Below, in pieces: positions 1 through 64,000 of a DNA stretch of 64,000 nt (within the stretch, counting starts at the first letter, position 1; each line of letters opens with the position of its first letter). Source of the DNA: Noviherbaspirillum sedimenti (GTDB lineage Bacteria > Pseudomonadota > Gammaproteobacteria > Burkholderiales > Burkholderiaceae_D). Below the pieces are notes generated by a model. That model saw nothing but the letters and a program-made list of their open reading frames with translations. It had not been told where the DNA came from and did no database searches. The DNA lies in the NCBI RefSeq assembly GCF_003590835.1, contig NZ_QYUQ01000002.1, forward strand, positions 2,542,001-2,606,000. Direction: 5' to 3'. The position numbers and the translations under genes are program-made.

Positions 1-334
1 GGAGGCTACCCCGCTGGCCAAAAAATCCTTGCGCAACGCCTGACCAAAGTCGGGCGGACCGCAAAACCAGATGCTTGCCGATTGCCATTGCGGCACGGCA
101 GCACGAATTCGCCCGGCGTCGAGCCTGCCCAGCCATGACTCCGGCCATTTCGGCCGCACCGCCAGCAAGCATGTCCACGCTCATGACGCCAACCCCGAGG
201 ACACCGCTGTATTGCATGAACACGGCGCAGAATAAAAAATAAGTGAACGGCGCCGGCACCAGCGTATCGGCCAGCAGCCCCAAGCCGGTCAAAACCAGCA
301 AGAAGGCCCACAGGCTTAGCTTGGTATTTTTCAT
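1..334 (-). pseudogene. Ferric-reductase-like oxidoreductase remnant, cut by window edge
   Basis: Starting at the ATG at 334, the minus strand reads MKNTKLSLWAFLLVLTGLGL and continues as a hydrophobic N-terminus typical of ferric-reductase-like membrane proteins. Around 167-168 one extra A (plus strand) shifts the frame; the next frame resumes with RPKWPESWLGRLD and then passes directly to a C-terminal NAD-binding motif (SASIWFCGPPDFGQALRKDF). The several hundred residues normally between these parts (remaining helices, FAD-binding domain) are absent. The C-terminal end continues beyond base 1. Frameshift plus internal deletion argue for a dead gene. The family assignment rests on these two motifs only. 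Confidence 0.7.
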
Positions 335-596
335 GTAAAAATGTTTCGCTTTCAAGAATGCTAGCGGCTTTTTTATTACGACTCGTATTCCCAAAATGCC
401 GTGCAATTAGATGACGCGCTGCAAATGCGATTGGAGGGCGTTAAAATACCTCCATGCAGGATGGAAAATCCCTGATATTCGCTTCAGGGTTCCCCCGCCA
501 CGCCAAACAACAGCCCATAAAAAAACGACCTTGCCGAAATTGACATTCGGTTTGGCGCAAGGCACATTACGCACAACTCATTTTTGGAAGAAAATC
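335..596. other. Intergenic region upstream of ilvD
   Basis: About 260 bases between the ferric-reductase remnant and the ilvD start, with no gene supported. The reading frame of ilvD is open upstream to 411, but the extension lacks family similarity. It should hold the ilvD promoter; a TAAAAT hexamer at 442-447 is a possible -10 element, without a convincing -35. A GGAAG Shine-Dalgarno lies at 586-590. Confidence 0.5.
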
Positions 597-2459
597 ATGC
601 CGCAATATCGCTCCCGCACCACTACTCATGGCCGCAACATGGCAGGCGCGCGCGCGCTCTGGCGTGCCACCGGCATGAAGGATGGTGACTTTGACAAGCC
701 GATCATTGCCGTGGTCAATTCTTTCACCCAGTTCGTCCCCGGCCATGTGCACCTCAAAGACCTCGGCCAGCTGGTCGCGCGCGAAATTGAAGCAGCCGGC
801 GGTGTTGCCAAGGAATTCAACACGATTGCCGTCGACGATGGCATCGCCATGGGCCATGGCGGCATGCTCTACTCGCTGCCGTCGCGCGACCTGATCGCCG
901 ATTCGGTCGAATACATGGTCAATGCGCATTGCGCCGATGCGATGGTGTGCATCTCCAATTGCGACAAAATCACCCCGGGCATGCTGATGGCGGCGTTCCG
1001 CCTCAACATCCCGGTCGTGTTCATTTCCGGCGGCCCCATGGAAGCCGGCAAGGTATTGAAGGTGGTCGACGGCGTGAAAAAAATCATCAAGCTGGATCTG
1101 GTCGATGCCATGATCAAGGCCGGCGACGACACCGTCAGCGATGCCGACGTCGCCGAGATCGAACGTTCGGCCTGCCCGACCTGCGGCTCCTGCTCCGGCA
1201 TGTTTACCGCCAACTCGATGAACTGCCTGACCGAAGCGCTGGGCCTGGCCTTGCCGGGCAATGGCACAATCCTCGCCACTCACGCCGACCGCAAGGCACT
1301 GTTCCTGCGCGCCGGCCGCCTGATCGTCGAACTCGCCAAGCGCTACTATGAACAGGACGACGCCTCGGTCCTGCCGCGCAACATCGCCACCAAGGCCGCA
1401 TTCGAAAACGCCATGGCCCTCGACGTCTCGATGGGCGGCTCTACCAACACCGTGCTGCACTTGCTCGCCGCCGCGCATGAAGCCGAAGTGCCCTTCACCA
1501 TGGCCGACATCGACCGCATTTCGCGCAAGGTGCCATGCCTGTGCAAGGTCGCGCCGATGACCGACAAGTACCATATCGAAGACGTGCATCGCGCCGGCGG
1601 CATCATCGGCATTCTGGGCGAACTGGCCCGCGCCGGCTTGCTCGACACCTCGCTGCCGACCATCCACAGCACATCGCTGGAAGACGCCATTGCCCGCAAC
1701 GACATCAAGCTCACGCAAGACCCTGCCGTGCAATCGTTGTTCAGCGCCGCACCGGGCGGCGTGCCGACGCAAGTCGCCTTCTCGCAAGCCAACCGTTTCG
1801 AATCGCTCGACACCGACCGCAGCACCGGCTGCATCCGCGACAAGGCGCATGCGTATTCGCAGGACGGCGGCCTGGCTGTCTTGTACGGCAACCTCGCGGA
1901 GAAAGGCTGCATCGTCAAGACCGCTGGCGTCGATGAAAGCATCCTGGTTTTCAGCGGCAAGGCCCGCGTATTTGAAAGCCAGGACGCCGCAGTCGAAGGC
2001 ATCCTCGGCGACACCGTGCACGCCGGCGATGTCGTCATCATCCGCTACGAAGGCCCCAAGGGCGGTCCCGGCATGCAGGAAATGCTGTACCCGACTTCGT
2101 ACATCAAATCCAAGGGACTGGGTAAACATTGCGCCCTGCTGACGGATGGCCGCTTCTCGGGCGGCTCTTCGGGGCTCGTGATCGGCCACGCCTCGCCGGA
2201 AGCGGCGGAAGGCGGCGCGCTCGGCCTGGTGGAAGAAGGCGACATGATCGACATCGACATCCCGCAACGCCGCATCAACCTGCGCATCAGCGATGCCGAT
2301 CTGGCCAAGCGGCGCGCCGCCATGGAAGCCAGGGGCGATGCCGCATGGAAGCCGGTGGATCGTGAGCGTTATGTGTCGCAGGCCTTGCAGGCGTATGCGG
2401 CATTGGCGACATCGGCGGATCGTGGTGCGGTGCGCGATCTGGCGCAGTTGAAGCGCTGA
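597..2459 (+). CDS. ilvD: Dihydroxy-acid dehydratase
   Basis: Dehydrates 2,3-dihydroxy-isovalerate and 2,3-dihydroxy-3-methylvalerate to the 2-keto acids of valine and isoleucine synthesis; a cytoplasmic Fe-S enzyme. The 620 residues match the usual length of about 616. Visible motifs: [11 protein letters not shown] with Cys122, [11 protein letters not shown] with Cys193/196/199 (cluster and substrate region), and [22 protein letters not shown] near the C-terminus. The start at 597 is preferred over the upstream frame opening at 411 because GGAAG sits 6 bases before it and family similarity begins there. It is monocistronic here, followed by a strong hairpin terminator that also borders the integron. 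Confidence 0.97.
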
Positions 2460-2490
2460 GGCGCTATAGCGTTAGCGCATAGGATAGTTT

Positions 2491-2519
2491 GGGGATGGCG
2501 GCCGGAGGTCGCCATCCCC
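2491..2519. terminator. ilvD terminator hairpin
   Basis: GGGGATGGCG and CGCCATCCCC form a perfect 10-bp stem with a 9-base loop, 31 bases after the ilvD stop. No long T-run follows on the plus strand. It may act in both directions, since the last integron cassette gene converges on it from the right. Confidence 0.65.
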
Positions 2520-2541
2520 CCATTGATGCTTTAGTCATGCT

Positions 2542-2964
2542 TCAGTCCTGAGGCAGAAACTGCGGATTCCATACCACTTCCCAGAGATGCTGGTCAGGAT
2601 CCTGGAAATAGCCGGCATAGCCGCCCCAAAATGTTTCCTGTGCCGGCTTCACGACAAGGGCACCCGCGGCTTCCGCCTGTTTCATGACGGCGTCCACTTC
2701 CTCTTTCGAGGCGACGTTGTGGCCTAATGTAAACTCGGTTGCACTTGAAGCGCTTACCGGCAATCCGGAATCATGGGAAAGACTTTTGCGGGGCCAAAGC
2801 GCCAGTTTCAATCCGGCCTGCAAATCAAAGAACGCAACTGCGCCGTATTCAAATTCCTGACCAATAATTCCGTCAGTTTTTAGCCCGAGACCATCACGGT
2901 AAAACGCCACCGCCAGCTCGATGTCGTCCACTCCCAAGGTAATGACGGAAATACGTGGTTTCAT
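2542..2964 (-). CDS. VOC family (glyoxalase/bleomycin-resistance-like) cassette protein
   Basis: A 140-residue single-gene cassette product of the vicinal oxygen chelate fold. MKPRISVITLGVDDIELAVAF opens the first beta-alpha-beta-beta unit, and DPDQHLWEVVWNP near the C-terminus is the usual end of such proteins, with Glu as possible metal ligand. The ATG at 2964 is chosen because homology starts there; an upstream ATG at 2991 would lie inside the attC site. Last cassette of the array, next to ilvD, convergent with it. Substrate unknown; VOC proteins include lyases, dioxygenases and drug-binding resistance proteins. Confidence 0.85.
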   Translation of the reverse strand: MKPRISVITLGVDDIELAVAFYRDGLGLKTDGIIGQEFEYGAVAFFDLQAGLKLALWPRKSLSHDSGLPVSASSATEFTLGHNVASKEEVDAVMKQAEAAGALVVKPAQETFWGGYAGYFQDPDQHLWEVVWNPQFLPQD

Positions 2965-2982
2965 TTGGATACGCTCATTGCG

Positions 2983-3054
2983 GCATAACAACGCTGCAAA
3001 AAATTAACAACGCTGCAGAGAAATAAAGATTTTGACAAATTTCTTGCGTTGTAA
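2983..3054 (-). repeat. attC-like site between SgcJ-like and VOC cassettes
   Basis: In cassette orientation it runs from a TTACAAC box (3054-3048), one mismatch from RYYYAAC, to GTTATGC (2989-2983), one mismatch from GTTRRRY. The inner arms ACAACGCAAGAAATT and AATTTTTTGCAGCGTTG are imperfectly complementary. The 13-mer TGCAGCGTTGTTA occurs twice at the GTT end. It starts just after the stop of the upstream cassette gene and ends just before the next gene, as expected for attC. Confidence 0.65.
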
Positions 3055-3055
3055 T

Positions 3056-3466
3056 TCATTGATTCTTATCCGGCGCACACACAGGCGTCAACAGATTCGC
3101 GTCGCGGGCCAGCAACCATTTTCCTTGCTCCTTTTTGAAGACAGTCAGCGTGTGCCCGGCGCGCTTCATCGGCGGCGCGCCATCCGCTGGCGTCGCGATG
3201 ACGGTGAGTTCAGCCCACATGAACGCCCAGTCGCCCACCACCTTGATCTCCTGAATCGTGCTCGTGCCGTCGAAGCTGGGTGCGCCATGTTGCGCCTGTT
3301 GCCAGGCCGCCGCAGCGTACTCGCTCTTGCGCATGGGCGGCCTGCCCGCCACAAGGAAAATCACATCCTCCGCCATCAGCCCAAGGACCGTATCAACGTC
3401 GCCTGCTTTGGTGGCTGCCATCCACGTCGCAACAAGATTGCGGATTTGCTCTTCATCGGTTTGCAT
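3056..3466 (-). CDS. SgcJ/EcaC-like SnoaL-fold cassette protein
   Basis: A 136-residue protein of the NTF2/SnoaL superfamily. MQTDEEQIRNLVATWMAATKAGDVDTVLGLMAEDVIFL is the characteristic N-terminal helix pair and first strand; GHTLTVFKKEQGKWLLARDAN is the typical end. Family members are often annotated as DUF4440 or SgcJ/EcaC oxidoreductases, but a catalytic role is unproven here. The start at 3466 is fixed by a perfect AAGGAG five bases upstream. Flanked by attC-like sites on both sides, so it is an integron cassette. Confidence 0.85.
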   Translation of the reverse strand: MQTDEEQIRNLVATWMAATKAGDVDTVLGLMAEDVIFLVAGRPPMRKSEYAAAAWQQAQHGAPSFDGTSTIQEIKVVGDWAFMWAELTVIATPADGAPPMKRAGHTLTVFKKEQGKWLLARDANLLTPVCAPDKNQ

Positions 3467-3490
3467 GTTTTCTCCTTTGTTGTCGATGGT

Positions 3491-3550
3491 GGCCAACGCT
3501 AAAGATAAGGGGCGACCAGTTTGACTGGTGAAAGATGACTGCGTGTTTGA
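3491..3550 (-). repeat. attC-like site between DUF1304 and SgcJ-like cassettes
   Basis: Ends in cassette orientation with GTTGGCC (3497-3491), one mismatch from GTTRRRY; the other end CTCAAAC (3550-3544) is a weaker RYYYAAC. A perfect central hairpin ACCAGT-CAA-ACTGGT (3514-3528) and outer AACGC/GCGTGTT arms support the folded attC form. More degenerate than the other sites. Confidence 0.55.
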
Positions 3551-3570
3551 GATCGGGCATTCTCAGACAT

Positions 3571-3927
3571 TTAAGCGAGCCACATGAGAGCCATGCCAAT
3601 GGCTGCCGGGAGTGCTTGCACAAAGAAGATTTTTTTGCTGACGGTTGCCGCGCCATAGATGCCAGCAATGATCACGCAGCACAGGAAGAAGACTTTGATG
3701 TGCATGCCTGCGCTACCCATGCTTAGTCCCCAAATGAGCCCGGCTGCCAGGAAGCCGTTGTACAGGCCTTGGTTAGCCGCGAGTACCTTCGTTGACTGTG
3801 CTTGCTCTAGCGTGAGCCCAAAGGCTTTGCGACCTACGGACTTATCCCAGAGAAACATTTCCAGAACAAGGAAGTATATGTGTAGCAGGGCGACTAGAAC
3901 AACGATGATGTTTGCAGCGATTGTCAT
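3571..3927 (-). CDS. DUF1304 small membrane protein (cassette)
   Basis: 118 residues with about four hydrophobic helices: residues 4-25, a middle segment after NQGLYNGFLAAGLIWGL, HIKVFFLCCVIIAGIYG, and a C-terminal FFVQALPAAIGMALMW. The NQGLYNGFLA motif and the layout identify DUF1304. The function is unknown; it is expected in the inner membrane. AAGGAG five bases before ATG 3927 fixes the start. DUF1304 genes are frequent in cassette arrays, which agrees with the attC-like sites on either side. Confidence 0.88.
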   Translation of the reverse strand: MTIAANIIVVLVALLHIYFLVLEMFLWDKSVGRKAFGLTLEQAQSTKVLAANQGLYNGFLAAGLIWGLSMGSAGMHIKVFFLCCVIIAGIYGAATVSKKIFFVQALPAAIGMALMWLA

Positions 3928-3949
3928 TGTGGCTCCTTGCGCGGGAGAG

Positions 3950-4024
3950 GCCTAAAGAACGTGTCATCTGCCAGTGAGCGCGTGTGCTTCAGCGGCAGCT
4001 ATCTGTTGTGTGTCCGGGTTGAGC
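3950..4024 (-). repeat. attC-like site between DUF4260 and DUF1304 cassettes
   Basis: In cassette orientation it begins GCTCAAC (4024-4018), a perfect RYYYAAC. It ends near GTTCTTTAGGC (3960-3950), which looks like GTTAGGC interrupted by four extra bases. Its 5' arm (GGACACACAACA...AGCTGCCGCT) closely resembles the arm of the next site at 4426-4499, suggesting related attC lineages. Confidence 0.6.
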
Positions 4025-4030
4025 AAGGCC

Positions 4031-4411
4031 TTATGCATGTTTACCGATCCGTCCGAAATGGGTAAAACCAAATCCAGCTTGATATTTGAGGCCATAGCCA
4101 AGCATGCGATCAAATCCAATATGGGCACACCAAATCAAGCCGGCAGTTAGTAACAGTGGCATGGAGAGTAATAAGCCAGCAGTTAAGCAAGCAACTGCGC
4201 CGATATACGAGTGCGCAAAATTATAGGCGACCGCACCCACCCTTGGCCCCATCAGATAGCCTAAAAACGCAAGGTCAGGTACCAAGAAGAAAATTGCAAA
4301 TACACCCCAACCATTTCCGAACTTGGAATACGCAAGTAAGGCCGCAGCAAGGACGACCAACCCTTCAAGCCGAAGGATTACTCGGACACCACCTGTTACT
4401 TCACCGGACAT
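4031..4411 (-). CDS. DUF4260 membrane protein (cassette)
   Basis: 126 residues, mainly hydrophobic. RLEGLVVLAAALLAYSKFGNGWGVFAIFFLVPDLAFLGY, then GPRVGAVAYNFAHSY and HIGFDRMLGYGLKYQAGFGFTHFGRIG give the full DUF4260 pattern. Function unknown; presumably inner membrane. Two adjacent ATGs (4414 and 4411) follow GGGAG; the second has the better five-base spacing. The start lies only 15 bases inside the attC end at 4426, the normal tight packing of a gene cassette. Confidence 0.87.
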   Translation of the reverse strand: MSGEVTGGVRVILRLEGLVVLAAALLAYSKFGNGWGVFAIFFLVPDLAFLGYLMGPRVGAVAYNFAHSYIGAVACLTAGLLLSMPLLLTAGLIWCAHIGFDRMLGYGLKYQAGFGFTHFGRIGKHA

Positions 4412-4425
4412 CATTTCTCCCTTAT

Positions 4426-4499
4426 GCATAACGCCGAACTAACAGGCACACAACATGAGCCGCGAAGCGGCAGCTTTATGTGGCGTGTCCTGGTTGAGT
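4426..4499 (-). repeat. attC-like site bordering the IS1111-type insertion
   Basis: Bounded by GTTGAGT (4493-4499, perfect GTTRRRY on the plus strand) and GCATAAC (4426-4432, one mismatch). The centre is GCCGC-GAA-GCGGC (4459-4471), enclosed by ACATGA/TTATGT arms and further pairing, a strong single-strand hairpin. The IS110-family element begins within a few bases of the GTTGAGT box, so this attC was a target of that element. Confidence 0.75.
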
Positions 4500-5950
4500 G
4501 ATGGGATGGACTCCTCCCGTCTTTTTGCGCGATAGTAGGCGCACTGGTCGACGTGGGGATGGAGATCAGTCGTCAACGAAAGGAGTCCACCATGTATGCT
4601 ACTACTGTGGCCGTTGATCTGGCCAAATCCGTCTTTCAACTTGCCGTGGCCAATGCCCACTGGCGTGTCACCGAGCAACATCGGCTTACCCGCAGTCAAT
4701 TCGAAAAATGGTTCAGCAACCGCGCGGTATCCCTGGTCGTCATGGAAGCCTGCGGCTCGGCCCATCACTGGGGACGTTGGCTCAACAGCCTGGGCATCGA
4801 AGTCAAGCTGCTGCCGGCGGCTTACATCCGCGCCTACGTCAAGCGCAACAAGACCGATGCCGCCGATGCCTGCGCCCTGCTGGAAGCCGCCCGCTGCGCC
4901 GACATCATCCCCGTCAAGGTCAAATCCATCGAACAGCAAGCCTTGCAAGGCCTGCACCGGACCCGTTCGCTCTGGATGGGCACCCGCACCGCGCGCATCA
5001 ATGCCTTGCGCGGTTTCTGTCGGGAGTTCGGCATTTCCGTTGCGGCTGGGAGCCGCAACGGCCTGGAACAAATCAGTCGCGTCCTGGCCGATCCCTATTC
5101 CGCCGTGCCTGGCTTGATCCGTGGCACGATGACGCTGCTGGTGGAGGAAATCCGCCTGCTCGAAGTCCGCATTGCCCAGCTCGAACGTGAACTCACCGAA
5201 CTGGCCAAACAGTCGCCTGCGTGCACCACGCTCCTGTCGATTCCCGGCATCGGCTTGCTCACCGCGACCGCCATGGTGGCGGCCACCAGCGGCCAGGTCA
5301 GCCACTTCAAGGATGCGCGCCATTTCGCCAGCTGGTTTGGCCTCACGCCCAAGGAACATTCGTCCGGCAGCACGCGGCATCTCGGGCGCATTTCCAAACG
5401 CGGTGATCGTTACCTGCGCATGCTGCTCACCCATGGGGCGCGGTCGGTATTGAGAGCGGCCAGTGTGGCGCATGCGGCCGGACGACAGATCGACGGCTTG
5501 CGGCACTGGGCGTTGACGGTCCAGGGCCGCACCAACCACAACAAGGCAGCCTGCGCCCTGGCCAACAAGCTGGCGCGCATTTGCTATGCCGCGCTCAGGG
5601 ATGGCGAACCTTATACCGGCATGGTGACGCGCATGAACAAGAAAATCGAACGCACCGCGTATGCGATGCCGGCATGACCCGATTGCATGACCCTTGACCC
5701 ACCCGCCTTTGCGTAGAGATTGATCGCCCATCATGGCACACCGGGAAACACCCACACCGTTTGACGCCGATAACTTTTCCGGCAGCTTGCCTGCCGCTTG
5801 TAACGATTGGCGCAATGGTGACGCAGATTCCATGTCGGCACGGACCACAGCAGAGTCCACATCAGATGCCGGATATACGACTGCAGGCTTATCCCTCATG
5901 CCAGACCTATCGATCAGTTTCTTGATTTATGGGAGGAGTCCATATATGAC
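4500..5950 (+). mobile_element. IS110 family (IS1111-like) insertion sequence in an attC site
   Basis: About 1.45 kb with one transposase gene. Perfect 13-bp inverted repeats ATGGACTCCTCCC at 4506-4518 and 5931-5943 mark the ends; subterminal IRs are typical of the IS1111 subgroup. Left of the element is the attC box GTTGAGT (4493-4499); right of it is a second core box, GTTAAAC (5953-5959), which overlaps the stop of the next cassette gene. This matches the known IS1111-attC behaviour of targeting attC sites. Exact tips are uncertain by several bases because such elements make no clear target duplication. Confidence 0.85.
4592..5677 (+). CDS. IS110 family transposase (DEDD type)
   Basis: 361 residues. 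The N-terminal DEDD (RuvC-like) domain begins MYATTVAVDLAKSVFQLAVA with the first Asp, followed by VVMEACGSAHHWG and KRNKTDAADACALLEA. The C-terminal Transposase_20 domain carries LLSIPGIGLLTATAMVAATS and FASWFGLTPKEHSSG. Start at 4592 follows AAGGAG seven bases upstream; the frame is open to 4553. About 260 noncoding bases follow the stop up to the right IR, as in other IS1111 members where the long noncoding end holds recombination signals. Reading frame intact, so possibly active. Confidence 0.93.
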   Translation: MYATTVAVDLAKSVFQLAVANAHWRVTEQHRLTRSQFEKWFSNRAVSLVVMEACGSAHHWGRWLNSLGIEVKLLPAAYIRAYVKRNKTDAADACALLEAARCADIIPVKVKSIEQQALQGLHRTRSLWMGTRTARINALRGFCREFGISVAAGSRNGLEQISRVLADPYSAVPGLIRGTMTLLVEEIRLLEVRIAQLERELTELAKQSPACTTLLSIPGIGLLTATAMVAATSGQVSHFKDARHFASWFGLTPKEHSSGSTRHLGRISKRGDRYLRMLLTHGARSVLRAASVAHAAGRQIDGLRHWALTVQGRTNHNKAACALANKLARICYAALRDGEPYTGMVTRMNKKIERTAYAMPA

Positions 5951-5953
5951 AAG

Positions 5954-6232
5954 TTAAACATTTCGCCTCCATCCAATAGCCATTGCCACCATCGCCACAA
6001 TCCCTAAAAACATTGCGGCTCGCAAAGTGAACACTAGATCTACGCGTATATTTAAATCATGCGGAGTGGTGAATTCAGTGTAGGTCAGCCACCACCATAC
6101 CAGCGCAGCCAGGAAGAAGCACATCCTCGCCAAAATTCTATAGAACGGCAAAAATACAGATACAGATAAAGCTAGGGCGACCAGCCCACACCTGTATGGG
6201 TGCCAAGCGAACAATTCCGCAAATAGCTCCAT
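5954..6232 (-). CDS. Small membrane protein of unknown function (cassette)
   Basis: 92 residues from ATG 6232 (98 if the upstream ATG at 6250 is used); GGAGG lies ten bases before 6232. Three hydrophobic segments are visible: LVALALSVSVFLPFYRIL, MCFFLAALVWWWLTY and FTLRAAMFLGIVAMVAMAIGW. No family recognised. Its TAA stop overlaps the core box GTTTAAC, the first box of its attC, which now adjoins the IS1111-type element. Position and size fit an integron cassette gene. Confidence 0.65.
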   Translation of the reverse strand: MELFAELFAWHPYRCGLVALALSVSVFLPFYRILARMCFFLAALVWWWLTYTEFTTPHDLNIRVDLVFTLRAAMFLGIVAMVAMAIGWRRNV

Positions 6233-6272
6233 TACAGGAAAATCCTCCATTTTCTCTGGCCGAACCTTATAT

Positions 6273-6316
6273 GTTTAACGTTTTATTGGCGGGCGCCGCA
6301 GGCGTCACCGTTGAAT
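6273..6316 (-). repeat. Short attC-like site after the PaaI-like cassette
   Basis: Bounded by GTTTAAC (6273-6279) and GTTGAAT (6310-6316), both perfect core-site heptamers. The interior folds by CGCC-GCA-GGCG with further GGTG/CGCC pairing. At 44 bases it is shorter than typical attC sites (about 57 or more). The following gene begins about 40 bases further along. Confidence 0.6.
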
Positions 6317-6365
6317 TAAAAATTAAGTTTCAACGATCACAATACAAGCAACCTCCGTCTCAAAC

Positions 6366-6782
6366 TCAACCTTCCCGCCTGGGTGGAATGGAATACGTTC
6401 CCACGACGTGGGCTACCGCCTCACTGAAACCTTCCGAGTACAGCGCCACCTCGCCCACCGCGAGTGACCGCCCAACCTTCATGAGCTTGCACACGCCGAT
6501 GATGCGGCCGTGACCCGGTGGCTTGCGCAAGAAATTGATAGTTAAGCTCGTAGTCACTGCCAAGGGAACAATTCCGATTTCGCCGAGGATGGCCACATAC
6601 AACGCCACGTCCGCAACGGCCATGAGTACCGGGCCCGACACCGTGCCGCCTGGCCTCAACTCATCCGGCCCAACGTGATGTGACACTGTCGCTCCACAAT
6701 TGCCAACCACCTCGACTACGCATTTACTCTGCGGGAATTCCGCAGCCATAAACGCGACGACTTCTTCTTTACTCACTGCCAA
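6366..6782 (-). CDS. PaaI-like hotdog-fold thioesterase (cassette)
   Basis: 138 residues of the PaaI/YbgC hotdog superfamily. The fold core is visible as LRPGGTVSGPVLMAVADVALYVAIL (central helix region) followed by LAVTTSLTINFLRKPPGHGRIIGVCKLMKVGRSLAVGEVALY. Such proteins hydrolyse acyl-CoA thioesters; substrate not predictable. The start is a TTG at 6782 with AAGGAG seven bases upstream; a GTG two codons later has worse spacing. It lies 17 bases inside the attC end at 6799, so the RBS is part of the cassette. Confidence 0.82.
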   Translation of the reverse strand: MAVSKEEVVAFMAAEFPQSKCVVEVVGNCGATVSHHVGPDELRPGGTVSGPVLMAVADVALYVAILGEIGIVPLAVTTSLTINFLRKPPGHGRIIGVCKLMKVGRSLAVGEVALYSEGFSEAVAHVVGTYSIPPRREG

Positions 6783-7107
6783 AAGTTCGCTCCTTGAAAT
6801 TTAACGAATAGAGTTTATCTGCCGCTCCAGCAGTGCAAGCCAAGGGCTACTGCCGTGCAGCGGCAGATAAACGCTGTTGGACTGAACCGCCACACCGGCG
6901 GTGGTTATGGGGATTGTAAGCCGGGGAATGGCTGTTTTGGCAAGAATGTGGCGGTGGTGTTGCATCTTGACGGCAGTTCTGCAACAGCGCGGCGCCAGCA
7001 GCAATCGTCCATGCACCCTGAAACCCCTTTGCGGAAGGGGAATTTTGCCGCTGGCGGCGAACGCCGGCCTGGCCAGGGGATTCGCCATGCCTTGACTGCG
7101 TCGCCTC
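6783..7107. other. Gene-free stretch: attC site plus end of IS91-type unit
   Basis: Holds the attC at 6799-6882, the left inverted repeat of the IS91-type unit (6876-6904), and about 200 bases without a supported gene before the transposase stop at 7108. A CCCCTT/AAGGGG hairpin at 7024-7040 lies downstream of the transposase and could serve as a weak terminator. Confidence 0.6.
6799..6882 (-). repeat. attC site with long perfect stem, attI-proximal
   Basis: 84 bases from ATTTAAC (6799-6805) to GTTGGAC (6876-6882), both perfect core heptamers. Inside, GTTTATCTGCCGCT and AGCGGCAGATAAAC are perfectly complementary over 14 bases. A second stem GCAGT...ACTGC with GCC/GGC lies within. This is the best-formed attC of the array and implies a cassette between it and attI; that space is now occupied by the IS91-type unit. 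Confidence 0.8.
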
Positions 7108-8307
7108 TCATGCCGCACCCCTGGCTCCTGGCGGGCCGGTCGCCAGGCAGCGCAGAAATGGCAGGCGCACCGGCGCAATCACCTCGATCACCCGCAGTCG
7201 CCCGTGCGCACAATGCCGGCAACAGCCAATGTCGATGTGCGCCACCCGCAGCATGAAGGCATCCACGCTCTCGATGACCTGCGCATCCGGCGGCGGGACT
7301 GCTAGCGCAGCACGGCACTGTGCCAGCTTCGCCTGCTTGTGGCGGTTGGCCAGGATGCCGTAGTGCCGGATGCGCTTGAATCCCGACGGCAGCACATGTA
7401 GCAGGAAGCGGCCAATGAAGGCCTCCGCCGGCAAGCGCAGGGTGCGCTTCTTGCCGGGGCTGGCATTGTCGCGCACCCGGAATGTCACTTCCCCTTCGGC
7501 CAGGCTGGCCAGCCGGTCATTGGAAATGCCCACCCGGTGCGTATAGCGCGCCAGGTAATCCAGCACCTGGGCAGGCCCGCCCAGCGGCTGTTTCGCGTAC
7601 ACCACCCAGTCATGCCGGCGCAGGGCCAGCAGCAGCGTGCGCCAGCCGTGGGCGCTGTCCGTTTCCGCATGCCGCAGCTGTCCGTCGCCACGTGCCGCCT
7701 TGAGTGCATCGATGAACTTCTCGCGAAACACCTGCGACAGCGCCTTGACCGGAAACAGGAAGCCGCGGCGGCTAGCAATCCACTGACCCTGGCCAGTCAG
7801 CGCGCCGCTGGCCACCAGCGCATGCACATGCAAATGCCGCATCAGGTTCTGCGACCACGTATGCAGTACCAGAGAGAAGGCCAGGCTGCCGCCCAGCCAG
7901 CGCGGGTTGGCGCCGAACGCGACCAGCGTGCCGGATGCCGCCTCGAACAGCATGTCGGTGATCAGCCGGAAGTGGCTGCCGGCCAGGCCATTCAACGCAT
8001 GCGGCAGGGTAAAAACCAGGTGAGTGTACGGCACCGGCAGCAATTCGCGATGCCTTGCGGCGATCCATTGGTCCCTGGCCCGGCTCTGGCATGTCGGACA
8101 GTGACGGTTGCGACACGAGTGATACACATGCCGGGTGGCGCCGCAATCGGCACATTGCAGGACATGGCCGCCCAGCGCAGCGGTGCGGCATGACACGATG
8201 GCGCGCCAGGCCTTGGCCTGCGCAGGCGCAAGCGCATGCGCGGCAAGATAGGCGTTGCCGTGTTGACGGAAGATGTCGGCCAGTGCGATGCGGCCGCGGT
8301 GGGCCAC
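7108..8307 (-). CDS. IS91 family transposase (HUH/Y2 type)
   Basis: 399 residues; a rolling-circle transposase. The N-terminal zinc-binding domain shows CADCGATRHVYHSCRNRHCP followed by TCQ. The metal-binding HUH motif is in MRHLHVHALVASGAL, and the catalytic tyrosine region is YLARYTHRVGISNDR. Length is usual for IS91 members. It is immediately downstream of the recombinase gene on the same strand, so co-transcribed. Frame intact. Confidence 0.92.
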   Translation of the reverse strand: MAHRGRIALADIFRQHGNAYLAAHALAPAQAKAWRAIVSCRTAALGGHVLQCADCGATRHVYHSCRNRHCPTCQSRARDQWIAARHRELLPVPYTHLVFTLPHALNGLAGSHFRLITDMLFEAASGTLVAFGANPRWLGGSLAFSLVLHTWSQNLMRHLHVHALVASGALTGQGQWIASRRGFLFPVKALSQVFREKFIDALKAARGDGQLRHAETDSAHGWRTLLLALRRHDWVVYAKQPLGGPAQVLDYLARYTHRVGISNDRLASLAEGEVTFRVRDNASPGKKRTLRLPAEAFIGRFLLHVLPSGFKRIRHYGILANRHKQAKLAQCRAALAVPPPDAQVIESVDAFMLRVAHIDIGCCRHCAHGRLRVIEVIAPVRLPFLRCLATGPPGARGAA

Positions 8308-8310
8308 GCC

Positions 8311-9159
8311 CTAACGTTTGGACAAAAGCGACGACAGCAGGTCCAGCGGCGAATCGGTCCTGGCCACTTGCCCCTGCAGATGCAGGTAGCGGGCGGTGGT
8401 CGTGATCTTGTCATGCCCCATCAGCCGGCCGATGGTATGGATATCCACGCCGGCTTCGAGCAAGTGCGTTGCAAAGGCATGGCGCAGGCCATGGATGCCG
8501 CCGGCCTTGGTGACATGGGCGCGGCGCTTGGCCGCATAGTACATCTTCTGCACTTGCGAGATGCCGATGGGCTGACGGCCGTCCGTGCGGGGGAACAGCC
8601 AGTCCTGCGAAGGCCGGGTCCGCCAGTACTGCCGCAAGGTGTCCAGCAGCGCGGCTGACAGCAGCGTATAGCGATCCTTGCCGCCCTTGCCGTTGGCCAC
8701 ACGCAGCATCATGCGCTCGCTGTCGATGTCGCCAACCTTCAGCCGGCAGGTTTCCGTCACGCGCAAGCCGGCCGCATAGGTCGTCATCAGCAAGGCCCGA
8801 TGCCGCAGGTTGCTGCAGCCGTCCAGGATGCGATGGACTTCGTCGCGCGAGAGGATCTCGGGCAGTCTGGCTGGCGCCTTGCGGTTGGGAATCGTGAATT
8901 CAGCAGTAGGCTGCTTGAGCGTGATGTGAAACAGGAAGCGCAGCGCGCAGGCGGCCTGGTTGGTCGTCGACCAGCTCAGCTTGCGCGCCTCGATCAGGTG
9001 GAGCAGGTACTGCTGGACATCTTCCTGCGACAGTTGTTCGGGAGAACGGTTGTAATAGCCGGCAAGGCCGGCAACCGCGGCAATGTAGGCTTCCTGGGTA
9101 CGTGCCGCCAGGCCACGCAGCACCATGTCGGCCTGCATCTGCTTGCGCAGTGGGCTCAT
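8311..9159 (-). CDS. Tyrosine recombinase (XerD-like integrase) of the IS91-type unit
   Basis: 282 residues from ATG 9159, chosen for AAGGAA seven bases upstream; the frame is open to 9222. The N-terminal SAM-like domain (LAARTQEAYIAAVAGLAGYYNRSPEQLSQEDVQQYL) is followed by a catalytic domain with Arg in YAAGLRVTETCRLKVGDID, Lys in GKGGKDR, HGLRHAFATHLLEAG and HTIGRLMGHDKITTTARYLH carrying the nucleophilic Tyr. It lacks the extra helix region that marks IntI, so it is not a second integron integrase. Some IS91-type elements carry such a gene upstream of the transposase. Confidence 0.9.
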   Translation of the reverse strand: MSPLRKQMQADMVLRGLAARTQEAYIAAVAGLAGYYNRSPEQLSQEDVQQYLLHLIEARKLSWSTTNQAACALRFLFHITLKQPTAEFTIPNRKAPARLPEILSRDEVHRILDGCSNLRHRALLMTTYAAGLRVTETCRLKVGDIDSERMMLRVANGKGGKDRYTLLSAALLDTLRQYWRTRPSQDWLFPRTDGRQPIGISQVQKMYYAAKRRAHVTKAGGIHGLRHAFATHLLEAGVDIHTIGRLMGHDKITTTARYLHLQGQVARTDSPLDLLSSLLSKR

Positions 9160-9317
9160 GATCGTTTCCTTTTCTGTGCCGGGGAAATCCCCCGTTACAG
9201 CGTAGGAAACGCATGGCTTCAATGCCCGCTGCTGGTTGTGACTCTTTCCACCGCGCAGCGGTTTAGTTCAACTTTAATTAGGCGGACACCAGTGTCCGTT
9301 TTTTCTGGCGACCTGCC

Positions 9318-9324
9318 ACCTAAC
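9318..9324 (-). other. attI-like core site, copy A
   Basis: ACCTAAC, a perfect RYYYAAC; on the cassette strand GTTAGGT, a perfect GTTRRRY. It lies 150 bases from an identical heptamer in copy B and in the same local context. As the one nearer the array, it could be the functional junction with cassette 1, but this is inferred. Confidence 0.5.
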
Positions 9325-9376
9325 CCCGGCTGCCAATCTCGCGGAAACGCTGTATCCACCGGCTTTTGACGATGAA

Positions 9377-9392
9377 CTGCATAAAAACACAG
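9377..9392 (+). promoter_or_regulatory. Degenerate LexA box, copy A
   Basis: CTGC-ATAAAAAC-ACAG, one base off the CTGT-N8-ACAG palindrome. Same place in duplicated copy A as the perfect box in copy B. No intI start follows it, so it is probably a relic. Confidence 0.5.
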
Positions 9393-9467
9393 TCCTAATT
9401 AAACGCAAAAAACGTCACGAAATTAATTGCGCCGGAATCCGGCGTCCGCCTAATCTGGCCTGGCGCC

Positions 9468-9474
9468 ACCTAAC
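9468..9474 (-). other. attI-like core site, copy B (adjacent to intI)
   Basis: ACCTAAC, 82 bases upstream of the intI ATG, in the position expected for the attI recombination point. Perfect match to the core consensus on both readings (GTTAGGT on the minus strand). Confidence 0.6.
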
Positions 9475-9527
9475 CCGGGACTGCAAATTTGTGAAAACGC
9501 AGTATTCACCGGGGCTCTGACGATAGA

Positions 9528-9543
9528 CTGTACAAAAATACAG
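9528..9543 (+). promoter_or_regulatory. LexA (SOS) box of the integrase gene
   Basis: CTGTACAAAAATACAG is a perfect CTGT-N8-ACAG LexA palindrome ending 12 bases before the intI ATG. LexA repression of intI through a box at this place is established for other integrons. It predicts that the integrase is induced by DNA damage and single-stranded DNA. Confidence 0.85.
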
Positions 9544-9555
9544 TCCTAATTAACG

Positions 9556-10686
9556 ATGAAAAACGTCACAACTCCCGGAAATTCGACAGCGGACGCTAAA
9601 CCGCCAAAATTACTTGATTACTTGAAACGTTGTCTTCGTGACAAGCATTATAGCCTGCGAACGGAAGAAGTCTATGTTTATTGGGCACGCTGGTTTATCC
9701 GCTTTCACGGCTTGCGTCATCCGGCGGAAATGGGCGCGGCAGAGGTAAAGGCTTTTCTTTCCTACCTCGCCAACGAACGCCATGTGGCGGTGGCCACGCA
9801 TCGACAAGCCTTGTGCGCGTTGTTATTTCTCTACAAGGAAGTGCTCAGGGTGGATCTGCCGTGGCTGGACGATCTGCACCGCCCCACCAAGCCGCCACGG
9901 CGCCCGACGGTGCTGACACCGGCGGAAGCCGGAGCGATATTCCAGCGCATGCAGGGAACCCATGCGCTGATGGCGCAGCTGATGTACGGCACCGGCATGC
10001 GCCTGATGGAGTGCGTAAGTTTGCGGGTCAAGGATGTCGATTTTGCGCGGCGCGAAATCACCATTCGCCATGGCAAGGGCGGCAAGGATCGCATGACCGT
10101 TCTGCCACTCTCGCTGGCGGGCGCATTGCGCGAACAAATTTCTGCCGCCAGGATCTTGTATGACACTGACCGCGATGGGCAGCGCATGGGCGTCGCGCTG
10201 CCGGATGCGCTTGAGCTGAAATATCCGCGCGCCGGCATGCAGTGGGGTTGGTTCTGGGTGTTCCCGTCAGATCACGAATCGACCGATCCGCGTTCCGGTG
10301 TCATACGCCGCCATCACATGTACGAACAGACCTATCAGCGTGCCATCCTGCGCGCCACTGCCGAGACCAAAATCGCCAAGCGCGTTACTTCCCATACCTT
10401 CCGCCATTCATTTGCAACGCAATTGCTGGAAGCAGGCTATGACATCCGCACCGTGCAGGAATTACTCGGGCACTCGGACGTGTCCACCACGATGATCTAT
10501 ACACATGTACTCAATCGCGGCGGACGCGGTGTGCATTCGCCCATGGATGCATTGAATCAGGCGAAATTCATTGCCGAACAAGCCCTTGCCGAATATGCCT
10601 CAGTCCCTGCCGGACTCTTCGCCCAGCTCTCGGCCTCGCGCGGAAGCCGCATGCAGCGCCTTGACGATGGCCTGCTTTACGCCTGA
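9556..10686 (+). CDS. intI: Integron integrase IntI
   Basis: 376 residues; a tyrosine recombinase that inserts and excises gene cassettes at attI and attC. Similar to IntI1 along its length ([42 protein letters not shown]). It has the IntI-specific extra segment [20 protein letters not shown] followed by [17 protein letters not shown]. Catalytic residues are visible in [36 protein letters not shown] (Tyr). The usual end would be near HSPMDAL; here about 39 more residues follow, the last 29 codons running antisense over the proC 3' end. No clear Shine-Dalgarno precedes the ATG. Preceded by a perfect LexA box. Confidence 0.96.
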
Positions 10687-11424
10687 GGCTTCCATGCTGG
10701 TCAGCGCCGCGTAAGTGGTGCCGCCCTTGGATGTGACGCGCTCGCGCAGGACCGAGACCGGCTCGGTGGAATCGGCCGCCAGTTGCGAGGCGCCGATGAA
10801 AGTCGCGATCGCCAGTTGCGTGCCCTGCTCTATAGACAAGCCCATTTCCTGCGCTGCCTGCTGCATCGCCTCGATGAAATAGAAGACATACGCGGGGCCG
10901 CTGCCGGAGACCGCCGTTACCGGATCGATCAGCGCTTCGTCATCGAGCCAGACGGTCTGTCCGACCGCGCGCAGGATCGCATCGGCCGCTTCGCGCTGCG
11001 CTGCGGAGACACCCGGCAGCGCCACCGCGCCGGTGATGCCCTTGCCGATCAGCGCCGGTGTATTCGGCATGCTGCGCACAATGCCGCCATGCCCGCCCAG
11101 CCAGCGCGACAGGTCGGCGGCGCGGATGCCGGCGGCGATCGACAGCACCAGCTGCTTGCCGATGTGCGGCAGCAGTTGCGCCACGACTTCCTTCATTTGC
11201 TGCGGCTTGACTGCCAGTACGATCACGTCGGCTTGCGCCAGGACCGCGTCAGCGGTCTGCGCCGTGCTGACGCCGAACTGCTGCGCCAGCTTTTGCAGGG
11301 CGGCTGCATTCGGGTCCACCACATGGATGTTGGCGCCGGCGGTCAGCTTGCCGGCCAGGCCGCCGATCAGGGCGGTGGCCATGTTGCCGCCGCCGATGAA
11401 TGCGATTTTCAAATTATTTTGCAT
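10600..11424 (-). CDS. proC: Pyrroline-5-carboxylate reductase
   Basis: Reduces 1-pyrroline-5-carboxylate to proline with NAD(P)H, last step of proline synthesis. 274 residues from ATG 11424 ([22 protein letters not shown], Rossmann GxGxM-type motif at residues 10-15). The C-terminal signature [15 protein letters not shown] and [16 protein letters not shown] are present. The frame is open further upstream to 11493, without similarity. Downstream of yggS on the same strand, a common pairing. Its last 87 bases overlap the 3' end of intI in a convergent arrangement. Confidence 0.96.
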
Positions 11425-11493
11425 GTTGGTCTTTCTGTTGCGGTTGAATTCTGTTGGATTATTGTGCGGTTCTTGTGTGGTACTTACTCGCAC

Positions 11494-12201
11494 TTACTGG
11501 CGTGAATAATCGCGCCGGCCGAAGATCGCCGTGCCCACGCGCACGATGGTGGCGCCTTCAGCCACCGCCGCCTCGAGGTCGCCGGACATGCCCATCGACA
11601 GCGTATCGAGCGACAAGCCTTCGGCACGCAAGGATTCGAATAATTGCCGCACCTGGCGGAAAGCAGCGCGCTGCTGTGCGACATCGTCAGTCGGTTCGGG
11701 AATCGCCATCAGGCCGCGCAGGCGCAGGCGCGGCATGGCCGCTACCGCGCGCGCGATGGCGGCGGCTTCGTCGTTCTGCGCGCCGCTCTTGCTGGCTTCA
11801 TTGCTGACATTGACCTGGATGCAGACGTTCAGCGGCGGCAGGTCGGCGGGGCGCTGATCCGACAGACGCTGGGCGATCTTTTCGCGGTCGACCGAATGCA
11901 CCCAGTCGAAATGCTCGGCAATCGGCCGCGTCTTGTTGCTCTGGATCGGGCCGATGAAATGCCAGGCCAGCGCCGCTTCGGGCAGCAACTCGCGCAAGAG
12001 GGCCATCTTGTCGAGCGCTTCCTGCAGATAGTTTTCGCCAAAGGCGGCCTGGCCGGCGGCCACCGCCGCCGCCACATCGTCGGCGCCAAAGGTCTTGGAG
12101 ACCGCCAGCAGGCTCACCTCGTGGGGCTCGCGCGACACTGCGCGCGCCGCCAGGGCTATCCGTGACTGCACGGCTTGCAAGTTCTGAGCAATTACGGACA
12201 T
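11494..12201 (-). CDS. yggS: YggS family pyridoxal phosphate homeostasis protein
   Basis: 235 residues, PLP-binding single-barrel protein (PLPBP). The Schiff-base lysine is Lys36 in LLAVSKTF; FGENYLQEALDK, WHFIGPIQSNKTR and LSMGMSGDLEAAVAEGATIVRVGTAIFG are signature segments. It keeps free PLP and amino-acid/keto-acid pools in balance; no enzymatic reaction is known. It precedes proC, with about 70 bases between its stop and the proC ATG, and is divergent from pilT, with 106 bases between starts. Confidence 0.95.
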   Translation of the reverse strand: MSVIAQNLQAVQSRIALAARAVSREPHEVSLLAVSKTFGADDVAAAVAAGQAAFGENYLQEALDKMALLRELLPEAALAWHFIGPIQSNKTRPIAEHFDWVHSVDREKIAQRLSDQRPADLPPLNVCIQVNVSNEASKSGAQNDEAAAIARAVAAMPRLRLRGLMAIPEPTDDVAQQRAAFRQVRQLFESLRAEGLSLDTLSMGMSGDLEAAVAEGATIVRVGTAIFGRRDYSRQ

Positions 12202-12307
12202 AATCGGATTACTTTACACGATGTAACATTTCAATTTAATTAACATGCACCACCCACGCTTGCCTCATTGCGGCATTGGCGCCTTCCGAACGGCTCAGGG
12301 ATTATAA

Positions 12308-13351
12308 ATGGACATTTCCGAACTCCTCGCATTCTCCGTCAAGAATAATGCTTCCGACTTGCACCTGTCCGCCGGCCTGCCGCCGATGATCCGCGTGCAC
12401 GGCGACGTGCGCCGCATTAACTTGCCGCCGCTGGAACACAAGGATGTGCATGGCATGGTGTATGACATCATGAACGACGGCCAGCGCAAGGTGTATGAAG
12501 AAAAACTGGAGATCGACTTTTCCTTCGCGATTCCCGGCCTGGCGCGTTTCCGTGTGAACGCCTTCAACCAGGATCGTGGCGCTGCGGCAGTCCTGCGTAC
12601 CATTCCTTCCAAGATCCTGAGCCTGGAACAGTTGCACGCGCCGAAGATCTTTGGCGACCTGGCGCTGAAACCGCGCGGCCTGGTGCTGGTGACCGGCCCG
12701 ACCGGCTCCGGCAAATCGACCACCCTGGCCGCCATGGTCAACCATGTCAATGAAACCGAGTACGCGCACATCCTGACCATCGAGGACCCGATCGAATTCG
12801 TGCATGACTCGAAAAAATGCCTGATCAACCAGCGCGAAGTGGGGCCGCATACACACTCCTTTACGGCGGCATTGCGCTCGGCGCTGCGCGAAGATCCGGA
12901 CGTGATCCTGGTGGGCGAATTGCGCGATCTCGAGACCATCCGCCTGGCGCTGTCCGCCGCCGAGACAGGCCACCTGGTGTTCGGCACCCTGCACACCTCG
13001 TCGGCGGCCAAGACCATCGATCGTATCATCGACGTCTTCCCCGGCGAGGAAAAGGAAATGGTGCGCGCCATGCTGTCGGAATCGCTGCAAGCCGTCATTT
13101 CGCAAACGCTGCTGAAGACCAAGGACGGCGGCGGCCGCGTGGCCGCGCATGAAATCATGATCGGCACGCCGGCGATCCGCAACCTGATCCGCGAAGCCAA
13201 GATTGCGCAGATGTATTCTGCAATCCAGACCGGCGCCAATGTCGGCATGCAGACGCTGGATAGCAACCTGACTGACCTGGTGCGCCGCAATGTCATTTCC
13301 CCGGGCGCCGCGCGCGCCGCCGCCAAGACCCCGGAAAATTTCCCTGGCTGA
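12308..13351 (+). CDS. pilT: Type IV pilus retraction ATPase PilT
   Basis: 347 residues. Hexameric ATPase at the cytoplasmic base of type IV pili that powers pilus retraction. N-terminal PAS-like domain (ISELLAFSVKNNASDLHLSAG), Walker A GPTGSGKST at 130-138, Asp box, Walker B-like ILVGELRD, His box TGHLVFGTLHT, and the PilT-specific AIRNLIREAKIAQ motif near the C-terminus. Followed by pilU after 34 bases, so likely one operon. No pilin genes are in the window. Confidence 0.97.
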   Translation: MDISELLAFSVKNNASDLHLSAGLPPMIRVHGDVRRINLPPLEHKDVHGMVYDIMNDGQRKVYEEKLEIDFSFAIPGLARFRVNAFNQDRGAAAVLRTIPSKILSLEQLHAPKIFGDLALKPRGLVLVTGPTGSGKSTTLAAMVNHVNETEYAHILTIEDPIEFVHDSKKCLINQREVGPHTHSFTAALRSALREDPDVILVGELRDLETIRLALSAAETGHLVFGTLHTSSAAKTIDRIIDVFPGEEKEMVRAMLSESLQAVISQTLLKTKDGGGRVAAHEIMIGTPAIRNLIREAKIAQMYSAIQTGANVGMQTLDSNLTDLVRRNVISPGAARAAAKTPENFPG

Positions 13352-13385
13352 TACAAATCTGCCGCACACAGTATAAGGAAGCGCC

Positions 13386-14522
13386 ATGGAACGCGATCAA
13401 GCAACCAAATTCATGAACGACTTGCTGCGCCTGATGGTCAGCAAGAATGGCTCGGACCTGTTCATCACCGCGGATTATCCGCCGGCGTTCAAGATCGACG
13501 GCAAGATGACGCCGGTGTCGAACCAGCCGCTCTCGCCGCAGCACACAATCGAACTGGCGCGCGCCATCATGAGCGACAAGCAGGCCGCCGAATTCGAGGC
13601 GACCAAGGAATGCAACTTCGCCATCAGCCCCGGCGGCCTCGGACGCTTCCGCGTCTCCGCCTTCGTGCAGCAGGGCCGGGTCGGCATGGTCTTGCGGACC
13701 ATCACCACCAGGATTCCGAAGCTGGAAGAACTGGGCGTGCCGGAAAACCTCAAGGAAGTGGTGATGACCAAGCGCGGCCTGGTGATCATGGTCGGCGCCA
13801 CCGGTTCCGGCAAGTCGACCACCCTGGCCGGCATGGTTGGTTACCGCAATGAAAATAGTTACGGCCACATCATTACCATTGAAGATCCGGTCGAATACAT
13901 CCACCCGCACCGAAATTGCATCGTCACCCAGCGCGACGTCGGCGTCGATACCGAGGACTGGGGCATTGCGCTGAAAAACACGCTGCGCCAGGCGCCCGAC
14001 GTGATCCAGATCGGCGAGATCCGCGACCGTGAGACGATGGATTTCGCCATCGCCTTCGCCGAGACCGGCCACCTGTGCCTGGCCACCATGCACGCCAACA
14101 GTTCCAATCAGGCGCTCGACCGCATCATCAACTTCTTCCCGGAAGAGCGCCGCCAGCAATTGCTGATGGACTTGTCGCTGAACCTCAAGGCCATGATTTC
14201 GCAACGCCTGATTCCCCTGCGCGATACCAAGGGCCGCTGCGTGGCGGTCGAGATCATGCTGAACTCGCCGCTGATTTCGGACCTGATCTTCAAGGGCGAC
14301 GTCCACGAGATCAAGGAAATCATGAAAAAATCGCGCGAACTGGGCATGCAGACTTTCGACCAGGCGCTGTTCGACCTTTACGAAGCCGACAAGATTTCCT
14401 ACGAAGACGCACTGCGCAATGCCGACTCGGTCAATGACCTGCGCCTGGCGATCAAGCTGCGTGGCAAGGATGCGCAGGGCCGCGATCTCTCCAAGGGTAC
14501 GGAACACCTGGGCATCGTATGA
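13386..14522 (+). CDS. pilU: PilT-like accessory ATPase PilU
   Basis: 378 residues, paralogue of PilT that assists retraction under load. Walker A GATGSGKST at 137-145, EIRDRETM Walker B region, TGHLCLATMHANSSNQALDRI. It lacks the AIRNLIRE form and instead has SPLISDLIFKGDVHEIKEIM, typical for PilU. Stop codon overlaps the ATG of the next gene by four bases (ATGA), showing a common transcript. Confidence 0.96.
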   Translation: MERDQATKFMNDLLRLMVSKNGSDLFITADYPPAFKIDGKMTPVSNQPLSPQHTIELARAIMSDKQAAEFEATKECNFAISPGGLGRFRVSAFVQQGRVGMVLRTITTRIPKLEELGVPENLKEVVMTKRGLVIMVGATGSGKSTTLAGMVGYRNENSYGHIITIEDPVEYIHPHRNCIVTQRDVGVDTEDWGIALKNTLRQAPDVIQIGEIRDRETMDFAIAFAETGHLCLATMHANSSNQALDRIINFFPEERRQQLLMDLSLNLKAMISQRLIPLRDTKGRCVAVEIMLNSPLISDLIFKGDVHEIKEIMKKSRELGMQTFDQALFDLYEADKISYEDALRNADSVNDLRLAIKLRGKDAQGRDLSKGTEHLGIV

Positions 14523-15016
14523 GCACGCCATTCGACTTTGCCGCCGACAGCCAGGCCGGCGACAAGGTCGGGCTCGGCCAGTATCGCGGCCGCGTGCTGT
14601 TGATCGTCAATACCGCCAGCAAATGCGGCTTTACGCCGCAGTACGCCGAACTGGAAAGCCTGTATCGCGAATACGGCGAGCGCGGCCTGGTGGTGCTGGG
14701 TTTTCCGTGCAACCAGTTCGGCAGGCAGGAGCCGGGCAGCGCGGCCGAAATCGGCGCCTTTTGTGAAAAAAATTATGGCGTGAGCTTTCCAATGTTCGCC
14801 AAGATTGATGTTAACGGCGCCAACACGCATCCCTTGTTCGCGCATCTGAAAAGCCAGGCGCGCGGCGTGCTGGGCACACGGTCGATCAAATGGAATTTCA
14901 CCAAATTCCTGGTGAAGAAGGATGGCAGCGTCTACCGGCGTTACGCCCCGCGCACCGCACCGCGCGAACTGCGCGCCGACATCGAGCGACTGCTGGCGGA
15001 GCCCTCGCCCGCCTGA
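14519..15016 (+). CDS. Glutathione peroxidase family protein
   Basis: 165 residues, thioredoxin fold. Cys36 in NTASKCGFTPQY is the peroxidatic residue (Cys in place of Sec); FPCNQFGRQEPGS supplies the Gln, and KWNFTKFLV the Trp and Asn of the catalytic tetrad. Reduces hydroperoxides with a thiol donor, probably thioredoxin rather than glutathione in bacterial Cys forms (family knowledge). Translationally coupled to pilU; the functional link to pili is not obvious. Confidence 0.93.
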   Translation: MSTPFDFAADSQAGDKVGLGQYRGRVLLIVNTASKCGFTPQYAELESLYREYGERGLVVLGFPCNQFGRQEPGSAAEIGAFCEKNYGVSFPMFAKIDVNGANTHPLFAHLKSQARGVLGTRSIKWNFTKFLVKKDGSVYRRYAPRTAPRELRADIERLLAEPSPA

Positions 15017-15028
15017 GGCGAGGCTGCC

Positions 15029-15754
15029 TTAAATCACTCCGAACAGTTTCAGCGCCAGCGGCAGCAGGACCGCCGTCAGCACGCCCGTCATGCCCATCGC
15101 CAGGCCGGCGAAGGCGCCCATTTCCGCGCTGACCTGGAAGGCGCGCGCCGTGCCCAGGCCATGCGCCGTCACGCCCATGGCAAAGCCGCAAATGCTGTCA
15201 TCGCGTATCTTGATGATGCGCATGAAGAACTGCGCCAGTGAAGCGCCGACGATCCCGGTGACAATCACCATCACCGCCGTCAGCGAAGGCAGGCCGCCGA
15301 TTTTTTCGGCGATGCCCATGGCGATCGGCGTGGTGACGGACTTTGGCGCCAGCGACAATACCACCGCCGGCGAGGCGCCCAGTAGCCAGGCGATGCCCAT
15401 GGCGGCGGCCACCGCCGCAGTCGACCCCACCAGCGTGCCGGCCAGGAAGGCGAACCAGTGGCGCCTGAGTTTCGCCAGTTGCTGGTACAGCGGGATCGCC
15501 AGCGCCACCGTGGCCGGCCCCAGCAGGAAGTGGACGAACTGGGCGCCCTCGAAATAATTCCGGTAGGGGGTGTTGGTGAGTGCCAGCAGCGTCACCAGGA
15601 TCACCACCGCGATCATCACCGGATTGACCAGCGGGCTGGCCTTGGCGCGCGCATGCAGGCCGAGGGCGAACTGGTAAGCCAGCAGCGTTGCCGTCAGCCA
15701 CAGCAGCGGCGAGGTCGACAGGTAGACCCAGATGCTGGTGAAATCCGGCGTCAT
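15029..15754 (-). CDS. lrgB: LrgB/CidB family membrane protein
   Basis: 241 residues, about seven hydrophobic helices. LAPKSVTTPIAMGIAEKIGG is the family signature, with the following MVIVTGIVGASL and CGFAMGVTAHGLGTARA. The LrgAB system is linked to murein hydrolase control and, in some bacteria, pyruvate or organic-acid transport. The ATG at 15754 overlaps the lrgA stop by four bases. A much longer open frame upstream on this strand is a shadow of other genes. Confidence 0.92.
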   Translation of the reverse strand: MTPDFTSIWVYLSTSPLLWLTATLLAYQFALGLHARAKASPLVNPVMIAVVILVTLLALTNTPYRNYFEGAQFVHFLLGPATVALAIPLYQQLAKLRRHWFAFLAGTLVGSTAAVAAAMGIAWLLGASPAVVLSLAPKSVTTPIAMGIAEKIGGLPSLTAVMVIVTGIVGASLAQFFMRIIKIRDDSICGFAMGVTAHGLGTARAFQVSAEMGAFAGLAMGMTGVLTAVLLPLALKLFGVI

Positions 15755-16083
15755 TTCTGCAACCACTTGACGGTCAGGGCGGTCACGACCATCCCCAGCA
15801 CGGTGCTGAGCACCAGCGCCGCCACGATCGGCAGCCATTCGTCGGCGATGCGCTGGCCATGCAGCATGACGCCGACGCCGGCCGGCACGAACAGGATCGA
15901 CAGGTGGCGCAGCAAGCCATGCGCGGTCGGCGCCAGTTTCTCCGCGGCACCCTGTTTTACCATCAGGTAAAGCAGCAACAGCAGCATGCCGATCACCGGC
16001 CCGGGAATCGGCAGGCCAAAGCCATGCGCGGCGACTTCGCCGACAAGCTGGAACAGCAGCAGGATGACAAAAGTATTGATCAT
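15751..16083 (-). CDS. lrgA: LrgA/CidA family membrane protein
   Basis: 110 residues, four hydrophobic helices, small holin-like partner of LrgB. LPIPGPVIGMLLLLLYLM and LLRHLSILFVPAGVGVMLH are family signatures. Start at ATG 16083, where similarity begins (MINTFVILLLFQLVGE). Coupled to lrgB by an ATGA overlap and divergent from the adenosyltransferase gene with 64 bases between starts. Confidence 0.92.
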   Translation of the reverse strand: MINTFVILLLFQLVGEVAAHGFGLPIPGPVIGMLLLLLYLMVKQGAAEKLAPTAHGLLRHLSILFVPAGVGVMLHGQRIADEWLPIVAALVLSTVLGMVVTALTVKWLQK

Positions 16084-16147
16084 GTTCTGGCGTCTGGAAT
16101 ATCTGGAATAATGGGGGCCCGATAAGCACACATCTTACTGCAAGTAT

Positions 16148-16705
16148 ATGGGAAATCGACTCTCGAAAATCGCCACCCGTACCGGCGACGATGGCACCAC
16201 CGGCCTGGGCGACGGCAGCCGCACCGGCAAGGATAGCCTGCGCGTGCTGGCCATGGGTGACGTGGATGAACTCAATTCGCAACTGGGCGTGCTGCTGTGC
16301 GAGGACCTGCCGGCGACGCTGCGCGAAGAATTGCTCTCCATACAGCACGACCTGTTCGACCTGGGCGGCGAATTGTGCATCCCCGGCTACAGCCTGGTGA
16401 GCGACGAGCACGTGGCGCGCCTGGATGCCTGCCTGGGAAAATACAATGCGGCACTGCCGCCGCTGCAGGAATTCATCCTGCCGGGTGGGGCGCGCGCCGC
16501 GGCGCTGGCGCATGTGTGCCGCGCAGTGTGTCGCCGCGCCGAACGCAGCGTTGTAGCACTCGGCCGCGTCGAGGCATTGCATGAACGGCCGCGGCAATAT
16601 CTCAATCGCCTGTCCGACTTGCTGTTCGTGCTGGCGCGCGTATTGAACCGCCATGCCGGCGGCGGCGATGTCCTGTGGAACCGGGAGCGCCGCACCGAAG
16701 ACTGA
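16148..16705 (+). CDS. ATP:cob(I)alamin adenosyltransferase, PduO type
   Basis: 185 residues. Transfers the adenosyl group of ATP to cobalamin or cobinamide in the cytoplasm. KIATRTGDDGTTGLGDGSR is the N-terminal ATP-binding loop; MGDVDELNSQLG, FILPGG and CRRAERSV plus YLNRLSDLLFVLARVLN complete the PduO pattern. Monocistronic, ending in a shared terminator facing folE2. Confidence 0.95.
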   Translation: MGNRLSKIATRTGDDGTTGLGDGSRTGKDSLRVLAMGDVDELNSQLGVLLCEDLPATLREELLSIQHDLFDLGGELCIPGYSLVSDEHVARLDACLGKYNAALPPLQEFILPGGARAAALAHVCRAVCRRAERSVVALGRVEALHERPRQYLNRLSDLLFVLARVLNRHAGGGDVLWNRERRTED

Positions 16706-16720
16706 AGCTGGGCGCGCATA

Positions 16721-16750
16721 AAAAAACCGGCGCATCGGCGCCGGTTTTTT
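16721..16750. terminator. Bidirectional terminator
   Basis: AAAAAACCGGCGC and GCGCCGGTTTTTT form a perfect 13-bp stem with a 4-base loop, giving a T-run in both directions. It lies between the convergent adenosyltransferase gene and folE2. Confidence 0.93.
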
Positions 16751-16765
16751 GCGCGCTGTTGCGCG

Positions 16766-17572
16766 TTATTGCGCGCGCTTGTCGTGCTCGATCAGCGCGT
16801 AGGCGGAATGGTTGTGGATCGACTCGAAGTTTTCCGCTTCCAGCGTATAGGCGACGATGCGGCCGTCGGCGTTGAGCATGCCGGCGACGTCGCGCACCAG
16901 GTCCTCGACGAATTTCGGATTCTCGTAGGCGCGCTCGGTGACGTACTTTTCGTCCGGGCGCTTCAGCAGGCCGAACAGTTCGCAGGAAGCCTGTTGCTCG
17001 ATCTTGGCGATCAGCTGGTCGACCAGGATGTCGCCGGCCAATAGCGCGTTGACGGTAATGTGCGAGCGCTGGTTATGGGCGCCATAGGCCGAGATCTTTT
17101 TCGAGCAGGGGCACAGGCTGGTCACCGGCACCATCACCTTCAGGGTGACTTCGACCTGGTCGCCGCGAATGTCGCCGGTCAGGCCGACTTCATAATCCAT
17201 CAGGCTCTCGACGCCGGATACCGGCGCGGTCTTGTTGATGAAATACGGGAAAGTCAGTTCGATGCGGCCGGCCTCGGCTTCCAGCAACTTGACCATCTTG
17301 CGCATCAGCGCGGAAAAATGCGCGATGTCGAGCGGCGCGCGATTGCCTTCCAGTAGCGCGATGAAGCGCGACATGTGCGTGCCCTTCTGCTCTTCCGGCA
17401 GTTGCACGTACATGTTCCAGGTGCCGACGGTCGGCTGCGCGCCGGAACTGGTCTTGACGGTGACCGGATAGCGCACGCCCTTGACGCCGACGCGCTGGAT
17501 CGTCAGGCGGCGGGTATCGACCGTGCTCTGCACGTCGGGGATGGTAGTAAGGTTCAGATCGCGCGTATTCAT
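16766..17572 (-). CDS. folE2: GTP cyclohydrolase I, FolE2 type
   Basis: 268 residues. Converts GTP to dihydroneopterin triphosphate for folate or queuosine synthesis. The metal site signature [21 protein letters not shown] is visible, together with the C-terminal [38 protein letters not shown]. FolE2 enzymes are metal-promiscuous and often used under zinc limitation (family knowledge); no Zur site was identified. 18 bases downstream of dxs on the same strand. Confidence 0.96.
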
Positions 17573-17590
17573 CGCAGCTCTTTCAAAAAT

Positions 17591-19456
17591 TCAGTTATTG
17601 ACGACCAGGCGCGGTTCGCCCTTGCCGAAGCGCTGCAGGATCGAAGCCTCGATACCGGCGGCATCCAGTCCGCACATGGCCAGCAACTGGACCGCATCGC
17701 CATGGTCGATGAACTTGTCCGGCAAGCCCAGGTGCAGGATCGGCTTGACGATACCGGCTTCAGCCAGCGCCTCGGCCACCGCGGAACCGGCGCCGCCCAT
17801 CAGCGCCCCCTCTTCCACCGTGACCAGTGCCTCATGGGTTTCGGCAAGCTGCCTGACCAGTTCCGCATCCAGCGGCTTGACGAAGCGCATGTTGGCCACC
17901 GTGGCGTTCAAAGCCTCGGCGGCGGCCAGCGCCGGCGCCAGCATGGTGCCGAAGGCCAGGATCGCAATGCCTTTGCCGGCGCGCCGGATTTCGCCTTTGC
18001 CCAGCGGGAGCACCTGCAAATCCTGTTGCACCGTGACGCCGATGCCGGCGCCGCGCGGATAGCGCACCGCAGCCGGCCCATTATATTGGAAAGCGGTGGA
18101 GAGCATCTGCCGGCACTCGTTTTCGTCCGCAGCCGCCATCACTACCATATTGGGGATGCAGCGCAGGAAGGCAAGGTCATAGTTGCCGGCGTGGGTGGCG
18201 CCGTCGGCGCCGACCAGGCCGGCGCGGTCCAGCGCGAAGGTGACGTCGAGGTTTTGCAGGGCGACATCGTGGATCAACTGGTCGTAGCCGCGCTGCAGGA
18301 AGGTTGAGTAAATGGCCACCACCGGCTTCAGGCCTTCGCACGCCAGGCCGGCGGCGAAGGTCACGGCATGCTGCTCGGCGATGCCGACATCGTAATAGCG
18401 GTCCGGGAAGCGCTGCTCGAACTGCACCATGCCCGAGCCTTCGCGCATGGCCGGAGTGATGCCGATCAGGCGCTTGTCGGCTGCGGCCTGGTCGCACAGC
18501 CAGTCGCCAAAAACCTGCGTGTAAGTCAGTTTGCCGGCCTTGGCTGGCTTGATGCCTTCGGCCGGGTTGAACTTGCCGGGACCGTGGTAGAGCACGGGGT
18601 CGGCTTCGGCCAGCTTGTAGCCCTGCCCCTTCTTGGTGACCACATGCAGGAATTGCGGCCCCTTGAGATTCTTCAGGTTTTGCAAGGTGGGTACCAGCGA
18701 TTCGAGGTCGTGGCCGTCGATCGGGCCAATGTAATTGAAGCCGAATTCCTCGAACATGGTGGCCGGCATGATCATGCCCTTGGCATGCTCTTCCAGGCGC
18801 TTGGCCAGTTCCAGCATCGGCGCCGGCAGCATGGTCTTGCCGACGTTGCGCGCAGCGGCGTAGAACTTGCCCGACATCAGCCGCGCAAGGTAGCGGTTCA
18901 ATGCGCCCACCGGCGGCGAGATCGACATGTCGTTGTCGTTCAGGATCACCAGCAGGTTGATATCGTCATACACGCCGGCATTATTGAGCGCCTCGAAGGC
19001 CATGCCCGCCGTCATCGCACCATCGCCGATAACGGCGATGGCGTGGCGGCTTTCGCCCTTGGTTTTTGCCGCCAGCGCCATGCCGAGCGCCGCCGAGATC
19101 GAGGTCGACGAATGCGCCGTGCCGAAGGTGTCGTATTCGCTTTCGTCGCGGCGCGGGAAGCCCGAGATGCCATTGAACTGGCGCAGCGAGGACATGCGCT
19201 CGCGCCGCCCGGTCAGGATCTTGTGCGGATAGGTCTGGTGGCCGACATCCCAGACGATGCGGTCTGCCGGCGTGTTGAAAACATAATGCAGGGCGATGGT
19301 CAGTTCGACCGTGCCGAGGTTGGACGACAGGTGGCCGCCGGTCTTGGAAACCGAATCGAGCACGAAAGCGCGCAATTCGCCGGCCAGCGGCTGAAGTTCG
19401 GTGCGCGGCAGCTTGCGCAGATCGGCGGGGCTGTTGATTTTATTTAGCATGTCCAT
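17591..19456 (-). CDS. dxs: 1-Deoxy-D-xylulose-5-phosphate synthase
   Basis: 621 residues. TPP-dependent condensation of pyruvate and glyceraldehyde-3-phosphate, entry step of the MEP isoprenoid pathway. Visible: [33 protein letters not shown], the TPP motif [15 protein letters not shown]...[12 protein letters not shown], and the pyrimidine domain [16 protein letters not shown]. Two in-frame ATGs (19456, 19450) are close; the first is taken. Located after xseB and ispA, the classical isoprenoid cluster of proteobacteria. Confidence 0.97.
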
Positions 19457-19481
19457 GAGGATCTTTTCGACTATTCTTTTC

Positions 19482-20372
19482 TTAAGACTGTCTCTCGACG
19501 ATCAAATCCGCCAGCTGACGCAGGCGCAAGCCCTGGTCGCCGAAGGGCTGCACCGCCCGGTGCGCGTCGCCGCGCAGCTTCTCCGCCAGCGCCCGCGATT
19601 GCTCCAGGCCCAGGATCGATACATAGGTCGGCTTGTTGTCGGCCGCATCCTTGCCGGCGGTCTTGCCCAGCACCGTCGTATCGGCGGTGGCGTCGAGGAT
19701 ATCGTCGACCACCTGGAATGCCAGGCCGACTGCCGCCGCATAGGCGTCCAGCGCGGCCGTCTCGGCTTCGGTGAGCGCCTTGCCGCACCAGGCACCCAGC
19801 AGCACCGAGGCACGCAGCAGCGCGCCGGTCTTCAGGCGATGCATCTGTTCCAGGTCATCCAGCGACAAGGCCAGGCCGACGCTGGCCAGGTCGATCGCCT
19901 GGCCGCCGCACATGCCGATCGAGCCCGACGCCGCCGCCAGCAGGCGCAGCATGGCCAGCTGGCGCGCCGGCTCGGCATCGCCTTCGGCCAGCACCAGGAA
20001 GGCTTGCGACTGCAGGGCGTCGCCCACCAGCAGTGCAGTGGCTTCGCCATACTTGACATGCACGGTCGGCTTGCCGCGGCGCAGCGCATCATCATCCATG
20101 CACGGCATGTCGTCATGCACCAGCGAATAGGCATGAATCATTTCGACAGCCCCCGCCGCACGCGCCAGTTCGGCTGCGGGGGCGGCAAACAGCGCGCCGG
20201 CGGCAAACACCAGCAGCGGACGCACCCGCTTGCCGCCATCCAGCACGGCATAGCGCATGGCCGCGTGCAGTTGTTGCGGCGGCGCGGATTCAGCTGGCAG
20301 GAAATCCGCCAGGGATTGTTCCATGCTGCTCTGCACGCCCTTCATCCAGTCGCCAAAAGCCGGTGTGCTCAT
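19482..20372 (-). CDS. ispA: Farnesyl diphosphate synthase
   Basis: 296 residues. Condenses isopentenyl diphosphate with dimethylallyl and geranyl diphosphates. The first Asp-rich motif is [20 protein letters not shown], the second [28 protein letters not shown] is the family N-terminal signature. The start at 20372 overlaps the xseB stop by four bases, so a common transcript with translational coupling. dxs follows after 25 bases. Confidence 0.96.
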
Positions 20373-20644
20373 GCCGCATCCTCGTTGGCAACAGTGCCGG
20401 CGCCGTCGGCGCCAGCCACGACAAAGGGTTTGAGCATGTCGCCTTCCAGGACCTTGACCTGGTTTTCCACCTTGTCGAGCTGACCGGCGCAAAACCTGAC
20501 CAGTTCGGAACCGCGCTGGTAGGCCGCGACCGAGGCTTCCAGCGGCAGTTCGCCCGCCTCCATTTGCAGCACCAATTGCTCCAGCTCCGCCATCGCCTGC
20601 TCGAACGATGCCGGTTCACTGGCGGGAACATTCTTTTTTGACAT
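20369..20644 (-). CDS. xseB: Exodeoxyribonuclease VII small subunit
   Basis: 91 residues. Small helical subunit of exonuclease VII; several copies bind each XseA. FEQAMAELEQLVLQMEAGELPLEASVAAYQRGSELVRFCAGQLDKVENQVKVL is the conserved helical hairpin. First gene of the xseB-ispA-dxs(-folE2) set. xseA is not in the window. Confidence 0.94.
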   Translation of the reverse strand: MSKKNVPASEPASFEQAMAELEQLVLQMEAGELPLEASVAAYQRGSELVRFCAGQLDKVENQVKVLEGDMLKPFVVAGADGAGTVANEDAA

Positions 20645-20726
20645 AAAGATCCAAACTGAAAGCTAACCCGTTATTTTAGAACAAACCAACCTCCCCGGGA
20701 TCGGACGTCGTCGAACGAATATAAAC

Positions 20727-20745
20727 GATAATGATTTTCATTTGC
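20727..20745 (+). promoter_or_regulatory. Fur-box-like operator
   Basis: GATAATGATTTTCATTTGC matches the 19-bp Fur consensus GATAATGATAATCATTATC at 15 positions. It lies 65 bases before the iron-binding protein gene and 82 bases before xseB on the other strand. It predicts iron repression of the transporter, perhaps also affecting the xseB promoter. Confidence 0.8.
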
Positions 20746-20809
20746 GAATGACGACTTTTTGCCTATAATTATCGACAACCCTTTTTCTATTATTCTTGGA
20801 GGAAAGTCC

Positions 20810-21811
20810 ATGAAATTCCTGTCCGCCCTGCTCGTCACATCCGTCGCCGCCCTGGGCTTTGCGTCCACCGCATCAGCCGATGAAGTCGTGGTTTATTCGG
20901 CCCGCATCGAGCAATTGATCAAGCCCATGTTCGACGCCTACACGAAACAGACCGGCACGACCATCAAGTTCGTCACCGACAAGGAAGGTCCGCTGCTGGA
21001 AAAGCTGAAAGCCGAAGGCGCCAACACCCCGGCCGACATGCTGATCACCGTCGACGCTGGCAACCTGTGGCAGGCCGCCCATGAAGGCTTGTTGCGGCCG
21101 GTCCAATCGACTGTGCTGAACGCCAACATCCCTGCCCACCTGCGCGACCCCGGCAACCAGTGGTTCGGCCTGTCGGTGCGCGCCCGCACGATTTTCTTCA
21201 ACAAGAAGAACGTCAAGCCGGAAGATCTCTCGACCTACGAAGACCTGGCCAGCCCGAAATGGAAAAACCGCCTGTGCCTGCGCACCTCGAAAAAGGTCTA
21301 TAACCAGTCGCTGGTAGCGATGATGATCGAGGAGCACGGTGAAGCCAAGACCGAGCAGATCGTCAAGGGCTGGGTGAACAACCTCGCCACCGACGTCTTT
21401 TCCGATGATACCAAGATGCTGGAAGCGGTCGGCGCCGGCCAGTGCGATGTCGGCATTGCAAACACCTATTACTACGGCCGCCTGATGGAAAAGAAACCGG
21501 ACCAGCCAATCGGCATCTTCTGGGCCAACCAGAAAACCGGCGGCGTGCACGTGAATGTTTCCGGCGCAGGCGTGACCAAGCACGCGAAAAATCCGGCCGG
21601 GGCGCAAAAGCTGATCGAATGGCTGGCCTCGGAACAGGCGCAGAACCTGTACACCGACGCCGGCATGGAATTTCCGGTCAATCCGAAAGTCAAGCCTGAT
21701 CCGGTGCTGGTTGGCTGGGGCAGCTTCAAGCCGAACCTGATCAATGTCAGCAAGGCCGGAGAATTGCAGGCCACTGCGGTCAAGCTGATGGACCGCGCCG
21801 GCTACAAGTAA
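20810..21811 (+). CDS. Iron(III) ABC transporter, periplasmic binding protein
   Basis: 333 residues, FbpA/AfuA type. Signal peptide [20 protein letters not shown] ending at ASA before [12 protein letters not shown]. Mature protein shows the ferric-binding pattern: [31 protein letters not shown], and the iron-coordinating tyrosines in [12 protein letters not shown]. The ATG at 20810 follows GGAGG seven bases upstream. A Fur-like box precedes it, and the permease and ATPase genes follow in order. Confidence 0.94.
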
Positions 21812-21929
21812 TCCGGCCGCCGCGCGCAAGCGCAGCGAAGCAAAGGCGGACGGCTACTAGCGGTCCGCCTTTGCCGTTTCAAAGCCAATAGCAGGCTATC
21901 AGCCTCATTTTCGCAGAGCACCAATTGCC

Positions 21930-23597
21930 ATGAAAAACGCCTCTCCAGCCGCCTCCCCCGTCAGCGCACCACCGCTGCGGCTGCCGCGCATTGCGCTGGC
22001 GCGCTGGCTGACCGGATGGCGCCTGGCCGCCTTCCTGGTATCGCTGGTGACGCTGGTGCCGCTGGTGGTGGTGCTGTCCTCCTTCCTGTATCCGCAGTCG
22101 GAAGTCTGGAACCACCTGGCCGAGCATGTACTGCCGGACATCCTGCTCAACACCTTGTGGCTGTCGCTGGGCGTCGCATTCGGCACCGGCGTGCTCGGGG
22201 TGACGCTGGCCTGGCTCACCGCCGTCTGCGAATTCCCCGGCCGCCGCTTTTTCGCCTGGGCCCTGATGCTGCCGCTGGCGATGCCGGCCTACGTCACCGC
22301 CTTCGTCGCGATCGGCCTGCTCGACTTTACCGGCCCGCTGCAAACCCTCCTGCGCGAATGGTTTGGCAGCAGCGCCTGGTTTCCGCGCATCCGCTCGCGC
22401 GGCGGCGTGATCCTGGTGATGTCGCTGGCGCTGTATCCTTACGTCTACCTGCTGGCGCGCAACGCCTTCATGACCCAGGGCAGGCGCGCCCTGGAGGCTG
22501 GCCAGTCGCTGGGTCTTTCCCGGCGCATGGGCTTCGTCAGGATCGCCCTGCCGATGGCGCGCCCCTGGATTGTCGCCGGCATCATGCTGGTGCTGATGGA
22601 AACCCTGGCCGACTTCGGCACGGTCGCCATCTTCAATTACGATACCTTTACCACTGCCATCTACAAGGCATGGTTCGGCCTGTTTTCATTGTCGACCGCC
22701 TCGCAGCTGGCCTCGATCCTGGTGCTGATCGTGTTCGCTCTGGTGGCAACCGAGCAGCGCTGGCGCGGCGCACGCCGCTACCAGGGCAGCGGCAGAAGCC
22801 AGGCCACGACCTACCGCCTGAAACCCGCCCTGGGCTGGACAGTCAGCCTGCTGCTCGGCCTGTTCTTTTGCGCAACATTCGCCATCCCGCTGACGCAGCT
22901 GGTCGTCTGGAGCGCCAGCGTGTTCGCCGAGGAATTCGACGCCCGCTACCCAATGTTTATCTGGCATTCGGTGCTGCTGTCGGCAATCGCCGCCGTTTTG
23001 GTGGTCGTGGCCGGCCTGATCCTGTCATATGCCTTGCGCGTGTACCGCGACTGGCCGACGCGCTTTTTTGCGCGCCTGTCCACGCTTGGCTATGCGGTTC
23101 CCGGCACCGTGCTTGCGGTCGGCATTTTCATCCCGGTGGCGTGGCTGGACAACCGCCTGCTGGCCTGGCTGCCGCAACTGGGCGGCAGTGGCGGCAGCGT
23201 CCTCAAGGGCACCTTGACGGTGATGCTGCTGGCGTATGTCGCGCGCTTCCTTGCCCCGGGCTTCAATGCCATCGACAGCGCCATGCAACGCATTACGCGC
23301 AGCCAGGAAGAAGCCGCGCGCGGCATGGGCCTCTATGGCTGGCGCCTGCTGGCGCAGGTACACGTGCCGCTGCTGCGCGGCGGCCTCCTGACCGCGGCCC
23401 TGATGGTATTTGTCGACGTCATGAAGGAAATGCCGATCACGCTGATGACGCGTCCGTTCGGCTGGGATACCCTGGCAGTCAGGGTTTTTGAAATGACTTC
23501 GGAAGGCCAATGGGAGCTGGCCGCCTTGCCGGCGGTCGTGCTGGTGCTCGTCGGGCTTTTGCCGGTGATGCTGTTGACCCGGCAATCCGGGCAGTAG
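21930..23597 (+). CDS. Iron(III) ABC transporter permease
   Basis: 555 residues, a fused double permease (FbpB type) with about twelve inner-membrane helices in two halves. Each half carries an EAA-like loop for ATPase contact: EAGQSLGLSRRMGFVRIALPMARP in the first and EEAARGMGLYGWRLLAQVHVPLLRG in the second. Located between binding protein and ATPase genes; the 118-base gap before it holds no gene. Transports the cation delivered by the upstream binding protein. Confidence 0.94.
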   Translation: MKNASPAASPVSAPPLRLPRIALARWLTGWRLAAFLVSLVTLVPLVVVLSSFLYPQSEVWNHLAEHVLPDILLNTLWLSLGVAFGTGVLGVTLAWLTAVCEFPGRRFFAWALMLPLAMPAYVTAFVAIGLLDFTGPLQTLLREWFGSSAWFPRIRSRGGVILVMSLALYPYVYLLARNAFMTQGRRALEAGQSLGLSRRMGFVRIALPMARPWIVAGIMLVLMETLADFGTVAIFNYDTFTTAIYKAWFGLFSLSTASQLASILVLIVFALVATEQRWRGARRYQGSGRSQATTYRLKPALGWTVSLLLGLFFCATFAIPLTQLVVWSASVFAEEFDARYPMFIWHSVLLSAIAAVLVVVAGLILSYALRVYRDWPTRFFARLSTLGYAVPGTVLAVGIFIPVAWLDNRLLAWLPQLGGSGGSVLKGTLTVMLLAYVARFLAPGFNAIDSAMQRITRSQEEAARGMGLYGWRLLAQVHVPLLRGGLLTAALMVFVDVMKEMPITLMTRPFGWDTLAVRVFEMTSEGQWELAALPAVVLVLVGLLPVMLLTRQSGQ

Positions 23598-23606
23598 AAT
23601 AGCGGG

Positions 23607-24680
<1,074 letters not shown>

Positions 24681-24688
24681 ACCACGCT

Positions 24689-25564
24689 CTACCTGCCGAA
24701 TTCCTTCAAGCGTTCCTTGATCGGCCTGCCCGGGTTGGCCGGCAAGCCATCGAAGCGACCCTGCATCAGCGCATCGAGACGATTGACGCGCTCGGCTGGC
24801 GCCGGATGGGTCTTGAACATCAGGGCGAAGCTGGCATCCTGGCCGCTTTCGCCCTGCAACACTTGCAATACCGCCGGCAAGCCGAACGGGTCATAACCGG
24901 CGCGCGCGGCGATCACCACGCCGAGGCGGTCGGCCTCGAACTCGTCGTCCTGGTCGAGACCGCTGGCAAACACTTTCAGCACGGCGCCTTTCACGAACTC
25001 GTTGACTTGCGCGTTGTCGCCGGTTTTCGCACTCACCAGCTCGCCCGCGATACCCGTCCAGCCGCTGGCCTTGACCGCATTCAAGTGATGCTTTTTCAGC
25101 ACATGGCCGATTTCATGCGCTAGCACGCCGGCCAGCTCGGCTTCGCTGCGCATGCGATCCAGCAATCCCTTGGTGACGAAAACATAGCCGCCGGGGGTAG
25201 CGAAGGCGTTGTAGCCGCCGTCATCGAGCACGCCGAAAGTCCACGGCAGGTCCGGCCGCTCGGTCTGCGATGCCAGCCAGCGTCCAAGCGTGTTGACGTA
25301 ACGCTGCACACCCGGCTTGTTCAGCAGCGGCTTGGCGCCCAGCAGGGTTGCGGCAAATTCCTGGCCGAGCGCCACCTCTTCCTGCGCGGTCGGTTCCTTG
25401 AGCGCCTTGCCGAGGTTGCCCAGCAGGCTGCCAAGGTCGGGCGCCTTGCCCTTGTCCGCGCTGCGCCCCAGGCCGGGAATGGTAAAACCGCCGAACTGTG
25501 CGGCGGCGGCACCCGATGCCAGCACCAGCGCCAGCGCGATCGTGATCTTCGCGATCGTGCGCAT
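24689..25564 (-). CDS. M48 family metalloprotease
   Basis: 291 residues, exported zinc endopeptidase. Signal peptide about 1-22 (MRTIAKITIALALVLASGAA). Zinc motif HEIGH at 150-154 and third ligand in DDEFEADRLGVVIAARAGYDP. Related to BepA/LoiP-type quality-control proteases of the periplasm; lacks the TPR region of BepA. The ATG at 25564 is chosen for the signal peptide; it lies one base after the stop of the upstream SH3 gene, implying an operon. Confidence 0.92.
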   Translation of the reverse strand: MRTIAKITIALALVLASGAAAAQFGGFTIPGLGRSADKGKAPDLGSLLGNLGKALKEPTAQEEVALGQEFAATLLGAKPLLNKPGVQRYVNTLGRWLASQTERPDLPWTFGVLDDGGYNAFATPGGYVFVTKGLLDRMRSEAELAGVLAHEIGHVLKKHHLNAVKASGWTGIAGELVSAKTGDNAQVNEFVKGAVLKVFASGLDQDDEFEADRLGVVIAARAGYDPFGLPAVLQVLQGESGQDASFALMFKTHPAPAERVNRLDALMQGRFDGLPANPGRPIKERLKEFGR

Positions 25565-25565
25565 G

Positions 25566-26120
25566 TCAGCCGCCCCCCATGCCGGGAGCCATCTCGCCCC
25601 CACGCGCAGGCGCCGATGCCGGCGCCCGCTCCTCCAGATAGCCGATCTGCGCCGGCGCCAGGCTGCTGCGCCGGGCAAACGCCTGGCCGGCCTCTGTCGA
25701 TACGGTGTATTTTTGCATTTTCTGGAACTCGACCGGATTGGACCTGGCATTTTGCAGATCCTCTTCCTGCAGGCCACGCACGCCGGTAGTTACGGTCGCT
25801 GTGTTGCCGCTGCGGCCGGCGCCGAGCAGCTTGGCCAGCGCGCCCGCCGGGTTGGGCGCGGCAACGTCAGGTTTGCCCTCCGCGCTGGCCGGCTTCAGGT
25901 GCATCATGCGCACCCAGCCGGTCTTGCCGGCGCCGGTCCTGACTTCGCTCCAGGCGCCGCTGCGCCGCAGCACCTCGACCTTGTCGCTCTCTGCCAGCGC
26001 CGCCAGCCTGGCGGCATCCGATTGCGGCTGCGCCAGCACGTCGGTGGCGCGGTTGCTCAGCGCCGGCTCAGCCTGCGCGGCGCAGGCGACCAGCAGGAGC
26101 GCAAAGGCATGGGCTCTCAT
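25566..26120 (-). CDS. Exported SH3-domain protein
   Basis: 184 residues. Short signal peptide MRAHAFALLLVACAAQA. A bacterial SH3 domain follows (ATDVLAQPQSDAARLAALAESDKVEVLRRSGAWSEVRT...GWVRMMHL, about residues 24-76). The C-terminal part, with GVRGLQEEDLQNARSNPVEFQKMQKYTVSTEAGQAFA, recurs in proteins next to M48 proteases. Probably a periplasmic partner of the protease; the exact role is unknown. It overlaps the cyclase gene stop by one base. Confidence 0.85.
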   Translation of the reverse strand: MRAHAFALLLVACAAQAEPALSNRATDVLAQPQSDAARLAALAESDKVEVLRRSGAWSEVRTGAGKTGWVRMMHLKPASAEGKPDVAAPNPAGALAKLLGAGRSGNTATVTTGVRGLQEEDLQNARSNPVEFQKMQKYTVSTEAGQAFARRSSLAPAQIGYLEERAPASAPARGGEMAPGMGGG

Positions 26121-28024
26121 TACGGCTTCCTCACGGGTTCGAACAATTCAACTTCGGCGGCGCGCCCCTTGACTGCAAACGCACCGTGCGCGACGAAACG
26201 GATCCCATCAGGGTGGCCGCACGCCTGCATGCTTGCGCGCGTGACCAGCACGCGCGCCACGCCCTTGGTCAGTCCTTCGACCCGGCTGGCGAGGTTGACG
26301 GTATCGCCGATCGCCGTATAGTCAAGTTTCTTTTGGGCACCAATAAAGCCTACCACAGCGGGTCCGGAGTGTACACCGATGCCGACGTCGAAACCGGCGC
26401 TGTCGGCGCCCTCGGCTTGCAGCTCCTTTTTGAATTCCAGCAGTACTTCCTGCATTTCCAGCGCCGCCGCCACGGCATGCGCGGCATGATCGGGGTCATC
26501 CACCGGCGCGCCCCAGAACGCCATGATGCAGTCGCCGATGAACTTGTCGAGCGTGCCGCCATGACGGAACACGACATCGACCTGGCGTTCGAAGTAGCGG
26601 TTCAGCAGGGTCACCACTTCATGCGGCGCGCGCGCCTCCGACAGGGTGGTGAAGCCGCGGATGTCGGAAAACAGCACCGAAACCTGCGAGGTGCGGCCCG
26701 ACAGGCTTTCCACGGTTTCGCCCTGCTCGACGATCTGCCGCACCACGTTCGGATTGAGGAAGCGGCCAAACAGCGAAACTGCCTGTTCGCGCGAACGGCG
26801 CTCGCGCAGGTAGCCGCCGATCGCCGCCAGCAGGTACCAGGCCCAGGCGAACGCCAGCGGCGTAGCCATCGGCACGAGCAGATTGCGCGCCAGCGCAGCG
26901 TCGGCTGCCGCCAGTGCGGCCAGCGAAACCAGCGCCAGCGCCAGGCCGGCAGCCATAGGATTCTTGCGGCGGGCAAACGCCCAGGCCAGAACGGCAATCA
27001 GCATTGCGCCGAAGGCAAACGGCACGGCGACCGGCGCGCTGCGCACCATTTGCCCGTTCTTGAGATTGTCGATCGCCCTGGCGAGGATATCGACGCCGGG
27101 GATATTGCTGCCCATCGGCGTCAGGTGGTGATCGAAAGCGCTGGCGGCGGAAGCACCAATGACGATGATCTTGTCGCCGAACAGCGGCGCCAGTTGTGCA
27201 TCGAAGGCCCGGCGTTCGGCTTCGCCAAGTTGCATGCGCTGCTCGGTCAAGGTCTTGTACAGCGTGCCGTAGGAGTAGTGGCGGTGCAGCTCCCGCGACC
27301 AGCGCAAGAGAAAGTCCTGCCCTTCCGGCAGCGCGACGCCGAGGCCAGCAGCCACCCGCGCCGGCAGCGACGGCAATTGCCAGCCATGCACCTCGGTCAG
27401 CAAGGCGCCGCGCCGCAGCAGGCCATCGGCATCCTTGACGCTGTTGATCAGGCCCAGGCGCCAGGCGTCGCGTCCGATTACATGCGGCAGTTCGATGGCG
27501 GCTTGCGCACCGCCCTGGCCGCTTTGACTACCATGGCCAATACCGAAGGCTGCTGCCAGCGGCGCCAGCTTCACACCGGCGGCATCACCCGTGGCCGCCA
27601 GGCGTGTCGCGGCAAGGTACGCCGCCGGCGCCGCCTTGATCGCCTCGTCCAGCCGCGCATCGCCGGCCGGCCGCCTGGCATCGCGCACCGAGAACGTCAT
27701 GTCGAACACGATGGCACGCGGCTGGAATTCGCTCAACACCTCCAGCAAATCTGCATGGATTTCGCGCGGCCATGACCAGAGTCCGGCAATTTCCTGCATA
27801 TCGACCATGCTGGCATCGTCGATATCGACCACCACGATGTCGGGGTCCGGCGCCAGTTCGGCGGCATGGCGGCGCTGGTAGACATCGGCCAGGCGGGATT
27901 CGGTCACGGCCAGGAGGCGCATGCCGAACAATTCGATGGCGAAGGCGGCGACAAACAGCAGAGCCAGCAATCCATGCCAGCGCCACGATGAATGATGATC
28001 CTTGGAGGAAAAGAGAAAGCGCAT
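26120..28024 (-). CDS. CHASE2-domain adenylate cyclase
   Basis: 634 residues from ATG 28024; a membrane-bound class III cyclase. One N-terminal helix (GLLALLFVAAFAIELFGM), an extracytoplasmic CHASE2 sensor of about 300 residues (DIVVVDIDDASM...SNIPGVDILARAIDNLKNGQMV), three clustered helices, then the catalytic domain. The latter has SVLFSDIRGFTTLSE (metal Asp), TLDKFIGDCIMAFWGAP (Lys for ATP selectivity) and DYTAIGDTVNLASRVEGL. Makes cAMP in response to an unknown periplasmic signal. An upstream ATG at 28072 would add 16 residues. Heads the operon with the SH3 protein and protease. Confidence 0.9.
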   Translation of the reverse strand: MRFLFSSKDHHSSWRWHGLLALLFVAAFAIELFGMRLLAVTESRLADVYQRRHAAELAPDPDIVVVDIDDASMVDMQEIAGLWSWPREIHADLLEVLSEFQPRAIVFDMTFSVRDARRPAGDARLDEAIKAAPAAYLAATRLAATGDAAGVKLAPLAAAFGIGHGSQSGQGGAQAAIELPHVIGRDAWRLGLINSVKDADGLLRRGALLTEVHGWQLPSLPARVAAGLGVALPEGQDFLLRWSRELHRHYSYGTLYKTLTEQRMQLGEAERRAFDAQLAPLFGDKIIVIGASAASAFDHHLTPMGSNIPGVDILARAIDNLKNGQMVRSAPVAVPFAFGAMLIAVLAWAFARRKNPMAAGLALALVSLAALAAADAALARNLLVPMATPLAFAWAWYLLAAIGGYLRERRSREQAVSLFGRFLNPNVVRQIVEQGETVESLSGRTSQVSVLFSDIRGFTTLSEARAPHEVVTLLNRYFERQVDVVFRHGGTLDKFIGDCIMAFWGAPVDDPDHAAHAVAAALEMQEVLLEFKKELQAEGADSAGFDVGIGVHSGPAVVGFIGAQKKLDYTAIGDTVNLASRVEGLTKGVARVLVTRASMQACGHPDGIRFVAHGAFAVKGRAAEVELFEPVRKP

Positions 28025-28231
28025 GCCGTAGCCGAGATTGGTTTCTGGAAATCTTATCCTCAAGCATGCCATTCTCGCAACCATGACATGTTCCGCGACG
28101 GAATACCTCTTCCTGACGGGGTCGGGTATAATTGCGGGTTCTGTCCAAAATTTCCGTTTCATATTGTTTGAACACAGGTTTTTGCGGATTCTTTCTCTCT
28201 TAGGTTGGTGCAAATTAATTTGGGGGTGGGG

Positions 28232-29332
28232 ATGTCCGATCTGGCTACTATTGCCAAGCTCGCGCGCTCGCATGCGCAACTTCCGGTCAACGTTTACTTC
28301 GATGAACGCCTGCTAACGCAGGAAATTCAACAACTGTTCCGCAGCGGTCCGCGCTATGCCGGCCATGAATTGCTCGTGCCCGAGGCGGGCGACTACGCCA
28401 CGCTGCCCTGGGAAAACGAGGGCCGCATGCTGGTGCGCAGCCAGCATGGCATCGAACTCTTGTCCAATGTCTGCCGCCATCGCCAGGCGAAAATGTTCAA
28501 TGGCCGCGGCAACGCTGGCAATATCGTCTGCCCGCTGCACCGCTGGACTTACGACTTGCAGGGCGAACTGATCGGCGCGCCGCATTTTGCCGACACGCCG
28601 TGCCTGAACCTGTCGAAAACGCCCTTGCAGAACTGGAATGGCCTGCTGTTCGAGGACAACGGCGTGAAGGTGCGCGACCTGCTGGCCAATCTCGGCGTGG
28701 CCAAGGACCTGGATTTTTCCGGCTACATGTTCGACCACGTCGAAGTCCATGAGTGCGACTACAACTGGAAGACCTTCATCGAGGTCTATCTGGAGGATTA
28801 CCACGTCGAGCCGTTCCATCCGGGCCTCGGCAGCTTCGTTTCCTGCGACGACCTGCGCTGGGAATTCGGTCCCGACTACAGCGTGCAGACCGTCGGCGTC
28901 AACCGCGGCCTGCAAAAGTCCGGCTCGCCCGTGTACCAGAAATGGCACGAGCAGGTGCTCAAGTTCCGCAACGGCGAAGCGCCCAAGCATGGCGCCATCT
29001 GGCTCACGCTCTACCCGAACATCATGGTCGAGTGGTATCCGCATGTGCTGGTGGTCTCGACCCTGTGGCCCAACGGCCCGCAGAAGACCACCAACGTGGT
29101 GGAGTTCTACTACCCGGAAGAGATCGCGCTGTTCGAGCGCGAATTTGTCGAAGCCGAGCGTGCCGCCTACATGGAAACCTGCATCGAGGACGACGAGATC
29201 GCGCAGCGCATGGATGCCGGCCGCAAGATCCTGCTGGATCGCGGCGTCAATGAAGTCGGCCCGTATCAGTCGCCGATGGAAGACGGCATGCAGCACTTCC
29301 ACGAATGGTACCGCGGCAAAATCGAGGTCTGA
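28232..29332 (+). CDS. Rieske-type aromatic ring-hydroxylating oxygenase, alpha subunit
   Basis: 366 residues. The N-terminal Rieske [2Fe-2S] site is NVCRHRQAKMF...IVCPLHRWTYDL (Cys-His, Cys-His); the mononuclear iron site is in EVYLEDYHVEPFHPGLG. No reductase, ferredoxin or beta subunit gene is adjacent, so electron donors must be elsewhere. Substrate unknown; similar single alpha subunits occur in choline/carnitine-type and other demethylating monooxygenases. Start at ATG 28232 behind a G-rich stretch. A sulfurtransferase gene follows. Confidence 0.88.
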   Translation: MSDLATIAKLARSHAQLPVNVYFDERLLTQEIQQLFRSGPRYAGHELLVPEAGDYATLPWENEGRMLVRSQHGIELLSNVCRHRQAKMFNGRGNAGNIVCPLHRWTYDLQGELIGAPHFADTPCLNLSKTPLQNWNGLLFEDNGVKVRDLLANLGVAKDLDFSGYMFDHVEVHECDYNWKTFIEVYLEDYHVEPFHPGLGSFVSCDDLRWEFGPDYSVQTVGVNRGLQKSGSPVYQKWHEQVLKFRNGEAPKHGAIWLTLYPNIMVEWYPHVLVVSTLWPNGPQKTTNVVEFYYPEEIALFEREFVEAERAAYMETCIEDDEIAQRMDAGRKILLDRGVNEVGPYQSPMEDGMQHFHEWYRGKIEV

Positions 29333-29377
29333 GCGCAGCAACGTATTACAATGCGCGCAGTAACCCGGGAGCCCGCG

Positions 29378-30232
29378 ATGCGCTACACCACCCTGATCTC
29401 CGCCACCGAACTGGCCCAGCACGCGCTCGAGCCGGACTGGGTCGTCATCGATTGCCGGCACGACCTGGCCCTGCCCGACGCCGGCCGTCTGGCCTTCGAG
29501 GCCGGCCATATCCCGGGTGCGCAATTCGCCCACCTGGACCGCGACCTGTCCGGCAGCAAGACCGACGCGCAAGGTATTTTTCGCGGCCGCCATCCCCTCC
29601 CCGAACGCGCAGCCTTTGTCGAAACCCTGCGCCGCTGGGGCATCAACAACAAATCCCAGGTCATCGCCTATGACGCCCAGGGCGGCATGTTCGCCGCCCG
29701 CCTGTGGTGGCTGCTGCGCTGGATAGGGCATGATGCGGTGGCGGTGCTGGACGGCGGCGTGCAGGCCTGGACCGCGTCCGGCATGTGGCTGTCGGCCGAA
29801 CTGCGCGGCAAGCCCTATGGCGACATCATCGCGCAGGCGCCACTGGTCACAACCGTCGATGCCGCCACGCTCGTCGCCAACCTGCAGGAACAGACGCTCA
29901 CCGTCATCGACGCCCGGGCGCCCGACCGTTTCCGCGGCGAGAATGAAACCATCGATCCGGTCGGCGGCCATATCCCGGGCGCGCAAAACCGTTTCTTCAA
30001 AAACAATCTGCAGGAAGATGGCCGCTTCAAGCCGGCGGCGCAATTGCGGGCGGAATGGCAAGCAGTCATCGCTTCGCCGCAGGCCGCCGCCATGCAATGC
30101 GGCTCGGGCGTCACCGCCTGCCACAACCTGCTGGCACTGGAAGTGGCGGGCTTGCCGGGGGCGGCGCTGTATCCGGGATCCTGGAGCGAATGGTGCGCCG
30201 AGCCGGCGCGGCCGGTGGCCAGCGGCGATTAG
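29378..30232 (+). CDS. Thiosulfate/3-mercaptopyruvate sulfurtransferase
   Basis: 284 residues, two rhodanese domains. The first, inactive domain has VVIDCRHDLALPDAGRLAFEAGHIPGAQFAHLD; the second carries the active Cys in MQCGSGVTACHN. The CGSGVTA loop is seen in SseA-like mercaptopyruvate sulfurtransferases as well as rhodaneses, so the sulfur donor is uncertain. ATG 29378 is chosen over 29351 because similarity starts at MRYTTLISATEL. Confidence 0.92.
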   Translation: MRYTTLISATELAQHALEPDWVVIDCRHDLALPDAGRLAFEAGHIPGAQFAHLDRDLSGSKTDAQGIFRGRHPLPERAAFVETLRRWGINNKSQVIAYDAQGGMFAARLWWLLRWIGHDAVAVLDGGVQAWTASGMWLSAELRGKPYGDIIAQAPLVTTVDAATLVANLQEQTLTVIDARAPDRFRGENETIDPVGGHIPGAQNRFFKNNLQEDGRFKPAAQLRAEWQAVIASPQAAAMQCGSGVTACHNLLALEVAGLPGAALYPGSWSEWCAEPARPVASGD

Positions 30233-30254
30233 GAAAGCGCGCGCCGCCAGCATT

Positions 30255-32714
30255 TCAGAGGGCGGCAATCGCCTCGCGGAGTCGCGCCACCAGTTCGGGA
30301 ATCAGGGTGAGTCGCCCGGCTTCCTCCTCGATCACCCGCTCGAATGCCGCCTTTTTCAATGCATGAAAATCGATCGCCGCCGCCGTACTCGCGGTCACCG
30401 TGCTGGCGAGGATATCGAACAGCCGGTCGATGGCATGCAGCCGCCCCCACAGATAATCGTTCTCGCGCGTCGCGCGGCTGAGAAAGCCGCCAAAGCCGGC
30501 GAAGGTTCCACCCAGCAGCATCCGCGCCGCTTCCGGTGCAGTCAGGCTCAGCGCATCGTCCGGACTGATACGGTCGATCAATACTTCCTCGATCGGCCCG
30601 GCCTCCAGCGACAAGGCGCTCACCACTGGCCGGAGGATGATGTCCCAGTAAAAATAGCCCAGATAGCTGGTCAAAATGGCGCTGCGGCAGCGGGGCGCGA
30701 GATTGAGCACTAATGCGGACGACAACACCGCGTCGGCATCGTCGTTGCGGCGGGCCAGGTCGCATTCAATGCCAAGCCGCTTGACCAGGTTCGTGATGGC
30801 GGCATTCCTGGCGCTGACAAACTGGCTGCTTTCCATGCGCGCCAGATCCGCCACGAACAGCTTGCGGCACATGGCAACTGCCTGCTCGCTCAGGAAATGG
30901 GCGTCGTCGTACATCACCATTTCATCGATGAGCTTGTGGATCTGGATCTTGAGGAGATCGAGGTCCTCGGGTTCCGGCGAACAGCCATCTTGCAGAGGGG
31001 CATTTTCATACAGATCATTGATCTCATGCAGGACGAAATGCAGCCGGCGCTTTTTATACACGAGCCCGAAGTCGATCACCATTCTGCCGAATGCAGGCAT
31101 GTCGGCGTTTTCCTGGGGGTTATCCGGCATGCGATAGGAGTCTGCCAGCAGAATCGACTGGCTTTCGGCCCACAGCTCGATCGCTTCCTCTACCTTGTGC
31201 GCCGCCGTGGAATCCCTGGCAAAGCCGCAGGCCCAGTTGATCAGTTCGACGACGAAATCCAGCGCTTCCAGGACCAGGGCGCGCATGTACGAGTCATAGA
31301 CGATCGTGGTGCCGGCCAGCTGGTTGGTAGACGTCAGGCGCCAGTGCCGCAAGTCATTGATGGTGAAATTGCCGCTGATCCGCCCGCCGGTTGATTGCTC
31401 GAGCAATTTCGTCACCTGGCGCCTGGAATGGTCGATGGTCTCCTTCAGGCGCCGTACATGCTTGTTGTAATGGCTGACGCTGGCCAGTTCATTGTAGGTC
31501 GGGTCCATGCGAGGCAGGTCGGAGAGCGCCCCGCGCAAGGCCGTGAAAAACCCTGGCACACCACTGCTCGGCGGCGGTTTGTCCAGGCGCGAATGCGGGT
31601 CGATATAAACCAGGCGACGATCCACCTCACGGTAGGCGCTGTGGGTGCGGATGGCCTCGAGTGCCGCCATGATCGGCTTGTTGTCGAGGATGCTGCCATC
31701 CAGCAGCACCGCCTCTTCCGGTTGCAATCCCTGGTCACGATAGCCGCTGAAATTCCGCGCAAGAAAACGGGAGCGCGCGGGCCAGGGCCGGTGGAGGGAG
31801 GCCAGCAGATCATCCATTTCTCTCACCTGCGCCGGTGGAAAAGCCCCGGGATAAGACGCCGACGCGCGGGCCGCGAATGCCAGCGACGGCACATTGTCGA
31901 GATCAAAGTCGCTTTGCAGATGACCGGTTTTCTCATGCTCGAGGCAAAAGCGCAAGATGCGCCGATGTTCGCGCTCCTTTACCACCGGTGGATCGTGGAT
32001 GAAAATCGGCCGGTCGAGGCCGCGAAAATCGGTCGCCGTCACTTGCAGATCCAGCCTTGTGCCTGGCGGCAGCAGGGACTCGTTCCCGCCCTCGGGGTTT
32101 TCCATGGCAGTCAAGCCATCCAGGGCCAGGGCGGCAAGACGACGACCATCCAGCGGCGGCTTAAACCAGCGCGAGCGCAAAAATACGGAGACCCGCTCCG
32201 CCATTTCGGCATCGATCTTGCCGACGATTAAGCCTTCACGCTGGAGCCGCGTCAGCAGGGGCCGCACGAAAGGCCAGAAAATCCATTTGTTCCAGAGCCG
32301 CGCCTTGGCCTCCGGCGCCAGCAGCTTGAGCATGTCGGCTTCCTTCAGCCACATGTCGGTCAGCGGCGCTAGGCTGAGGTCATGCGCCAGGGCGCGGGCA
32401 AGCGCAATGCCGTTCATGCCGCCGGCAGAAGCGCCGGAAATCACGTCCACGATCACCCGCAGGGCAAGCTGCTGGCCGACAGATTCAAGGCACTGCAGAT
32501 AGACGTCCCCGGTCGAGCGCTGCGGCTCGTCCGGATAGCGGCGGTGAAATTCCAGGGCGGCCGAGGCAACGTTGCCGTCGTCCGCCCTGTTGCGGTGATA
32601 CAACTTTGATGCCCGGACCAGGTTCAGGATTTCACGGTTGATGCCATGCTGATAGACGGCGAGCGAAACGCCGCCGAAGAATACGACCGCCAGCCGCAAT
32701 TCTTTCTCTTTCAT
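30255..32714 (-). CDS. Patatin-like phospholipase family protein with long C-terminal region
   Basis: 819 residues. The N-terminal patatin domain has the oxyanion glycine motif VFFGGVSLAVYQHG, the nucleophile elbow GASAGGMNG (Ser), and the catalytic Asp in LLDGSILDNKP; a Ser-Asp dyad lipid acyl hydrolase. The remaining 400 or so residues are helical and resemble the DUF3376-containing patatin-like proteins. No signal peptide. Start at ATG 32714; the frame is open to 32765. Stands alone, convergent with the sulfurtransferase gene. Confidence 0.88.
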   Translation of the reverse strand: MKEKELRLAVVFFGGVSLAVYQHGINREILNLVRASKLYHRNRADDGNVASAALEFHRRYPDEPQRSTGDVYLQCLESVGQQLALRVIVDVISGASAGGMNGIALARALAHDLSLAPLTDMWLKEADMLKLLAPEAKARLWNKWIFWPFVRPLLTRLQREGLIVGKIDAEMAERVSVFLRSRWFKPPLDGRRLAALALDGLTAMENPEGGNESLLPPGTRLDLQVTATDFRGLDRPIFIHDPPVVKEREHRRILRFCLEHEKTGHLQSDFDLDNVPSLAFAARASASYPGAFPPAQVREMDDLLASLHRPWPARSRFLARNFSGYRDQGLQPEEAVLLDGSILDNKPIMAALEAIRTHSAYREVDRRLVYIDPHSRLDKPPPSSGVPGFFTALRGALSDLPRMDPTYNELASVSHYNKHVRRLKETIDHSRRQVTKLLEQSTGGRISGNFTINDLRHWRLTSTNQLAGTTIVYDSYMRALVLEALDFVVELINWACGFARDSTAAHKVEEAIELWAESQSILLADSYRMPDNPQENADMPAFGRMVIDFGLVYKKRRLHFVLHEINDLYENAPLQDGCSPEPEDLDLLKIQIHKLIDEMVMYDDAHFLSEQAVAMCRKLFVADLARMESSQFVSARNAAITNLVKRLGIECDLARRNDDADAVLSSALVLNLAPRCRSAILTSYLGYFYWDIILRPVVSALSLEAGPIEEVLIDRISPDDALSLTAPEAARMLLGGTFAGFGGFLSRATRENDYLWGRLHAIDRLFDILASTVTASTAAAIDFHALKKAAFERVIEEEAGRLTLIPELVARLREAIAAL

Positions 32715-32864
32715 GGCCAATTTGCCCGAGGAAAGGAAATCTATCGCACCTTGACGCCTGCGCAAGGCTCGCGCGCATCCAGTGCGCTTCTGTCAGTCTG
32801 AGCGCAGCCAATCCCTGCGTCAAGCACGACTTGTCTGCCAGCTGATCGCCGGCAAATCAGTGGC

Positions 32865-33617
32865 TCAGTGAGCGTGAGCGTGATCGCCGCCAGTCAGGAA
32901 CAGCACGATTGCCACGCCGAGCGCAATCAGCAGCACCTGCGGAATCGTTTCCCGCAAGGTCGCGCGCCGCTGCATTTGCGGCATCAGATCGCTGACGGCG
33001 ATGTAGATGAAACCCGAGGCAGCGAATACCAGCACGTAGGGAATCCAGTCGGTGGCCTGTTCCAGCGTAAAGTAGCCAAGCAGACCGCCAGCCACCGCCA
33101 TCAGGCTGCACAGCAGGTTGTAGACATAGGCGCGGGCGCGGGAAAAGCCGGCGTTGAGCAAGACGATGAAGTCGCCGATTTCCTGCGGAATTTCATGGGC
33201 GATGATGGCGACCGCGGCAATGATGCCCAGACTGGGGTCGGCCAGGAAAGCGGCGGCGATCAGGATGCCATCGGTGAAGTTGTGCAGGCCATCGCCCATC
33301 AGGATCATCCAGCCGGACTTGCCGGCTTCGTGGGCGTCGTGGCCATGCTCGTGATGGTGGCCGTCGCCTTCGTAATGATGCGAATGACGCAGCACCGCCA
33401 TCTTCTCCAGCAGGAAAAAGCCGAGCAGGCCGGCCAGCAGGGTGGCGAACAGCGCGCGCGGATCGGCATGCCCCTCGAAGGCCGTGGGCAGGGCGTGCAG
33501 CAGCGAAGTGGATAGCAGGATGCCGACCGACAGGCTGACCATGCGGTCCACCATTTTCCCCAGCAGGCCAAAAGAAAGAACGGCAGCGGCGGATATGCTC
33601 ACCACCCCCGCCAGCAT
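32865..33617 (-). CDS. ZIP family metal transporter
   Basis: 250 residues from ATG 33617. Helices with the ZIP core motifs GDGLHNFTDGILIAAAF and IIAHEIPQEIGDFIVLLNAG (metal-binding His/Glu); a His-rich cytoplasmic loop (HSHHYEGDGHHHEHGHDAHE) and a His-rich tail (GGDHAHAH). Imports zinc or related divalent cations. Homologous sequence seems to extend upstream in frame (KINSTLTSILLTT) but without ATG, GTG or TTG, so the true start is unclear. Separated from the hydrolase gene by a terminator. Confidence 0.88.
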   Translation of the reverse strand: MLAGVVSISAAAVLSFGLLGKMVDRMVSLSVGILLSTSLLHALPTAFEGHADPRALFATLLAGLLGFFLLEKMAVLRHSHHYEGDGHHHEHGHDAHEAGKSGWMILMGDGLHNFTDGILIAAAFLADPSLGIIAAVAIIAHEIPQEIGDFIVLLNAGFSRARAYVYNLLCSLMAVAGGLLGYFTLEQATDWIPYVLVFAASGFIYIAVSDLMPQMQRRATLRETIPQVLLIALGVAIVLFLTGGDHAHAH

Positions 33618-33736
33618 GGTGGTCAGCAGGATGGAAGTCAGCGTCGAGTTAATTTTGGAACCTGTGCAGTACGGGGAGGAGCCAAATTAAAACACATGCG
33701 GCTGGTTTCAGCAAACGCGCCCATGCCTGGCCCCTG

Positions 33737-33765
33737 AAAAAAGCACGGCGCCCGCCGTACTTTTT
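33737..33765. terminator. Terminator hairpin after dienelactone hydrolase gene
   Basis: AAAAGCACGGCG and CGCCGTACTTTT pair with one mismatch around a small loop, with A- and T-runs outside. Placed 16 bases after the hydrolase stop; stops that transcript before the ZIP gene. Confidence 0.8.
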
Positions 33766-33780
33766 CTGCAAGCGACGGCT

Positions 33781-34665
33781 TCAGGCCACGCCGTGCGCCT
33801 TGAACCAGGCCAGGCAGCGCGTCCAGCCATCGCGGGCAGCCGCTTCGACATAGCTTGGCCGGTAATCGGCATGGAAGGCATGACCGGCTTCCGGATACAC
33901 AACGAATTCCGACTTGCTCTTGCCCTTTGCCAGCGCCGCCTTCATCTGCCCGACGGAGGTCTGCGGAATGCCGTCATCCTTGCCGCCGTACAGGCCCAGC
34001 ACCGGCACCTTCAGGTCTGCGGCGATATCGACCGGGTGACGCGGCGCCAGCGCAGTCTTGTCGCCGACCAGGCGGCCATACCAGGCGACGCCGGCCTTGA
34101 CCTTGGGATTGTGTGCGCAATACAGCCAGGTGATGCGCCCGCCCCAGCAAAAGCCGGTGATGCCGAGCTTGCCGGTATTGCCGCCGTTTTTCGCGGCCCA
34201 GGCGACGCAGGCGTCGAGGTCGCCCATCACCTGCTGGTCCGGCACCTTGGAAACGACTTCCTTCATCAGCTCGGCGATCGAGCCGTAAGCTGCCGCATTG
34301 CCCTGACGGACAAACAGGTCGGGCGCCAGCGCCAGGTAACCCTGCTTGGCGAAACGGCGCGCCACATCGGCGATATGCTCGTGCACGCCAAAGATTTCCG
34401 ACACCACCAGCACCACCGGCAGATTGGTCTTGCCCTTGGGCTGCGCGCGATATACCGGCACCTGCTGGCCGTTGACTGTGAGCGTTACCTCGCCGGCGTC
34501 CAGACCTTCGGTATCGGTCTTGATCACGGATTGCGCGCACACCGGCAATACCGCAGCGGCAAAGCCGGTGCCGAGCGCAGTCTGCAGAAACAGGCGGCGG
34601 TCGAACTCTGCCGACAAAGGCGTTTTCGCAGCCAGGCTATCGATTTCCAGTTCCAGATCCTTCAT
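33781..34665 (-). CDS. Dienelactone hydrolase family protein with Tat-like leader
   Basis: 294 residues, alpha/beta hydrolase. Nucleophilic Cys in ITGFCWGGR, Asp in YGGKDDGIP, His in EAGHAFHAD: the dienelactone hydrolase triad. An N-terminal region with FDRRLFLQTALGTGFAAAVLPVCAQ looks like a twin-arginine signal preceded by about 20 residues, so export is likely. Natural substrate unknown. Monocistronic. Confidence 0.9.
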   Translation of the reverse strand: MKDLELEIDSLAAKTPLSAEFDRRLFLQTALGTGFAAAVLPVCAQSVIKTDTEGLDAGEVTLTVNGQQVPVYRAQPKGKTNLPVVLVVSEIFGVHEHIADVARRFAKQGYLALAPDLFVRQGNAAAYGSIAELMKEVVSKVPDQQVMGDLDACVAWAAKNGGNTGKLGITGFCWGGRITWLYCAHNPKVKAGVAWYGRLVGDKTALAPRHPVDIAADLKVPVLGLYGGKDDGIPQTSVGQMKAALAKGKSKSEFVVYPEAGHAFHADYRPSYVEAAARDGWTRCLAWFKAHGVA

Positions 34666-34780
34666 GCATTCCTCCCGAAATAATCAAGCATACACATCAA
34701 GACTTCACCAATACGACGGCCAACAGCATAACAAGATCCACCCTGCCCGCACCGTCGCCCCCTTCAATTTTTGATATGGC

Positions 34781-37549
34781 TTAATGCGCCTCGTCCCAAT
34801 TGTTGCCCACCCCCACCTCGGCAATCAACGGCACCTTCAGCTGCGCCACGCCCGCCATCAGCGCCGGCAATTTTTCCCGCACCAGTGCCAGCTCGGCCTG
34901 CGGCACTTCCAGCACCAGTTCGTCATGCACCTGCATCACCATCTTCGACTGCAAGCCATCGCGCTCCAGCCAGTCCTGCACGGCGATCATGGATAGCTTG
35001 ATCAGGTCGGCGGCAGTGCCCTGCATGGGCGCATTGATGGCGGCGCGTTCGGCGCCTTGCCGCCGCGGACCATTCGGCGAATTAATCTCGGGCAGCCACA
35101 GGCGACGACCGAACACGGTTTCCACATAGCCGCGCGCCTTGGCCTGGGCGCGGGTGTCGGCCATGTACTGGGCGACGCCAGAAAAACGCTGGAAATACTT
35201 TTCGATGTACATCTGCGCCGCCGCGCGCTCAATACCGAGGTTGCCCGCCAGGCCGAAGGCGCTCATGCCGTAGATCAGGCCGAAATTGATCACCTTGGCA
35301 TAGCGCCGCTGCTCGCTGGTGACATCGGCCGCCGCCACGCCAAAAATCTCGGCAGCGGTGGCGCGGTGGATATCGATACCCTCGGCGAAGGCGCGCAGCA
35401 TGCTGGCGTCTTCCGAGATGTGCGCCATGATGCGCAACTCGATCTGCGAGTAATCGGCCGAGACGATCACGCTGCCTGGCGGCGCGATGAAGGCTTCGCG
35501 GATGCGCCGGCCCTCGGCGGTGCGGATCGGGATGTTCTGCAGATTGGGGTCGTTCGAGGCAAGCCGCCCCGTCACCGCCACCGCCTGCGCGTAATTGGTG
35601 TGCACGCGCCCGGTATTCGCATCGATCATCTTCGGCAGCTTGTCGGTATAGGTGGATTTCAGCTTGGACAGGCTGCGGTAGTCGAGCAATATCTTCGGCA
35701 AGGGATAGTCCTCGGCCAGCTTTTGCAGCACATCTTCATCGGTGGAGGGTGCACCGGAGGGCGTCTTTTTCACCACCGGCAGGTTCAGCTTGCCGAAAAA
35801 GATTTCGCCGATCTGCTTGGGCGAATTCAGGTTGAATGGCTGGCCAGCCAGCGCATACGCTTCCTGTTCGATTTCCAGCATGCGGCGACCAAGCTCGCCG
35901 GACTGCGTCGCCAGCCGGGCCGGGTCGATCAGCACGCCATTGCGCTCGATCTTTTGCAGCGCCACCGAGGTCGGCACCTCGATATGCTGATAGACGTAAG
36001 CCAGGCCGGCATCGTCCTTGATGCGCGGCCACAGCGACTGGTGCAGCTGCAGGGTGACGTCGGCATCTTCGGCGGCATATTCGGTGGCGCGGCCGAGTTC
36101 GACTTCATCGAAGCACAGTTGCGAGGCGCCCTTGCCGCACACTTCCTCGAAGGTGATGGTCTTGCGGTTCAGGTGGCGCAGCGCCAGGCTGTCCATGTCG
36201 TGCGTGCGGTGCGACTCGTACACATAGGATTCGAGCAGGGTGTCGTGCACGATGCCCCTGAGTTGCACGCCATGGTTGGCGAAAATGTGGCTGTCGTATT
36301 TCAGGTGCTGCCCGAGCTTCGGCTTGCCCGGATCTTCCAGCCAGGCGCGCATCTTGCCGAGCACCAGTTCGCGCGACAGCTGCGCCGGCGCATCCGGGTA
36401 GCGGTGCGCCACCGGGATGTAGGCCGCCTTGCCGGCTTCACAGCACAGCGAAATGCCGACCAGCTGCGCCTGCATCGGGATCAATGACGTGGTTTCGGTA
36501 TCGATCGCGGTCAGCGCGGCGGCGTCGATTTTTGCCAGCCACTGGTCCAGCTGCGCTTCAGTGAGCACCAGCTCATATTCGGCCGCGGGCGCCGGTTCGG
36601 CGGCGAACAGCGCCGCCTGCGCCAGGCCGGCCTGCGCCCCATCCGCAGCGGGCGCGCCTGCCGACGCACCTGAGCCCTGGCCGGCATCGGCGGCGCTCGC
36701 TTCACGCAGCCAGGTCTTGAAGCCGTAACGGCGGTACACCTCGATCAGCGCCTCGCGGTCGGGCTGCTGCGCCGGCAGCGATTCGGCGATCGTCGTCATG
36801 TGCGGCGCCAGCGGGCAATCGGTCCTGACGGTGACCAGCACGCGCGCCTGCGGCAGCCAGTCCAGCGACTTGCGCAGGTTCTCGCCGACCACGCCGCCGA
36901 TCTTGTCGGCGTTCGCAATCACGCCATCCAGATTGCCATATTGCGTGAGCCACTTGACCGCAGTCTTGGGGCCGACCTTGGGCACGCCCGGAACATTGTC
37001 GACCGTATCGCCCACCAGCGTCAGGTAATCGACGATCAGTTCCGGCGGCACGCCGAACTTGGCGATGACGCCGGCGCGGTCGAGCGTTTCATTGCTCATG
37101 GTATTGACCAGGGTGACATGGCCATTGACCAGCTGCGCCAGGTCCTTGTCGCCGGTGGAAATCACGCAATCCATGTCGTGCTTTACCGCCGCCACCGCCA
37201 GGGTGCCGATGACGTCGTCGGCCTCGATGCCCTCAACTACCAGCACCGGCCAGCCCATGGCCTTGACCGCTGCATGGACGGGTTCGATCTGGCGCGCCAG
37301 GTCTTCCGGCATGCTGGCGCGGTTGGCCTTGTACTCGGCATACAGATCGTCGCGGAAGGTCTTGCCTTTTGCATCGAAAACACAGGCAATGTATGCTGCC
37401 GGGTAATCATTATGCAAGCGGCGCAGCATGTTGATCATGCCGTACAGGGCGCCGGTCGGCGCGCCCTCGGCATTGCGCAAGTCAGGCATGGCATGGAAAG
37501 CGCGGTACAGGTAACTGGAACCGTCAACTAACAATAGGGTTTTGTGCAT
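34781..37549 (-). CDS. polA: DNA polymerase I
   Basis: 922 residues, repair and Okazaki-fragment polymerase. The 5'-3' exonuclease domain opens with TLLLVDGSSYLYRAFHAMPDLRN and contains GIEADDVIGTLA and GDKDLAQLV. A 3'-5' exonuclease domain with intact AIDTETTSL is present. Polymerase motifs A (VSADYSQIELRIMAHIS), B (YAKVINFGLIYGMSAFGLA) and C (MVMQVHDELVLEVP) are clear. Its ATG (37549-37547) abuts the ATG of the divergent LOG-family gene (37550). Confidence 0.98.
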   Translation of the reverse strand: MHKTLLLVDGSSYLYRAFHAMPDLRNAEGAPTGALYGMINMLRRLHNDYPAAYIACVFDAKGKTFRDDLYAEYKANRASMPEDLARQIEPVHAAVKAMGWPVLVVEGIEADDVIGTLAVAAVKHDMDCVISTGDKDLAQLVNGHVTLVNTMSNETLDRAGVIAKFGVPPELIVDYLTLVGDTVDNVPGVPKVGPKTAVKWLTQYGNLDGVIANADKIGGVVGENLRKSLDWLPQARVLVTVRTDCPLAPHMTTIAESLPAQQPDREALIEVYRRYGFKTWLREASAADAGQGSGASAGAPAADGAQAGLAQAALFAAEPAPAAEYELVLTEAQLDQWLAKIDAAALTAIDTETTSLIPMQAQLVGISLCCEAGKAAYIPVAHRYPDAPAQLSRELVLGKMRAWLEDPGKPKLGQHLKYDSHIFANHGVQLRGIVHDTLLESYVYESHRTHDMDSLALRHLNRKTITFEEVCGKGASQLCFDEVELGRATEYAAEDADVTLQLHQSLWPRIKDDAGLAYVYQHIEVPTSVALQKIERNGVLIDPARLATQSGELGRRMLEIEQEAYALAGQPFNLNSPKQIGEIFFGKLNLPVVKKTPSGAPSTDEDVLQKLAEDYPLPKILLDYRSLSKLKSTYTDKLPKMIDANTGRVHTNYAQAVAVTGRLASNDPNLQNIPIRTAEGRRIREAFIAPPGSVIVSADYSQIELRIMAHISEDASMLRAFAEGIDIHRATAAEIFGVAAADVTSEQRRYAKVINFGLIYGMSAFGLAGNLGIERAAAQMYIEKYFQRFSGVAQYMADTRAQAKARGYVETVFGRRLWLPEINSPNGPRRQGAERAAINAPMQGTAADLIKLSMIAVQDWLERDGLQSKMVMQVHDELVLEVPQAELALVREKLPALMAGVAQLKVPLIAEVGVGNNWDEAH

Positions 37550-38287
37550 ATGGAACAGAATGGAAAAAAGCTGCCGCGGCTGCTGCAGCTCGGGGACATG
37601 GAGCGCGCCACCGCCAAAAAGGCGCGCGAGTCATGGCATATGTTCACGATTATGGCAGAATTTATCGAGGCCACGGAACACCTGTCCGAACTGCGGCCGG
37701 CCGTTTCGGTCTTCGGCTCGGCCCGCATGACGCCCGAGCACCCCTACTATGCCAAGGGCGTCGATATCGCCCGGCGCCTGTCGGACGCCGGCCTGGCAGT
37801 CATTTCGGGCGGCGGCCCCGGCATCATGGAAGCCGCCAACAAAGGCGCCTTCGAAGGCAAGTCGCTGTCGGTCGGCCTGAACATCGAACTGCCGCGCGAA
37901 CAGGTCAGCAATATCTGGCAAGACGTCTCGATCAGCTTCCGTCATTTTTTTGCGCGCAAGGTCGCCTTCGTCAAGTATGCCGATGCCTATGTCGTCTTGC
38001 CTGGCGGTTTTGGCACGCTGGATGAAATGACTGAAGTGCTGACCCTGATCCAGACCGGCAAGACCCGCCGTATCCCGGTGATTCTGGTCGGTGCCGCATT
38101 CTGGCGCGGCCTGCTGGACTGGTTCCAGAATAGCCTGGTCAAGAACGGCATGATCAGCCCGGAAGACATGGAAATCGTGCAATTGATCGATGAGCCGGCA
38201 AACGTGGTCGATGCGATCTTTGCATTTTATGAAGAGCGCGAATTTGAGCCAAGCGACGAAGAACGGCAAAAAAACTTGTATTTGTAA
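37550..38287 (+). CDS. LOG family (TIGR00730) Rossmann-fold protein
   Basis: 245 residues. Motifs SVFGSARMTP, VISGGGPGIMEAANKGAFEG and LPGGFGTLDEMTEVLT (PGGxGTxxE) define lysine-decarboxylase-like/LOG proteins, which hydrolyse nucleoside 5'-monophosphates to base and ribose phosphate. The ATG at 37550 touches the divergent polA start codon; ATG 37598 (MERATAKKARESW), where conservation is stronger, is an alternative that would leave a 48-base gap. Cytoplasmic. Confidence 0.88.
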   Translation: MEQNGKKLPRLLQLGDMERATAKKARESWHMFTIMAEFIEATEHLSELRPAVSVFGSARMTPEHPYYAKGVDIARRLSDAGLAVISGGGPGIMEAANKGAFEGKSLSVGLNIELPREQVSNIWQDVSISFRHFFARKVAFVKYADAYVVLPGGFGTLDEMTEVLTLIQTGKTRRIPVILVGAAFWRGLLDWFQNSLVKNGMISPEDMEIVQLIDEPANVVDAIFAFYEEREFEPSDEERQKNLYL

Positions 38288-38422
38288 AAACCGAAGTCGC
38301 ATGCAGCGGATTAATTGCAGAAAAATCAGCGCGGTTTGCTACAATGAACATGTTAATGGCAATCTGGCCGACTTGCGCCGATTTGCTGTTTGATATCTTG
38401 TTCAGCAACCTGGATTTCGCTT

Positions 38423-38857
38423 ATGCGATCAAAGAATTCTATGCGCCAGATCCGCCATTATCTTTTGGCCGGCATGTGGATGGCTGCCGCTACGGCAAGC
38501 CTGCCTGCCTTGGCCCAGGAACGCGCGGAGGCGCCACCGCCGCCGCGCCTGGAAAAACTCGAAGAGGGCCAGGCGCCCGCGGTCACCATCACACCGCCGA
38601 GCGAGAAAAGCACCATCACGGAAAAGCGTGCGCCCGGCGGCAAGCGCACGGAAGTCAAGGTCAAGAGTGGCAAGAGCACCTACCGGGTCCAGCCCGCTGA
38701 CGAACCCGGCAATGCCCAGCAAGGCGATGGCCAGAGCATCGCGGCCAAACCGGCGCAATTTGAAGTGCTGCAGTTCGATATGAACCGCGAAAAGAAATTG
38801 CAACAGCAACCAGTCGAGCCGCCGCCAACATTGCAGCCCGCGCCCGCAAAAAAATAA
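38423..38857 (+). CDS. DUF2782 exported protein
   Basis: 144 residues from ATG 38423 (138 from ATG 38441; neither has a strong Shine-Dalgarno). Signal peptide QIRHYLLAGMWMAAATASLP ending near ALAQ. A Pro- and Glu-rich segment is followed by AVTITPPSEKSTITEKRAPGGKRTEVKVKSGKSTYRV, the DUF2782 core. A low-complexity Pro/Gln tail ends the protein. Found beside polA and thrB in Burkholderiales; function unknown, probably periplasmic. Confidence 0.82.
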   Translation: MRSKNSMRQIRHYLLAGMWMAAATASLPALAQERAEAPPPPRLEKLEEGQAPAVTITPPSEKSTITEKRAPGGKRTEVKVKSGKSTYRVQPADEPGNAQQGDGQSIAAKPAQFEVLQFDMNREKKLQQQPVEPPPTLQPAPAKK

Positions 38858-38866
38858 AATTAACTC

Positions 38867-39823
38867 ATGGCAGTATTTACTCCCGTCAGCCTGGACGACC
38901 TCACAGAATGGATGACCCAGTTCCCGCTCGGCAAACCGCTGGCGATCAAGGGCATTTCCAGCGGCATTGAAAACAGTAATTTCTTCTTGACGACAGAAAC
39001 CGGCGAATACGTCCTGACTCTGTTTGAAAAGCTGACGTTCGAGCAATTGCCGTTTTACCTGAATCTGATGCAGCACCTGGCGCAGCATGACGTGCTGGTG
39101 CCGGCGCCGATCGCCAACCAGAATGGTGTCATCCTGCACAGCCTGCATGGCAAGCCGGCTTCGATCGTCACCCGCCTGCAAGGCGCCTGCCAGCTGGCGC
39201 CGCGGCCCGCACATTGCGCCGCGGTCGGCACCATGCTGGCCAGGATGCACCTGGCCGCACGCGACTTTCCCATGCACCAGCCCAACCTGCGCGGCCTGGA
39301 CTGGTGGAATGCCACCACGCCGACGGTGCTGCCCTACCTGTCGAATGAACGCCAGCATTTGCTGCGGGCAGAGATGCACTTCCAGGAAGCTTTCGCCGGT
39401 TCCGCGACTTACCTGCGCCTGCAGCAAGGTCCGATTCATGCCGACCTGTTCCGCGACAATGTCATGTTCGAGGGCGAACGCCTGACCGGCTTCTTCGATT
39501 TCTATTTCGCCGGCTGCGACACCTGGCTGTTCGATGTCGCCGTCACCGTCAACGACTGGTGCATCGACCTGGCCACCGGCGTCCTGGATGAGGCACGGGT
39601 GCGCGCGCTGCTCGAGGCCTATCATGCCGTGCGACCGTTTACCGCGGACGAACAGGTCGCCTGGCAAGCCATGTTGCGCGCCGGCGCCCTGCGCTTCTGG
39701 CTGTCGCGCCTGTACGACTATTATCTGCCGCGCGACGCCCACATGCTGACCCCGCACGATCCGGCGCATTTCGAGCGCATCCTGCGCCAGCGTATCGACG
39801 GCACCATTCCTATACTGTTCTGA
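38867..39823 (+). CDS. thrB: Homoserine kinase (ThrB, APH-fold type)
   Basis: 318 residues. Phosphorylates homoserine in threonine synthesis; this is the aminoglycoside-phosphotransferase-like type, not the GHMP type of enterobacteria. Motifs: [26 protein letters not shown] (nucleotide loop and Lys region), [32 protein letters not shown] (catalytic Asp and metal Asp). Nine bases after the DUF2782 stop; the next gene starts one base after its stop, so an operon. Confidence 0.96.
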
Positions 39824-39824
39824 C

Positions 39825-40604
39825 ATGAATAAACTGCCCGCATCCGCCGGCTGGCTCTGGGTCAAGCAAGGCTTTGCCTTGTTCCGCAAGCAACCGGCCG
39901 AGTTGTCCACGCTCTTCATCAGCTACATGTTCCTGATGCTGGCCCTGAACCTGCTTCCCCTCATCGGCGCGGTGTTGCCACTGATCCTGGTGCCGGTGTT
40001 CGCCATGGCCTTCATGCAGGCGTGCGTGCACGTCGAGCAGGGCCGGCGCGTCTATCCCAACCTCTTGCTGACCGGCTTTCGCTCGCCAGCCTTCCGTTCA
40101 CTGCTGCTATTGGGCGCACTCTACCTGCTGGCGGCGGTACTGGCGGTGGCGGCATCGAGCCTGGTCGATGGCGGCGTGTTCTGGAATGTCATGAACGGCA
40201 AGCTGGCGCTGGATTCGCCGGAAGTGCGCGAGTCGGCCATGCCGCTGGGCATGCTGTTCGCCGCCGCCGTCTACACCCCGGCGGCAATGGCGTTCTGGTA
40301 TGCCGCACCGCTGATCGCGTGGAAAGACATGCCCCTGTCCAAGGCGGTGTTTTACAGCTTTTTTGCCGTGAAAAACGCCGGCAAGGCTTTCCTGCTCTAT
40401 GGCCTGGCCTGGTTCTTCCTGGGCATTCTGCTGCCGACCGTCGCCAGCACCATCCTGGCGCTGGCGGCCAGCAAGACGCTGGCGCTGTTCGTGCTGATGC
40501 CGCTGTCGATCGTGCTGACGGTCATCATGTATTGCTCGTTCTATCCGACTTATACGGAATTCTTCGGCCGCCCCTATTCGGCGCCGGAAGCGGCAGCGGA
40601 ATAA
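39825..40604 (+). CDS. BPSS1780-type integral membrane protein
   Basis: 259 residues with about six hydrophobic helices (for example LFISYMFLMLALNLLPLIGAVLPLILVPVFAMAFM and LLLLGALYLLAAVLAVAA). GWLWVKQGFALFRKQPAEL at the N-terminus and SFYPTYTEFFG near the C-terminus are conserved in betaproteobacterial homologues of this family. Function unknown; inner membrane. Starts one base after the thrB stop. Confidence 0.85.
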   Translation: MNKLPASAGWLWVKQGFALFRKQPAELSTLFISYMFLMLALNLLPLIGAVLPLILVPVFAMAFMQACVHVEQGRRVYPNLLLTGFRSPAFRSLLLLGALYLLAAVLAVAASSLVDGGVFWNVMNGKLALDSPEVRESAMPLGMLFAAAVYTPAAMAFWYAAPLIAWKDMPLSKAVFYSFFAVKNAGKAFLLYGLAWFFLGILLPTVASTILALAASKTLALFVLMPLSIVLTVIMYCSFYPTYTEFFGRPYSAPEAAAE

Positions 40605-40615
40605 GGCGGCGCGCC

Positions 40616-40673
40616 GGCGCGCGCCATCCAAAGCGCTCAGGCGCGCGCCATCCAAAGCGCTCAGGCGCGCGCC
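40616..40673. repeat. 24-bp tandem repeat at the uvrD 3' end
   Basis: The unit GGCGCGCGCC + ATCCAAAGCGCTCA occurs at 40616-40639 and 40640-40663, followed by a third GGCGCGCGCC (40664-40673). The second copy includes the uvrD stop codon. Small slippage-type duplication between convergent genes. Confidence 0.9.
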
Positions 40674-42949
40674 ACTTTTTCCAGCTTCGCCACGCCCAGG
40701 TCCAGCAGCTTCATGCCGTGACGGCCGAAATTGATGTGCGCGCGCGGATTGCCGCCGCCGCCTTCGATATTCACGATCACGCCCTCGCCGAATTTCTGGT
40801 GCGACACCGATTCGCCGATCTTCCAGCCGATCCCCTTGCTGCTGATTTTTTGTGCGATGGCATTGGCGCCGGCTTGCGGCGCATCGACCCAGGCCGCCTT
40901 GGCCGTGTGCGCGGACCAGTGATGCTGCTGCACGCGTGGTGACAGCCACTTCAGCGCTTCGTCCGGCAATTCATCGAAAAAGCGCGACTTCATGTTGTAG
41001 CGGGTCTGGCCATGCAGCATGCGCGTTTGCGAAAAACTCAGATACAGGCGCTTCTTGGCGCGCGTGATCGCCACATACATCAGGCGTCGCTCTTCCTCGA
41101 TGCCGCCCTGCTCCTGCTGCGAATTCTCGTGCGGGAACAGGCCCTCTTCCAGGCCGGTGATGAACACTGCGTCGAATTCCAGTCCCTTGGCCGAGTGCAC
41201 CGTCATCAGTTGCAGCGCATCCTGGCCAGCCTGGGCCTGGTTGTCGCCGGCCTCCAGCGAAGCGTGCGACAGGAACGCCGACAGCGGCGACATGATGGTC
41301 GCCAGCGGGGCGTCGGCATCGATGATTTCCACGCCATCGCCGGTGGTCACCGCCGCTCCCGCGACGGCTTGCGCTGGCGGCCCGACCAGGGCCGGGGCAT
41401 CGATGCCGAAGCCCTCTTCGGAGACGAACAGCATCGCCGCGCTGACCAGCTGCTCGAGGTTTTCGATGCGATCGGCGCCTTCCTTTTCATTGCGGTAGTG
41501 CGGCAGCAAGCCACTGGCGTCCAGCACCACCTGCACCATTTCCTGCAGCGGCAGGTTCTGCGTTTCGAAGCGCGTGCCCTCGATCAGCTTGATGAAAGCG
41601 CCTAGCGAAGAGCCGGCCTTGCCGGCCACGTAAGGCACCGCCGCGTACAGCGAAATGCCGTACTGGCGCGCCGCATCCTGCAATTGCTCAAGCGAGCGCG
41701 CGCCGATGCCGCGGGTGGGGAAATTCACCACCCGCAGGAAGGCTGAATCGTTGTGCGGGTTGTCCATCAGCTGCAGGTAGGCGATCGCATGCTTGATCTC
41801 GGCGCGCTCGAAAAAGCGCTGGCCGCCATACACGCGATAGGGAATACCGGCGGAAAACAGCGCATGCTCGATCACCCGCGATTGCGCATTGGAGCGGTAC
41901 AGCACCGCGATCTCGCTCCTGGCCGCACCTTCGGCGATCAGGCTCTTGGTTTCCTCGATGATCCACTGCGCTTCCTGCAAGTCGCTGGACGCCTCCTGCA
42001 CCCGCAGCTGTTCGCCATGGCCGGCGTCGGTGCGCAGGTTCTTGCCCAGACGCTTGCTGTTGTTGGCGATCAGGGTATTGGCGCTATCGAGGATATGGCC
42101 GTGCGAGCGGTAATTCTGTTCCAGCTTGATCAGGTTCTGCACCTGGAATTCGCGCTCGAAGGCCATCATGTTGCCGACATTGGCGCCGCGGAATGCGTAA
42201 ATACTCTGGTCGTCATCGCCGACCGCGAACACCGCACTATGCTTGCCGGCCATAATCTTCAGCCACTTGTATTGCAAGTCGTTGGTGTCCTGGAATTCGT
42301 CGACGAGGATGTGCGAAAAGCGCGCCTGGTAATGCTCGCGCAGTGGCTGGTTGCGGGAGAGCAGTTCATAGGTGCGCAACAGCAGTTCGGCGAAGTCCAC
42401 CACGCCTTCGCGCTGGCATTGCTGGTCATACAGTTCATACAATTGCACGAACTTGCGGTTGAAATCGTCATAGGCATCGACTTCGTGGGCGCGCAAGCCC
42501 TGATCCTTGGCGCTATTGATGAAGTACATCAAATTGCGCGGCGGATATTTTTCGTCGTCGATATTGTTTGCCTTGAGCAGCCGCTTGATCGCCGAGAGCT
42601 GATCTTGCGAATCGAGGATCTGGAAGGTCTGCGGCAATGCGGCGTCACGGTAATGCGCGCGCAGCAAGCGGTTGCACAAGCCATGGAAAGTGCCGATCCA
42701 CATGCCGCGTGTATTGATCGGCAACATCGCCGACAGCCGCGCCTGCATTTCCTTGGCCGCCTTGTTGGTGAAGGTGACCGCCAGGATGCCGCTCGGCGAG
42801 ACTTGTCCAGTCTGGATCAGCCAGGCGATGCGGGTGGTCAGCACGCGGGTCTTGCCGGAGCCGGCGCCAGCCAGGATCAGGGCCGATTGCGCAGGGAGAG
42901 TGACGGCAGCGAGTTGCTCAGGATTAAGATTATGGAGGAGTTTTTGCAT
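40661..42949 (-). CDS. uvrD: ATP-dependent DNA helicase UvrD/PcrA type
   Basis: 762 residues. SF1A 3'-5' helicase in nucleotide excision and mismatch repair. Motif Ia/Walker A LAGAGSGKTRVLTTR, motif II VDEFQDTNDLQY, motif III GDDDQSIYAFRGA, motif IV KLEQNYRS, motif V TVHSAKGLEFD, motif VI YVAITRAKKRLYLS; C-terminal UvrD extension with KFGEGVIVNIEGGG. Start at MQKLLHNLNPEQLAAVTL (42949). The frame is open upstream through a DMT-transporter tail without a stop codon. A TATAAT lies at 42957-42962 just upstream. Confidence 0.95.
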   Translation of the reverse strand: MQKLLHNLNPEQLAAVTLPAQSALILAGAGSGKTRVLTTRIAWLIQTGQVSPSGILAVTFTNKAAKEMQARLSAMLPINTRGMWIGTFHGLCNRLLRAHYRDAALPQTFQILDSQDQLSAIKRLLKANNIDDEKYPPRNLMYFINSAKDQGLRAHEVDAYDDFNRKFVQLYELYDQQCQREGVVDFAELLLRTYELLSRNQPLREHYQARFSHILVDEFQDTNDLQYKWLKIMAGKHSAVFAVGDDDQSIYAFRGANVGNMMAFEREFQVQNLIKLEQNYRSHGHILDSANTLIANNSKRLGKNLRTDAGHGEQLRVQEASSDLQEAQWIIEETKSLIAEGAARSEIAVLYRSNAQSRVIEHALFSAGIPYRVYGGQRFFERAEIKHAIAYLQLMDNPHNDSAFLRVVNFPTRGIGARSLEQLQDAARQYGISLYAAVPYVAGKAGSSLGAFIKLIEGTRFETQNLPLQEMVQVVLDASGLLPHYRNEKEGADRIENLEQLVSAAMLFVSEEGFGIDAPALVGPPAQAVAGAAVTTGDGVEIIDADAPLATIMSPLSAFLSHASLEAGDNQAQAGQDALQLMTVHSAKGLEFDAVFITGLEEGLFPHENSQQEQGGIEEERRLMYVAITRAKKRLYLSFSQTRMLHGQTRYNMKSRFFDELPDEALKWLSPRVQQHHWSAHTAKAAWVDAPQAGANAIAQKISSKGIGWKIGESVSHQKFGEGVIVNIEGGGGNPRAHINFGRHGMKLLDLGVAKLEKVARA

Positions 42950-43866
42950 CCCCAGATTATAGTCCTGCTGGCCTGTTGCAGGCAGATCGACGCTACGGCC
43001 GGGCTTGCGCGACCTGCTGGTCAGCACCAGCGCAATCCCGCCCAGGATTGCCGCGCTGGCGACCACCAGCCGTGGCGTTAGCGCTTCCGACAGGAACGCC
43101 ACACTGCCAAATGCGGCGATCAGTGGCACCGACAACTGACGGTGGCTGCGCGCATGGCGGAAAGCTTGCTTAGCGCGGCATACCAGATCACATCGCCGAT
43201 GCCGGACGTGATTGCGCCGGAAGCGACAGCCAGAGCGACACCGGTCGTATCCGCGTACGCCTTGTCGCCGAAGACCAGGCTAAGCGCGAGGGCGAGCGGC
43301 GTCGCCCGCGCGAAGTTGCCCGCGGTGGCGGCCAGCGGGTTGGCCACGCCGCGGCCGCGCAGTGAGTACATGCCCCACGCCACGCCAGCGACCGTCATCA
43401 ACGCCGCGCCGAAGAGCGGCGGCGCCGCGACACCCGGCGACACCAGGTAAACCAGCCCCGCAACCGCCAGGGCGAGACCGAGCCAGGCCATGATTCCAAA
43501 CGATTCGCCAGCGCGCAAGCCCGCGCTGAGCATCGTCAATTGCACCGCGCCGAACAGAATCAATGCGCCCGTTCCCGCCGACAAGGTGAGATAGGCGAAG
43601 GAAAAGAATGCGACATAAGCAAACAACATCGCCGCAGAAAGCCAGTCGGCATTGCCGGGCAAGGAGCGTTGCGCCCTGAAGCGCACGATGATGGCGAGCG
43701 TGATCGCGCCGGCAACCAGCCTGATGCTGGTAAAGCTGGCGGCATCGATACCCCGCTGCTGCAGCGCGAGCCGGCACAACAGTGAATTGGCCGCGAAGGC
43801 GAGCATTGCCACCGCAGTGAGGACGATCGCAGGCAAGCCTGCCTGGCTGAGACGTACTTCAGACAT
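42950..43866 (-). pseudogene. EamA/DMT family transporter, frameshifted
   Basis: From ATG 43866 the frame encodes a ten-helix drug/metabolite transporter (LPAIVLTAVAMLAFAANSLLC ... ITSGIGDVIWYAALSKLSAMRAATV), then leaves the family sequence and stops at 43120. In the neighbouring frame the expected end continues (LSVPLIAAFGSVAFLSEALTPRLVVASAAILGGIALVL). One missing G (plus strand) between 43138 and 43139 would restore ATVQLSVPLIAA. The restored frame has no stop before uvrD. Could be a true pseudogene or a single-base sequencing error. The start overlaps the DUF2182 gene by eight bases. Confidence 0.85.
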
Positions 43867-44674
43867 GCATCGCCACCACGACGGCGGCCCAGCCCAGTAG
43901 CGCGACACCGAGCGGCGTGCCGAGACGCCGGCCCCAGCGCACGTTCTTTTCGATTGCCATCACCGCCGCAAGCAGGAGCATCCAGCCCAGGCTGCCGGCG
44001 CCGAAGGCGAACATCAACAGCATCAGTGCCCAGCAGCAGCCGGCGCAGAACAGGCCATGCTGCGCGCCCAGCGAGAACGCGTGCCACCCTGGCGCATGCC
44101 CGCGCCAGCGCTGCATGATGAAACTCAGGGGCGTGCGGCATTTTTCCAGGCACTGGTACTTGAGCTTGCTGAACTGAAATGCGCCGGCCAGCGCAATGGT
44201 CGCCGCGCCGATCACCCAGCCATGCCAGGCCAGCACGGGCACGCTGGCGAGCAGGAACAGCAAGACACTGTGCAAGGCATGCGCCAGCAGCCCGAACGCG
44301 CCCCAGGCCGTCATGTACCCCAGGCCGAGCAGCAGGACCAGGCGCCCATGATCCGGGCGCGCGGCCGTCAGGCGGTCGAAGGCATTAAACAAGGGCAAGG
44401 TCGTCGGCAGCATCATGGCTGCCGTCATGAAGATCCACGCGGCCGCATAGAGGGTCATGGGCACCACCACGCCGCCGGCGGGAACGACGCGACACAGAAA
44501 TGCCGCCGGCCCTGACGCCGTCCAGTCGCCATGCTCGAGATATCGTCCGTACGGACTGCGCGACCACGCCCACAATGCCAGCCACGCGAGTGTAATCAGC
44601 GCCACCATGAGCGGCAAGAACACGCGCTGGTGACGCGCGGCGCCGGACGGCGGCGCGCCTGCCGGCGAACTCAT
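43859..44674 (-). CDS. DUF2182 integral membrane protein
   Basis: 271 residues, about seven helices. Signature segments: IFMTAAMMLPTTLPLF, LGLGYMTAWGAFGLLAH, FQFSKLKYQCLEKCRTP, and FCAGCCWALMLLMFAFGAGSLGWM with paired cysteines, then AIEKN. The conserved Cys and Met residues suggest metal handling, an inference. Coupled to the DUF1326 gene by an ATGA overlap; such pairing recurs across genomes. Confidence 0.88.
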   Translation of the reverse strand: MSSPAGAPPSGAARHQRVFLPLMVALITLAWLALWAWSRSPYGRYLEHGDWTASGPAAFLCRVVPAGGVVVPMTLYAAAWIFMTAAMMLPTTLPLFNAFDRLTAARPDHGRLVLLLGLGYMTAWGAFGLLAHALHSVLLFLLASVPVLAWHGWVIGAATIALAGAFQFSKLKYQCLEKCRTPLSFIMQRWRGHAPGWHAFSLGAQHGLFCAGCCWALMLLMFAFGAGSLGWMLLLAAVMAIEKNVRWGRRLGTPLGVALLGWAAVVVAMHV

Positions 44675-45273
44675 GCGTCGAAGGCGAACGTGCTCTGCAG
44701 GGCGTTATGGTTCTTGATGTCGAGGTCGATGCCGAGGGCGGCATTCCTGGATCGATAGGTTGGCGCCTTGCCGACAAATACCGGCGCCCCCGGCACCGTC
44801 GAGAACACGGTGTCGGCAAGCGTGGTCGGGCCGCCGCTCGGGCCGAGATACGGCTCGAGTTCGGCATAATAATTCTTGCCAATCTCGAGTTCGCCCTTGC
44901 CCCCGACCACGGTGAATCTGATCGGCGCGCGCTCCACCGAGACGACCTGACCGATGAGCTTGGCAAGCTCGGCAACCGGCCCGCCGGCCTGGCCGGTATA
45001 GACTTTCAGCAGAGCCTCTTCCTGCGCCTTGGATGCCTGGTCGTCGACGTAGATCGCGGCAGTCCAGTTGCCTTGCAGGATATTACCGGGCACATGGGCC
45101 ACGGCCGCGATGGTGTTGCCACTCACATCGACGCCGTCGACTGCCCCCTTGTCTATGCGCCAGGCGATGATGGTGTCGCAGGTGCCGTTGTCAGGATCTT
45201 CGCCGATCCAGCAAGGGCACAGCACCTTGCAATTGCAAACCTCGAGCAGACGGCCTTCCAGGTGATAGCTCAT
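44671..45273 (-). CDS. DUF1326 protein
   Basis: 200 residues, soluble. The N-terminal MSYHLEGRLLEVCNCKVLCPCW (CxC...CPC) is the DUF1326 hallmark, suggesting metal or cluster binding. The rest includes GNWTAAIYVDDQASKAQEEALLKVYTGQAGGPVAELAKLIG. Function unknown. Good ribosome site GGAGG seven bases before ATG 45273. First gene of a three-gene set with DUF2182 and the broken EamA transporter. Confidence 0.9.
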   Translation of the reverse strand: MSYHLEGRLLEVCNCKVLCPCWIGEDPDNGTCDTIIAWRIDKGAVDGVDVSGNTIAAVAHVPGNILQGNWTAAIYVDDQASKAQEEALLKVYTGQAGGPVAELAKLIGQVVSVERAPIRFTVVGGKGELEIGKNYYAELEPYLGPSGGPTTLADTVFSTVPGAPVFVGKAPTYRSRNAALGIDLDIKNHNALQSTFAFDA

Positions 45274-45453
45274 ACGAACCTCCGATGAAACCGCGCGAAC
45301 ACGACCGCGATCGATTCAATATGTACCGGCACCCGGCGAGTGGCAACCGGCACACGCCCGGCAGGAGGCAGGCATTTGACGCAAGTCAAACAGGAAGCGG
45401 TCGCCGCAGGCGTTGGCATGATGGCATGGATCAGCGATTGCGACGCCGAATGC

Positions 45454-45481
45454 AAAACGGTCTGCCGCGGCAGACCGTTTT
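45454..45481. terminator. Bidirectional terminator near the PEP-CTERM gene
   Basis: AAAACGGTCTGCCG directly followed by its reverse complement CGGCAGACCGTTTT: a perfect 28-base palindrome with T-runs outward. It lies 22 bases after the PEP-CTERM stop and upstream of the DUF1326 operon, insulating the two. Confidence 0.9.
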
Positions 45482-45503
45482 GTTACTGCCTGGCGCGACA
45501 GGC

Positions 45504-46103
45504 TCAGGCAGCGCTGTTCTTGCGACGCATTGCGGCAAGTCCAGCCAGACCGAGGCCGAACAAGGCCAGTGAAATTGGCTCCGGCACATCATTCTGGCCA
45601 CCGGCAACCGTGTACAGGTTATCGAAAATCACCCAGTCGCCGAAACCATTCAGGGTCACGCGGCTGATACCGGCGCTGTTGGCAATACCAAAAAACATCG
45701 GACTGCAGCAGGCAGGCGAAGTAGTAATGCTTTCAAGAACATTATTGGCTGCGTCATAGGCGGTATAGACCCAGGAATTATTGACGGCACCGCCCCAGAT
45801 ACCGAATGCCGAAACGGCATTCGAAAACACCAGGTCAAAGCTGAGCGGCGAGCTGCTGCTGTTGTTTAAAGTCTTGCCGCCAATACCATAGGACGAGGCA
45901 TAGGAAGAGTCGATCGACATCGGCGAGCCATTGCCAACGATGGTCACGCCCGGCAGTGCGAGTGAGGCATAATCGCCGTCGGCAGCCGAATCAAAAGTTT
46001 CGATAGTGGCGCCGGCCAGTGCGGCATCAGCGGTGGAAGTGATGAGCGCAGCATTGGCTGAACCAGCCAACAAAAACATCAGCAAAGCAAAAAGTCGTTT
46101 CAT
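45504..46103 (-). CDS. PEP-CTERM sorting-domain protein
   Basis: 199 residues. Signal peptide MKRLFALLMFLLAGSANA; Ser/Ala/Asn-rich low-complexity body; C-terminal VPEPISLALFGLGLAGLAAMRRK, the PEP-CTERM motif plus helix plus basic tail. Proteins of this class are cleaved and handled by an exosortase (EpsH/XrtA), which is not in the window, and are usually linked to exopolysaccharide matrix. AAGGAA precedes the ATG. Confidence 0.93.
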   Translation of the reverse strand: MKRLFALLMFLLAGSANAALITSTADAALAGATIETFDSAADGDYASLALPGVTIVGNGSPMSIDSSYASSYGIGGKTLNNSSSSPLSFDLVFSNAVSAFGIWGGAVNNSWVYTAYDAANNVLESITTSPACCSPMFFGIANSAGISRVTLNGFGDWVIFDNLYTVAGGQNDVPEPISLALFGLGLAGLAAMRRKNSAA

Positions 46104-46241
46104 TTCTTATTCCTTGGGGACAAATGGATTAAAAGACCAACCTTTGCCCTTAAAGCAATACATATGCCACCAGCATAAGTCATTGTTTATATTAATATTT
46201 AGCAACAAGAATGCAGCGAAATGTAAAGAAACTCGACAAAA

Positions 46242-46272
46242 CGGGGCGGTGAACGCGATGCTCACCGTCCCG
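46242..46272 (-). terminator. Terminator of the thiamine operon
   Basis: Read on the minus strand, CGGGACGGTGA and TCACCGCCCCG pair over 11 positions with one mismatch around a 9-base loop, followed by TTTT. Located 31 bases after the thiE stop. Confidence 0.85.
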
Positions 46273-46302
46273 CAAGCGTGCAGCGTGACGCGACCCCGGG
46301 CC

Positions 46303-46917
46303 CTACGCCGGAAACAGCCCGGCGAACCTGCGTGCCACAGCTTGCGGGTCGGCGGCCAGATAGATGCTGCTGATCGCCGCGACCATGTCGGCACCGGCTG
46401 CCACCAGCGGCGCGGCGTTTTCGACGGTCATGCCGCCGATGACGACGGCCGGCAGCGGCACCTCGGCATGCGAGCGGGCGATGATGTCGGTCGACGTGGT
46501 CACCGGATACTTCTTCACGCGCGAAGGATAAAAACCACCGTAGGCGACATAGCTGGCGCCGGCGGCATGGGCGGCGCGCGCCAGTTGCAAGTCGCCGTAG
46601 CAGGAGGCGCCGACAATCTTGCCCGGACCGACGACGGCACGAGCTTCTGCGACCGTGGCGTCGGTGCCGCCGACGTGAATGCCGTCGGCATCGATGGCCA
46701 GGCACAGGTCGACGAAATCATTGATGACCAGCGGACGCTGATAGCTGCGGCACAGCGACAACAGGCATTCAGCCTGTTCGCGCCGCAGGCCGGCGTCGGC
46801 CGTCTTGTGGCGGTACTGCACCAGCGCCGCGCCGCCCTTCAAGGCCAACTCGGTGATTTCCAGTAATTTTTGCGTGTCATCCCAGTCCGGGGTGACGAGA
46901 TACAAACCCTTCATCAT
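46303..46917 (-). CDS. thiE: Thiamine-phosphate synthase
   Basis: 204 residues, TIM barrel. Joins HMP pyrophosphate and thiazole phosphate to thiamine phosphate. ALVQYRHKTADAG, VINDFVDLCLAIDADGIHVGGTDAT, VGASCYGDLQLARAAHAAGASYVAYGGFYPSRVKK and VVIGGMTVENAAPLVAAGADMVAAISSIY are the substrate-binding segments. The ATG at 46917 overlaps the thiD stop (ATGA). Last gene of the thi operon. Confidence 0.96.
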   Translation of the reverse strand: MMKGLYLVTPDWDDTQKLLEITELALKGGAALVQYRHKTADAGLRREQAECLLSLCRSYQRPLVINDFVDLCLAIDADGIHVGGTDATVAEARAVVGPGKIVGASCYGDLQLARAAHAAGASYVAYGGFYPSRVKKYPVTTSTDIIARSHAEVPLPAVVIGGMTVENAAPLVAAGADMVAAISSIYLAADPQAVARRFAGLFPA

Positions 46918-47708
46918 GCTGCCTTCATGTAGGGGCGCGGACGGCTGGGGATCAGTTGCCCTGCTGCGATCTCGTAAGCATGCTCCAGCGCCTGGTGACA
47001 ATAAGCCTGGCCATCCTCGATCGCTTCGGCCATCGGCTTGCCGTTGGCCAGCAAGGCGGCGATCGCCGCAGCCAGGGTGCAGCCGCTACCATGGAAGGCG
47101 CCGGCCAGGCGCGGCCAGGCCCAGGAACGGAATTCGCCCGCGGTAAACCAGCGATTGACCACCTTGTCGTCATGCGCGTGGCCGCCCTTGATCAGCACGT
47201 GCTGGCAGCCCTGCGCCAGCAAGGCCTCGGCTTGCGAATCGGTGCGGCGGTCGCCGCCGGAGAGCACGGTGGCTTCCGGCAGGTTGGGCGTGACCAGGGT
47301 CGCCAGCGCCATCAACGGCGCCAGCGTGTTGGCGGCGTCGTCGAGCCCCAGAGCATCGCCGTGGCCGCTGGCCAGCACCGGATCGAGCACCACCGGCAAG
47401 TCGGGCCGGCTTTGCCGCAGTTGCTGCACGATGGCGGCGATCGCCTCGGCATTGGCGCGGTTGCCGACGATGCCGATCTTGACGGCGGCAATCTCGATTT
47501 TTTCGATCAGGACTTGCGCCTGCTGCATCAGGAGTGTGGCGGGAACCGGGTGCACCGCATACACGCGGTCATTGTCCTGCACCGTCAGTGACGTCAGCAC
47601 CGACAGCGGGTGCGCGCCCAGCGCAGCGATGGCCTGCACATCGGCCTGCATGCCGGCACCGCCGCTCGGATCAGATCCGGAGAACACCAGCACACTGGGT
47701 CGCTTCAT
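46914..47708 (-). CDS. thiD: Hydroxymethylpyrimidine/phosphomethylpyrimidine kinase
   Basis: 264 residues, ribokinase fold. Phosphorylates HMP and [32 protein letters not shown] is the N-terminal signature; [11 protein letters not shown] and the anion-hole [22 protein letters not shown] at the end with catalytic Cys/Asp region. ATG 47708 overlaps the thiG stop by four bases, so genes are translationally coupled. Confidence 0.95.
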
Positions 47709-48514
47709 AGAGGACGTCCTTCCATCGGTGACGAGGGTGCTGCGACAAATTTTTTCGGAATGCGGCCGGCCAGGTAAGCGGCACGGCCGGCCTCGACTGC
47801 CAGGCGCATTGCATGTGCCATGCGGATCGGATCGCGGGCGCCGGCAATGGCGGTATTCATCAGCACGCCATCGCAGCCGAGCTCCATTGCAATGGCGGCA
47901 TCCGAGGCCGTGCCGACGCCGGCATCGACCAGCACCGGCACTTTGGCACGCTCGATGATCAGCGACAGGTTCCACGGATTCAGGATCCCCATGCCCGAGC
48001 CAATCAAAGACGCCAGCGGCATGACCGCCGCGCAACCGATTTCTTCGAGCATTTTCGCCTGAATCGGATCGTCGCTGCAATATACCATCACGTCGAAACC
48101 ATCTTTTACCAGGATTTCTGCCGCTTTCAGGGTTTCCGGCATGTTCGGAAACAGGCTTTTTTCATCGCCCAGCACTTCCAGCTTGACCAGCTTGTGGCCA
48201 TTTAACAACTCGCGTGCCAGCTGCAAGGTATAGACGGCATCGGCGGCGTTGTAGCAGCCGGCCGAATTGGGCAGGATCGTGAATTCGGATGGCGGCACCG
48301 CGTCCAGCAGGCTGGGCGCATTGGGGTCCTGGCCAATGTTGACGCGGCGGATCGCCACCGTGATGATTTCGGCGCCGCTGGCCACCGTGGCCGCACGGGT
48401 TTCTTCGAGGTCGCGGTATTTGCCGCTGCCCACCAGCAGGCGCGAACGGTAAGTCTTGCCGGCGATGGTCAAGCCTTGTTCTTGCTGGATGCCGGGACAA
48501 TCAATCGGGTTCAT
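47705..48514 (-). CDS. thiG: Thiazole synthase ThiG
   Basis: 269 residues. Forms the thiazole ring from deoxyxylulose phosphate, dehydroglycine and ThiS-thiocarboxylate. Lys for the Schiff base lies in [51 protein letters not shown] and [34 protein letters not shown] are conserved. 79 bases separate it from thiS. Confidence 0.97.
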
Positions 48515-48593
48515 TTTGTTTCCTTTGCTTTCTCTGTTCCCATGAACAAGCGATGATGCTCATAGGGCGTGCCACTTCGCCGCTTGCAAGTGC

Positions 48594-48794
48594 TTATCCA
48601 CCACCAATCGCGCGCACGATATCGACGCGGTCGCGCGGTTGCAGCACGCGCTGCGCCCACAGGTGGCGCGGCACGATTTCGCGGTTGACCGCCACCGCCA
48701 GCGACTTGTTGGCCAAGTCGAGGGCGGCGATCAGGTCCTGCACGTTCTGGTTGTCGGCGAGCGGATGCGGCGCGCCGTTCAGTTCGATTTCCAT
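48594..48794 (-). CDS. thiS: Sulfur carrier protein ThiS
   Basis: 66 residues, ubiquitin-like fold. MEIELNGAPHPLADNQNVQDLIAALDL and the C-terminal GG tail (VDIVRAIGGG), which becomes a thiocarboxylate that supplies sulfur to ThiG. The ATG at 48794 is where similarity begins; the frame is open far upstream, over thiC. 17 bases after the thiC stop. Confidence 0.93.
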   Translation of the reverse strand: MEIELNGAPHPLADNQNVQDLIAALDLANKSLAVAVNREIVPRHLWAQRVLQPRDRVDIVRAIGGG

Positions 48795-48811
48795 CTGCCT
48801 GCCCTGATCCA

Positions 48812-50776
<1,965 letters not shown>

Positions 50777-50829
50777 TCAAATCGCGAAGGAAAGGCGGAA
50801 ATATGGCAAAAAAACAATCGTTTCCGGTT

Positions 50830-50945
50830 GCTTCCCTTCGCTGGCATTACCCAGATCAGGTTCGAGGGTGTTTCTCACCCGGCCGCACAGTTAAAACAGT
50901 CAAAATCACCGTTAAAACCCTGTCATCGGCCAGGACCCCTAGCAT
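50830..50945 (-). promoter_or_regulatory. TPP riboswitch (THI element)
   Basis: On the minus strand the leader of thiC contains GGGTGAGAAACACCC, then CGAACCTGATCTGGGTAATG and CCAGCGAAGGGAAGC: the conserved TPP aptamer core. The 5' strand of P1/P2 is GCTAGGGGTCCTGGCC, with a longer AT-rich insert between. About 105 bases separate the aptamer from the thiC ATG and may hold the expression platform. It predicts repression of the whole thi operon by thiamine pyrophosphate. Confidence 0.95.
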
Positions 50946-50970
50946 GGACCAATTGCATTGGTCTCGCCGA

Positions 50971-50976
50971 ATTATA
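50971..50976 (-). promoter_or_regulatory. Probable -10 element of the thiC promoter
   Basis: Perfect TATAAT on the minus strand, about 25 bases upstream of the riboswitch 5' end, the right distance for transcription to start just before the aptamer. No strong -35 hexamer is visible. Confidence 0.5.
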
Positions 50977-51009
50977 CATCCAGCGGCGGCCATTGGGCGA
51001 TGCGTCCCT

Positions 51010-51015
51010 TATAAT
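51010..51015 (+). promoter_or_regulatory. Probable -10 element of the valS promoter
   Basis: Perfect TATAAT 30 bases before the valS ATG; would give a leader of about 20 bases. No good -35 at 16-18 bases. It is divergent from the thiC promoter 35 bases away. Confidence 0.45.
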
Positions 51016-51044
51016 GTGAGGTTTCGCAAAAGACACTTCAAATC

Positions 51045-53864
51045 ATGGAATTAGCCAAATCTTTCGAGCCCGCCGAGATTGAAAAACATTGGCGTACCGA
51101 ATGGGAACAGCGCGGCTACTATACCGCCACCACCGACGCCGGCAAACCCGCATTCAGCATCCAGTTGCCGCCGCCCAATGTGACCGGCACCCTGCACATG
51201 GGTCATGCCTTCAACCAGACGATCATGGATGGCCTGACGCGCTATTACCGCATGCGCGGCCATAACACCGCCTGGATTCCCGGCACTGACCATGCCGGCA
51301 TCGCCACGCAAATCGTGGTTGAGCGCCAGCTCGATGCGCAAAAGGTGACGCGCCATGATTTGGGCCGGGAAAAATTCCTCGAAAAAGTCTGGGAATGGAA
51401 AGAGCAATCCGGCTCGACCATCACCGGCCAGATGCGCCGCATGGGCGCCTCCACCGACTGGAGCCGCGAATACTTCACCATGGACGCCAAGATGTCCAAG
51501 GCGGTCACCGAAGTGTTCGTGCGCCTGTACGAGCAAGGCTTGATCTACCGTGGCAAACGCCTGGTGAACTGGGACCCGAAACTGCACACCGCAGTAAGCG
51601 ACCTCGAAGTGGTGTCGGAAGAAGAAGACGGCTTCATGTGGCATATCCGCTATCCGTTGGTAGGTTCGGATGGTAAAGCGGGCTCAGACTCCCTTACGGT
51701 TGCCACTACCCGTCCGGAAACGCTGCTGGGCGACGTTGCCGTGGCAGTCGACCCGACCGACGAGCGCTATATCCACCTGGTCGGCAAGTTGCTGGAGCTG
51801 CCCTTGACCGGCCGCCAGATTCCGATCATCGCCGATGAGTACGTCGACAAGGAATTCGGCACCGGTTGCGTGAAGATCACCCCGGCGCACGACTTCAACG
51901 ACTACGCCGTCGGCCAGCGCCACAACCTCGCGCAAATCAATATCTTCACACTCGACGCGAAGATCAACGAAAACGGCCCGGCCCAATACCAGGGCCTGGA
52001 CCGTTTCGAGGCGCGCAAGCAGATCGTCGCCGACCTCGATGCGCAGGGCTTGTTGGCAGAAGTGAAGCCGCACAAACTGATGGTGCCGCGCGGCGACCGC
52101 ACCGGCGTGGTGATCGAGCCGATGCTGACCGACCAGTGGTTCGTCGCCATGAGCAAGGCCGCCCCTGAGGGTACGCATTTCCCCGGCAAATCGATCGCCG
52201 AAGTGGCGCTGGAAAAAGTCGCCGACGGCGCGATCAAGTTCATTCCGGAAAACTGGACCACCACCTACAACCAGTGGCTCAATAATATCCAGGACTGGTG
52301 CATTTCGCGCCAGCTCTGGTGGGGCCACCAGATCCCGGCCTGGTACGACGAGGACGGCACGATCTACGTCGCCCGCAACGAGGAAGATGCCAAAGCCCAG
52401 GCCGGCGGCAAAGCAATCCGCCGCGACGACGATGTGCTCGATACCTGGTTCTCGTCCGCCCTGGTGCCCTTCTCCACGCTGGGCTGGCCGGAAGAAACCC
52501 CGGATTACAAGATGTTCCTGCCCTCCACCGTGCTGGTGACGGGTTTCGACATCATCTTCTTCTGGGTCGCGCGCATGGTCATGATGACCACGCATTTCAC
52601 CGGCAAGGTACCGTTCGAGAAAGTCTATGTGCACGGCCTGGTGCGCGATGCTACCGGCCAGAAAATGTCCAAGTCCAAGGGCAATACGCTGGATCCGATC
52701 GACCTGATCGATGGCATCGAACTCGACCAGCTGGTCGGCAAGCGCACCACCGGCCTGATGAATCCGAAAGATGCGGCCAAGATCGAAAAGGCCACCCGCA
52801 AGGAATTCCCGTCGGGCATCCAGGCCTATGGCACCGATGCGCTGCGCTTCACCATGGCCAGCTATGCCTCGCTGGGCCGCAACATCAACTTCGACCTGAG
52901 CCGCTGCGAAGGCTACCGCAACTTCTGCAACAAGCTGTGGAACGCCACCCGCTTCGTGCTGATGAATACCGAAGGCAAGGATTGCGGTTTCGATCCGGCT
53001 ACCTGCGGCGAAGGCGGACGCGAGTTCTCCCAGGCCGACCGCTGGATCGTGTCACTGCTGCAGCGCGTTGAAGCCGAAGTGGAAAAAGGCTTTGCCGATT
53101 ATCGCTTCGACAATATCGCTTCCAGCATTTACAAATTCATCTGGGATGAATATTGCGACTGGTACCTGGAAGTGGCGAAAGTGCAAATCCAGAACGGCAC
53201 GGAAGCGCAGCAGCGCGCTACCCGCCGCACGCTCTTGCGTGTGCTGGAAACCATCTTGCGCCTGGCCCACCCGGTGATCCCTTTCATCACCGAGCAATTG
53301 TGGCAAACGGTTGCGCCACTGGCCGGACGCACGCTCGACCCGGCCGGCGACTCCATCATGCGCCAGCCCTATCCGCAGGCCGAAGCGAAGAAAATCGACG
53401 AGCAGGCGGAAGGCTGGATGGCGCAACTGAAATCGCTGACCGATGCCTGCCGCAACCTGCGCGGCGAAATGCAACTATCGCCGGCGCTGCGCGTACCGCT
53501 GATTATCGAATCCAGCGGCGACAAGGCAGCAGCGCAGTCGTTCGCGCCCTACCTGCAAGCCCTGGCCAAGCTATCGGAAGTCCAGGTGGTCGATAGCTTG
53601 CCGCAATCGCCGGCACCGGTCTCGATCGTTGGTGACGTAAAATTAATGCTGAAAGTCGAAATCGATGTCACCGCAGAGCGTGAAAGGCTGTCTAAGGAAG
53701 TGATGCGGCTGGAAGGCGAGATTGCCAAGGTCAATGCAAAACTCGGCAATGAAAGCTTCGTTGCCAGGGCGCCAGCCCAAGTGGTGGCACAGGAAAAGGA
53801 ACGCCTGGTGAATTTCAGCGCGACCCTGGAAAAATTGCGCGAGCAATTGGTGAAGTTGCAATAA
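51045..53864 (+). CDS. valS: Valyl-tRNA synthetase
   Basis: 939 residues, class I synthetase. HIGH-type motif [17 protein letters not shown], editing domain ([34 protein letters not shown]), KMSKS motif [20 protein letters not shown], anticodon-binding domain, and a C-terminal coiled coil ([28 protein letters not shown]). Full-length. Starts just downstream of a TATAAT. Confidence 0.98.
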
Positions 53865-53944
53865 AGGCCGGCGCTAGACGCGTCACGATCCGCGCGCGGT
53901 CTCCGACAAGAGGACAGAATGGCATTGAAGGACGCGGATTCGCC

Positions 53945-54772
53945 GTGAAACCGATTTCCAGCCTGGCATTTTATTGTTGTGGCGTACGCATGCAGGATGC
54001 GGCCAATGCCCATCCAGTGTGCGGGGATAATTTTGCCCATCTCTTCATGTCCGAGTATGGCGTGGGCATCTACGAACTGTTCAGGGAAGAACAGAACGCC
54101 AACGCCAGCATTCTTGTACGCCATCGCATCATCGATGAACTCTTGCGGGAACAATTGCAAAAGTGCCCGGAAAGCTGCATTGTCACCATCGGCGCCGGCT
54201 TCGACAGCCGTCCTTATCGTCTCGCCGGCGGTAACTGGTTCGAACTGGATGAGCCGCCGGTGGTTTCCTGGAAAAATGAACGTCTGCCGGCCAGGGAATG
54301 TCACAATCCGCTGCAGCGCATCGCCATCGACTTTGCCAGCGAGACACTGGAAGACAAGCTCGCCGCAATCGCGCCGGCAGGCCCGGTGATCCTGGTGGTC
54401 GAAGGTGTATTCATTTATCTGTCGGAAGCGGAAATCCAGGATTTCCTTGCCGCATTCCAGCAACGATTTCCCAATCATCAAATTATCTGCGACCTTGTCA
54501 GCCGCGACATGGTGGCCAATTACGGCCGCAGCCTGCACGCGAAAATTCAGTCCCTCGGCACCCGCTTCCAGGCAGTCGCGCGTCCGGAAACCGTCTTTAC
54601 GCTCAATGGCTATTGCATCCGCGAAGGCATCTCGATCATCGAGCGGGCCGTGGATTTCGGCGTCAACAAGATCCCCAAATTGCTGCTCAACTATTTCTTC
54701 AGCGGTGAGGTCATGGGCAACGCCGTGTATGTCTTCGAACCAGCCGATCCGTACGGCGACCTGGTGATTTAA
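53945..54772 (+). CDS. Class I SAM-dependent methyltransferase, LCM/PPM1-like
   Basis: 275 residues from GTG 53945 (MKPISSLAFYCCGVRMQDA). The SAM site is CIVTIGAGFDSRPYRLAGGNWFELDEPPVV; ILVVEGVFIYLSEAEIQDFLA is the post-motif segment typical of leucine carboxyl methyltransferase/polyketide O-methyltransferase relatives. Substrate unknown. ATG 53990 (MQDAANAHP) is an alternative start. No operon partners. Confidence 0.85.
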   Translation: MKPISSLAFYCCGVRMQDAANAHPVCGDNFAHLFMSEYGVGIYELFREEQNANASILVRHRIIDELLREQLQKCPESCIVTIGAGFDSRPYRLAGGNWFELDEPPVVSWKNERLPARECHNPLQRIAIDFASETLEDKLAAIAPAGPVILVVEGVFIYLSEAEIQDFLAAFQQRFPNHQIICDLVSRDMVANYGRSLHAKIQSLGTRFQAVARPETVFTLNGYCIREGISIIERAVDFGVNKIPKLLLNYFFSGEVMGNAVYVFEPADPYGDLVI

Positions 54773-54858
54773 GACAGCAGCGTCAGTCCGCCGATGCCGG
54801 CGACGATCAAGGCAATGCAAGCCAAGACACGCCCCTTGCGTGATTCCCTCTGGGGCGC
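54771..54858 (-). pseudogene. Possible membrane-transporter C-terminal remnant
   Basis: After the hydratase stop the minus strand encodes QRESRKGRVLACIALIVAGI followed by GGLTLLS and a stop, resembling the last helix of an EamA-like or similar small transporter. No upstream part of such a gene exists. Short and uncertain. Confidence 0.3.
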
Positions 54859-55701
54859 TTATACAAACGAAATGTGCAAACCCGGCAAACTTACGCCCGA
54901 AAACGCCGTAATCCAGGTCTGCCCCGGTTTCACCGGGTACGCCTCGGCCCAGGCGCCGGTGCTGACGATTTCGCCGGCGGCCAGCGGCGGGAATTGCGCT
55001 TGCGAAGCGAGCAGGCACTGCAAGCGCTTCAGCGCAAATACCGGGCTGTGCAGCACCTCGCTGCCAAAGCCGGCGGCGCACAAGGTATAGCCGTCGCCAT
55101 CGCTGCGCGAAAGGGAAACGCTGGAGTCCGCCAATACCTGCACCAGATGATGGCGCGAGGCCTGCGACAGCGATTTCGGCTCGCCAATCAGCAAGGCGCC
55201 ATGCAAGCCGAAGGCGGCAATCGCATCGGCCACCTCGAAGTGCCAGTCGGGATAGGGACAGGTAACGATTTCCAGCCCATGCGCCATCCATTCGATGCAA
55301 TCGGCCAGGCCATCGATACTGACATGCGGCTCAGGCGCCTTGCCCAGCTTGAAGATGACCTCCGGCTGTATGCGCGGTTGCAAGGCCCCCGCCAGACTCT
55401 GGAGCCCCTGGTTGTCTTCCACATAACGCACCGTGCTATTGAATAAAGGCGACCAGGAAGGCATGCCCTCGGTTCCTACCAGGCCATCCCTGGCATGGAA
55501 TTTTCGATTGGCAAAACCCACCTTGCGCCCCACCGGAATTTCGCCTTGGGCAATACGGATATCGGCAATCGTCTTGGCAATCTCGTACGCATCGGCAATC
55601 GACAAGCCCCCCCGCGCCGACAGCGGCGACAGTTGCCTGCCTTTGGTGCGCGCCTCCAGCAATTGGAGTGCATAACGATTTGCCTGACTGGACATCAACA
55701 T
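54859..55701 (-). CDS. 2-Keto-4-pentenoate hydratase-like protein (FAH superfamily)
   Basis: 280 residues. Resembles MhpD/HpcG hydratases: GLSIADAYEIAKTIADIRIAQGEIPVGRKVGFANRK, QPRIQPEVIFKLGK (metal-binding Glu), EWMAHGLEIVTCPYPDWHF, and PLAAGEIVSTGAWAEAYPVKPGQTW. No other aromatic meta-cleavage genes are near, so the substrate is open. Two close ATGs at the start (55701, 55695). Confidence 0.85.
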   Translation of the reverse strand: MLMSSQANRYALQLLEARTKGRQLSPLSARGGLSIADAYEIAKTIADIRIAQGEIPVGRKVGFANRKFHARDGLVGTEGMPSWSPLFNSTVRYVEDNQGLQSLAGALQPRIQPEVIFKLGKAPEPHVSIDGLADCIEWMAHGLEIVTCPYPDWHFEVADAIAAFGLHGALLIGEPKSLSQASRHHLVQVLADSSVSLSRSDGDGYTLCAAGFGSEVLHSPVFALKRLQCLLASQAQFPPLAAGEIVSTGAWAEAYPVKPGQTWITAFSGVSLPGLHISFV

Positions 55702-55790
55702 GGCGTGCTCGTACTGGAAATGGTCCTCGATTGGACTCGTTCCAGCGCAAAGGATTCGATTTATTCCCGCCCGTCAAAGCGCTTGGCAGG

Positions 55791-56843
55791 CTAGCCCCAG
55801 AGGTCGCCGCTGGGGCTGGTGCGCGGCGCAGTGGCACCGAAATGCATATACGCCGCCGGCGTGGCGATGCGGCCGCGTGGCGTACGTTGCAAAAAGCCTT
55901 GCTGGATCAAATAAGGTTCCAGCACATCCTCGATGGTGTCGCGCTCTTCGCCAATCGCCGCTGCCAGATTGTCCAGGCCGACCGGGCCGCCATTGAATTT
56001 GAACAATACCGCCTCCAGCAACTTACGGTCCATCAAGTCAAAACCGACCGGATCGACATCCAGCATTTTCAGGGCGGCATCGGCTATTTCCTGCGTAATT
56101 TCTCCGGTGCCCTTGACCTCGGCATAGTCGCGCACCCGACGCAGCAAACGATTAGCGATACGCGGGGTGCCGCGGCTGCGGCGGGCGATTTCCAGTGCGC
56201 CGGCATCTTGGATCGGCGCATGCAGCAAGGCCGAACTGCGGCTGACGATGCGCGCCAGTTGCTCCGGCGTATAAAACTCCAGGCGGGCCACAATACCGAA
56301 ACGGTCGCGCAAGGGATTGGTCAGCATGCCGGCACGGGTGGTGGCGCCGACCAGGGTGAATGGCTGCAGGTCGAGCCGCACCGAGCGCGCCGCCGGGCCT
56401 TCGCCGATCATGATATCGATCTGATAATCCTCCAGCGCCGGGTAGAGGATTTCCTCCACCACAGGCGACAAACGGTGGATCTCATCGATGAACAGCACAT
56501 CGTTGGCTTCCAGATTGGTCAACAACGCCGCCAGGTCGCCGGCGCGTTCCAGCACCGGCCCTGAAGTCTGGCGCAGGTTGACGCCCATTTCGCGCGCAAT
56601 GATATGCGCCAGCGTAGTCTTGCCAAGGCCGGGCGGACCGAACAGCAAGGTATGGTCGAGCGCTTCGCGGCGCTTTCTGGCAGCGCTGATGAAGATTTCC
56701 AGCTGATCGCGGATTTTTTCCTGACCAACGTATTCATCCAGCTGCTTCGGCCGCAAGGCGCGTTCGATCGCTTCCTCGTTGGGCGATACCGGCGTTGCGG
56801 CAATGATACGTTGCTCTGAGAAATTGTCGGTCTGGATCGTCAT
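55791..56843 (-). CDS. ruvB: Holliday junction branch migration ATPase RuvB
   Basis: 350 residues, AAA+ hexameric motor. [19 protein letters not shown], Walker [17 protein letters not shown], Walker [11 protein letters not shown], sensor [19 protein letters not shown], and C-terminal winged helix ending [17 protein letters not shown]. One base after the ruvA stop, so co-translated. Confidence 0.98.
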
Positions 56844-56844
56844 A

Positions 56845-57423
56845 TCAACCCTTTGACAAGGCTTTCAGCGCCAGCTTGATGCCCTCGGATACGCCAGTGC
56901 CCGCAGGTACCTGCTTCAGCGCCAGCACGGCTTCCTTGTCCGAATAGCCGAGCGCCAGCAAGGCGTTCATGACATCGCCGCTGGCGTCGCCATGGACAGA
57001 CACGCCGGCAGCACCCAGGTCGGCGCCGAGCTTGCCCTTCAGTTCCAGCAACAGTCGCTCAGCCGTCTTCTTGCCGATACCCGGCACCCGCGTCAGGCGG
57101 CCGGATTCCTGCAAGGTGATTGCCTGTGCCAGGTCGGCCACCGACATGCCGGAAAGGATGGACAAGGCCGTGCGCGCGCCGACGCCGGAAATCTTGATCA
57201 ATTCCTTGAACACATTGCGTTCTTCGACGCTGGCAAAGCCATACAGCAAATGCGCATCTTCGCGTACCGCGAGGTGGGTCAGCAGCACCACTTTCTCGCC
57301 GAGGGCGGGCAAGTTATAAAAGGTGCTCATCGGCACCCCCACTTCATATCCCACGCCATGACAATCGATCAGCAGCTGTGGTGGATTTTTCTCAAGCAAG
57401 ATTCCAGAAAGACGGCCTATCAT
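56845..57423 (-). CDS. ruvA: Holliday junction DNA-binding protein RuvA
   Basis: 192 residues. OB-fold N-domain ([28 protein letters not shown]), helix-hairpin-helix segments ([33 protein letters not shown]) and the C-terminal domain III that touches RuvB ([23 protein letters not shown]). Upstream is an unrelated opposite-strand gene instead of ruvC. Confidence 0.97.
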
Positions 57424-57478
57424 ATCGCTCTATTTTGCAGTAAATTGCATCCATCATACAGGACAAAGAGCCAATGCC

Positions 57479-57940
57479 ATGCGCATTACCGCCCATTCCC
57501 CGCCCGCGCGCAGCTGGCAAGTGTTACCTTCGAGAATCGGCATCTTGCTAGGCATTCTGTGGGCGTTGCCGCTGACCCTGCTGGGGGCATTGCTGCTGAT
57601 GCTGCCCACCCTGCTGTTGCGCGGCCGCATCGATATCGTCATGCGACCGACTCCGGCGCTGCTGGTACGCGGCCCGTTGGCCGACCGCATGCTCGAAGGC
57701 CATCCTTTCGGCGCCATGTGCGCCATGGCGATTGGCCATATCGTCATTGCGCAACGACAAGGCCTCACTGCACGCATTCTCACCCATGAACTGGCCCATG
57801 TCAGGCAAGCCGCGCACTGGGGTTTTGCATTTCCCGTGATATATCTTGCCGCAAGCATCTGGGCCTTCCTGCATGGCGAGGACGCCTACTGGAACAATTG
57901 CTTCGAGGTAGCGGCGCGACGCGCGGAGCAGGAGGCTTAG
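57479..57940 (+). CDS. Membrane protein with HELAH metallopeptidase-like motif
   Basis: 153 residues. One strong hydrophobic stretch ([28 protein letters not shown], about 20-47) and a second near [31 protein letters not shown] (HExxH variant) followed by [18 protein letters not shown] may bind a metal. No named family recognised with confidence. Sits on the opposite strand between ruvA and ruvC; its stop codon overlaps the ruvC stop (TTAG). Confidence 0.75.
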
Positions 57941-58479
57941 CCCACCAGGCGGCCGCCACGCACCCGCAAGCCGCGCTTGGCCAGCGCCGGCGCCAGGCCG
58001 CCCAGAATACCCAGCACATCGCTGTTATTGGCGTGGCAAATCGCCACCCCGAGGGCATCAGCCGCATCGGGGCCGGGTGCGCCCGGCAATTTCAGCAGGC
58101 GCTGCACCATCTCCTGCACCTGTGTCTTTTGCGCCTTGCCATGCCCGACCACCGCCTTCTTGACCTGCAGCGCGGTATATTCCGCCACCATCAAGTCGGC
58201 CGCCACCAGGGCGCAAATCGCCGCCCCGCGCGCCTGCCCGAGCAACAGGGTCGATTGCGGATTGACGTTGACGAACACTTTTTCGATCGCCGCGCAATCC
58301 GGGCGATAGGTCTGCACCACTTCACCGAGGCTGGTGAGGATGGTCTTGAGACGCTGCGGCAAATCGCCGTCCGGCGTCCTGATGGTGCCGGAGGCGATAT
58401 AGGTCAGCTGGTTGCCTTGCTTGTGGATCACGCCGAAACCGGTGATCCGCAAGCCGGGGTCGATGCCGAGGATTTTCAC
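57937..58479 (-). CDS. ruvC: Holliday junction resolvase RuvC
   Basis: 180 residues, dimeric RNase H-fold endonuclease. Catalytic acids: Asp7 in [16 protein letters not shown], Glu in [23 protein letters not shown], and Asp pair in [17 protein letters not shown]. Separated from ruvA by an oppositely oriented gene. 10 bases downstream of purH on the same strand. Confidence 0.97.
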
Positions 58480-58489
58480 AAACCTTGCA

Positions 58490-60055
58490 TCAATGACGGA
58501 AGTGGCGGATGCCGGTGTACAGCATCACCACGCCGCGCTCGTCGGCGGCGTCGATCACTTCCTGGTCGCGCATCGAGCCGCCCGGATGGATCACGCAGGT
58601 AGCACCCGCATCGACCACCACATCGAGGCCGTCGCGGAACGGGAAGAAGGCATCCGACGCCACCGCCGAACCCACCAGCGACAGCTTGGCGTTCTGCGCC
58701 TTGATCGAGGCGATGCGGGCGGAGTCGATGCGGCTCATCTGGCCGGCACCGACGCCCAGCGTCATGCCGTTGGCACAGAAAACGATGGCGTTCGACTTGA
58801 CGAACTTGGCCACGCGCCAGGCGAACATCAAATCCTGCAGTTGCTGCGGGGTCGGCTGCTTTTTGCTCACCACGCGCAATTCCGCCGGCATGACGTTTTT
58901 CGCATCCGGCGACTGCACCAGCAGGCCGCCGCCGACGCGCTTGAAATCGTACTGGTTGAGACCCTTGCCGAGCGGGATCTCGAGCAGGCGCACATTGGCC
59001 TTGGCGGAGAAAATCTGCCTGGCTTCCGCGCTGAAGGAAGGCGCGATCAGGACTTCAACGAATTGCTTGACCACCGCTTCGGCAGCGAAGCCATCGAGTT
59101 CGCAATTGAAGGCGATGATGCCGCCGAAGGCCGAAGTCGGATCGGTCTGCAAGGCCTTGCTGTAAGCTTCCAGCGCATTGGCGCCGATCGCCACGCCGCA
59201 GGGATTGGCATGCTTGATGATCACGCAGGCGGTGGCATCGAAGGTTTTCACGCATTCCCAGGCAGCGTCGGCGTCGGCGATATTGTTATATGACAGTTCC
59301 TTGCCCTGCAGCTGGGTATAGTTGGCCAGCGCCCCCGCGACCGGCTGCGCATCGCGATAAAAAGCAGCCGACTGATGCGGATTTTCACCGTAGCGCATTT
59401 CCTGCACTTTCAGGAATTGCTGGTTGAGCGTGGCCGGATAGGCGCTACGCGTGGCGTGCGCCTTGTCTTCGCCCAGCGCCGTGAAATAATTGGTGATGGC
59501 GCCGTCGTATGCTGCGGTATGCGCAAACACTTTTTTCGCCAGGTCGAACTTGGTTGCGTAGCTGACTTCGCCGGCGCCGGCCGTCAACTCGGCGAGCACG
59601 CGGGTGTAATCGACCGGATCGCAAATCACCACCACATCCTTATGGTTCTTGGCGGAGGAGCGCAGCATGGCCGGACCGCCGATGTCGATGTTTTCGATGG
59701 CGTCTTCCAGCGTGCACTGGTCCTTGGCCACGGTTTGCTGGAACGGATACAGGTTCACCACCACCATGTCGATGGTCGGGATATCGTGCTTGGCGAGAGC
59801 TGCCTGGTGCTCCGGGAAATCGCGGCGCGCCAGGATACCGCCATGCACCTTCGGATGCAGGGTCTTGACGCGGCCATCCAGCATTTCCGGAAAGCCCGTG
59901 TAATCCGCGACTTCGGTGACAGCCAGGCCATTCTCGGCGAGCAGCTTGGCGGTGCCGCCGGTGGACAGCAGCTTGACGCCCATGGTCGACAGTTCGCGCG
60001 CGAATTCAAGGACGCCGGTCTTGTCCGAAACGGAGATGAGAGCTTGTTTGATCAT
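58490..60055 (-). CDS. purH: Bifunctional AICAR formyltransferase/IMP cyclohydrolase
   Basis: 521 residues. Last two steps of IMP synthesis. N-terminal cyclohydrolase (MGS-like) domain [35 protein letters not shown]...[16 protein letters not shown]-terminal transformylase domain with [13 protein letters not shown]. Lies between fis and ruvC, the usual Burkholderiales order. Confidence 0.98.
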
Positions 60056-60082
60056 GATTGGACTTGCAAAAAGATAAGGAAA

Positions 60083-60319
60083 TTATTGGAGCAAACCGTG
60101 TTGCTGCAATTTCTTGCGCAGCGTATTGCGGTTGATGCCCAGCATCTCGGCCGCCTGCGACTGGTTGCCCTCGGCGCGCGCCATCACCGCCTCAAGAATG
60201 GGTTTTTCAACGGTGAAAACCACCATTTCATAGACGTTCGTCGGTTGCTGTTCGCCCAGGTCCTTGAAATACTTTTCCAGGCTTTTCCTGACGACGTCTT
60301 GGATATTGTCTTTGCTCAT
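60083..60319 (-). CDS. fis: Fis family nucleoid/transcription factor
   Basis: 78 residues. MSKDNIQDVVRKSLEKYFKDLGEQQP then the conserved C-terminal helix-turn-helix EGNQSQAAEMLGINRNTLRKKLQQHGLL. Start at ATG 60319. It follows dusB by 31 bases, the conserved dusB-fis operon, in which growth-phase control acts at the dusB promoter in enterobacteria; not testable here. Confidence 0.95.
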   Translation of the reverse strand: MSKDNIQDVVRKSLEKYFKDLGEQQPTNVYEMVVFTVEKPILEAVMARAEGNQSQAAEMLGINRNTLRKKLQQHGLLQ

Positions 60320-60350
60320 TGTGTACAGATCGAAAATTCGCCACCGCCGC

Positions 60351-61367
60351 TCAAGCGACAAGCCGGTCGGCGGCCAGACCATATTGTAACCGCTCGCCAT
60401 ACCCCAACTGCTGATCGAAGAAAGTCTCCAGCGCCGCGAGTTGATCGGGGCACTGGTCCAGCAGGTTCATGCGGCGGCGGAATTCCTCCCCGCCCGGCAG
60501 CTCGCGCACATACCAGCCGATATGCTTGCGCGCCGTGCGTACGCCCAGGTACTCGCCATAAAAGGCGTAATGCGCCTGCAGGTGCTCGGCCATCACCAGC
60601 CGCGCTTCGGCCACCGTCGGCGCCGGCAGATAATCCCCGGTCTGCAGGTAATGGGCGATCTCGCGGAAGATCCACGGGCGCCCCTGCGCCGCCCGGCCGA
60701 TCATCACGGCGTCGGCGCCGGTAAGCTCCAGCACATATTTCGCCTTTTCCGGCGTATCGATATCGCCATTGGCTACCACCGGGATGCCCACGGCCGCCTT
60801 GACCGCGGCAATCGTCGCGTACTCCGCCTCGCCACTATAGCCGTCGGCGCGCGTGCGGCCGTGCAGCGTCAGCATGGCGATGCCGCTGTCTTCAGCCATG
60901 CGCGCAATCGTCAGGGCATTCTTGTTGGCGCGATCCCAGCCAGTGCGAAATTTCAGGGTCACCGGCACATCGACCGATGCCACCACGGCTTGCAGGATGT
61001 CGCGCACCAGTTGCTCGTCCTGCAACAGCGCCGAGCCGCACCAGTTGTTGCACACCTTCTTGACCGGGCAGCCCATGTTGATGTCAATGATCTGGGCGCC
61101 GCGCGCGACGTTGTGGCGGGCGCACTCGGCCAGCATGCTTGGATCGGCGCCGGCGATCTGCACCGCTTTCGGTTCCATTTCGCCATCGTGGTTGGTGCGG
61201 CGCGTACTTTTCTCGGATTGCCACAGGCGCGGATTGGACGCAGCCATCTCTGACACCGCATAGCCGGCACCCAGCTGCTTGCACAATTGCCGGAATGGCC
61301 GGTCAGTCACCCCCGCCATGGGGGCGACGAAAACATTGTTGCGCAATGAATATGGGCCGATGTTCAC
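60351..61367 (-). CDS. dusB: tRNA-dihydrouridine synthase B
   Basis: 338 residues, FMN-dependent TIM barrel that reduces uridines in tRNA. FVAPMAGVTDRPFRQLCKQLGAG, the catalytic Cys in GCPVKKVCNNWCGSALL, TLHGRTRADGYSG and IPVVANGDIDTPEKAKYVLELTGADAVMIGRAAQGRPWIF are family motifs. First gene of the dusB-fis pair. Confidence 0.97.
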   Translation of the reverse strand: MNIGPYSLRNNVFVAPMAGVTDRPFRQLCKQLGAGYAVSEMAASNPRLWQSEKSTRRTNHDGEMEPKAVQIAGADPSMLAECARHNVARGAQIIDINMGCPVKKVCNNWCGSALLQDEQLVRDILQAVVASVDVPVTLKFRTGWDRANKNALTIARMAEDSGIAMLTLHGRTRADGYSGEAEYATIAAVKAAVGIPVVANGDIDTPEKAKYVLELTGADAVMIGRAAQGRPWIFREIAHYLQTGDYLPAPTVAEARLVMAEHLQAHYAFYGEYLGVRTARKHIGWYVRELPGGEEFRRRMNLLDQCPDQLAALETFFDQQLGYGERLQYGLAADRLVA

Positions 61368-61458
61368 GACAGGGGATGGGCGAAGGGGGAATCCGCTATT
61401 TTATCCCCAAAACGCCCTCTGCCCCCATCCATTCGCCGCATCTCGAACCCAATTGGGG

Positions 61459-62106
61459 TCAACTGCGGTCGATTTCATCCAGTACATCCTGCCGCAGGTG
61501 GGCAATATCGCCCCATTCCAGCACGCGCAAGGCGCTGTCGTTCCAGTGCAAGCGGTTGATGCTGGCGTTGCGGATATCGAAGTCGCGCGGCGCGGCCCAG
61601 CCGATGCCGCGGGCTTCGCGGCAGATGCATTCGAGCACGCCGCCATGCGACACCAGCGCAATCCGCCGCAAATTATGCGCCACCGCCAGCCCCGCCACCG
61701 CGCCAACCGCACGCGCGGCAAAGTCGCGCAGGGTTTCGGCGGGTTGCGCGCCGGGAGGCAGCACGGCATCGAGTTCGCGCGCCTGCCACGCCGCATACTC
61801 GCGCGGATAGCGCTCCCGAATGTCGGCATGGCGCAAGCCTTCGAAGGCGCCATAGCAGCGCTCGCGCAATCCTGTTTCGATCTGCACCGCGATGCCGCGT
61901 CCGGCGGCGATCGCCTGCGCGGTTTGCCTGGCGCGTCCAAGGTCGCTGGAAAAGATCGCATCCAGCGCTTCGCCACGCAAGGCCCGCCCCAGTGCCTGCG
62001 CCTGCCGCACGCCTTCGGCGTTCAGCGCGATATCCAGGTGGCCCTGCAGGCGGCGTTCGGTATTCCAGTCGGTTTCGCCGTGGCGGATCAGTAGTATCTC
62101 GGTCAT
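61459..62106 (-). CDS. Histidine phosphatase family protein
   Basis: 215 residues, phosphoglycerate-mutase-like. Phospho-His motif LIRHGETDWNTERRLQGH, FSSDLGRARQTAQAIA, ERCYGAFEGL, and second His in ALVSHGGVLECIC. Likely a phosphatase (GpmB/CobC-like) rather than a glycolytic mutase; substrate unknown. Seven bases after the YbhB-like gene. Confidence 0.92.
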   Translation of the reverse strand: MTEILLIRHGETDWNTERRLQGHLDIALNAEGVRQAQALGRALRGEALDAIFSSDLGRARQTAQAIAAGRGIAVQIETGLRERCYGAFEGLRHADIRERYPREYAAWQARELDAVLPPGAQPAETLRDFAARAVGAVAGLAVAHNLRRIALVSHGGVLECICREARGIGWAAPRDFDIRNASINRLHWNDSALRVLEWGDIAHLRQDVLDEIDRS

Positions 62107-62113
62107 GCGGCGC

Positions 62114-62755
62114 TCACTTGCTCAAGACGGGGTTCAGGGTATAGCTGCCGGACCATTGCGCCTGCGCCAGGACGTGTCCTGCCATCGCCGCGCGCACATC
62201 GGCGCCGGTGAACTTGCCTTCGACCGGCAAGCGGGCGAGATCCAGCGCATACAGGGTGAAAACATAGCGATGCGCGATGGCATCGTTCCATGGCGGGCAA
62301 GGGCCGTCGTAGCCGTGGTAATCGCCGGCCATGTCCGGGTCGCCGGCAAACCAGCCGGTGTAGTCGTTGATGCCATGCCGTGCTGGCGCAAGCGCGGGGT
62401 CAGCGATCCCCGGGCCCGGCTTGCCGCGCGGCGTCACGCCATTGCTGCAGGCGCCGGCTTCGATGCCAGCCAGTTGCGGCGGCAGGTCCACCAGCACCCA
62501 ATGGAAGAAATCCACACGCGGCAAATCCGCCGGCACGGTGCGGCCTTCCTGGTTGACATCCTCGCCGCGCGACGGCACATCTGGATCGTGGCACACCAGC
62601 GCCAGCGAGCCGGTACCCGGCGGCAGGTCGCTCCAGGCCAGATGCGGATTTTTATTCGAGGACAAGGTCACATGGGCCAGCGGATCGATTACGCAAAAGG
62701 CGTATTCACCCGGGATGACAGCGCCGTCATGAAAGGAATTGCTCCAGAATTTCAT
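62114..62755 (-). CDS. YbhB/YbcL (PEBP/RKIP-like) family protein
   Basis: 213 residues, phosphatidylethanolamine-binding protein fold. MKFWSNSFHDGAVIPGEYAF, LAWSDLPPGTGSLALVCHDPDVP, FFHWVLVDLPP, and YDGPCPPWNDAIAHRYVFTLYALDL are the ligand-pocket segments. ATG 62755 follows GGAG eight bases upstream; the frame is open further. Molecular role unknown in bacteria; cytoplasmic. Confidence 0.92.
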   Translation of the reverse strand: MKFWSNSFHDGAVIPGEYAFCVIDPLAHVTLSSNKNPHLAWSDLPPGTGSLALVCHDPDVPSRGEDVNQEGRTVPADLPRVDFFHWVLVDLPPQLAGIEAGACSNGVTPRGKPGPGIADPALAPARHGINDYTGWFAGDPDMAGDYHGYDGPCPPWNDAIAHRYVFTLYALDLARLPVEGKFTGADVRAAMAGHVLAQAQWSGSYTLNPVLSK

Positions 62756-62858
62756 GCGATTCTCCTGTAAGGAAAGGTCTTGACGTCCTGCTTTCGCAAA
62801 ACAAACATACCAAAAACTTGCGCGCGGCGGCTTGACCCAGGTGGGTAATCGCAAAGAT

Positions 62859-63314
62859 TCAGCGCGGCGGGGCCACTTGCAGCCAGAAGGTCACCGGACC
62901 GTCGTTGACCAGCGTCACCTGCATGTGCGCACCGAAACACCCGGCTTGCACTCGCTGCGCACCATGGCGGCCCTGCGCCCGGCGCACCACGTGATCGAAC
63001 AGGCGCCGCCCGTCTGCCGGCGCAGCGGCCGGCGTAAACGAGGGGCGCGTGCCGGAACGGGTATCTGCCGCCAAGGTAAATTGCGGCACCAGCAGCAAGC
63101 CGCCGGCCACATCCTCGACACTGCGGTTCATGCGTCCGGATTCGTCGCCGAATACGCGGTAAGCCAGCGTCTTGGCCAGCAAGGCATCGGCTTCTTTTTC
63201 AGTGTCGCCACGTTCGGCGCACAACAGGACCAGCAAGCCGGCATCGATGGCGCCAACGACCTCGCCATCGACACTGACGCTGGCTTGCGCCACGCGTTGC
63301 AGCAGTGCGATCAT
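62859..63314 (-). CDS. dtd: D-aminoacyl-tRNA deacylase
   Basis: 151 residues. Hydrolyses D-amino acids and glycine mischarged on t[46 protein letters not shown] (SQxxL-like motif, here PQFTL) and [15 protein letters not shown] (Gly-cisPro motif) are clear. ATG 63314; ten bases downstream of tyrS, a functional pairing since TyrRS misacylates D-Tyr. Confidence 0.96.
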
Positions 63315-63324
63315 GGCAGGCGCC

Positions 63325-64000
63325 TCAGGCCAGCGTGACGCGGGCGAACTTGCGCTTGCCAACCTGCAGCACGAACGCGCCGGCATCCACCTTCAGGCCC
63401 TTGTCGCTGACGACGGCGCCATCGATGCGCACGCCGCCCTGCTCGACCATGCGCAAGGCCTCCGAAGTCGACGCGCACAGGTTGGCTTGCTTGAGCAATT
63501 GCCCGATGCCCAGCGGCGCACCGGCAAGACTCACATCCGGAATCTCGTCGGGAATGCCGCCCTTGGCGCGATTGTCGAAATCGGCCAGCGCATCGCCGGC
63601 GGCCTGGGCCGAATGGAAGCGCGTGACGATTTCCTGCGCCAGCAGCACCTTGATGTCGCGCGGATTGCGACCTTCTTCGGCACTCCGCTTGAAAGCGGCG
63701 ATCTCTTCCAGCGGGCGGAACGACAGCAATTCATAGTAACGCCACATCATGTCGTCGGAGATGCTCATCACCTTGGCGAACATGGTGTTGGCCGGCTCGG
63801 TGATGCCGATGTAGTTGCCCTTGGACTTGGACATCTTTTCCACGCCGTCCAGGCCTTCCAGCAGCGGCATGGTGAGAATGCATTGCGGCTCCTGGCCGCT
63901 TTCCTTTTGCAGCTCGCGGCCCACCAGCAGGTTGAATTTCTGGTCGGTGCCACCCAACTCGAGATCCGAGCGCAGCGCCACCGAGTCATAGCCTTGCATC
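63325..64000 (-). CDS. tyrS: Tyrosyl-tRNA synthetase, C-terminal part
   Basis: About 225 residues of the C-terminal half; the N-terminal catalytic part lies beyond base 64000. Visible: [26 protein letters not shown] loop [15 protein letters not shown], and the S4 RNA-binding domain ([58 protein letters not shown]). No break in the visible part. Confidence 0.96.

What the first reader, a model, noticed from the sequence alone, without database searches (positions are those of the whole stretch)
2520..10686. Compact chromosomal integron between ilvD and proC
Seen: an IntI1-like integrase with the IntI-specific extra segment, attI-like core sites, six attC-like inverted repeats and small one-gene units (PaaI, unknown membrane protein, DUF4260, DUF1304, SgcJ/EcaC, VOC), all on the strand opposite intI. 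Known: this is the geometry of integrons. Inference: an environmental, chromosomal integron with no resistance cassettes, whose products are mostly of unknown function.
Basis: partly seen in the sequence, partly recalled or inferred. Interest (0 to 1): 0.9.

Follow-up and report, generated by a model that had tools for sequence, protein, structure and literature searches.

The report
One integrase, several scattered cassette arrays
The stretch is a real bacterial gene-capture device (an integron), and in this bacterium and close relatives copies of its docking site sit elsewhere on the chromosome with gene arrays but no integrase, as if one enzyme serves several arrays.

Summary
Details need correction. 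An attC model trained on another genome finds one strong and two weak sites, not six. proC, not ilvD, is the conserved neighbour (4 of 6 genomes of the genus).

The unexpected part lies outside the coordinates. The attI control region is a tandem double unit with 2-4 copies per genome in those four genomes, only one beside intI. In the single-contig relative, two intI-less copies head arrays holding 21 of 30 detected attC. In six intI-less arrays 26 of 37 cassette heads match their own attC perfectly, and two cassettes are identical between arrays. Best reading: one IntI serves several arrays in trans. Decayed intI fragments that all stop at one palindrome mark some satellite left ends. Everything is sequence evidence; trans activity is inferred.

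The parts
9556..10686 (+). intI, integron integrase, 376 aa; its 3' end overlaps proC
   Evidence: TIGR02249 447.9 bits; 2a3v 281 bits; catalytic residues
9266..9581 (.). Tandem double attI / intI-promoter control region; attI core GTT at 9272-9270 (- strand)
   Evidence: Doubling shared with G001, G002, G003; 12 copies aligned
9528..9543 (.). LexA-type (SOS) box CTGTACAAAAATACAG upstream of intI
   Evidence: Only perfect CTGT-N8-ACAG in the window; LexA meaning recalled, not tested
6805..9271 (-). IS91-type transposase plus tyrosine-recombinase unit bounded like a gene cassette, inserted at attI
   Evidence: Same ends at G000 786 kb and 144 kb and in G097, G172 x2, G014
8311..9222 (-). Tyrosine recombinase of the IS91-type unit, 303 aa
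   Evidence: Phage_integrase 130.7 bits; best NCBIfam model XerA-type 175.8 bits, below cut-off 220
7108..8307 (-). IS91-family (Y2) transposase, 399 aa
   Evidence: NF033538 426.9 bits; Y2_Tnp 191.7 bits
6799..6882 (-). attC-like hairpin end of the IS91-type unit (R'' GTCCAAC, R' GTTAAAT)
   Evidence: Fold -40.6 kcal/mol; head/R'' 6 of 7
6366..6782 (-). Cassette gene: hotdog (4HBT) thioesterase
   Evidence: PF03061 42.5 bits
6273..6328 (-). Eroded attC of the thioesterase cassette
   Evidence: R1 19.9 bits, filters off; head/R'' 5 of 7
5954..6250 (-). Cassette gene: 98-aa protein, no Pfam or NCBIfam match
5953..5959 (-). R'' half (GTTTAAC) of the attC split by the IS1111-type element
   Evidence: 7 of 7 complementary to the cassette head at 6279
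4499..5946 (+). IS110/IS1111-type insertion sequence (ends +-1 bp) between R'' and L'' of an attC
   Evidence: 98% copy at the same place of another attC at 155 kb
4553..5677 (+). Transposase of that element
   Evidence: NF033542 305.8 bits
4426..4498 (-). L''-to-R' part of the split attC
   Evidence: R1 hit 4426-4511, 83.2 bits; the last 13 positions are IS sequence
4031..4429 (-). Cassette gene: DUF4260 protein
   Evidence: PF14079 142.3 bits; cassette 89.7% identical to one in G003 array B1
3950..4036 (-). Eroded attC of the DUF4260 cassette
   Evidence: R1 20.1 bits; head/R'' 6 of 7
3571..3927 (-). Probable cassette gene: DUF1304 protein
   Evidence: PF06993 145.2 bits; no attC model hit
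3056..3496 (-). Probable cassette gene: SgcJ/EcaC-type protein
   Evidence: TIGR02246 62 bits, cut-off 33.95; no attC model hit
2542..2991 (-). Probable last cassette gene: VOC protein
   Evidence: PF00903 62.5 bits; no attC model hit; head/R'' 6 of 7 by eye
597..2459 (+). ilvD, distal flank in this genome only
10600..11493 (-). proC (longest ORF), conserved neighbour of intI

Best explanation
The window holds the integrase-bearing locus of a sedentary chromosomal integron that is split over several places of the chromosome. IntI is made here from a promoter with a LexA-type (SOS) box. Besides inserting cassettes at its own attI, IntI acts in trans on further attI copies elsewhere, so intI-less arrays keep capturing, losing and exchanging cassettes. 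The window's own array is the worn one: distal attC are eroded, an IS91-type/recombinase unit sits at its attI, and an IS1111-type element has split one attC. Satellites carry the double attI unit and at most a decayed 5' end of intI (about 60 codons); at three satellites and some further places the fragment stops at the same palindrome in intI codons 55-61. Shown by sequence: intI, attI, attC, attI copies without intI, cassette boundaries at those copies, identical cassettes in different arrays, intI fragments. Inferred: action in trans, SOS control, and how satellites arose.
For: intI complete. attI region in 12 places in 4 of 6 genus genomes; intI at E 1e-4 beside 4 of them, A0, B0, C0, D0; the only other hits, in A1 and A2, are recombinases of IS91-type units. 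10 of 12 copies end at the same CCTAATTAAAGTT with varied first cassettes. Head/R'' complementarity 7 of 7 in 26 of 37 cassettes of six intI-less arrays, 5 of 8 in the intI array of G003 (1 in 256 by chance once GTT/AAC are fixed). Cassettes 100% identical between arrays of G003 over 463 bp (intI array and B2) and 408 bp (B1 and B2). attC outside the training genome at attI-headed arrays: 6 of 9 in G000. G003 is one contig with one intI at E 1e-60. Sites without array in relatives at two satellite loci.
Against: No experiment. 24 of the G003 sites trained the model, so its counts there are partly by construction; whole-genome counts scored only 150 candidates per genome. 11 of 37 cassettes lack perfect complementarity. 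A2 and C2 lack the attI core. Some attC clusters have no attI match: G002:C56 (8 hits; none in L143). G000 keeps a decayed second intI and G002 a second intI with a stop, which may have acted in the past. Identical cassettes could also move by homologous recombination. No sigma-70-like promoter was found at 9200-9600.
Confidence: 0.7

Rival explanations
1. Ordinary decay: the satellites are inert relics of former complete integrons (CALINs) that lost intI; the window is one more sedentary integron and the arrays no longer exchange cassettes.
For: Decayed intI 5' ends at satellites, longest in the sister genus copy; A2 and C2 truncated at attI; PMC8618304 lists loss of intI among proposed CALIN origins (passages seen).
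Against: Two cassettes 100% identical between arrays of G003 with cassette-exact ends; different first cassettes at satellites of the same locus, A1 and B2; LexA-type box kept as perfect CTGT-N8-ACAG in 10 of 12 copies.
Confidence: 0.2
2. The arrays were filled by another integrase (second intI lineages) or the duplication is of homologous-recombination origin only, without IntI acting at the copies.
For: Decayed intI at 4.94 Mb in G000 and a second intI with a stop in G002; attI copies group by genome in part (A0-A1, B0-B2).
Against: The region upstream of the second G002 intI (L039) and of the G000 remnant (L041) gives no match to the attI profile at E 10; satellite attI match the proC-linked one.
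Confidence: 0.06
3. The IS91-type unit spreads attI by rolling-circle capture of flanking DNA, in the manner of ISCR elements.
For: In G000 attI and the unit lie together at three loci.
Against: G001, G002 and G003 have satellite attI but no such recombinase at E 1e-80; A3 in G000 starts with another cassette.
Confidence: 0.04

Closest known systems
Sedentary chromosomal integron (as in Xanthomonas, PMC12444791, abstract and passages seen)
   Same: Full-length intI next to a conserved housekeeping gene, attI, attC arrays of small genes, lineage-typical attC
   Different: Tandem double attI; 2-4 attI copies per genome with one intI. PMC3607928 (passages) states one attI per integron
CALIN, attC cluster lacking integrase (PMC9024848, PMC8618304, passages)
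   Same: Satellite arrays are attC clusters without intI
   Different: They begin with an attI copy. IntegronFinder 2.0 does not detect attI outside class 1, so such heads would be missed
IS1111-type elements that target attC (ISKpn4, ISPst6; PMC11187229, passages)
   Same: IS110-family transposase, subterminal inverted repeats, non-coding stretch after the transposase, insertion inside attC at the same place in 2 of 2 full copies
   Different: Guide RNA and its match to this attC not tested
ISShvi3, IS91-like element next to attC in Shewanella (PMC9229058, passages)
   Same: IS91-type element with an attC forming a cassette-like structure
   Different: Here with a tyrosine recombinase and the same ends in 7 copies from 4 genera; sequence relation to ISShvi3 not tested

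Membership tests
Sedentary chromosomal integron | Integron integrase with the IntI-specific segment and catalytic residues | tested here: met
Sedentary chromosomal integron | attI next to intI | tested here: met
   Core conserved, varied first cassettes
Sedentary chromosomal integron | attC sites in the array | tested here: met
   One strong, two weak in the window; 30 detected in G003, mostly training sites
Sedentary chromosomal integron | Vertical inheritance at a fixed locus | tested here: met
   Beside proC in G000-G003; in G004 intI and proC are on different contigs, G005 has no intI at E 1e-60
Sedentary chromosomal integron | Recombination activity of IntI | not testable with these tools
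   needs an assay
CALIN (satellite arrays) | At least two attC without intI nearby | tested here: met
   B1 6 and B2 15 R1 hits, no intI at E 1e-4 in the 40- and 45-kb regions
IS1111-attC elements | IS110-type transposase, subterminal repeats, insertion at a fixed place in attC | tested here: met
   NF033542 305.8 bits; same place in two attC; repeats read from the sequence
IS1111-attC elements | Guide RNA matching the target | not tested
   -
Gene cassette (IS91-type unit) | Own attC, head complementary to R'', homology ending at G^TT on both sides | tested here: inconclusive
   Ends coincide in 7 copies and complementarity is 6 of 7, but an IS91-type transposon targeting GTTA would leave the same junctions

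The most novel reading that the evidence does not exclude
The truncated-intI / intI-promoter / attI segment is a discrete dispersing unit, an 'attI satellite', with a defined left end (a palindrome in intI codons 55-61, CTCCCAT-N4-ATGGGA read from the array side) that tends to follow T-rich sequence such as gene terminators. It seeds intI-less cassette arrays at new chromosomal places, so one SOS-controlled integrase runs a distributed, multi-array integron.
Probability: 0.33. Interest if true: 0.82.

Novelty: new variant of a known kind. Interest (0 to 1): 0.66.

Why it matters
[quoted passage not shown] Here such clusters begin with an attI region and share identical cassettes with the integrase-bearing array. 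That allows a direct test of whether clusters taken for relics are working docking sites served in trans, which would change how cassette reservoirs are counted and how one integrase can move genes between chromosomal places.

Tried and rejected
Rfam at gathering thresholds found nothing in the window, so an own attC model was needed. Loose attC pattern scans gave many chance pairs and served only to pick training sites. The idea that IS91-type units spread attI was dropped because G003 has satellites without them. The idea that satellites end at intI codon 9 was dropped when longer decayed intI pieces appeared. No sigma-70-like promoter at 9200-9600. ilvD as ancestral neighbour was dropped. 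In one search the head of the first cassette in A1 was set 4 bases too early, so its 'match 1' is an artefact; the row is still counted among the 37. The attC are R1 hits plus a few placed by hand (A1 cassettes 1 and 2, A2 cassette 1, B1 cassette 5). Of 31 motif places only 30 had loci.

Literature: nine searches listed no paper whose title, abstract start or passages I saw reports several attI copies heading separate arrays with one intI. Most listed papers were not opened; passages or the outline of nine were seen. Subscription papers and bioRxiv are not in the library.
Full report
1. What is in the window. The window is G000:C2:2542001-2606000 of a 5.04-Mb genome. intI at 9556-10686 scores 447.9 bits with TIGR02249 (cut-off 265), aligns with the Vibrio integrase structure 2a3v at 281 bits and has R149, K177, H280, R283, H306 and Y315. 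Opposite it run six small genes: a hotdog thioesterase, a 98-aa protein without family, DUF4260, DUF1304, an SgcJ/EcaC-type protein and a VOC protein.

2. attI. Upstream of intI lie two tandem units of about 150 bp. Each carries a LexA-type box; the proximal one, at 9528, is the only perfect CTGT-N8-ACAG in the window. The distal unit ends at GCCTAATTAAA-GTT. The doubling is shared by G001, G002 and G003. Among family loci outside the genus, the five profile matches at E 1e-3 or better (L034, L044, L046, L047, L048) each cover at most 175 of 318 positions, that is one unit.

3. attC. A covariance model (R1) was built from 24 attC of G003 only. In the window it gives 4426-4511 at 83.2 bits, 3950-4036 at 20.1 bits and one background hit of 13.8 bits elsewhere; with filters off over 2300-9700 also 6273-6328 at 19.9 bits, the other five hits being 5.2-7.8 bits. 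The strong site is split: R'' is at 5959 and the insertion sequence 4499-5946 lies between R'' and L''. A second copy of this element, 98% identical, sits in the same place of another attC at 155 kb, as known for IS1111-type elements that target attC (PMC11187229, passages).

4. The IS91-type unit. Homology between the window unit and those at G000 786 kb and 144 kb ends at the G^TT of the attC-like side in both; on the other side the 144-kb copy shares sequence from GTTGAAC only, while at 786 kb the attI region is shared as well. G097, G172 (two copies) and G014 have the same ends. It looks like a cassette, but a rolling-circle transposon targeting GTTA would leave the same junctions. A second, distant pair of the same kind (34% identical transposase) lies in another 2.43-kb cassette at G000 786 kb with 7 of 7 head/R'' complementarity.

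5. Place. intI lies beside proC in G000, G001, G002 and G003. ilvD is at 0.93 Mb in G003 against 3.78 Mb for intI; in G001, G002 and G005 it has other downstream sequence without attC hits nearby, and in G004 the contig ends 191 bp beyond it. The ilvD junction is thus seen in G000 only. In Xanthomonas intI is mostly downstream of ilvD (PMC12444791, abstract and passages); I treat this as coincidence, untested.

6. Satellite attI. A DNA search of the six genus genomes with the attI region gives 12 places: G000 4, G001 3, G002 2, G003 3, none in G004 and G005. Four lie beside intI. Ten of 12 end at CCTAATTAAAGTT; A2 (G000 144 kb) and C2 (G001:C20) stop at the distal LexA-type box. First cassettes vary: B0, B1, B2 and C1 each have their own; A0 and A1 share the IS91-type unit; A3 and C0 begin with similar sequence, of which D0 and D1 show the first five bases before their contigs end. 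In A3 that first segment is 207 bp to the next core and carries CTGTATATTTATACAG; I saw no clear gene in it.

7. Are the satellites working arrays? In G003 (one contig) R1 detects 30 attC: 7 in the intI array, 6 at 904-909 kb, 15 at 2.46-2.47 Mb, 2 elsewhere; 24 G003 sites trained the model and only 150 candidates per genome were scored. In G000, not used for training, it detects 9: 1 in the window, 1 at 786 kb, 3 at 144 kb, 1 at 4.135 Mb, 3 elsewhere. Cassette heads match R'' 7 of 7 in 26 of 37 cassettes of six intI-less arrays (A1 3 of 5, A2 2 of 5, A3 1 of 2, B1 6 of 7, B2 13 of 16, C1 1 of 2) and in 5 of 8 of the intI array B0. Two cassettes are 100% identical between G003 arrays over 463 and 408 bp. 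The window's DUF4260 cassette is 89.7% identical to one in G003's satellite B1. A tree of nine attI copies groups A0-A1 (90/97), B0-B2 (80/80) and A3-B1 (95/96) and no pair from the same locus (A1-B2, A3-D1); three of six inner branches are open, so it is weakly resolved.

8. Where satellites sit. A1 and B2 are both beside ispF, A3 and D1 both beside yegD/phaM. At the clpB locus, where G000 has the A2 array, G002 has about 160 bp and G003 about 1.8 kb; at yegD/phaM G003 has no attI match. Satellite left sides carry decayed 5' ends of intI to different extents; A3 keeps most among the satellites of the genus, B2 is not significant (E 0.085). At A2, B1 and C2, and at 679 kb in G000, the left edge is the same sequence CTCCCAT(A/G)TTCATGGGATG, with differing flanks beyond. 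This 19-mer with up to 2 mismatches has 31 places in six genomes, 19 of them with at most one mismatch, against 0 for the pattern read backwards; four precede the same gene in four genomes. With the motif removed, a profile of intact intI genes matches the adjoining 181 nt in 5 of 30 loci at E below 1e-3, all in one register, and 0 of 30 on the other side; the three satellites A2, B1 and C2 are not among the five. The 5 nt before the motif are 45% T (67 of 150). So the motif is the edge of intI fragments at several places; most of the 31 show no other clear intI trace.

9. Sister genus. G161 has a second attI copy preceded by about 190 nt of decayed intI, with two weak R1 hits (28.6 and 17.3 bits) in the expected direction. 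This supports origin from complete platforms that lost most of intI. Of 15 genomes of that genus, 3 had any match to the G161 attI region and only G161 a substantial second copy.

10. Limits. All evidence is sequence comparison. G001 and G002 are drafts that break at or near attI. G002:C56 has an attC cluster without an attI match. Second intI lineages exist, decayed in G000 and with a stop in G002.

11. Verdict. The parts are those of known chromosomal integrons; the whole, one intI with several attI-headed arrays, is unusual. I rate it a new variant of a known kind.

Noticed in passing
window 10600-10686: intI and proC overlap tail to tail by 87 bp; the same overlap (about 81 bp) is seen in G002 but not in G001 or G003 within the aligned part.
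   Followed up: partly
L042 9385-11375 (G000 144-kb array): A group II intron (Rfam RF02001, RF01998, RF02005) with a reverse-transcriptase ORF sits in the A2 satellite array.
   Followed up: partly
L043 7614-10053 (G000 786-kb array): A second, distant IS91-type transposase plus recombinase pair lies in a 2.43-kb cassette with 7 of 7 head/R'' complementarity.
   Followed up: partly
G003 arrays B0 and B2, G000 array A2, G001:C23: A 458-bp cassette without a Pfam-matching ORF recurs: identical in two G003 arrays, 73% in G000, 84% in G001; perhaps a gene-less promoter cassette.
   Followed up: no
G000 array A3, first 207 bp after attI: Short first segment with a perfect LexA-type palindrome, similar to the start after attI in G001 and perhaps G002.
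   Followed up: partly
L041 (G000 4.94 Mb): Decayed intI of another lineage (about 160 aa, 49-50% identity) with an attC of 75 bits and a 39-bp piece of the IS1111-type end nearby.
   Followed up: partly
L143 (G002:C56): Eight attC hits in a cluster without attI or profile match at its head.
   Followed up: no
L118/L127 (A3 and D1): At both yegD/phaM satellites phaM points away from attI, so the former intI promoter might drive phaM; read from positions, untested.
   Followed up: no
window 2491-2519: Perfect hairpin between the VOC gene and ilvD: ilvD terminator or remnant of the last attC.
   Followed up: no
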